Virus record (IMG/VR): IMGVR_UViG_3300032287_000609
Coordinates: 1 to 22,624 of that record
Source: a virus
Strand: one strand, 5' to 3'
Length of the DNA: 22,624 nucleotides
How positions within the stretch are numbered: position 1 is the stretch's first letter; every line of letters begins with the position of its first letter. The notes under the pieces were generated by a model that saw only the letters and a list, made by a program, of their open reading frames with translations, had not been told where the DNA came from and searched no databases. The position numbers and the translations under genes are program-made. Positions 1-22,624 of the stretch are shown here, in pieces.

Positions 1-1
1 A

Positions 2-226
2 CCCCCACCACCGGAACCGGATCCAGCGATCGCGGCCAATCAGAAGAAACAAGAAGAGCGCCTGGCGGCACAAGAGAAAGCCCAGCAACAACGTTTGCAA
101 GCAACTAAGCGCGCCCGTCAAACTGGCGGTATGCGTTTGCTTTTTAGCCAGGAACGTCAAAATCCAGCTTTGGGTATCACTCCTGAATCCCTTGGATCAG
201 GCGGCACCAACACAATGGGGAGCTAA
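2..226 (+). CDS. C-terminal end of a small proline- and glutamine-rich phage protein (partial)
   Basis: An open frame enters from the left edge and stops at TAA 224-226, giving the last 74 residues of a protein. It begins with a Pro run (PPPPEPDPA), continues through a Gln/Ala/Arg-rich, probably helical stretch (QKKQEERLAAQEKAQQQ), and ends in a short conserved-looking tail (GMRLLFSQERQNPALGI) rich in Gly and Ser. I do not recognise a domain. Small proteins of this kind commonly sit just upstream of the portal gene in T7-like phages, so a virion-related or packaging-related role is possible but inferred only from position. The next gene starts two bases after its stop. The N-terminus is outside the window. 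Confidence 0.7.
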   Translation, partial: PPPPEPDPAIAANQKKQEERLAAQEKAQQQRLQATKRARQTGGMRLLFSQERQNPALGITPESLGSGGTNTMGS

Positions 227-228
227 TC

Positions 229-396
229 ATGCCGGAAGTCTATGACAAAAAGGGCAATAAGCTAAAAGAGTTTGCGTACACCAAGTCCGGAATGGCGGCC
301 GCACGTCGCTATGCCGCCCAGGTTAAGGGCCGCGTCGAAATTGAACACAAGGACGAAATGGCCAAGACAATGAAACGCAAAAAAGCATATATGTAA
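229..396 (+). CDS. Small basic hypothetical protein (55 aa)
   Basis: ATG 229 to TAA 394-396 encodes 55 residues, rich in Lys and Arg (MPEVYDKKGNKLKEFAY at the N-terminus, KTMKRKKAYM at the C-terminus). The gene is tightly packed: it starts two bases after the previous stop, and its own stop overlaps the next start as TAATG. This packing and the lack of any competing frame make it a credible gene although it is short. The sequence reads like the small basic proteins found near portal genes in podoviruses ('Y-x-K-x-G-M-A-A-A' helix). I assign no function. Confidence 0.75.
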   Translation: MPEVYDKKGNKLKEFAYTKSGMAAARRYAAQVKGRVEIEHKDEMAKTMKRKKAYM

Positions 397-710
397 TGCC
401 GCTGAAAAAGTACCAAAACCCTAGTGGCGGATTAAATGCGGCTGGACGTGCGTTTTATAAACGTACCGAAGGATCAAATTTAAAAGCGCCAGTTAAGGGT
501 GCCGCTACCGGGCCGGAATCAATGCGTCGCAAGGCGTCATTCTTGGCCAGGATGGCTGGTAATGCTGGACCTGATTTTGATGAGAAGGGACGACCAACCA
601 GGAAACTTTTATCACTTCGGGCTTGGGGTGCCAGCTCTACGGCAGATGCAAAAAAGAAAGCGGCAACGCTTTCGGCACGATATAAACGAATGAAGGAAAG
701 TAAAAAATGA
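396..710 (+). CDS. DUF6321-like small phage protein (104 aa)
   Basis: The protein is 104 residues and highly basic. It has the order GGLNAAGRAFY (residues 11-21), SNLKAPVKG (27-35), then a MRRKASFLARM segment, a central D-E-K-G-R-P-T motif and SLRAWGAS, ending in a Lys-rich helix. This order (GGL-AAGR, 'LK-PVKG', 'RRKSF-R', 'R-W') is what I recall of the DUF6321 family, small phage proteins of unknown role usually next to portal or terminase genes. The family name is from memory and should be checked. The start overlaps the preceding stop (TAATG) and the end overlaps the portal start (ATGA 707-710), so it is translationally coupled to both. It may be a DNA-binding or packaging accessory protein, but nothing in the sequence proves that. 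Confidence 0.7.
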   Translation: MPLKKYQNPSGGLNAAGRAFYKRTEGSNLKAPVKGAATGPESMRRKASFLARMAGNAGPDFDEKGRPTRKLLSLRAWGASSTADAKKKAATLSARYKRMKESKK

Positions 711-2269
711 AGAAAATGCCGGTAGCACACGTTTTAAAACGTGCAGAATTAGCGGATTCGCGTAAGGATTTATGGCGCTCGATTTATGAAGAGTGCTACG
801 AATTTGCTTTACCCCAGCGTAATCTCTATTCCGGCCAGTACGAAGGCAAAACTCCTGGGCAACATAAGCGCGCCAGGGTCTTTGATTCGACTGCGATCAA
901 CTCAACTCAGCGTTTTGCAAACCGGATTCAGTCGGGCCTATTCCCGCCTTACCGGAAGTGGATGCAACTCACTCCAGGATCATCGATCCCGGCAAGCAAA
1001 CGCAAAGAAGTAGCCGACGCCCTGGACATTTACTCGGATAAATTCTTTGAAGTATTGCGTCAAACAAACTTTGACCTGGCAATCTCGGAGATGCTCCTAG
1101 ATATGGCCGTGGGTACCGGCGTTATGCTCATCATGCCAGGCGACAAGGATACCCCGATCCGTTTTACTGCGGTGCCGCAATACCTGGTCTCATTCGAAGA
1201 AGGCCAGCATGGTACCGTCGATAACGTGTACCGTAAGTTACGCGTCAAGGGTGAGGCAATTACGACACAATGGAAGGATGCCAAGATCCCGGCCGATCTC
1301 CAGGTCAAGATTGATCGCAAACCCGAAGAAGAGATCGATCTAATCGAGGCAACGATCTACAACTATTCAACGGGTGCAGTTTGTTACTACGTTTTAGAAC
1401 CTAAAGGTAAGAATGAGATCGTTTATCGTGAGCTAAAGAAGAGTTCTCCCTGGGTAGTAGGCCGTTATATGAAAGTAGCCGGCGAGGTTTATGGCCGCGG
1501 TCCCCTGGTAAACGCCCTACCTGACATTAAGACACTTAATAAAGTAAAAGAATTGTTACTAAAGAACGCGTCGATCTCCGTGGCTGGCGTATATACGGCC
1601 GCAGATGATGGCGTATTAAACCCAGCGACAGTCAAGATCGCTCCAGGCGCCATTATCCCAGTAGCACGTAACGGCGGCCCCCAGGGCGAGAGCTTGCGTC
1701 CATTGAGATCCGGTGGTGACTTCAACGTATCCCAGCTCGTTATCAATGATTTGGTCAATGCCATCAAAAAGATGCTATTGGACGATACTTTGCCGCCGGA
1801 TACCATGAGCGCAAGATCCGCAACCGAAGTCGCGGAGCGCATGAAAGAGCTATCTCAGAACATTGGACCCGCATACGGCCGTTTAATTACCGAAGTGATG
1901 CAACCTATTGTGCGCCGCACCATGGAAGTCATGGACGAAATGGGTATTGTTGATTTCCCATTGCGCGTGGACGGATCCGAAGTTAAGGTAGTGCCAACTG
2001 GATCGCTGGCCCAGGCTCAGAATATGCAAGAAGTCAATGACGTATTGCAATTCGTCCAGGTGGCCGGGCAAGTAGGTCTTGGCGCCCAGCTTGCTATCAA
2101 CCAGGAAGAGCTGGCCGATTACCTGGCCGATCGCCTGGGAGTACCAAGCTATCTGATTAACTCAAAAGAGCAACGCCAGGCAATCATGGCGCAAATGGCC
2201 CAGGCCGCCCAAATGGCCCAGGCCGCGCAACAAGGCGGCGCAGAACAACCACAAGCACAAGAGGTCTAA
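707..2269 (+). CDS. Portal protein (head-to-tail connector, T7 gp8 family)
   Basis: This 520-residue protein is the size expected for a T7 gp8-type connector. Twelve copies would form the ring through which DNA enters and leaves the capsid, and which seeds head assembly with the scaffold. Diagnostic stretches are the N-terminal 'WRSIYEECYEFALPQRNLY' followed by FDSTAINSTQRFANRIQSGL and FPPYRKWMQL, then a long central region with YGRGPLVNALPDIKTLNKVK and the C-terminal helical 'RSATEVAERMKELSQNIGPAYGRL' region. The last 30 residues are Gln/Ala-rich and contain a perfect AQMAQA repeat. The start overlaps the upstream stop (ATGA). Downstream are the Bbp19-like protein, scaffold and capsid, the canonical order. 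The identity is secure from both sequence and context. Confidence 0.95.
   Translation: MKKMPVAHVLKRAELADSRKDLWRSIYEECYEFALPQRNLYSGQYEGKTPGQHKRARVFDSTAINSTQRFANRIQSGLFPPYRKWMQLTPGSSIPASKRKEVADALDIYSDKFFEVLRQTNFDLAISEMLLDMAVGTGVMLIMPGDKDTPIRFTAVPQYLVSFEEGQHGTVDNVYRKLRVKGEAITTQWKDAKIPADLQVKIDRKPEEEIDLIEATIYNYSTGAVCYYVLEPKGKNEIVYRELKKSSPWVVGRYMKVAGEVYGRGPLVNALPDIKTLNKVKELLLKNASISVAGVYTAADDGVLNPATVKIAPGAIIPVARNGGPQGESLRPLRSGGDFNVSQLVINDLVNAIKKMLLDDTLPPDTMSARSATEVAERMKELSQNIGPAYGRLITEVMQPIVRRTMEVMDEMGIVDFPLRVDGSEVKVVPTGSLAQAQNMQEVNDVLQFVQVAGQVGLGAQLAINQEELADYLADRLGVPSYLINSKEQRQAIMAQMAQAAQMAQAAQQGGAEQPQAQEV
2192..2226 (+). repeat. 18-bp tandem duplication in the portal 3' end
   Basis: The 17-base word CAAATGGCCCAGGCCGC occurs at 2192-2208 and again at 2210-2226, a period of 18 bases. 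It encodes two copies of the six-residue unit AQMAQA in the portal's C-terminal tail. This is a likely slippage site; because the unit is six codons, expansion or contraction would keep the reading frame. Confidence 0.85.
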
Positions 2270-2272
2270 AAG

Positions 2273-2530
2273 ATGATGGAAGAAGGATGGGAAGGTCTCC
2301 GGTCTCCGGAGATTAAGCAAAAGGGCGCGTCGGATAATGAGATTGATCTCCTGGTCACTCGCGTCTTTTCAACCGATGATGGCGTAAAGCTCTTGGAATG
2401 GCTAAGAGCTACAACCATCGAACAGCCGACCTGGTTTCCGGGAGAGGACCCTTCCCATGGGTTTGCCCGCGAGGGTCAAAACTCCCTGGTCCGGGAATTA
2501 GAGCGGCGAATTAAACGAGCGAGGTCTTAA
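2273..2530 (+). CDS. Bbp19-like small phage protein (85 aa)
   Basis: The protein is 85 residues and acidic at the front. Its centre reads VTRVFSTDDGVKLLEWLRATT, followed by PTWFPGEDPSHGFAREGQNSLVRELERRI. This pattern (helix ending 'F-T-x-x-G-x-x-x-L-x-x-L', a 'P-x-F-x-P-G' turn, then 'A-x-x-x-G-x-x-x-L/V-x-x-I') matches what I know of the Bbp19 family named after the Bordetella phage BPP-1 gene between portal and scaffold. Its function is not established. A GAGGT sequence at 2261-2265 places an SD 7-8 bases before ATG 2273; ATG 2276 is an alternative start. It lies between portal and scaffold and ends two bases before the scaffold ATG. Confidence 0.75.
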   Translation: MMEEGWEGLRSPEIKQKGASDNEIDLLVTRVFSTDDGVKLLEWLRATTIEQPTWFPGEDPSHGFAREGQNSLVRELERRIKRARS

Positions 2531-2532
2531 AT

Positions 2533-3390
2533 ATGAGCGATACCGACAACTTGACCGCTGATACTAGCGATAATCAAGCCGGCAACAACGCAACAAGTAG
2601 CAATAAGGACGATTCGGGTAGCTTACTGAACGTTAAACCACAGGCAAAAGCAGATCAAAAGATGGATGATCTAGCGGCTCCGCACATGGAAGTAGATCCA
2701 AACGACAAGCCCCAGGAAGTAGATAACGACGAAGAGCTAGATTTCGTTCGCCCTGAATTTTTTCCTGAAAATTTTTGGGACGAAGAATCCGGTCCGGACG
2801 TTGAGGGGCTGGCCAAGGCGTACTCTGAGCTACGGGCCAAAATGTCTGCTGGTAAACACAAGGCACCCAAGGACGGTAAGTATGAGATTACCAGTCTAAA
2901 GGACCGCGGAGTGGCCGAAGATGATCCGATGCTAAAGGATTTCGTAGGACTGGCCAAGGATCAGGGTTTAAGCCAGGAGCAATTCGATCAAATGATCGAT
3001 CTCTATACGAATCACATGGGCGCCGCCGATGAGCAAATGAAAACAAGCCGCGAAGCTGAGATGAAGAAACTGGGCCGCAATGCGGACAAGATTGTTCAAT
3101 CAACTGAGCAATGGCTAGTCAAAATGCAAAATGCTGGCACTCTCAATCAAAACGAGATCGAGGCAATTGGGCGCGCTAGTAATAATGCGTCGTTTATTTC
3201 TGCGCTCCACAAGATCCGGGCATCCTATATGGAAACGGACATTCCTGGACTTGAAATGCAAGAAAGCCAAAAGATGAGCATGACCGATGTTCAGTCGATG
3301 ATGGCAGATCCAAAATACGGAAAAGATCCGGCTTACACCAAAAAAGTGGAAGATATGGTCTATTCAATGTTTGGAGAGGGAAACCGTTAG
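2533..3390 (+). CDS. Capsid scaffolding / assembly protein
   Basis: The protein is 285 residues and strongly acidic, with a disordered Asp/Asn/Ser/Gln-rich first 70 residues. It then has a VRPEFFPENFWDEESG segment and LAKAYSELRAKM, a motif pair I associate with scaffolds of T7-like phages. A Gln/Asp/Met-rich helical second half follows, with a basic helix-poor tail ending 'SMFGEGNR'. Scaffold proteins are helical, acidic, internal to the procapsid and lost or degraded on maturation; their C-terminus usually contacts the coat protein. Position immediately before the capsid gene supports the call. A strong terminator follows its stop codon, so capsid expression may depend on readthrough or on a separate promoter in the following gap. 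Confidence 0.88.
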   Translation: MSDTDNLTADTSDNQAGNNATSSNKDDSGSLLNVKPQAKADQKMDDLAAPHMEVDPNDKPQEVDNDEELDFVRPEFFPENFWDEESGPDVEGLAKAYSELRAKMSAGKHKAPKDGKYEITSLKDRGVAEDDPMLKDFVGLAKDQGLSQEQFDQMIDLYTNHMGAADEQMKTSREAEMKKLGRNADKIVQSTEQWLVKMQNAGTLNQNEIEAIGRASNNASFISALHKIRASYMETDIPGLEMQESQKMSMTDVQSMMADPKYGKDPAYTKKVEDMVYSMFGEGNR

Positions 3391-3407
3391 ACTTCCCGGT
3401 CACAACG

Positions 3408-3447
3408 AAAAAGAGTGCGAAGCTGATTGCAACGCACTCTTTTTTTA
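3408..3447 (+). terminator. Rho-independent terminator after scaffold gene
   Basis: The core stem GAGTGCG (3413-3419) pairs with CGCACTC (3433-3439). It is extended outward by five A:T pairs (3408-3412 with 3440-3444) and encloses a 13-base loop. A run of seven T follows (3440-3446). The A run on the left also gives a T run on the opposite strand, so it could act in both directions. It separates the portal/scaffold block from the capsid block. Confidence 0.88.
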
Positions 3448-3464
3448 TTTATAGTGTTACGTAA

Positions 3465-3521
3465 TGGATAACCGCAAGGCCCGTTACTACGCGTAGCGAC
3501 CCGCTTGGATAATCGCAAAGC
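3465..3521. promoter_or_regulatory. Direct repeat around a palindrome upstream of the capsid gene (putative control element)
   Basis: TGGATAACCGCAAGGC (3465-3480) recurs as TGGATAATCGCAAAGC (3506-3521), 14 of 16 bases identical and 41 bases apart. Between them, 6 bases from the first copy and 9 from the second, is the perfect 10-bp palindrome CTACGCGTAG (3487-3496). Partial pairing of the flanks (GTT at 3483-3485 with GAC at 3498-3500, and AGGC at 3477-3480 with GCTT at 3503-3506, both using a G-T pair) could lengthen the hairpin in RNA. The element lies in a 179-base gap after a terminator and about 50 bases before the capsid start, so a promoter, operator or 5' UTR role is plausible. I see no convincing -35/-10 pair. 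Confidence 0.45.
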
Positions 3522-3569
3522 TAAAAATGATTTTTAATTTTTTAAACTTTGATATGAAAGGAAATTGAG

Positions 3570-4421
3570 ATGTCTATCAATATCTCTAATGCTTTCGTCA
3601 CGTTATTCGATAGCGAAGTTAAACAGGCTTACCAGGCGCAACGCGCCCTTGCTGGTTTGACACGTGAGCGTACTAACGTTGAAGGCTCGACTGTAAAATT
3701 CCCAAAAATTGGTAAGGGAACCGCGTCTGTTCGTGTACCACAAACTGACGTAGTACCTTTGAACGTTACTTATTCACAAGTAACTGCAACCATGACCGAC
3801 TATATCGCCGCAGAATATAGCGATATTTTCCATCAGCAACGTGTTAACTTCAACGAGCGTCAAGAGCTTGTTCAAGTCGTATCCGGTGCTATTGGCCGTC
3901 GCATGGACCAGGTAATCATTGATGCTCTTATTGCCGCATCCAGCACCGGTACTGTTGCAAACACTATTCAAAACGACGGCTCCACCGGATCCGCTACTGA
4001 CTTGAACGTTGGTAAGCTCCGCGCCGCTAAGAAGTATTTGGATAGCAAGAACGTACCAATGGAAGGCCGTACGATCGTTCTCCATGCTAACAACTTGTCT
4101 GCTCTCTTGGGTCAAACAACTGTTACCAGCTCTGACTTCAACACCGTTAAGGCGTTGGTAACTGGTGAAGTAGATACCTTCTTGGGCTTTAAGTTCGTTA
4201 CCATCGGTGATCGTGACGAAGGTGGTTTGCCAAAAGCAAGCGCCGATCGTACCGTATTCGCATTCCATCGCGATTCAGTAGGAATGGCAATTGGTCTCAA
4301 TCAAACTAGCCGTGTTGACTATATCGCTGAGAAAACATCTTTCTTAGTGGCATCTATGTTCAGCGCCGGCTCAGTAGCGATTGATTCTGAGGGCATCGTT
4401 AAAATCACTTGCGCTGAATAA
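3570..4421 (+). CDS. Major capsid protein
   Basis: The protein is 283 residues. The N-terminus (MSINISNAFVTLFDSEVKQAY) leads into a 'QRALAGLTRERTNVEGSTVKFPKIGKG' region, a long alpha-helical spine containing RRMDQVIIDALIAASSTG, and a late 'VDYIAEKTSFLVASMFSAGSVAIDSEGIVKI' strand segment. This is typical of HK97-fold coat proteins in short-tailed phages of the BPP-1-like structural lineage. Length and position directly after the scaffold, with a decoration-like gene after it, support the call. A purine-rich SD (AAGGA about 3555-3559) sits about 10 bases before ATG 3570. Codon choice is more uniform (CGT, GGT, AAC, TCT) than in the neighbouring genes, consistent with very high expression. Confidence 0.92.
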   Translation: MSINISNAFVTLFDSEVKQAYQAQRALAGLTRERTNVEGSTVKFPKIGKGTASVRVPQTDVVPLNVTYSQVTATMTDYIAAEYSDIFHQQRVNFNERQELVQVVSGAIGRRMDQVIIDALIAASSTGTVANTIQNDGSTGSATDLNVGKLRAAKKYLDSKNVPMEGRTIVLHANNLSALLGQTTVTSSDFNTVKALVTGEVDTFLGFKFVTIGDRDEGGLPKASADRTVFAFHRDSVGMAIGLNQTSRVDYIAEKTSFLVASMFSAGSVAIDSEGIVKITCAE

Positions 4422-4433
4422 GGAGACTAAATC

Positions 4434-4715
4434 ATGGCATTCACTCGCGATAATTTTGGTCCAATTGGCAACGTTGCAAAAAGTGGCGTATCTCCAGTAA
4501 TGTGGGGTTATCGCACCAATGACGCAATCGCTGACGTTAACACCGAAGGCTATTTCAATGCAGTAGCCGACATCGTTAAAGTAGGCGACCTAGTTTATTG
4601 TGCAACTAGCGTAGATAGCACCCTTGTAGCTACATTGGCCGTTGTTCGTTCGAACACCGGTACCGTAGTAGATATTGACAATGGTACAACTCTCGCTAAC
4701 ACCGATAGCGACTAA
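4434..4715 (+). CDS. Putative head decoration / capsid-associated protein (93 aa)
   Basis: The 93-residue protein begins 12 bases after the capsid stop, behind a strong AGGAG SD. It reads FGPIGNVAKSGVSPVMWGY near the start, then short beta-strand-like segments (YFNAVADIVKVGDLVYCAT, TLVATLAVVRSNTGTVVDI) and a polar tail. Proteins with 'GKSGVSPVMWGY-T-D' next to the capsid gene are common in phages and prophages; they are small, beta-rich and probably bind the outer or inner capsid surface. The decoration role is an inference from position, size and predicted strand content. A terminator follows directly, so capsid and this gene may form one highly expressed transcript. Confidence 0.75.
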   Translation: MAFTRDNFGPIGNVAKSGVSPVMWGYRTNDAIADVNTEGYFNAVADIVKVGDLVYCATSVDSTLVATLAVVRSNTGTVVDIDNGTTLANTDSD

Positions 4716-4729
4716 GCAGTAGCAATAAG

Positions 4730-4758
4730 TCCGGGCGGAGCAATCCGCCTGGATTTTT
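4730..4758 (+). terminator. Rho-independent terminator after capsid/decoration genes
   Basis: A 10-bp stem, TCCGGGCGGA (4730-4739) with TCCGCCTGGA (4744-4753) containing one G-T pair, is closed by the stable GCAA tetraloop (4740-4743). Five T follow (4754-4758). It corresponds in position to the terminator after gene 10 in T7. The tail genes begin 18 bases later, so their transcription probably relies on readthrough. Confidence 0.9.
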
Positions 4759-4775
4759 ATTATTAAAGGATTTTT

Positions 4776-5402
4776 ATGGCGTCAGGTGATACAAAACTAT
4801 CGATATGTTCTGATGCTCTTATTTATCTAGGGCAAAAACCACTAACGTCCTTCTCAGAAGTTTCTGATTCGTCGCAGATTTGCGACCGTCTTTATGATGA
4901 CATCCGGGACATGGTTTTGTGTATGTATCCCTGGAGCTTTACCCTAAAGAAAAGCCAGCTTGCCCGTTTGGTAGATACCCCGGCATTTGGCTGGAAATAC
5001 CTTTATCAATTACCTGGTGATCGCATTGCTGGCGTTCGCGCCGTCCATGCGGATGACACCGTTAACTATCCGGCCACCGTTGAGTTTGATGTTCAGCAAG
5101 ACAAATTGTTGACCAACATTGAAGAGGCCTGGATCGATTACCAATACCGCACACCTGAAAGCGAAATGCCCAGCTATTTCGTCAATTTCTTGAAGTACGC
5201 CCTGGCCGCTAATTTTGCTCAGATGGTAACGGACCAGCTTACAAAAGCTGAGTATTACCAGCGTTTAGCATTTGGATTGCCGGAAGAGAATATGCGCGGC
5301 GGATTCTTCCGCCAGGCAATGACTATTGACGCACAAAGCCGTCCGTCCGTTACATTGGATAACCAGGACGCATTCCCGCTTATCAATGTACGGTTTGGAT
5401 AA
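4776..5402 (+). CDS. Tail tubular protein A (gatekeeper, T7 gp11-like)
   Basis: The protein is 208 residues. The N-terminal LSICSDALIYLGQKPLTSF, then SQICDRLYDDIRDMVLCMYPWSFTLKK and FGWKYLYQLPGD, is the hallmark pattern of gp11-type tail tubular A proteins ('C-x-A-L-x-x-L-G', 'R-x-x-Y-x-x-x-R-D-x-x-L-x-x-x-P-W-x-F', 'W-x-Y-x-Y-x-L-P-x-D'). The C-terminal half has the helical 'YFVNFLKYALAANFAQMVT' segment also typical of these adaptors. They bind the portal and join it to the nozzle, closing the filled head. An AAAGGA SD (4764-4769) precedes the ATG. The stop overlaps the next start (TAATG), coupling it to the nozzle gene. Confidence 0.92.
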   Translation: MASGDTKLSICSDALIYLGQKPLTSFSEVSDSSQICDRLYDDIRDMVLCMYPWSFTLKKSQLARLVDTPAFGWKYLYQLPGDRIAGVRAVHADDTVNYPATVEFDVQQDKLLTNIEEAWIDYQYRTPESEMPSYFVNFLKYALAANFAQMVTDQLTKAEYYQRLAFGLPEENMRGGFFRQAMTIDAQSRPSVTLDNQDAFPLINVRFG

Positions 5403-7381
5403 TGCCACGTTCAGTCCTCATTCAAACCAATTTTGTAGTCGGTGAATTGGACCCACTCTTGCGCGGCCGCATTGACTTAAATCAATATTACAACGCACTT
5501 CAAAAAGCTACTAATGTAGTTATTCAACCACAGGGCGGCGCACGTCGTCGCGAAGGTTTGCAATATATCGACACCTTGCCGGCCAACCTGGCAAGCCAGG
5601 CGCTTAAACTTGTGCCGTTTCAGTTTAATGTGGTCGATTCGTATATGTTTGCGATCGTCCCTGGACGTGTTTACATTTATAAAAACAAGGCGCTTATTAC
5701 CAATATCAACGGATCAGGCAACAATTACCTGGCCGTGGCCAGCTTTACTGCCGGAGTGATTCCAGGACTAAAGTTTGCCCAGTCGGCCGATACGATTATT
5801 TTTGTCCAGGAAGATTTAGCACCAGTCAAGTTTGTACGCGGCGGGACTGACGCGAGCTGGACCGTTTCGACAATTACGTTTGATGAGATCCCATCGTATG
5901 CTTATACGCTAACGGTGACAACTCCAACCGTTGGACACCTAAGTCCATCGGCAACAAGCGGCAACGTTACCCTTACGTCGCAAAATTCATTTTTTGCCAG
6001 CACCGACGTTGGTCAATATATCAATGCTGAACCCCAAGGCCGGGCAAAGATTGTGCAATTCATAAGCAACAATAGTGTCAAAGCCATTGTCGAGATTCCG
6101 TTTTTTGATACCAGCAATATCGCCCAAGGCAACTGGGAGATCGAGCGCGGATATGAGGCGTCCTGGAGTGCTGGCCGCGGATGGCCAAGATCAGTAACAT
6201 TCCACGAAGGCCGTTTATTTTTTGCCGGTGCTAAGTCCAGGCCCACTACTGTATGGGGATCTCGCGTATCGGATTTCTTTAATTTCCAATACGGCGAAGG
6301 TTTGGACGATGAGGCCGTAGAGGCAACAATCGACACGTCACAACTCAATACGATTACCGATATTTATTCGGGCCGTGACTTGCAAATCTTTAGTATTGGC
6401 GGCGAGTTTTATGTCCCCCAGGCAACCCTGGAACCAATTACGCCGACTAACTTTATTATTCGCACGTCAACCAAAATCGGCTCAAAGAATAATTTCCCAG
6501 TTATTGGCCTGGATTCCGGTACCTTGTTTTTGCAACGCCAGGGCAAATCAGTTAACGAGCTATTGTTTACCGATACTGAGGCAACTTACATTGCCAATAA
6601 CGTGACATTGCTATCCGGCCACCTGGTCAAGAACCCAGTCGATATGGCGCTTAACCGGGCAACGTCAACTGACGATACGGATCGTTTATATGTCGTTAAC
6701 GGCGATGATGGAACGATTATGTGTATTTCATTGCTAAGATCGCAAAGTGTTATTGCTCCATCAGAATTTGTAACCGACGGATTATTTAAGGCCGTAGCCG
6801 TTGATGTTAATACGGTTTACGTCATTGTTGCCAGGAGCGTTAACGGAGCAACTGCTTATTATGTTGAGACGTTTAATCGCGATCTGACAATGGATAGCGC
6901 TAAATATGCCAGCTCCGCGGCCGCATCTGCATCAATGTCTCACCTGGTAGCCAAGACAGTTAAGGTAGTGCGCGATGGCATCCTGGAAGCTGACAAAACA
7001 GTACCAGGCGGCGGAACCGTAACATTCTCAACGGCCGCAACTGCATCCTGGCAAGTCGGTTTGAATTACAACATTAACCTAAAAACCATGCCAGTCGAGG
7101 CGAAGATGGCGTCGGGTAATATCCGCGGATTTAAAAAGCGGATTATGGAGATCAATGCGGATGTTTATAACACCCAGTCAATGACTATCAATGACAATCC
7201 TATTCAGTTTAGACAATTTGGAACCGGGGTTTTAGATACTGCTATTCAACCATTTACCGGCGTCAAGAAAGCTGGACCATTGTTAGGCTTTGATAAAGAG
7301 GGAACAATAACGGTAACGCAAGGCGAACCGTTAAAGTTCAATTTGTTAAACATGGAATTTAAAGTTTCGATAGGACAATAA
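5402..7381 (+). CDS. Tail tubular protein B (tail nozzle, T7 gp12-like)
   Basis: The protein is 659 residues. The N-terminus (FVVGELDPLLRGRIDLNQYY, then NVVIQPQGGARRREGLQYI) is the standard start of short-tail nozzle proteins: 'G-E-x-x-P-x-x-x-G-R-x-D-L-x-x-Y', followed by 'P-Q-G-G-x-x-R-R-x-G'. Further along are the beta-propeller-like stretches W-S-A-G-R-G-W-P-R-S-V-T-F-H-E-G-R-L-F-F-A-G ('GWPR-VTFHEGRLFFAG' motif) and a late LKTMPVEAKMASGNIRGFKKRI region, also conserved in these proteins. Six copies normally make the distal tube through which DNA leaves. The gene follows tail tubular A with a one-base overlap and precedes the internal virion proteins, as expected. Confidence 0.92.
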   Translation: MPRSVLIQTNFVVGELDPLLRGRIDLNQYYNALQKATNVVIQPQGGARRREGLQYIDTLPANLASQALKLVPFQFNVVDSYMFAIVPGRVYIYKNKALITNINGSGNNYLAVASFTAGVIPGLKFAQSADTIIFVQEDLAPVKFVRGGTDASWTVSTITFDEIPSYAYTLTVTTPTVGHLSPSATSGNVTLTSQNSFFASTDVGQYINAEPQGRAKIVQFISNNSVKAIVEIPFFDTSNIAQGNWEIERGYEASWSAGRGWPRSVTFHEGRLFFAGAKSRPTTVWGSRVSDFFNFQYGEGLDDEAVEATIDTSQLNTITDIYSGRDLQIFSIGGEFYVPQATLEPITPTNFIIRTSTKIGSKNNFPVIGLDSGTLFLQRQGKSVNELLFTDTEATYIANNVTLLSGHLVKNPVDMALNRATSTDDTDRLYVVNGDDGTIMCISLLRSQSVIAPSEFVTDGLFKAVAVDVNTVYVIVARSVNGATAYYVETFNRDLTMDSAKYASSAAASASMSHLVAKTVKVVRDGILEADKTVPGGGTVTFSTAATASWQVGLNYNINLKTMPVEAKMASGNIRGFKKRIMEINADVYNTQSMTINDNPIQFRQFGTGVLDTAIQPFTGVKKAGPLLGFDKEGTITVTQGEPLKFNLLNMEFKVSIGQ

Positions 7382-7382
7382 T

Positions 7383-7955
7383 ATGGAAGTCGCAATTGCC
7401 GCAATGCTGGTAGGTGCTTATGGCCAATATCAACAAGGTCAAACGCAACAGAAAATTTACAATGCCCAGGCACAGGCCGCTCAACAACAGGCGGACTTTC
7501 AAGCCCAGCAAGTAACAATGCAAGGCAGAACCGAAGCCATTCGCGCCCAGCAAGAGGGACTAAAAACGTTGACAAACATTAACAGAACAATCTCAACGGT
7601 AAGAGCTAGAGCTGGCGCCGGAGCAATTGATCCGTTTGGTGGATCGGCTGGCTCATTGCAAACATACGCATTGCGTGAAGGTTATACCGAGTTCAATCTC
7701 TCCCAGGAAAATGCAAAGCTGGCTCAATCTTCTGCTGGATTCCAGGCAAATATTTATAGGTATTCAGGCCAACAAAATGCCAACATTATGCGCGCATCCG
7801 GCGATGCCGCGGCAAGAGCTGGTATGTACCAGGCAATTGGTACTGCTGGCCAGGCTGGCATGATGTATTACTCGGCTGGTGGTCCTAGTACCAGCAAGTA
7901 TTCATTAATGCCTGGAACCAATACAAATTCAATTCCTAATTACGGAGTAGGTTAA
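7383..7955 (+). CDS. Internal virion protein, gp14-like (190 aa)
   Basis: The protein is 190 residues. After a short hydrophobic start (EVAIAAMLVGAYGQYQQGQ) comes a Gln/Ala-rich helix (NAQAQAAQQQADFQAQQV), a Gly-rich turn with ARAGAGAIDPFGGSAGSLQ, and a second helix 'YTEFNLSQENAKLAQSSAG'. This arrangement, and the gene order after the nozzle gene, is characteristic of the small inner-core protein (T7 gp14 equivalent). In T7, gp14 is ejected first and forms a pore in the outer membrane. The pore role here is inferred by analogy. The start lies one base after the nozzle stop, and the stop is two bases before the next ATG. Confidence 0.82.
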   Translation: MEVAIAAMLVGAYGQYQQGQTQQKIYNAQAQAAQQQADFQAQQVTMQGRTEAIRAQQEGLKTLTNINRTISTVRARAGAGAIDPFGGSAGSLQTYALREGYTEFNLSQENAKLAQSSAGFQANIYRYSGQQNANIMRASGDAAARAGMYQAIGTAGQAGMMYYSAGGPSTSKYSLMPGTNTNSIPNYGVG

Positions 7956-7957
7956 TC

Positions 7958-10216
7958 ATGGCCGAAAGACTTCCACGATACCAACAAACCGGCGTAGCAA
8001 TCGATCCGTATCGTGCGGCATCAATGCCATCAATTGATTATTCGCCATTAAGTCGCGAAAGCAGAAATCTTTCCCAGGCACAACAAGGCGTATTAGATCG
8101 CGTTATTAATTTTGCCGGCAAGATTGGTATGGAACAGGCCGAAGAAGGGGGCCGCGCCTCAGTCAATACGCCTGAAAAAGCCAAGCAAGTATTACAAATT
8201 ACACAAGAAACTGGTATGCCCCGTACGGTTTACGATAAAGCCGCATACGAACAGGCCAACGAGTTAGTCGCATTACAGTTACAAAATGATGGCCGCAAAC
8301 TTATAAGCGAAAAAGTTAAAGCATTTAAAAATGACCCAAATGCTGATCCGCAACAATTTTTACAAGAAGTTACTGATGTAGGTTATGGCCTTGAATCGCT
8401 TACTACTTTATTAGATCCAAAGTTACGTGGTCGAATTGCTAGTGATTTAAAACGTGTTGGCGACGTTGGTTTTTTAGAAATATCTGAGGCGCATAACGAT
8501 CGCGTAGCAAAACAAATGCAAGCAACGTCCGTTGGCGGAATAGACCAACGTAGTAATGATGCTATTCGTCTTATGCCATCAGGCATGGCCAATGCAGAAT
8601 CTTTATTATTTAATGACTTAAACGAGTTAAGAAAATACGCTCTTAACCTTAGACGTGATCCGGTAGAGGTAGAACGGATTATTCAAAATACTTTAGAACA
8701 GGCTCATATTGCGCGCTTTAGAAATGAATATGAAAAATCTTCAAATAAACAAGAATTTTTAAAACGCGTACAAACCGATTTAAGGGCCGGTCCAATTGGC
8801 GAATTATATGATAAAGAAGGAACGCCGCTCAAGCAGAATCGAGTAACCCGTGGCATTGACGTAAACCGTATGGGCGCCCTGGTCAATGAAATTGAAGCAG
8901 ACTTGCGCGCCAGGAATGCACAGTTTACGGCATTGCGTACTGAATTAAAACAAGATGTAAGTGAAATATCTAAAATATTTTCTCTTGGCCAAATACCTAG
9001 CGAAGGTGTAGTAACTGAAATTCAGGGACGCGCTCGTCGTTTAGGTTTGCCCGACAACGATCCGACAATGCGCCAGGTTAATTATCTTAGCGTATTGCGT
9101 CAAAACTCAATTGCATTTAACAAAATGTCACCATTGCAATTGGGTGATTGGATTCGCGACGCACAGACCAAAATTCAGGGCCAGGCAAATCTTGAACAAG
9201 CCATGTTGGTTGATGTTGCACAAAAATCATTGGCTCATAAAACAACTATGCTGGAAAAAGATCCAGTCGGTTACATGAATCAAACCGGAGCGGCCGAAGT
9301 TAAAACTTTAAACTTTGCGGCGGCACCAATTGATTTAAATAAACAAATTGGCGATCGCATTACACAATCTAAATCGTTTGCGGCTAGTATGGGTGTGACT
9401 CCAAAATATTTCTCTCAGGATGAGGCTGGCGCTCTTACGACATTTTTACAAACATCTACTCCCGATCAACAGATTAGATTGTTAGGCGTATTAAACGAAG
9501 GCTTTGGAAAAGATTCGGGCAACGCTATGAATGAAATTTCTAAGTTTGCTCCGGAGTTTGCTCATGCTGGCGGATTAATTATTGCCAAAGCAAATCCACA
9601 AACTGTTTACGATGCACTTAATGGTATGCGCCAAAAACAAGCTGGTAATAAAGCATTTGAAGGTACTGGCGACGCGGCAACTAAACGCAATGTTATTGCC
9701 GACCAACTGGGTAGCGCCTATGCTTTTGCACCTAAGACGCGAAGCGCCATTTTAGCTACAACTGACAACATATATACCCAGCGTTTCATTGTATCCGGCA
9801 AAACCGTATTTGATGAAGATATGTATAAACAAGCATTCCAAGAAGCATCCGGAATGATAGTGGCCAAAAACGGTAAATCATACGGCGGCATCATTGAATA
9901 TCGCGGCAACAGGATACCAATTCCCAACAACGTAGCCCAGGACAGTTTTAAGGACATCATTAACCGCGCAACGTATGAAGATTTTGCCGCAGTATCTAAT
10001 GGTTTACCCGAAGATGACCAAAGCAGAAAATTCACAATTGAGCGCTTGCGTAAGGGTTATCCCGCATTTATCGATACAGATCGTGCCGTTTGGTATTACG
10101 AAGATTATCGCGGCAAACCAAACCCATTAGCTTTTACGATTAAAGATAAATCCGCCCTGGTTGTTGATTTCCGCAAACTAGCAGATCGCGTTAAACAAAG
10201 AGAAGGTATCAAATGA
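7958..10216 (+). CDS. Internal virion protein, gp15-like (752 aa)
   Basis: The protein is 752 residues, predominantly helical and polar, with an N-terminal linker (PRYQQTGVAIDPYRAASMPS) and no signal peptide or obvious transmembrane segment. Length and position match T7 gp15 (747 aa), which is ejected and, with gp16, forms the periplasmic DNA conduit. I see no enzyme motif. The DNA is strongly AT-rich in its first half: positions 8701-8760 are 17 of 60 G+C by hand count. The excess CCAGG/CCTGG seen elsewhere vanishes between about 8281 and 8860, suggesting a different history from the tail genes. The stop overlaps the next start (ATGA 10213-10216), which is preceded by an AGAAGG SD inside this gene. 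Confidence 0.82.
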   Translation: MAERLPRYQQTGVAIDPYRAASMPSIDYSPLSRESRNLSQAQQGVLDRVINFAGKIGMEQAEEGGRASVNTPEKAKQVLQITQETGMPRTVYDKAAYEQANELVALQLQNDGRKLISEKVKAFKNDPNADPQQFLQEVTDVGYGLESLTTLLDPKLRGRIASDLKRVGDVGFLEISEAHNDRVAKQMQATSVGGIDQRSNDAIRLMPSGMANAESLLFNDLNELRKYALNLRRDPVEVERIIQNTLEQAHIARFRNEYEKSSNKQEFLKRVQTDLRAGPIGELYDKEGTPLKQNRVTRGIDVNRMGALVNEIEADLRARNAQFTALRTELKQDVSEISKIFSLGQIPSEGVVTEIQGRARRLGLPDNDPTMRQVNYLSVLRQNSIAFNKMSPLQLGDWIRDAQTKIQGQANLEQAMLVDVAQKSLAHKTTMLEKDPVGYMNQTGAAEVKTLNFAAAPIDLNKQIGDRITQSKSFAASMGVTPKYFSQDEAGALTTFLQTSTPDQQIRLLGVLNEGFGKDSGNAMNEISKFAPEFAHAGGLIIAKANPQTVYDALNGMRQKQAGNKAFEGTGDAATKRNVIADQLGSAYAFAPKTRSAILATTDNIYTQRFIVSGKTVFDEDMYKQAFQEASGMIVAKNGKSYGGIIEYRGNRIPIPNNVAQDSFKDIINRATYEDFAAVSNGLPEDDQSRKFTIERLRKGYPAFIDTDRAVWYYEDYRGKPNPLAFTIKDKSALVVDFRKLADRVKQREGIK

Positions 10217-13200
10217 GTTTTGTTTTTGATGAACCAAATTTATCGGCAACGCCATTTAAACCATTAGGTGGTGGCGAAGATACTGGTTTTTCAGAAAACT
10301 TTGATTCTGCTTACCGGGCATCATTAACTTTAAATCGTAGTGATTCTCGCCCAATTCTAATAAGGGAACAATGGGACCCAATTCTTAAAGAGGTACAAGA
10401 AAAAACTGGCAAAAAATTTATTAACCCAGGCAACTATTTAGGTGGTTATGCCGCATCATCAGAGACCGCCGTAAGAGGTTATAACTATTCATCAAAACAA
10501 ATTTTAGATTACATAAAAGAACGCCCTGAAACATTTCCGGATTTATTAGAAATTAATAATGAAGTGCTTTTTGAGAAGGCAAAAAAAAGCGCAATTAAAG
10601 CTATTGATATTGATGCAGACGTAGGATCAAGATCAACCTTTACCGGATGGCTTGGAAGCGTTGGTGGTAGCATAGTCGGATCAATAACGGATCCGGTCAA
10701 TTTAGCGGCCATGCCTTTTGGTGGTGGATCATCAACTGTTTTAAACACAATCCTAAAACAATCAGCAATTGCGGCCGGATCAGAAGCTATCATTCAAACC
10801 GAAGTAGCGGATTGGTATAAGACGCTTGACCTACCTTACGATTACAAAACATTTTTTGCTAACGTAGGAATGGCCGCGGCTGGCGCTGGTGTTATTACTG
10901 GTGGAGTAATAGCGGCAAAACCGTTATATCAATTTACTAAAAAACAATTGATTGATGGTATTGAGGCATTAGGTAAAGCCAGGGCAACTCGCGAGGGCCG
11001 TCCGTATGAAGTAGATCCCGACGTCAAAATGATTAAAGAACTTGACGCGATTGATGCAACTGTTAACCAGGGCAACGTTTTAAAGGATGACGTTGGCAAC
11101 CTGGAGCATAGCGCTCGCGTCGAACAATCTTACAAAGCAATAGAAAACGGAGATTCGACTAAGATCACAACTGCGCCGCCGGAAAGCGCCATCAACCGGC
11201 CAACGGATATATTTTTTCACGACAACTTAAACAAAGAAATTTTTACGTATAAGCCAAACGATTTGCTAGTCGATGCCAAACTATTTCAATTTAAAGCTGG
11301 CGGCGACGTCATGGGCGTTACTGATAGATTGCAAGATATTGGCACATGGGACCCAATAAGGGCCAATACCATAATTGTTTATGAATTTGCAGATGGGCGT
11401 ACATTTATTGCTGATGGCCATCAACGCCTTGGATTAGCAAAACGTTTACAAGCGGCAGATCCCTCTTTAAACATTGAAATGAAAGCATTCAAACTTAGAG
11501 AAGCTGACGGTATTAGTGTGCCGGAAGCAAGGGCTACGGCCGCCGCAAAAAATATTAGCGAAGGAACAGGATCAATTATTGATCTTGCAAAAGTATTTAA
11601 AGACGCGCCATATTTGCTTAAAACAGATTTGCCAAGAGGTCAAAACGTAAGGCAAGCAAATGATTTGACGAAACTTAAACCAAAAGCATTTGACGCCGTA
11701 ATTAACGACGTAGTGCCGGCGCATTTTGGCGCAATTGTTGGCCGGTATCTTACCGATGAAACCCAGCAATTAGCCGTTTTAAAACTTTTAAATCGTTTAG
11801 AGCCGGCCAATGCACTCCAGGCGGAGCAGATAGTACGCCAGGCTAGAGAAGCTGGATTTGTTAAAACTCAACAAACCGGCTTATTTGGCGACGAAGATAT
11901 TGCCGAAAGCCTATTCCTAGAGCGGGCCAAAATTCTTGACGGCGCAATGAAAATATTACGCAAGGATAAAGAGCTATTTGAAACCCTGGTTAGAAATGCA
12001 AATGATATTGAAGAAGCCGGCAATACCCTGGCTAAGTTAAGCAACCAAGAGAAAGAGGCTAATTATGGCAAAGCGATCGCTATCATCGAAAATAACGCAA
12101 ACGTCCGGGGACCAATCTCAGACGCTCTCACCCGAATCGCCAAGGCGTGGAAAGACGCTGGCGGAACCCAGGCTCAAACTTACTACCGCGAGTTTGCCGA
12201 AAGTGTCGGAAGATCGATTAAGGATGGCAGTTACGAAAGGGTACCAAATGGCGGAGATCGCGGCGATCTCACAACTCCGGCGCAAAGCAATCGATTCGCA
12301 GAACCAGGCGCAGACGAGCTAAAAGGATTTGACGAAGGCCCTGGATCGATTGGCGCTAAGAACCAGGGCGACATCCTGGAAGGTGATCTCCTGGGAGATA
12401 TACCCAATGGCGGCAAACCTATTACCGTTGATGAGTATGTGGCTCAATCTTTAGACCCTAAAGACTTAGAATACTTGGCGTCTAAATTTCCAGGCTCAGA
12501 AATAACATTAAAAAATTTATATCAAGATGCGGCTATCCGCAAAGAACAATTTGACAATATTAATCGCGATATTGCTAACTTAGTCAATGCGGAATATAAA
12601 GCCAGCAATCTAAAAGGATCAAACCGCGCAATCGAAAAAATTGAATTTGATTATGATGGCGACCCAAATAAAATAAAAGATATTTTGCGCTCTACCATTG
12701 TCGTTAATAATTTCCAACAAGCCGGCGTTGCGTTAAAAGAGGTGAGTGGACAGTATCGTGTGGTGGACGTTAGAAATTTATTAGATCCAAAAATAAACTC
12801 ATTAGAGGGTGGATACCGCGACATTAAGATAAATGTTGAGATTGATGGTCATATTGCAGAAGTGCAGATTAACTTTCCTGAATTAATGGCAGTTAAAGAC
12901 AATTTTCACGACTTATATGCAATGCGCGATAACTTAGAACGGATTATTAATAGCGAACGTCGCAAATATACAAAAGCAGAAAGAGCGCAAATTGACCAAA
13001 TGAATGCGACGATGAAGCCTTATTACGACGCGGCGTTTGAAGCCATTCTTAATCGCTCGAACTCGGCCTTATCAACTGGCGCGCCATTGCGCCTTGCTGA
13101 AGCTGGCGGGAAAGGTCTTGGCGAACCTTTATCCCAAGCGGCGCAAATACCATCAAAACCGGGAACCGAACCTAGCGTAACCGGGATACCTTCAACATTA

Positions 13201-13437
13201 AGAAACTCTACATTTTTAGATGATTTCATAAAGGACACTCCTGACTTAACTCTAGCACAGATCGGTACCGGCGGCAAACGCAATATGGACTTGATGGAAT
13301 TAGAAGTGCCAATTGCCGAGCGTATTGATCCAGTAACCGGTGAGAGAATATCGGAAGTGCAAACCGTAAAAGATATATTGGCCGACTTTGAACAGGACAA
13401 ATCCATGCTGGAGCGCTTAGTGGGGTGTGTTAAATGA
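10213..13437 (+). CDS. Large internal virion (ejection) protein with DdrB-like ParB and RelA/SpoT-like domains
   Basis: The protein is 1074 residues. Residues about 145-195 and 214-241 are Gly/Ala-rich hydrophobic stretches (GGSIVGSITDPVNLAAMPFG; GMAAAGAGVITGGVIAA), as found in ejected proteins that enter the inner membrane. Residues about 345-460 (FQFKAGGDVMGVTDRLQDI, WDPI, FIADGHQRLGLAKRL with DGHQR at 401-405, LREADGISVPEARATAAAKN) match the DdrB-like ParB superfamily domain of polyvalent proteins. Residues about 805-905 (KDILRSTIVV, GGYRDIKINVEIDGHIAEVQI with E883) resemble the RelA/SpoT synthetase fold ('D-I-x-x-R-x-x-V', 'G-Y-R-x-x-x', 'E-V-Q-I'). The tail end has no lysozyme motif. Being placed after the gp15-like gene and before the fiber, it is probably the gp16 counterpart. 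The ParB assignment is good; the RelA/SpoT one is moderate. The gene overlaps its neighbours by four bases at both ends. Confidence 0.85.
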   Translation: MSFVFDEPNLSATPFKPLGGGEDTGFSENFDSAYRASLTLNRSDSRPILIREQWDPILKEVQEKTGKKFINPGNYLGGYAASSETAVRGYNYSSKQILDYIKERPETFPDLLEINNEVLFEKAKKSAIKAIDIDADVGSRSTFTGWLGSVGGSIVGSITDPVNLAAMPFGGGSSTVLNTILKQSAIAAGSEAIIQTEVADWYKTLDLPYDYKTFFANVGMAAAGAGVITGGVIAAKPLYQFTKKQLIDGIEALGKARATREGRPYEVDPDVKMIKELDAIDATVNQGNVLKDDVGNLEHSARVEQSYKAIENGDSTKITTAPPESAINRPTDIFFHDNLNKEIFTYKPNDLLVDAKLFQFKAGGDVMGVTDRLQDIGTWDPIRANTIIVYEFADGRTFIADGHQRLGLAKRLQAADPSLNIEMKAFKLREADGISVPEARATAAAKNISEGTGSIIDLAKVFKDAPYLLKTDLPRGQNVRQANDLTKLKPKAFDAVINDVVPAHFGAIVGRYLTDETQQLAVLKLLNRLEPANALQAEQIVRQAREAGFVKTQQTGLFGDEDIAESLFLERAKILDGAMKILRKDKELFETLVRNANDIEEAGNTLAKLSNQEKEANYGKAIAIIENNANVRGPISDALTRIAKAWKDAGGTQAQTYYREFAESVGRSIKDGSYERVPNGGDRGDLTTPAQSNRFAEPGADELKGFDEGPGSIGAKNQGDILEGDLLGDIPNGGKPITVDEYVAQSLDPKDLEYLASKFPGSEITLKNLYQDAAIRKEQFDNINRDIANLVNAEYKASNLKGSNRAIEKIEFDYDGDPNKIKDILRSTIVVNNFQQAGVALKEVSGQYRVVDVRNLLDPKINSLEGGYRDIKINVEIDGHIAEVQINFPELMAVKDNFHDLYAMRDNLERIINSERRKYTKAERAQIDQMNATMKPYYDAAFEAILNRSNSALSTGAPLRLAEAGGKGLGEPLSQAAQIPSKPGTEPSVTGIPSTLRNSTFLDDFIKDTPDLTLAQIGTGGKRNMDLMELEVPIAERIDPVTGERISEVQTVKDILADFEQDKSMLERLVGCVK

Positions 13438-15929
13438 GCTTTAGAGAATGTATTAACAATGGCGAGAATGAGGGAAAACTCTCAGGGGATCAGGCCGCCA
13501 AAGCCAGGGGCTTATTTGACGAGCTAGAGGCGGAGTACGCCAAAAAGATGGATCCCATCCAGGCCGGCACCCAGGCGGCGAAAGATACTTTTGACGCATT
13601 GCAAAAAGAAGCCATCGAAAAGAAACGTGTCAAACTGTTGCAAATACGCAACTGGCAGAAGATTAGCTTTGACTTAAATCAATATGCGGGTGGCGAAAGT
13701 TTAGGAAAAGCCGCCCAGGCATTGCTGGATCGCGATGAGTTTGCTAAGTATTCCAACGTCGAAGCCAGGCGCAAGGCCGTACTTGGTCAAATATATTCCA
13801 AGATGGATGATGTCCTGGCAACTTTTAGACGTCGCGGCGTAACCGGTGGACTAGGTAATAAGGCCATGGCCAAGGACCTGGTACGCGAAGTGTTTGGCGA
13901 GGACACCGGATCGGCCGCCGCAAAAGAATTAGCACAGTCCTGGTCAACTGCGGCGGATTATGCCCGCCAGCGCTTTAATGCGGCCGGTGGTGCCATTCCA
14001 AAACGTAAGGATTGGGGTATGCCTCAGATCCACGATTCGATGCTTGTACGCAAGGCTGGACGCGAAGAATGGACTAACTTTATCCGTGAGCGCCTGGACC
14101 TGGAAAAGATGATCGATGAGCGTACCGGGCTTAAATTTACCCCGGAACGCCTGGAGCTGGCCCTAGCACAAGTATTCGATTCTATTGCGACGGAAGGCTG
14201 GAACAAGGTTAAACCGTCCGGCGCTGGTGGTGGCCGCTCAATGGCAAACCGTCACCAGGACCATCGATTCCTGGCGTTTAAGAATGCAGATTCCTGGATG
14301 GAGTACCAGGAGAAATTCGGCAATCCTGAACCGTTCGTCACCATGGTTAATCACCTGGAAGGAATGTCCAGGGACATCGCCATGATGGAGATACTAGGGC
14401 CTAACCCTAATGCGACGGTCCGGTATATCCATCAAACCGTCATGCAAGACGCCAAACTGAAAGAGGCGAACAATCCGGAAACAAAGATGGTCGAAAAGGC
14501 CAACTCACAACTGGGTATGTTTGATTCGATGTACGCGATCCTAAATGGATCAACGGCATCCCCGGTCGATGGTACCGTTGCCAGAGGCTTTGCCGGCTTG
14601 CGTCAAATACTACAATCGGCGCAACTTGGCGCGGCCGCCGTCTCTGCCTTAACCGATATTAACTTCCAGCGTATTGCCGCTCAAACTTCGGGAATACCCG
14701 CGGCTGACGTCATTAAACGCGTCGCCGATAACCTGGTGCCATTGAACATTGACGAGAAGGGACGCCTGGCATCTCGCCTGGGATTGATCGCAGAAAACTG
14801 GACTAGCGTCGCAAACGCCCAGGCACGATTCGTCGGTGATATGACTGGCCCTGAAATTACGCGCCGCATCTCTGATACGGTCATGCGGATTACAGGGTTA
14901 TCCCCATGGACCCAGGCTGGACGCTGGGCGTTTGGCATGGAGTTTATGGGTTATATCGCTGACAATGCGGCCAAGAAATTTAAGGATTTGGATCAACCAC
15001 TCCAGGACACTTTAAACCGGTACGGCATCGGCGAGGGTAACTGGGACGTGATCCGTACTTCCGGACTATACGAACACGAAGGTGCAACATTTCTACGTCC
15101 GGAAGAGATTGCTCTACGGACCGACTTGCAACCAGGACGAGCTGACGATCTAGCGACGCGATTCCTGGAGATGATCCAGTCCGAGACGGAGTTTGCCGTA
15201 CCTTCTGCATCCATCCGTGGACGCGTCATGCTGGTAGGCGAATCACGCCCTGGTACGTTTGTGGGTGAAATCTCCCGTTCGTTCGCCATGTATAAGAATT
15301 TCCCCGTCACATTATTAAATACCCACGTCATGCGGGCCGTGAATGCGGAAAACTTTAATAAGAAGGGTGCGTACTTTGCGGACCTGGTTATCTCGACTAC
15401 CTTATTCGGCGCCCTGGCAATGCAACTCAAAGAGATTACCAAGGGGCGCGATCCCCGTACGGTAATGACGCCTGAGTTTTGGGGATCTGCATTACTCCAG
15501 GGCGGTGGCCTGGGTATCCTGGGCGACTTCTTATTCAATGACGTTAACCGTTTTGGCGGCGGACTAGAGCAAACCATTGCCGGCCCGGTAGTCGGATTCC
15601 TGGACGATACGCGCCGCCTAACAATCGGCAATGTCCAGGAATTAGCAACTGGCAAGGATACTCACTTCATGCGGGAGCTAATCTCATACGCCGGACGCTA
15701 TACCCCAGGGTCATCCATTTGGTATTTGCGCCTGGCACTAGAGCGTCAAATACTGGATCGTTTACAGATTTGGGGCGATCCGGACGCTAAACAACGAATG
15801 CGGGAAATCGAAGCGCGTTACAGACGAGAAACCGGCCAACGCTATTGGTGGTCCCCAGGTGATACCGAACCTGAACGCGGTCCGGATTTTGAGCGTTTAA
15901 CTGCGGAACCCCCGCCAAAAAGGAAATAA
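13434..15929 (+). CDS. Large internal virion / polyvalent-type protein (831 aa)
   Basis: The protein is 831 residues. It begins MSFRECINNGENEGKLSGD, followed by AARGLFDELE-like and 'AKDTFDALQKEAIEKKR' helical motifs, a start I recognise from many large proteins placed between internal virion proteins and fibers of short-tailed phages. The remainder is helical with many charged residues. A late segment (FAMYKNFPVTLLNTHVMRA, then LFGALAMQLKEITKG and GSALLQGGGLGILGDFLF) is hydrophobic and Gly-rich and may interact with membrane. The C-terminus is Pro/Lys-rich. No catalytic motif is evident. I infer that it is packaged and ejected with the other core proteins, extending the gp14/15/16 trio to four. 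CCAGG/CCTGG is especially dense here. It is coupled by ATGA (13434-13437) to the upstream gene. Confidence 0.75.
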   Translation: MSFRECINNGENEGKLSGDQAAKARGLFDELEAEYAKKMDPIQAGTQAAKDTFDALQKEAIEKKRVKLLQIRNWQKISFDLNQYAGGESLGKAAQALLDRDEFAKYSNVEARRKAVLGQIYSKMDDVLATFRRRGVTGGLGNKAMAKDLVREVFGEDTGSAAAKELAQSWSTAADYARQRFNAAGGAIPKRKDWGMPQIHDSMLVRKAGREEWTNFIRERLDLEKMIDERTGLKFTPERLELALAQVFDSIATEGWNKVKPSGAGGGRSMANRHQDHRFLAFKNADSWMEYQEKFGNPEPFVTMVNHLEGMSRDIAMMEILGPNPNATVRYIHQTVMQDAKLKEANNPETKMVEKANSQLGMFDSMYAILNGSTASPVDGTVARGFAGLRQILQSAQLGAAAVSALTDINFQRIAAQTSGIPAADVIKRVADNLVPLNIDEKGRLASRLGLIAENWTSVANAQARFVGDMTGPEITRRISDTVMRITGLSPWTQAGRWAFGMEFMGYIADNAAKKFKDLDQPLQDTLNRYGIGEGNWDVIRTSGLYEHEGATFLRPEEIALRTDLQPGRADDLATRFLEMIQSETEFAVPSASIRGRVMLVGESRPGTFVGEISRSFAMYKNFPVTLLNTHVMRAVNAENFNKKGAYFADLVISTTLFGALAMQLKEITKGRDPRTVMTPEFWGSALLQGGGLGILGDFLFNDVNRFGGGLEQTIAGPVVGFLDDTRRLTIGNVQELATGKDTHFMRELISYAGRYTPGSSIWYLRLALERQILDRLQIWGDPDAKQRMREIEARYRRETGQRYWWSPGDTEPERGPDFERLTAEPPPKRK

Positions 15930-15977
15930 TGATGGAAAAATCTTCCAGTTTAAGGTATAAATTATCAGGAGAAAAAA

Positions 15978-17612
15978 ATGGCTGATTTCCCAATATCACC
16001 CGTAGTGAGACGAGTAGTCTATACCGGCTCGGCTGGTACTGGACCCTATGCGTTCACCTTTGAAATATTGGCGCAAACTGATATTGACGTTTATGTCGAT
16101 GCAACTCTAAAGACATTAACCACGGATTACACGGTAACGATTAACTCAAACGGTACCGGCGCAGTTAATTTCGTTACTGCCCCAGGATCTACTAAACGGA
16201 TCACAATTGTAGGCGCCAGGGATATTACCCGCGCATCCGATTATGTAACTGGTGGCGACTTTACTGCGGCATCGCTTAACGTTGAGCTAGATCAGCAAAC
16301 CATCTTTAATCAGCAAAATGCGGAAGCCTTGGGTCGTGCGATCTTGGCTCCCGTCACGGACCCGGCCTCTATCAATATGGTGTTGCCGGTGCAAACTTCC
16401 CGCGCTGGAAAGATCCTGGCATTCGATTCGACTGGTAATCCTACGGTCGGTGAAGAGATTGGTAACTGGCGTGGTAACTGGGCCGCTGGTCAAGCCTATA
16501 CCGTCCGCGACCTGGTAAAAGACGCCAGCAACGCAAACGTATATCGTGCCAATACGGCCCATACTTCCAGCGGCACAACGCCAATCAGCTCGAATGCTGA
16601 CGTAGCTAAGTGGGACCTGGTAGTCGATGCGGCATCTGCCGCCTCTAGTGCATCAGCGGCCGCGTCATCAGCTAGTGCGGCCGCTAGTTCAGCGAGCGCG
16701 GCATCTACTTCTGCATCGAACGCCTCAACATCGGCCACGAATGCGGCCAGCTCTGCATCAACGGCAACAACCCAGGCAACAAACGCAAGCAACTCAGCAA
16801 CGTCCGCCGCTAGTTCAGCATCCTCGGCTACTTCATCGGCCTCGACTGCAACGACACAAGCGAGCAATGCGTCAACTTCTGCGTCGAATGCGGCAACAAG
16901 CGCAACGTCGGCCAGCAATAGCGCGTCAACTGCTACAACCCAGGCGACTAATGCTAGTACGTCAGCAAGCTCCGCGTCCACAAGCGCAACGAACGCCAGC
17001 AACTCCGCTAGTTCTGCCAGCACTTCTGCCACGAATGCAAGCAATAGCGCCAGCTCGGCCAGCACTTCTGCCAGCAATGCGTCAACCAGCGCAACGAACG
17101 CGGCGGCAAGTGCGGCATCTGCCCTGGCCGCTTTAGATGACTTTACCGATACTTACCTGGGCGCGTTTTCTACGGACCCAACTTTAGACAATGATGGCAA
17201 TGCGCTATCTGCTGGTGACTTATATTTCAATACCGTCTCAAATCGTTTAAAGGTATATAGCGGATCTGCCTGGTCATTCGCGATTGTTGATACGACAACC
17301 GTCGTCACAAAAACAAGCTCTACTGGAGCGGCTATTATTCCAGCGGGTACAACGGGCGAGCGTGATGGCTCACCGGCCAACGGATACTTTAGATACAATT
17401 CCTCGCTCGCATCCTTTGAGGGATATGTTGGTGGCGCCTGGGGTGGAGTAGGTGGCGCACAAGCTGGCGGCGTTATCTTTGAAAACTCATTAACGATTAG
17501 CGCAAACTACACGCTATCTACCAGCAAAAATGGATTGAGTGTAGGCCCGATCACAATCAATAGCGGCGTATCGGTAACGGTACCAAGCGGACAAAGGTGG
17601 GTAATATTATGA
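15978..17612 (+). CDS. Tail fiber protein with T7 gp17-type anchor and Ser/Ala heptad shaft
   Basis: The protein is 544 residues. Residues 1 to about 150 (RVVYTGSAGTGPYAFTFEIL, TDIDVYVD, ITIVGARDITRASDY, NVELDQQTIFNQQNAEALGR) are the T7 gp17-type N-terminal domain that docks fibers on the tail. A linker with WRGNWAAGQAYTVRDLVKD and 'VYRAN-AHTSS' follows, a common fiber/chitin-binding-like turn. Residues 218-385 are the low-complexity heptad shaft. Then come DLYFNTVSNRLKVYSGSAW (a frequent fiber head motif) and a C-terminal strand-rich end finishing SGVSVTVPSGQRWVIL. A clear SD (AGGAG 15967-15971) precedes ATG 15978. The stop overlaps the next gene (ATGA). This is probably the trimeric host-recognition fiber; the receptor is unknown. 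Confidence 0.92.
   Translation: MADFPISPVVRRVVYTGSAGTGPYAFTFEILAQTDIDVYVDATLKTLTTDYTVTINSNGTGAVNFVTAPGSTKRITIVGARDITRASDYVTGGDFTAASLNVELDQQTIFNQQNAEALGRAILAPVTDPASINMVLPVQTSRAGKILAFDSTGNPTVGEEIGNWRGNWAAGQAYTVRDLVKDASNANVYRANTAHTSSGTTPISSNADVAKWDLVVDAASAASSASAAASSASAAASSASAASTSASNASTSATNAASSASTATTQATNASNSATSAASSASSATSSASTATTQASNASTSASNAATSATSASNSASTATTQATNASTSASSASTSATNASNSASSASTSATNASNSASSASTSASNASTSATNAAASAASALAALDDFTDTYLGAFSTDPTLDNDGNALSAGDLYFNTVSNRLKVYSGSAWSFAIVDTTTVVTKTSSTGAAIIPAGTTGERDGSPANGYFRYNSSLASFEGYVGGAWGGVGGAQAGGVIFENSLTISANYTLSTSKNGLSVGPITINSGVSVTVPSGQRWVIL
16629..17132 (+). repeat. 24 Ser/Ala heptads encoding the fiber shaft
   Basis: Residues 218-385 of the fiber divide without slippage into 24 seven-residue units of the form Ser-Ala-x-x-Ala/Ser-x-x. 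In the middle, the pair SASTATT + Q-A-T/S-N-A-S-x recurs every four heptads (28 residues) three times. The DNA is far more varied than the protein: Ser is written as TCA, TCT, TCG, TCC, AGC and AGT, and Ala with all four codons. Copies are therefore not recent duplications, or have been scrambled by synonymous change. Confidence 0.85.
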
Positions 17613-18139
17613 GCATTGTTTTAATCGGATCAACCAGCGGAAGCATTACATTGCAAGAGCCGGCCGTTGCTGGATCTACTGTAATAGATTTGCCAGCTAC
17701 ATCGGGTACGCTGGATCGCACTAATCGCGCTGGGAATGTATTGCAAGTGGTTAGTTACGCTGACTCAAATCAAAGAGCTACTTCTAACGGCACTTTTACT
17801 TCATCTGGAATGGCAGTTACGATTACGCCAACTTCAGCAACAAGCAAAATATTTGTAAAAGTGGATACTTGCTGTTATAAAAATACCGATGGTGCTGGGT
17901 ATTTAACTATTTATAGGGGTGGTACAAACTTAGCTGGTAGTGGAAATCAATTAAATATGCTTAATGTGGCAGATAGATATGTGCCGCTTTCAATGAGTTT
18001 TTTAGATTCTCCAGCAACAACTTCCGCAATTACCTATGATGTTTATTATTTTAGAACTGGTTCAGCCAATATTTATGTTAATGCTACTAATAGTGGTTCA
18101 ACAGTAGGTTCAATTACAGTAACGGAGATTGCGGGATGA
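17609..18139 (+). CDS. Fiber tip-like protein, copy 1
   Basis: ATG 17609 overlaps the fiber stop (ATGA). A GTG 12 bases upstream, in frame, is less likely because the SD (AAAGGTGG, 17593-17600) is correctly spaced for 17609. The product has 176 residues. A variable N-terminal part (MSIVLIGSTSGSITLQEPA) is followed from VLQVV (residue 44) by a beta-rich domain shared with copies 2 and 3: 'ITPTSATSKIFV', SFLDSPATTSAITYDV and a final ITVTEIAG. Such domains are common at the distal end of phage fibers, so a receptor-binding tip or fiber-associated role is likely but unproven. The last codons contain the GGAG SD for the next gene. Confidence 0.82.
   Translation: MSIVLIGSTSGSITLQEPAVAGSTVIDLPATSGTLDRTNRAGNVLQVVSYADSNQRATSNGTFTSSGMAVTITPTSATSKIFVKVDTCCYKNTDGAGYLTIYRGGTNLAGSGNQLNMLNVADRYVPLSMSFLDSPATTSAITYDVYYFRTGSANIYVNATNSGSTVGSITVTEIAG
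18124..18138 (+). promoter_or_regulatory. SD inside the conserved C-terminal codons of tip copy 1
   Basis: GGAG at 18124-18127 lies eight bases before ATG 18136, within GGAGATTGCGGG that encodes the last residues E-I-A-G. The same block occurs at the other two tip/partner junctions. It fixes the start of the short partner gene. Confidence 0.8.
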
Positions 18140-18288
18140 TTGAATATGTGATTTTTGTGCCAGCACTTCAAAGGTTATATCCATCGGTCGTTCGTACTGT
18201 TGGTTATGTGGCTTACGATAAAGACGATAACATTGTTGAATACGATAAGGCCGCAGTAGAAGCCGAAGCAAGTAAGGAGCAAACGTAA
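18136..18288 (+). CDS. Short fiber-assembly/chaperone-like protein, copy 1 (50 aa, lacks C-terminal half)
   Basis: ATG 18136 (overlapping the previous stop as ATGA) to TAA 18286-18288 encodes 50 residues. The N-terminal RLYPSVVRTVGYVAYDKDD aligns with 'KLNPSVITIRGDVAYDANN' of copy 2, and EYDKAAVEAEA aligns with AYDKAAVQAYV. It then ends in SKEQT, without the 'RAAEYPSIGDQLDALW' domain of copy 2. It is therefore either a genuine short form or a truncated remnant. The stop overlaps the next start (TAATG), so the unit remains translationally linked. Family members near fibers are called tail fiber assembly or XkdW-like proteins; whether this short form is active cannot be told from sequence. Confidence 0.75.
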   Translation: MIEYVIFVPALQRLYPSVVRTVGYVAYDKDDNIVEYDKAAVEAEASKEQT

Positions 18289-18839
18289 TGGCCGTCATCA
18301 TAAATGCTAGTACCAGCACAGGCCTGGTACAAAGTGCCGACACATCAGGCATTATCCAGTTTCAGTCTAACGGGTCAACGAAGGCCACGCTTAACTCGTC
18401 GGGATTCTCTTATCCTGGCGGCGTATTGCAAGTGGTTCAAAATACTTATTCAACAGAAGTATCAACTTCAAGTTCATCAAACGTAGATACAGGGTTAAAT
18501 GCCTCAATAACACCTACATCTGCATCAAGCAAAATTTTAATTATGTGTGCGCCAACATTTAGAGCAACAAGCGGTTCTTCTACTTCTGATGCGTTTGTTC
18601 ATGGAATTTTATGGAGAGGCGCAGTTGGTTCAGGAACAAATTTAATCAATGGTTATGCTATGGCTGGTTGTAGAACTAGCGATTTTAGAAGTGTGCCAAA
18701 TATGATATATCTTGATTCTCCAGCAACAACCTCTTCAGTAACATACAGAATAAGCATGAATAGCCAAAATGCTAGTAGTGTTTTAATTAACTCAGGTACA
18801 ACCCCATCAGTAATGATTCTTATGGAGATTGCGGCATGA
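18288..18839 (+). CDS. Fiber tip-like protein, copy 2
   Basis: The protein is 183 residues. The N-terminal 40 residues (MAVIINASTSTGLVQSADT, IIQFQSNGSTKATLNSSGF) form a segment often used in fiber proteins to link to trimeric stalks. From VLQVV (residue 46) comes the domain shared with copies 1 and 3: 'VDTGLNASITPTSASSKILI', LDSPATTSSVTYRI and the terminal LMEIAA. DNA coding the first part is G+C-rich with CCAGG/CCTGG sites; after about 18424 it becomes AT-rich, a sharp compositional break. The start overlaps the previous stop (TAATG), and the last codons carry the GGAG SD for copy 2 of the partner. It is probably a structural protein at the fiber end. Confidence 0.82.
   Translation: MAVIINASTSTGLVQSADTSGIIQFQSNGSTKATLNSSGFSYPGGVLQVVQNTYSTEVSTSSSSNVDTGLNASITPTSASSKILIMCAPTFRATSGSSTSDAFVHGILWRGAVGSGTNLINGYAMAGCRTSDFRSVPNMIYLDSPATTSSVTYRISMNSQNASSVLINSGTTPSVMILMEIAA
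18824..18838 (+). promoter_or_regulatory. SD inside the conserved C-terminal codons of tip copy 2
   Basis: GGAG 18824-18827 stands eight bases before ATG 18836 within GGAGATTGCGGC, which encodes E-I-A-A. The sequence is identical to the third junction (19626-19640) over the whole block. Confidence 0.8.
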
Positions 18840-19105
18840 ACCACGATGCTATTTACAAACTAAATCCATCCGTAATAACCATTCGTGGCGATGTCGCTTA
18901 CGATGCAAACAACAACGAAGTCGCATACGATAAAGCCGCAGTCCAGGCTTACGTTGATGCTCATGCTTACATCACTAAACGCGCCGCTGAATACCCATCC
19001 ATCGGCGATCAGCTAGACGCATTGTGGAAAGGTGGCGACGCCGCCGCTGAAATGCTTGCCAAGGTCCAGGCCGTTAAAGTTAAGTATCCGAAAGGAGTAG
19101 CATAA
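18836..19105 (+). CDS. Fiber-assembly/chaperone-like protein, copy 2 (89 aa)
   Basis: The 89 residues are in two parts: an N-terminal beta-like segment (YKLNPSVITIRGDVAYDANN, 'VAYDKAAVQAYVDA') and a C-terminal helical motif RAAEYPSIGDQLDALWKGG ending KVQAVKVKYPKG. The motif 'R-A-x-x-Y-P-S-I-x-x-Q-L-D-x-L-x-x-G' is widespread in small proteins next to fibers of Proteobacterial phages, often labelled XkdW-like or tail fiber assembly. This copy has both parts, unlike copy 1. The start overlaps the tip gene by four bases and the stop overlaps the next tip gene by one (TAATG). It is likely to help fold or attach the tip encoded just before it, an inference from pairing. Confidence 0.8.
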   Translation: MNHDAIYKLNPSVITIRGDVAYDANNNEVAYDKAAVQAYVDAHAYITKRAAEYPSIGDQLDALWKGGDAAAEMLAKVQAVKVKYPKGVA

Positions 19106-19641
19106 TGCCATTAGTCCTAAGTGGTGACGGAATCACCAGCGCCAACATCACAAGCCTGGCGGCGAGCAAGCTGACTGGCCAGGTGCCGGACGCGAATGCT
19201 CCAAGTGGGAGTGTTATTCAAGTCGTTAATGGATTTACATCAACAAATGTAACTACAACTTCTGTGGAGACTTGGGTAGATACTGGAATTACGGCAACTA
19301 TTACTCCTCAATTTTCTACAAGTAACATTTTGGTTTTAATAAATCCAATAGGTATGCAGAAAGATTCGGGGACCCATTGGAATAGAATGGCGTTTAGATT
19401 GATGCGAAATTCAACAACACTTCATTCAGGTGCCGCTCAGCTTTGGTCTTATAACACGGATTTTTATTTCAGAAGTGCTGGAGCTTTTTATTCAAAGTTA
19501 GATTCTCCTGGATCCACTTCTGCTCTAACATACAAGATGCAATTTTTGGCTGAAAATCTTTCAAATGGCAATGGTGTTTCTATTCAAAAAGATAGTAACT
19601 CAGGCGAAAGCCAAATATTTTTAATGGAGATTGCGGCATGA
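19105..19641 (+). CDS. Fiber tip-like protein, copy 3
   Basis: The protein is 178 residues. The N-terminus (MPLVLSGDGITSANITSLAA, then KLTGQVPDANAPSGSV) is a common fiber start, seen in many phage tail fiber C-terminal modules ('L-x-x-x-G-x-x-x-A-N-I...L-x-G-x-x-P'). The shared domain begins at VIQVV (residue 35) and includes 'VDTGITATITPQFSTSNILV', LDSPGSTSALTYKM and the terminal FLMEIAA. Of the three copies it is the most divergent in the shared DNA words. Composition drops from G+C-rich to AT-rich at about 19205, matching the junction in copy 2. The start overlaps the previous gene by one base. It carries the third internal GGAG SD. Confidence 0.82.
   Translation: MPLVLSGDGITSANITSLAASKLTGQVPDANAPSGSVIQVVNGFTSTNVTTTSVETWVDTGITATITPQFSTSNILVLINPIGMQKDSGTHWNRMAFRLMRNSTTLHSGAAQLWSYNTDFYFRSAGAFYSKLDSPGSTSALTYKMQFLAENLSNGNGVSIQKDSNSGESQIFLMEIAA
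19626..19640 (+). promoter_or_regulatory. SD inside the conserved C-terminal codons of tip copy 3
   Basis: GGAG 19626-19629 is eight bases before ATG 19638, within the same GGAGATTGCGGC block as copy 2 and encoding E-I-A-A. Confidence 0.8.
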
Positions 19642-19925
19642 TTGGAAAAGTAGAAGCAATATATTCGTTAAAACCAAAAGCACAATGGACATTGCGTGGC
19701 GATGATTTAGAGTGGCTTGATACAAATCAAACAAAACCAACTGAAGCAGAAATACAGGCTGAGATTGTTCGCCTTCAAGCAGAGTATGATGCAAAACAAT
19801 ACCAACGCGATCGCGCCGCCGAGTACCCATCATTCGCAGAACAATTCGATACGCTTTATCACGGCGGCTATGACGCCTGGAAGGCAACGATTGATTCTGT
19901 AAAAGCCAAGTATCCCAAGCCGTAG
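19638..19925 (+). CDS. Fiber-assembly/chaperone-like protein, copy 3 (95 aa)
   Basis: The protein is 95 residues. Its first half (YSLKPKAQWTLRGDDLEWLD) corresponds in position to 'YKLNPSVITIRGDVAYD' of copy 2 but is divergent. The second half has the same landmark as copy 2, RAAEYPSFAEQFDTLYHGG, followed by 'DAWKATIDSVKAKYPKP'. A helix rich in Glu/Gln (EAEIQAEIVRLQAEYDAKQ) links the two. This ending (Y-P-S-x-x-x-Q-x-D-x-L-Y-H-G-G, A-x-K-x-x-x-P-K-P) is typical of the family in phages. The stop is 13 bases before the next ATG, so the tight overlap pattern ends here. It is probably the partner of tip copy 3. Confidence 0.8.
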   Translation: MIGKVEAIYSLKPKAQWTLRGDDLEWLDTNQTKPTEAEIQAEIVRLQAEYDAKQYQRDRAAEYPSFAEQFDTLYHGGYDAWKATIDSVKAKYPKP

Positions 19926-19938
19926 GAATTAACCTAAA

Positions 19939-20142
19939 ATGACCGACGATCTTAACCAGCAAATCGGCCGCCTTGAAGCGCACGTCGAGCAACTCCAGCG
20001 CGACATGACTGATATAAAAGGTAGCATTAAAACCATGAGCGATCAGATGAATCGCTGGCGCGGAGCTGGTGCGATCCTCTTACTGGTGGGCGCGGCATTC
20101 GGTTGGGTGATCGATATGCTTTACAAGGCCCTGGGAAAGTAA
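19939..20142 (+). CDS. Small coiled-coil plus transmembrane protein (XhlA-like, 67 aa)
   Basis: The protein is 67 residues. Residues 1-38 are an amphipathic helix with a coiled-coil pattern (IGRLEAHVEQLQRDMTDIKG), and residues 41-60 form one transmembrane helix (GAGAILLLVGAAFGWVIDML) with a short basic tail. This is the design of XhlA-type haemolysin/holin-accessory proteins, in which a cytosolic or periplasmic coiled coil is tied to the membrane. Position ahead of a holin and endolysin supports a lysis role. It could equally be a tail-associated or superinfection-exclusion membrane protein. The only SD-like word is a weak AGGA about 11 bases upstream of the ATG. Confidence 0.72.
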   Translation: MTDDLNQQIGRLEAHVEQLQRDMTDIKGSIKTMSDQMNRWRGAGAILLLVGAAFGWVIDMLYKALGK

Positions 20143-20151
20143 GCACATGAT

Positions 20152-20604
20152 ATGGCCGACGATTTTGGGTTTACAGAAGGCGTTAAAAGTCTTAGCGGAT
20201 CTCTTGATGCGGCGCGAGAAGCCAGCAAAGGATTATCCAAGAGTATCCAAAACGTCCAAAACGACGGCCTCGAACTTGCCCAGCAACAAGCCAGGGAACG
20301 CAAGCTCGCCGAAAAGCGCGCCGCGCTCCTTAAAGAGCGGGCCATCTTCAAAGCGCTCGAAGAATACAAGCACCGGAAAATCATCAGCGACCAGGAATAT
20401 AAAGCAAAAGTAGAATTTGTAAAGAAGTACGGCACCAAGGAATGGGCCGAAGTGTTAAAGATTAAGAGTGATATTGAAGAGCTGGAAAAGAAAAGTAAAA
20501 AGTTATTCGATGCGGATTTAGAAAAGATTAGACGCGTACAGTTTTTATGTTTTCTTGTCGCTGGTTGGTGTGCATACTATCTTGTTTGGGGGATTAAAAA
20601 ATAA
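20152..20604 (+). CDS. Coiled-coil protein with C-terminal membrane anchor (150 aa)
   Basis: The protein is 150 residues. Residues about 15-120 are almost entirely charged helix (QQQARERKLAEKRAALLKER, EYKAKVEFVKKYGTKEW), and residues 130-147 are hydrophobic (FLCFLVAGWCAYYLVWGI) with a Lys-Lys end, a probable single transmembrane helix. I do not recognise a characterised family, although proteins with 'EW-EVL-IK-EIE' followed by 'R-VQ' and a membrane helix occur near podovirus lysis genes. It starts nine bases after the previous stop; an overlapping ATG at 20147 opens a different frame that I judge to be a shadow. It could be a lysis accessory (spanin-like anchor) or a membrane-bound virion protein. 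Confidence 0.72.
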   Translation: MADDFGFTEGVKSLSGSLDAAREASKGLSKSIQNVQNDGLELAQQQARERKLAEKRAALLKERAIFKALEEYKHRKIISDQEYKAKVEFVKKYGTKEWAEVLKIKSDIEELEKKSKKLFDADLEKIRRVQFLCFLVAGWCAYYLVWGIKK

Positions 20605-20771
20605 TGGCAACAAAACCGATATGGGAAAAAGAACGGCCCAAGGCCCTGGGAAAATCAAAGAAGCTATCACCAGGTCAACTCAAGGCGGCCAAGGCAATGG
20701 CTAAGAAAGCCGGGCGTCCTTACCCGAACATGATTGATAACATCCGCGCTAAAGCAATGAAAGGGGATTGA
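20604..20771 (+). CDS. Small basic hypothetical protein (55 aa)
   Basis: ATG 20604 overlaps the preceding stop (TAATG), and the frame ends at TGA 20769-20771, giving 55 residues. The sequence contains KALGKSKKLSPGQLKAAKAM and KAGRPYPNMIDNIRA: a very basic helix followed by a G-R-P-Y-P-N motif. I have seen the 'LSP-Q...A-A-K-A-x-A-x-x-A-G-R-P-Y-P-N-x-x-D-N' pattern in small phage proteins of unknown function. It is likely nucleic-acid binding by charge only. The tight packing and the recurring motif make it a real gene. Confidence 0.75.
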   Translation: MATKPIWEKERPKALGKSKKLSPGQLKAAKAMAKKAGRPYPNMIDNIRAKAMKGD

Positions 20772-20772
20772 T

Positions 20773-20931
20773 ATGCCAATGAGTGGAAAGCAAATGATGA
20801 AGGTTGAAAAGGTGATGCGCGAATACAAGGGCGGCAAGCTCAAGTCCAGCTCCGGGCAAAAGGTAATGAGCCGCAAGCAAGCCGTCGCGATCGCATTGTC
20901 TGAGGCGCGCCAGGTCAAAGGGAAAAAATAA
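20773..20931 (+). CDS. DUF6496-like small basic protein (52 aa)
   Basis: ATG 20773 to TAA 20929-20931 encodes 52 residues. It reads KVMREYKGGKLKSSSGQKV, followed by SRKQAVAIALSEARQVKGKK. The order 'K-V-M-x-E-x-K-x-G-x-L-x-S-x-S-G-x-x-V-x-x-R-K-Q-A-x-A-I-A-L-S-E-A' is that of the DUF6496 family, small proteins widespread in phages and bacteria, function unknown; the family name is from memory. It starts one base after the previous stop and overlaps the holin start (TAATG). Its placement in the lysis block may be incidental. Confidence 0.78.
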   Translation: MPMSGKQMMKVEKVMREYKGGKLKSSSGQKVMSRKQAVAIALSEARQVKGKK

Positions 20932-21341
20932 TGTTTCCATTAACTGCAATCGTTGATGTCGGGATGAAAATCCTGGACAAGTTTATCCCTGACCCGGAAG
21001 CTAAAGCCAAGGCCCAGCAAGAACTTCTAAAGATGCAACAAGAAGGAAGGCTGGCAGAACTCAATGCAGATAACATTGAGGCGCAAGAATTAACCAAGCG
21101 CCAGGAAGCGGACATGGCCAGCGATTCCTGGTTGTCCAAGAACATCCGCCCCATGACTTTAATTTTTATCTTGCTAGTCTATACAACGTTTGCCGCAATG
21201 AGCGCCGCAGATATTGAAGTAAACAATAATTACGTTGAACTCCTGGGCCAATGGGGAATGCTGATTATGTCATTCTATTTCGGCGGAAGATCCCTGGAGA
21301 AGATAATGGAAATGAAAAAGAAAAAAGATGAATCTAAGTGA
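20931..21341 (+). CDS. Holin, GTA 3TM-type family (136 aa)
   Basis: The protein is 136 residues. The N-terminal helix (VDVGMKILDKFIPDPEAKAK) and a charged helix (QELLKMQQEGRLAELNADN) precede SWLSKNIRPMTLIFILLVYT. Transmembrane segments are at about 75-93 and 102-119, and the C-terminus is Lys-rich (MKKKKDESK). The 'D-S-W-x-x-x-x-I-R-P-x' junction before the first membrane helix and the second helix 'G-x-x-x-x-S-F-Y-F-G-G-R-S' are typical of the 'holin of 3TMs, for gene-transfer release' family. It would form lesions in the inner membrane at the end of infection. It overlaps the endolysin start by 14 bases (21328-21341), so the two are co-translated. Confidence 0.85.
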   Translation: MFPLTAIVDVGMKILDKFIPDPEAKAKAQQELLKMQQEGRLAELNADNIEAQELTKRQEADMASDSWLSKNIRPMTLIFILLVYTTFAAMSAADIEVNNNYVELLGQWGMLIMSFYFGGRSLEKIMEMKKKKDESK

Positions 21342-21756
21342 ACATTTCTCCCTGGATGAACTAACCCATACCGACCACCGGCAGTTTGACAATACGCCCA
21401 ATGCGTCGGAGATGGCAAACCTGGTACGCCTGGCCGCATTCCTGGAAGAAGTTAAGACTGTCCTGGGCGGTAAGCCGGTGATGATTAACTCGGCATTTCG
21501 TTGCAAGCAAGTCAATGACGCAGTAGGGTCCAAGGATACAAGCCAACATCGGATTGGATGCGCCGCTGATATTCGAGTGCCAGGCATGACGCCCGACGAA
21601 GTAGTCAAGGCGATCATGGCGGCTGGCCTGGGATACGATCAAGTCATTCGCGAGTTTGATCGCTGGACCCATATCTCTGTACCCAACAAACCGGAAGATA
21701 AGCCGCGCCGCCAAGCGCTGATTATTGATAAGGCCGGGACCAGGGCATACGCCTAA
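21328..21756 (+). CDS. Endolysin, peptidase M15 family (142 aa)
   Basis: The protein is 142 residues. It starts MNLSEHFSLDELTHTDH, the usual N-terminus of phage M15 peptidases. The zinc ligands are visible: H74 and D81 in SQHRIGCAADIRV (pattern S-x-H-x-x-G-x-A-x-D) and H115 in WTHISV. The SAFRC segment (residues 55-59) before them is also conserved. It therefore probably cuts peptide cross-links of peptidoglycan (L-alanyl-D-glutamate or D-Ala-D-Ala type). There is no signal peptide, so release depends on the holin encoded immediately before. The stop codon runs into the A-run of the opposite-strand terminator. Confidence 0.92.
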   Translation: MNLSEHFSLDELTHTDHRQFDNTPNASEMANLVRLAAFLEEVKTVLGGKPVMINSAFRCKQVNDAVGSKDTSQHRIGCAADIRVPGMTPDEVVKAIMAAGLGYDQVIREFDRWTHISVPNKPEDKPRRQALIIDKAGTRAYA

Positions 21757-21780
21757 AAAAATCCCCGCACTAGGCGGGGA
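21755..21780 (-). terminator. Rho-independent terminator of the leftward operon
   Basis: Read on the minus strand, TCCCCGC (21780-21774) pairs with GCGGGGA (21768-21762) around a five-base loop, followed by a run of seven T (21761-21755). On the + strand there is no T-run after the hairpin, so it ends leftward transcripts, about 50 bases past the LexA-like gene, and just touches the endolysin stop codon. Confidence 0.9.
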
Positions 21781-21786
21781 GTTAAG

Positions 21787-21824
21787 CCAGGCACGTGAAA
21801 CCTGGAAGGGTCTCTGCAAAGAGA
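21787..21824. other. Two small adjacent hairpins in the convergent gap
   Basis: CCAGG (21787-21791) with CCTGG (21801-21805) around nine bases, and TCTCT (21811-21815) with AGAGA (21820-21824) around GCAA, lie between the terminator and the LexA-like gene. With the terminator this makes three stem-loops in about 65 bases. This may be a structured 3' UTR; no function is known to me. Confidence 0.4.
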
Positions 21825-21828
21825 TACG

Positions 21829-22047
21829 CTAATTTACCACGATCTCGATTCCCCTGGTTAAGTAAGGTTTGATCCTTATCAATCCGCGTCGCTCCAGGCG
21901 GTGCATCATGGCATGAACTGTTGACGGGCTTGTGTATCCTAGCGCCTGGCATATCTCCCTGGTGCTAGGGTAAACCCCATGATCTGCATGATGCTTGACC
22001 AGGTGATCGAGCAATCTTTTTTGCATCGGTGTTGGTGCTAATTTCAT
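21829..22047 (-). CDS. Stand-alone LexA-type winged-helix DNA-binding protein (72 aa)
   Basis: The protein is 72 residues. PTPMQKRLLDHLVKHHADHG (6-25), YPSTREICQALGYTSPSTVH (26-45) and MHRLERRGLIRI (48-59), ending in TRGIEIV, closely follow the LexA N-terminal domain: 'L-T-x-x-Q...I-x-x-H...G-x-x-P-T-x-x-E-I-x-x-x-L-G-x-x-S-x-x-x-x-x-x-x-x-L-x-x-x-G-x-I...R-G-I'. The self-cleaving S24 peptidase part of LexA is entirely absent. It may therefore repress SOS-box-like promoters of host or phage without RecA-dependent inactivation, or compete with host LexA. It shares TAATG overlap with the gene upstream, and follows the exonuclease-like gene in one operon. Confidence 0.85.
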   Translation of the reverse strand: MKLAPTPMQKRLLDHLVKHHADHGVYPSTREICQALGYTSPSTVHAMMHRLERRGLIRIKPYLTRGIEIVVN

Positions 22048-22295
22048 TAGTCACCCGCCCATCGAACGCCGGACCGTCCCATCTTTGCGTTGTAACGATC
22101 CTCGAACTCGTTGGCTAACTCGGCCAGGGACTTCACTTGTGGACTGCACGTATGCACCTGGTCGATCTCTAAAGTCTTGCCGCACTTCTCGCAAACGTGG
22201 CCCGCGAAAGGAATTGGCTCTACGTTTTTCTCTGCCTTCCTGGCCTCGATGTGATACTCCAGTCTCTCCTGAAAGTAGGATTTTATTTTCATCAT
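22047..22295 (-). CDS. Small zinc-ribbon-like protein (82 aa)
   Basis: The protein is 82 residues, with a predicted N-terminal helix (IKSYFQERLEYHIEARK) and then GHVCEKCGK and QVHTC. Cys35, Cys38, His48 and Cys50 could bind one zinc ion. The rest is an acidic helix. The start is ambiguous: ATG 22295 overlaps the previous stop (ATGA), and GGAG lies four bases before it and seven before ATG 22292, so the second Met may be the real start. I recognise no family. The operon context (exonuclease-like gene upstream, LexA-like gene downstream) suggests a DNA-metabolism accessory. Confidence 0.72.
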   Translation of the reverse strand: MMKIKSYFQERLEYHIEARKAEKNVEPIPFAGHVCEKCGKTLEIDQVHTCSPQVKSLAELANEFEDRYNAKMGRSGVRWAGD

Positions 22296-22624
22296 TTCAC
22301 TCCCAATATTTGTAATGTTTTTGACCGCTCGATGCGGGCCTCTTTGGCTGGTGTTACCTTCTCAGGCTGGGCCTTATAGGATCGCATGGCCCACTTAATT
22401 CGCGCCGCAATAGAACCGTCCGGACTTTTAATATAACCCTCTTCGGCGTCGGTCATGTTGTCCATGATCTTGGATTGGAGCTGGTCAATCTCTTCGTCCA
22501 GGATCTTGGCCTGGGCCTTTGCCTCGATCAAGCGGCGCGCATAGTTAGCCGCATCACCGGACAACTCAATCGCTGGCCTGGAATCGTCAACGCTGGGATA
22601 CGCCTTGACTGCATCGGCCGGACT
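22292..22624 (-). CDS. C-terminal part of a probable YqaJ-type phage exonuclease (partial)
   Basis: The frame is open from the right edge, giving 110 residues. The TTG at 22564 is an internal codon, not a start. The sequence has PSVDDSRPAIELSGDAANYA, a long helix (IEAKAQAKILDEEIDQLQSK) and 'NMTDAEEGYIKSPDGSIAARIKW', the typical tail of YqaJ-like recombinase exonucleases (a Glu/Lys helix followed by a 'G...I-x-W' strand). The catalytic core lies beyond the window, so the call is by C-terminal resemblance only. Alternative: another phage protein with a coiled-coil tail. It is the upstream gene of the leftward operon and overlaps the next gene by four bases. Confidence 0.55.
   Translation of the reverse strand, partial: SPADAVKAYPSVDDSRPAIELSGDAANYARRLIEAKAQAKILDEEIDQLQSKIMDNMTDAEEGYIKSPDGSIAARIKWAMRSYKAQPEKVTPAKEARIERSKTLQILGVK

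Follow-up and report, generated by a model that had tools for sequence, protein, structure and literature searches.

A probable host-recognition array of tip and partner genes, with slot-specific frames and exchangeable heads, behind the tail fiber of a T7-like phage

Phage Mu carries alternative receptor heads, S-U and S'-U', each with its own chaperone, and switches between them by DNA inversion. In the myophage Pam3 the short fiber protein gp24 bears a TNF-like domain, and the next gene encodes gp25, a two-domain chaperone of 162 residues whose non-conserved N-domain, a beta-sandwich, grips the head while its conserved helical C-domain trimerises (PMC9608196). In the Alteromonas phage A5/V22 system a fiber and its cognate chaperone are common to distant phages as a host-recognition module, and these chaperones are like intramolecular chaperones (PMC10579305). 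Phages G7C, KP32 and CBA120 carry several RBPs each, the later ones attached through short conserved N-terminal peptides, with exchange of the receptor parts (PMC6872550, PMC11414711). Finally, genes for tail fibers, C1q-like proteins and XkdW are frequent in the variable metaviromic islands of marine phages (PMC3909814).

Here we analyse the window, by which we mean the whole 22,624-nucleotide stretch of DNA under study (positions 1 to 22,624 of IMG/VR record IMGVR_UViG_3300032287_000609), in which three tip genes, each followed by a small partner gene, stand behind a tail fiber gene. As in Pam3, a gene with a TNF-like head is followed by a two-part partner gene; however, Pam3 as described has a single pair, whereas the partners here, of 89-95 residues, carry a short hairpin and their halves follow different rules, one going with the cargo and the other with the slot. 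The G7C, KP32 and CBA120 systems, in the accounts cited, are built of large tailspikes with T4gp10-like docks, whereas here the heads are small and each has a separate partner gene. In the parts of its description used here, A5/V22 has one fiber and one chaperone and slot frames are not mentioned; those used of the metaviromic-island account describe neither a tip-partner mechanism nor slot anchors, nor an exchange unit smaller than a gene. In the cultured phage P-SSP7, genes PSSP7_037 to PSSP7_041 comprise a fiber, three tips, one partner and one more tip, differing from the window in the kind of anchors and in providing only one partner for the successive tips; among the papers listed in a literature search, no virion proteomics of these tips was found. 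We consider it probable that the window encodes an array for host recognition comprising up to three docking slots, in which slot-specific frames surround exchangeable cargo. The frame of a slot would consist of the anchor with which the tip gene begins and the largely slot-specific C-half that ends the partner gene, and the cargo of the TNF/C1q-like head and the partner N-half.

Layout of the fiber, tip and partner genes

The source phage is T7-like and is known from environmental DNA alone. The genes considered here all lie on the plus strand. The tail fiber (15978..17612; 544 aa) has an N-terminal tail-attachment part, residues 10-122 of which match a PHROG 'tail protein' (1.2e-15), and an Ala/Ser/Thr repeat shaft matching a PHROG 'tail fiber protein' (1.9e-35); in the PDB only T7 gp17 resembled it, weakly and in the repeat region (E 0.046). 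Its end carries the motif GPITINSGVSVTVPSGQRWVIL (17544..17609), the proposed dock of slot 1. Tip 1 (17609..18139; 176 aa) comprises anchor 1 (~17609-17731) and a TNF-like head (~17732-18136), and is followed by partner 1 (18136..18288; 50 aa), which is truncated to the N-half and has no RxxEYPS/KYPK part. Tip 2 (18288..18839; 183 aa), with anchor 2 (~18288-18416) and its head (~18417-18836), precedes partner 2 (18836..19105; 89 aa), divided into an N-half (18836-18979) and a 'gamma'-type C-half (18980-19102). Tip 3 (19105..19641; 178 aa), with anchor 3 (~19105-19206) and its head (~19207-19638), precedes partner 3 (19638..19925; 95 aa), with an N-half (19638-19811) and an 'alpha'-type C-half (19812-19922) ending in KYPKP. 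The first-pass annotation had described three consecutive tip/partner pairs overlapping by 1-4 bases, and the ORFs and coordinates agree with this: from tip 1 through to partner 3 the overlaps are 4, 1, 4, 1 and 4 bases, that between fiber and tip 1 is likewise 4 bases, and the junction sequence is ATGA or TAATG throughout. The end codons of tip 1 (18120..18139) contain a GGAG stretch resembling a ribosome site for partner 1, and tips 2 and 3 end with such a stretch too.

The comparison set comprised 320 loci, in some cases several on one contig (L002, L060, L172, L270 and L307, for example, share one). Pairing counts are given per locus, while the counts for slot order, Mantel tests, fiber-end motifs, ATGA junctions, S74 domains, anchor-fetched loci and C-half classes are of distinct sequences, possibly close relatives. 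By this reckoning, 111/117 ATGA junctions have a GGAG-type stretch, against 14/117 control windows.

Tip heads and their partners

The C-terminal heads of the three tips are 31-35% identical to one another, and BLASTP among the tip pairs gave E-values, each for a single comparison, of 1e-12, 4e-10 and 2e-11; two of the alignments start at a G-x-(L/I)-Q-V-V boundary and the third begins six residues earlier. The common C-terminal domain proposed in the first-pass annotation is thereby confirmed, all three pairs aligning significantly, the point on which that proposal had been offered for refutation, and the N-terminal parts are, as it held, unlike one another (20-37% identical). An AlphaFold2 model of tip 3, mostly of high confidence over residues 31-178, most resembles TNF-like lectins, namely PLTL (Z 14.7, rmsd 2.1, 126 aligned), the N-domain of Bc2L-C (Z 13.8) and the C-domain of Pgp3 (Z 13.5), with C1q domains following at Z 9-10; the head is predicted to adopt a TNF/C1q-like jelly-roll fold, like the trimeric TNF-like lectins. 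A profile of 68 tips matched residues 463-658 of the 658 in the solved chain 9efk orf22 (E 2.9e-23), probably a fiber judging by its length and 18 chains, and 31/68 tips matched phrog_6942, 'tail fiber protein'. Furthermore, the head forms the C-terminal end of proteins of 454-1050 aa in four loci (L085 and L087 coincide in coordinates and length), and collagen triple-helix repeats, forming a trimeric stalk, were found in two of the three long head-bearing proteins tested. Among 78 loci fetched with the large protein ahead of the fiber, only 12 extend from it to the lysis genes, six of these 12 having at least one such tip head. For the window's own tips, neither Pfam nor NCBIfam yielded a model above cut-off, and PHROG gave no hit at E 0.001; as to curated family names for the six tip and partner proteins, NCBIfam gave nothing useful and Pfam matches lay below the cut-offs. 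The predicted lectin/TNF-like fold and the homology to the C-terminal end of 9efk orf22 bear out the annotated fiber-tip identity, and the head is probably a trimeric, lectin-like, receptor-binding domain that would bind glycans.

Two short motifs had been noted as common to the partners. Partners 2 and 3 do have RxxEYPS and VKxKYPK in common (E 6e-16), but partner 1 lacks both; it aligns with partner 2 over 34 residues (56%, E 2e-10) in the N-half only, and its counterpart in L002 is full-length, at 91 aa. Partners 2 and 3 match phrog_9114 (2.9e-13 and 4.4e-28). In the partner fold (model of partner 3, pLDDT 96.5) the N-half is a helix plus a short hairpin, where the N-domain of Pam3 gp25 is a beta-sandwich instead. 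A fold search gave XkdW as best match (Z 4.1, N-half alone) and no clear match to a solved chaperone, though the lack of other chaperones among its hits is no evidence against them; an XkdW profile (PF09636) matched 5/67 partners at E <= 0.1 (best 1.4e-9), the window's own not being listed, and searching the partner sequence against the PDB returned nothing below E 0.9.

The association of the two genes is close. In partner-fetched loci a tip stands ahead of 77/80 partners and in tip-fetched loci a partner stands directly behind 30/33 tips, with 77/97, 46/66, 30/41 and 7/12 tips followed by a partner in less favourable sets. When loci were fetched by anchors alone, 47/63 tips with this head had this partner versus 1/71 with other heads (p 4e-21); the partner is absent behind 18/72 anchor-1/2 tips with this head. 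It is likewise missing from all 13 tips that carry an S74 chaperone domain (every one above the Pfam cut-off, some being near-duplicates), 6/13 of which have another small gene behind. Because the partner family follows the head family and is absent from the 13 S74 tips, the partner most probably serves as a folding chaperone specific to the head, as gp25 does for gp24 in Pam3, and its place directly behind the tip supports the chaperone-like identity first ascribed to it. Not every tip requires a complete partner of its own, as three tips of P-SSP7 are followed by just one and the window's partner 1 has no C-half.

The C-half tends to be slot-specific: class beta was found behind anchor 1 in 33/44 cases and behind anchors 2, 3 or 3b in 5/25 (p 1e-5), after exclusion of the 58/163 partners without a usable RxxEYP motif. 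In the tally of partner ends, 36/152 fitting no tail pattern were scored as not PKG. A slot-leaning C-half, like the slot-specific anchors, is also what would be expected of a structural virion piece touching a slot-specific neighbour, for instance one that caps a head or joins it to the next anchor. We nevertheless regard a structural partner with no chaperone role as unlikely, given that the partner family goes with the head family whatever the anchor, that the S74 tips with their built-in chaperone do without it, and that gp25 of Pam3, the closest known layout, went undetected in virions in the cited description (PMC9608196).

Anchors and slots

Comparison of the window with L002 separates the two ends of the tips. 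For slots 1, 2 and 3 the anchors have identities of 0.69, 1.00 and 0.97 to those of the same slot, versus 0.20-0.37 to those of other slots, while head identities (0.30-0.48) have no slot pattern; tip 2, for instance, has an identical anchor in slot 2 of L002 and a head 48% identical. The same three anchors occur in the same order there, although the internal-virion-like protein of L002 is just 31% identical to that of the window. Judged from such alignments, the anchors are slot-specific. The order 1>2>3 is compatible with 53/58 arrays; in the other 5/58 anchor 2 comes before anchor 1 (2>1), and their anchors resemble those of the window at 56-71%. Of the contigs fetched, 4 distinct ones, counting the window, have all three slots in the order 1>2>3. 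A fiber-end motif of the GPITINSGVSVTVPSGQRWVIL kind directly precedes 67/88 distinct anchor-1 genes, versus 0/60 anchor-2, 0/8 anchor-3 and 0/9 anchor-3b genes. At ~35-45 aa, the slot anchors are short conserved N-terminal peptides like those on the later RBPs of G7C and its kind; scanning the fiber with Pfam and PHROG listed no T4gp10-like docking domain.

That the anchors are slot-specific speaks for several tips per particle rather than for a switch at a single site. The competing account has the three tips vie for one site at the fiber end, so that a lineage, or the particles of a burst, would switch or mix specificity, as with S/U and S'/U' of Mu. The heads are indeed homologous and alike in size, tips and partners are paired, and array content varies among phages 92-99% identical next door; but anchors conserved within a slot across phages and different between slots, together with a fiber-end motif ahead of slot 1 alone, make this quite improbable. 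Promoter-like and terminator-like sites do not exceed those in shuffled sequences, and a Mu-type invertible cassette was rejected, since Mu inverts DNA whereas the inverted repeats in 15900-20300 are short (longest arms 22 nt, 82% complementary).

The unit of exchange and a proposed mechanism

Over 141 head/partner pairs (from 151, after removal of 7 with short segments and 3 redundant ones), the Mantel correlation of head with partner N-half is a modest 0.333 (p 0.001), and physical linkage rather than contact may be its cause; that of head with partner C-half is 0.017 (p 0.36), and that of anchor with head 0.10 (p 0.012). Scanned along the partner, the head correlation drops from 0.29-0.30 and reaches 0.05 at residues 49-63. 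At the DNA level, in 40-base windows, slot 3 of L307 and slot 1 of L173 are 92-100% identical over a stretch that begins shortly past the QVV boundary and runs to the middle of the partner, and identity is 30-62% outside the edge windows of that segment; L170, with anchor 2, and L197, with anchor 1, are 95-100% identical over the head. A right-hand exchange boundary lies inside partner 3 (19805..19815), at which L095 and L097 go from ~40% to 96-100% DNA identity with the window. These patterns suggest that the exchanged cargo is the head with the partner N-half, the docking end and partner C-half staying with the position. The domain exchange proposed at first is supported, being seen in the DNA itself, with the correction that its unit is not the gene pair.

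The head/partner-N correlation and the near-identical head DNA across slots support domain exchange and not a recent duplication within the array. It is very unlikely that one pair was tandemly duplicated recently in this lineage and then diverged: partner halves are slightly closer within arrays (p 0.016 and 0.008, 16 pairs) and short DNA stretches recur among the tips (35 nt, 74-77%), yet head similarity averages 0.38 within arrays (16 pairs) versus 0.36 between them (9854; p 0.09), anchors are no closer within arrays (p 0.83), and the distant phage of L002 has the same ordered anchors. As heads within an array are not clearly closer, the earlier phrase 'made by duplication', taken as a recent in-array event, was not upheld. 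The exchange-boundary loci are metagenome contigs, and chimeras of look-alike phages joined at conserved stretches would arise in just such flanks; but the pattern holds across 141 non-redundant pairs from many separate assemblies, and the tip-partner layout recurs in six named phage records (DC33, P-SSP7, HTVC010P, MEP402, HTVC026P and MEP301), leaving assembly artefact a very small chance. Judged by the portal protein, MEP301 is the named phage closest to the window (59% identity).

In the mechanism that we propose, the fiber, three tips and three partners would be made by coupled translation. Each partner N-half would grip its own head, and the helical C-half would gather three copies and aid head trimerisation, the partner afterwards departing or remaining as a cap. 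Anchor 1 would dock on the fiber end; anchors 2 and 3 would attach either to the fiber or to one another. Docking by separate anchors would allow several heads to be displayed on one particle. Phages sharing frames would trade cargo, probably via recombination in the conserved flanks. More tentatively, with doubts outweighing our confidence, anchor and matching partner C-half might act as private slot tags in a 'frame and cargo' code, the anchor positioning the tip and the C-half keeping sister chaperones from mixing, so that every slot might accept any lectin-like head that brings its own N-half of the partner, and a particle might hold up to three different heads, drawn from a common community pool, in fixed places.

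Tail-fiber/chaperone pairs are already known; here evolution may indicate where the functional borders lie, the exchanged unit beginning within one gene and, across a stop/start junction, ending within its neighbour. If this is true, the half of a chaperone that recognises its client would become predictable, environmental phage receptor heads would have natural module borders, and there would be a ready test of whether short-tailed phages bear several receptor heads simultaneously. The swapping of head plus partner N-half suggests a modular way to alter which bacteria are recognised.

Three tip-partner pairs behind the fiber

The record is classed as linear in IMG/VR and its full length is 22,624 bases; hence, the window is probably a fragment of a virus genome. 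It contains a head-tail module of the T7-like kind. The portal (707-2269) is 59% identical to that of Methylophilales phage MEP301, the nearest named phage, and a capsid protein and a T7-type capsid assembly protein are also encoded. Two large proteins lacking a Pfam match, encoded up to 15929, are internal virion proteins judging by their position; in MEP301 a protein annotated as such is encoded upstream of the fiber. The fiber gene (15978-17612) is followed by the array (17609-19925), small genes, a holin (PHROG holin, 1.4e-24) and an M15 peptidase. Opposite the fiber's repeat shaft, which is rich in Ala/Ser/Thr, the minus strand displays a 193-aa open frame (16496-17077) that is most likely a by-product of the fiber repeats. 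A LexA-type DNA-binding domain is encoded alone (72 aa; 21829-22047, minus strand; Pfam 8.5e-15) within an opposite-strand gene block at the right end of the window.

The first-pass annotation had described the array as three tandem pairs of a tip and a small partner, overlapping by 1-4 bases. Our analysis bears this out: the gene order after the fiber is tip, partner, tip, partner, tip, partner, and every junction, including that of the fiber and tip 1, reads ATGA or TAATG, so that neighbouring genes share 4 or 1 bases. The common C-terminal domain claimed for the tips is likewise recovered (pairwise E 1e-12 to 4e-10), starting at about the G-x-(L/I)-Q-V-V boundary. The two motifs attributed to all partners hold for two of the three: partners 2 and 3 align over almost their full length (E 6e-16), whereas partner 1, with a 34-residue match to partner 2 (E 2e-10), lacks the C-half and therefore both motifs. 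The partner associated with anchor 1 is truncated in the window (18136-18288), is a short remnant-like frame in locus L223 and is replaced by a different gene of ~50 aa in L234. In L165 two adjacent long genes (14239-15120 and 15130-16233) have identical last 18 residues, which may reflect a recent duplication of a different kind of tip.

The tips end in a conserved MEIAA, whose codons, such as ATGGAGATTGCGGCATGA, contain a ribosome-site-like stretch that would serve the partner; such a stretch occurs within 17 bases before ATGA at 111 of 117 junctions, as against 14 of 117 control windows. At TAATG partner/tip junctions it is supplied by the codons of the partner end PKG(VA) and is present in 29 of 37 cases (controls 0). 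Of 48 partners with a tip-like gene next, 37 have this end, compared with 20 of the 104 remaining partners (p 1e-11). Since their codons form these stretches, both protein ends may be conserved partly for translation.

The tip head and its partner

Searches of curated families with the tips of the window gave no good match. The tip 3 structure, predicted from an alignment of 68 tips, is mostly confident for the head (residues 31-178) and unsure for the anchor (pLDDT 53-60 over residues 1-30). The closest folds to the head are the bacterial TNF-like lectins PLTL (Z 14.7) and Bc2L-C (Z 13.8); the Pgp3 C-terminal domain scores Z 13.5 and C1q domains Z 9-10. Among predicted viral structures, the top match is named as a lambda Stf-like fiber repeat protein, and most of the other near ones are phage proteins with no name. 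Further, tip sequences match the C-terminal end of 'orf22' in 9efk (658 aa, 18 chains) through its last residue (E 2.9e-23), and in four loci the head domain forms the end of a long protein, preceded by collagen triple-helix repeats in two of three tested. Long proteins with these repeats and the same head, at L078:1771-4923 (Pfam 6.5e-96) and L085:2557-4905 (9.4e-20), resemble C1q in bearing the head on a collagen stalk. Given the fold, the match to the orf22 end and the collagen-bearing proteins, this domain is read as a fiber-tip head that is probably trimeric, the trimer being favoured by the triple-helix repeats before it; going by the fold, it possibly binds glycans.

Of 80 partners in loci fetched with the partner, 77 come immediately after a tip. 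Across five locus sets, the partner follows 77/97, 30/33, 7/12, 46/66 and 30/41 tips, and six named phage records contain the pair. Limnohabitans phage DC33 (L184; PQ492659.1), recorded as Inoviridae with a 39 kb genome, carries the pair and an L-alanyl-D-glutamate peptidase gene, and the taxonomy of this record looks wrong. The partner 3 model (confidence 96.5) begins with a helix and a short hairpin, followed by three helices of which the last is long; its top fold match is the solved XkdW structure, a weak match restricted to the N-half, and Pfam XkdW is matched by 5 of 67 partner relatives (best 1.4e-9). A study of marine phage variable islands (PMC3909814) places XkdW and 'tail fiber assembly' genes among the frequent genes there.

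In loci fetched by anchors alone, this partner accompanies 47 of 63 tips with TNF-like heads versus 1 of 71 with other heads, whatever the anchor. This tracking of the head, irrespective of anchor, is the strongest hint to partner function that the comparison offers. Behind the 61 other-head tips without the built-in chaperone domain S74, a different small gene is found in 46 cases and none in 14. S74 is present in 13 tips (13/13 above the Pfam cut-off), none of which is followed by this partner; 7 of these 13, a set including near-duplicates, have no small gene directly behind, versus 14/61 for the former (p 0.04).

Proposed slot frames and exchanged cargo

Each slot of the array probably has a frame, namely the anchor and the partner C-half, around a cargo of head and partner N-half. 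In locus L002, whose protein before the fiber is 31% identical to that of the window, same-slot anchors show identities of 0.69, 1.00 and 0.97 to those of the window, versus 0.20-0.37 across slots; head identities are 0.30-0.48 without a slot pattern. Anchors, like the partner classes, were assigned by their similarity to the window and L002. In the distinct arrays where two or more anchors were recognised, they run 1>2 in 47, 1>2>3 in 4, 2>3 in 2 and 2>1 in 5. The 2>1 arrays (L187 from phage MEP402, L279 and L298-L300), with anchors 56-71% like those of the window, suggest other slot codes in other lineages. A fiber-type end directly precedes anchor 1 in 67 of 88 distinct genes, and anchors 2, 3 and 3b in 0/60, 0/8 and 0/9. 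The partner C-half also tends to go with the slot, going by its sequence class: beta with anchor 1 (33/44), gamma with anchor 2 (6/9) and alpha with anchors 3/3b (12/16). These counts, like those of exchange, represent related sequences rather than independent events.

Phages 92-99% identical in the pre-fiber gene differ strongly between the fiber and the 67-aa gene at 19939, where the comparison loci, mostly metagenome contigs with mechanical gene calls, hold units with TNF-like, C1q-like (judged by eye), glycine-rich or S74 heads. Against L095/L097, DNA identity in 30-base windows reaches 76-96% over a short part of anchor 3 and is ~23-73% over head 3 and the partner 3 N-half. At ~19,810, where RAAEYPS is encoded, it leaps to 96-100%, and values of 86-100% persist to the end of the next gene. 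In base composition the three heads are AT-rich, with GC dipping to 0.34-0.40 from the mostly 0.45-0.54 of the anchors and partner C-halves on either side. The same head occurs in different slots, as judged from DNA identity: slot 3 of L307 and slot 1 of L173 are 92-100% identical from the boundary to mid-partner, and L170 (anchor 2) and L197 (anchor 1) are 95-100% identical over the head and less so over the partner.

The divergence of the head is correlated with that of the partner N-half over 141 non-redundant tip-partner pairs (0.333, p 0.001). For the adjacent anchor the correlation is weak (0.10, p 0.012) and for the C-half there is none (0.017, p 0.36); the two partner halves correlate at 0.274. 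Linkage alone could explain why head and N-half travel together. Nevertheless, the correlation with the head starts at 0.29-0.30 and drops along the partner, reaching 0.05 by residues 49-63, and this fall, together with the slot-specific C-half, argues that the border inside the partner matters, while falling short of proof of contact. Homing-endonuclease-type genes (GIY-YIG, HNH, NUMOD; five of six tested pass the Pfam cut-off) lie immediately upstream of tip 1 or separate it from tip 2 (L235:4189-5004, L281:763-1578, L190:4474-5004, L240:1031-1624, L255:1-624) and might drive cargo exchange.

Relation to known systems

In PMC6872550 and PMC11414711, anchor-branch systems attach several RBPs through short N-terminal peptides. 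Open-access literature, as far as it was covered, yielded no description of an exchange unit that crosses a gene end and the next gene start within slot-specific frames. For Pam3, with its known fiber and chaperone pair gp24/gp25, PMC9608196 reports that mass spectrometry of virions detected gp24 and not gp25. The chaperone gp25 has two domains: a non-conserved N-domain that holds the fiber head and a conserved helical C-domain that brings about trimerisation. The array pattern is the trace that would be expected of this mechanism if heads were swapped often.
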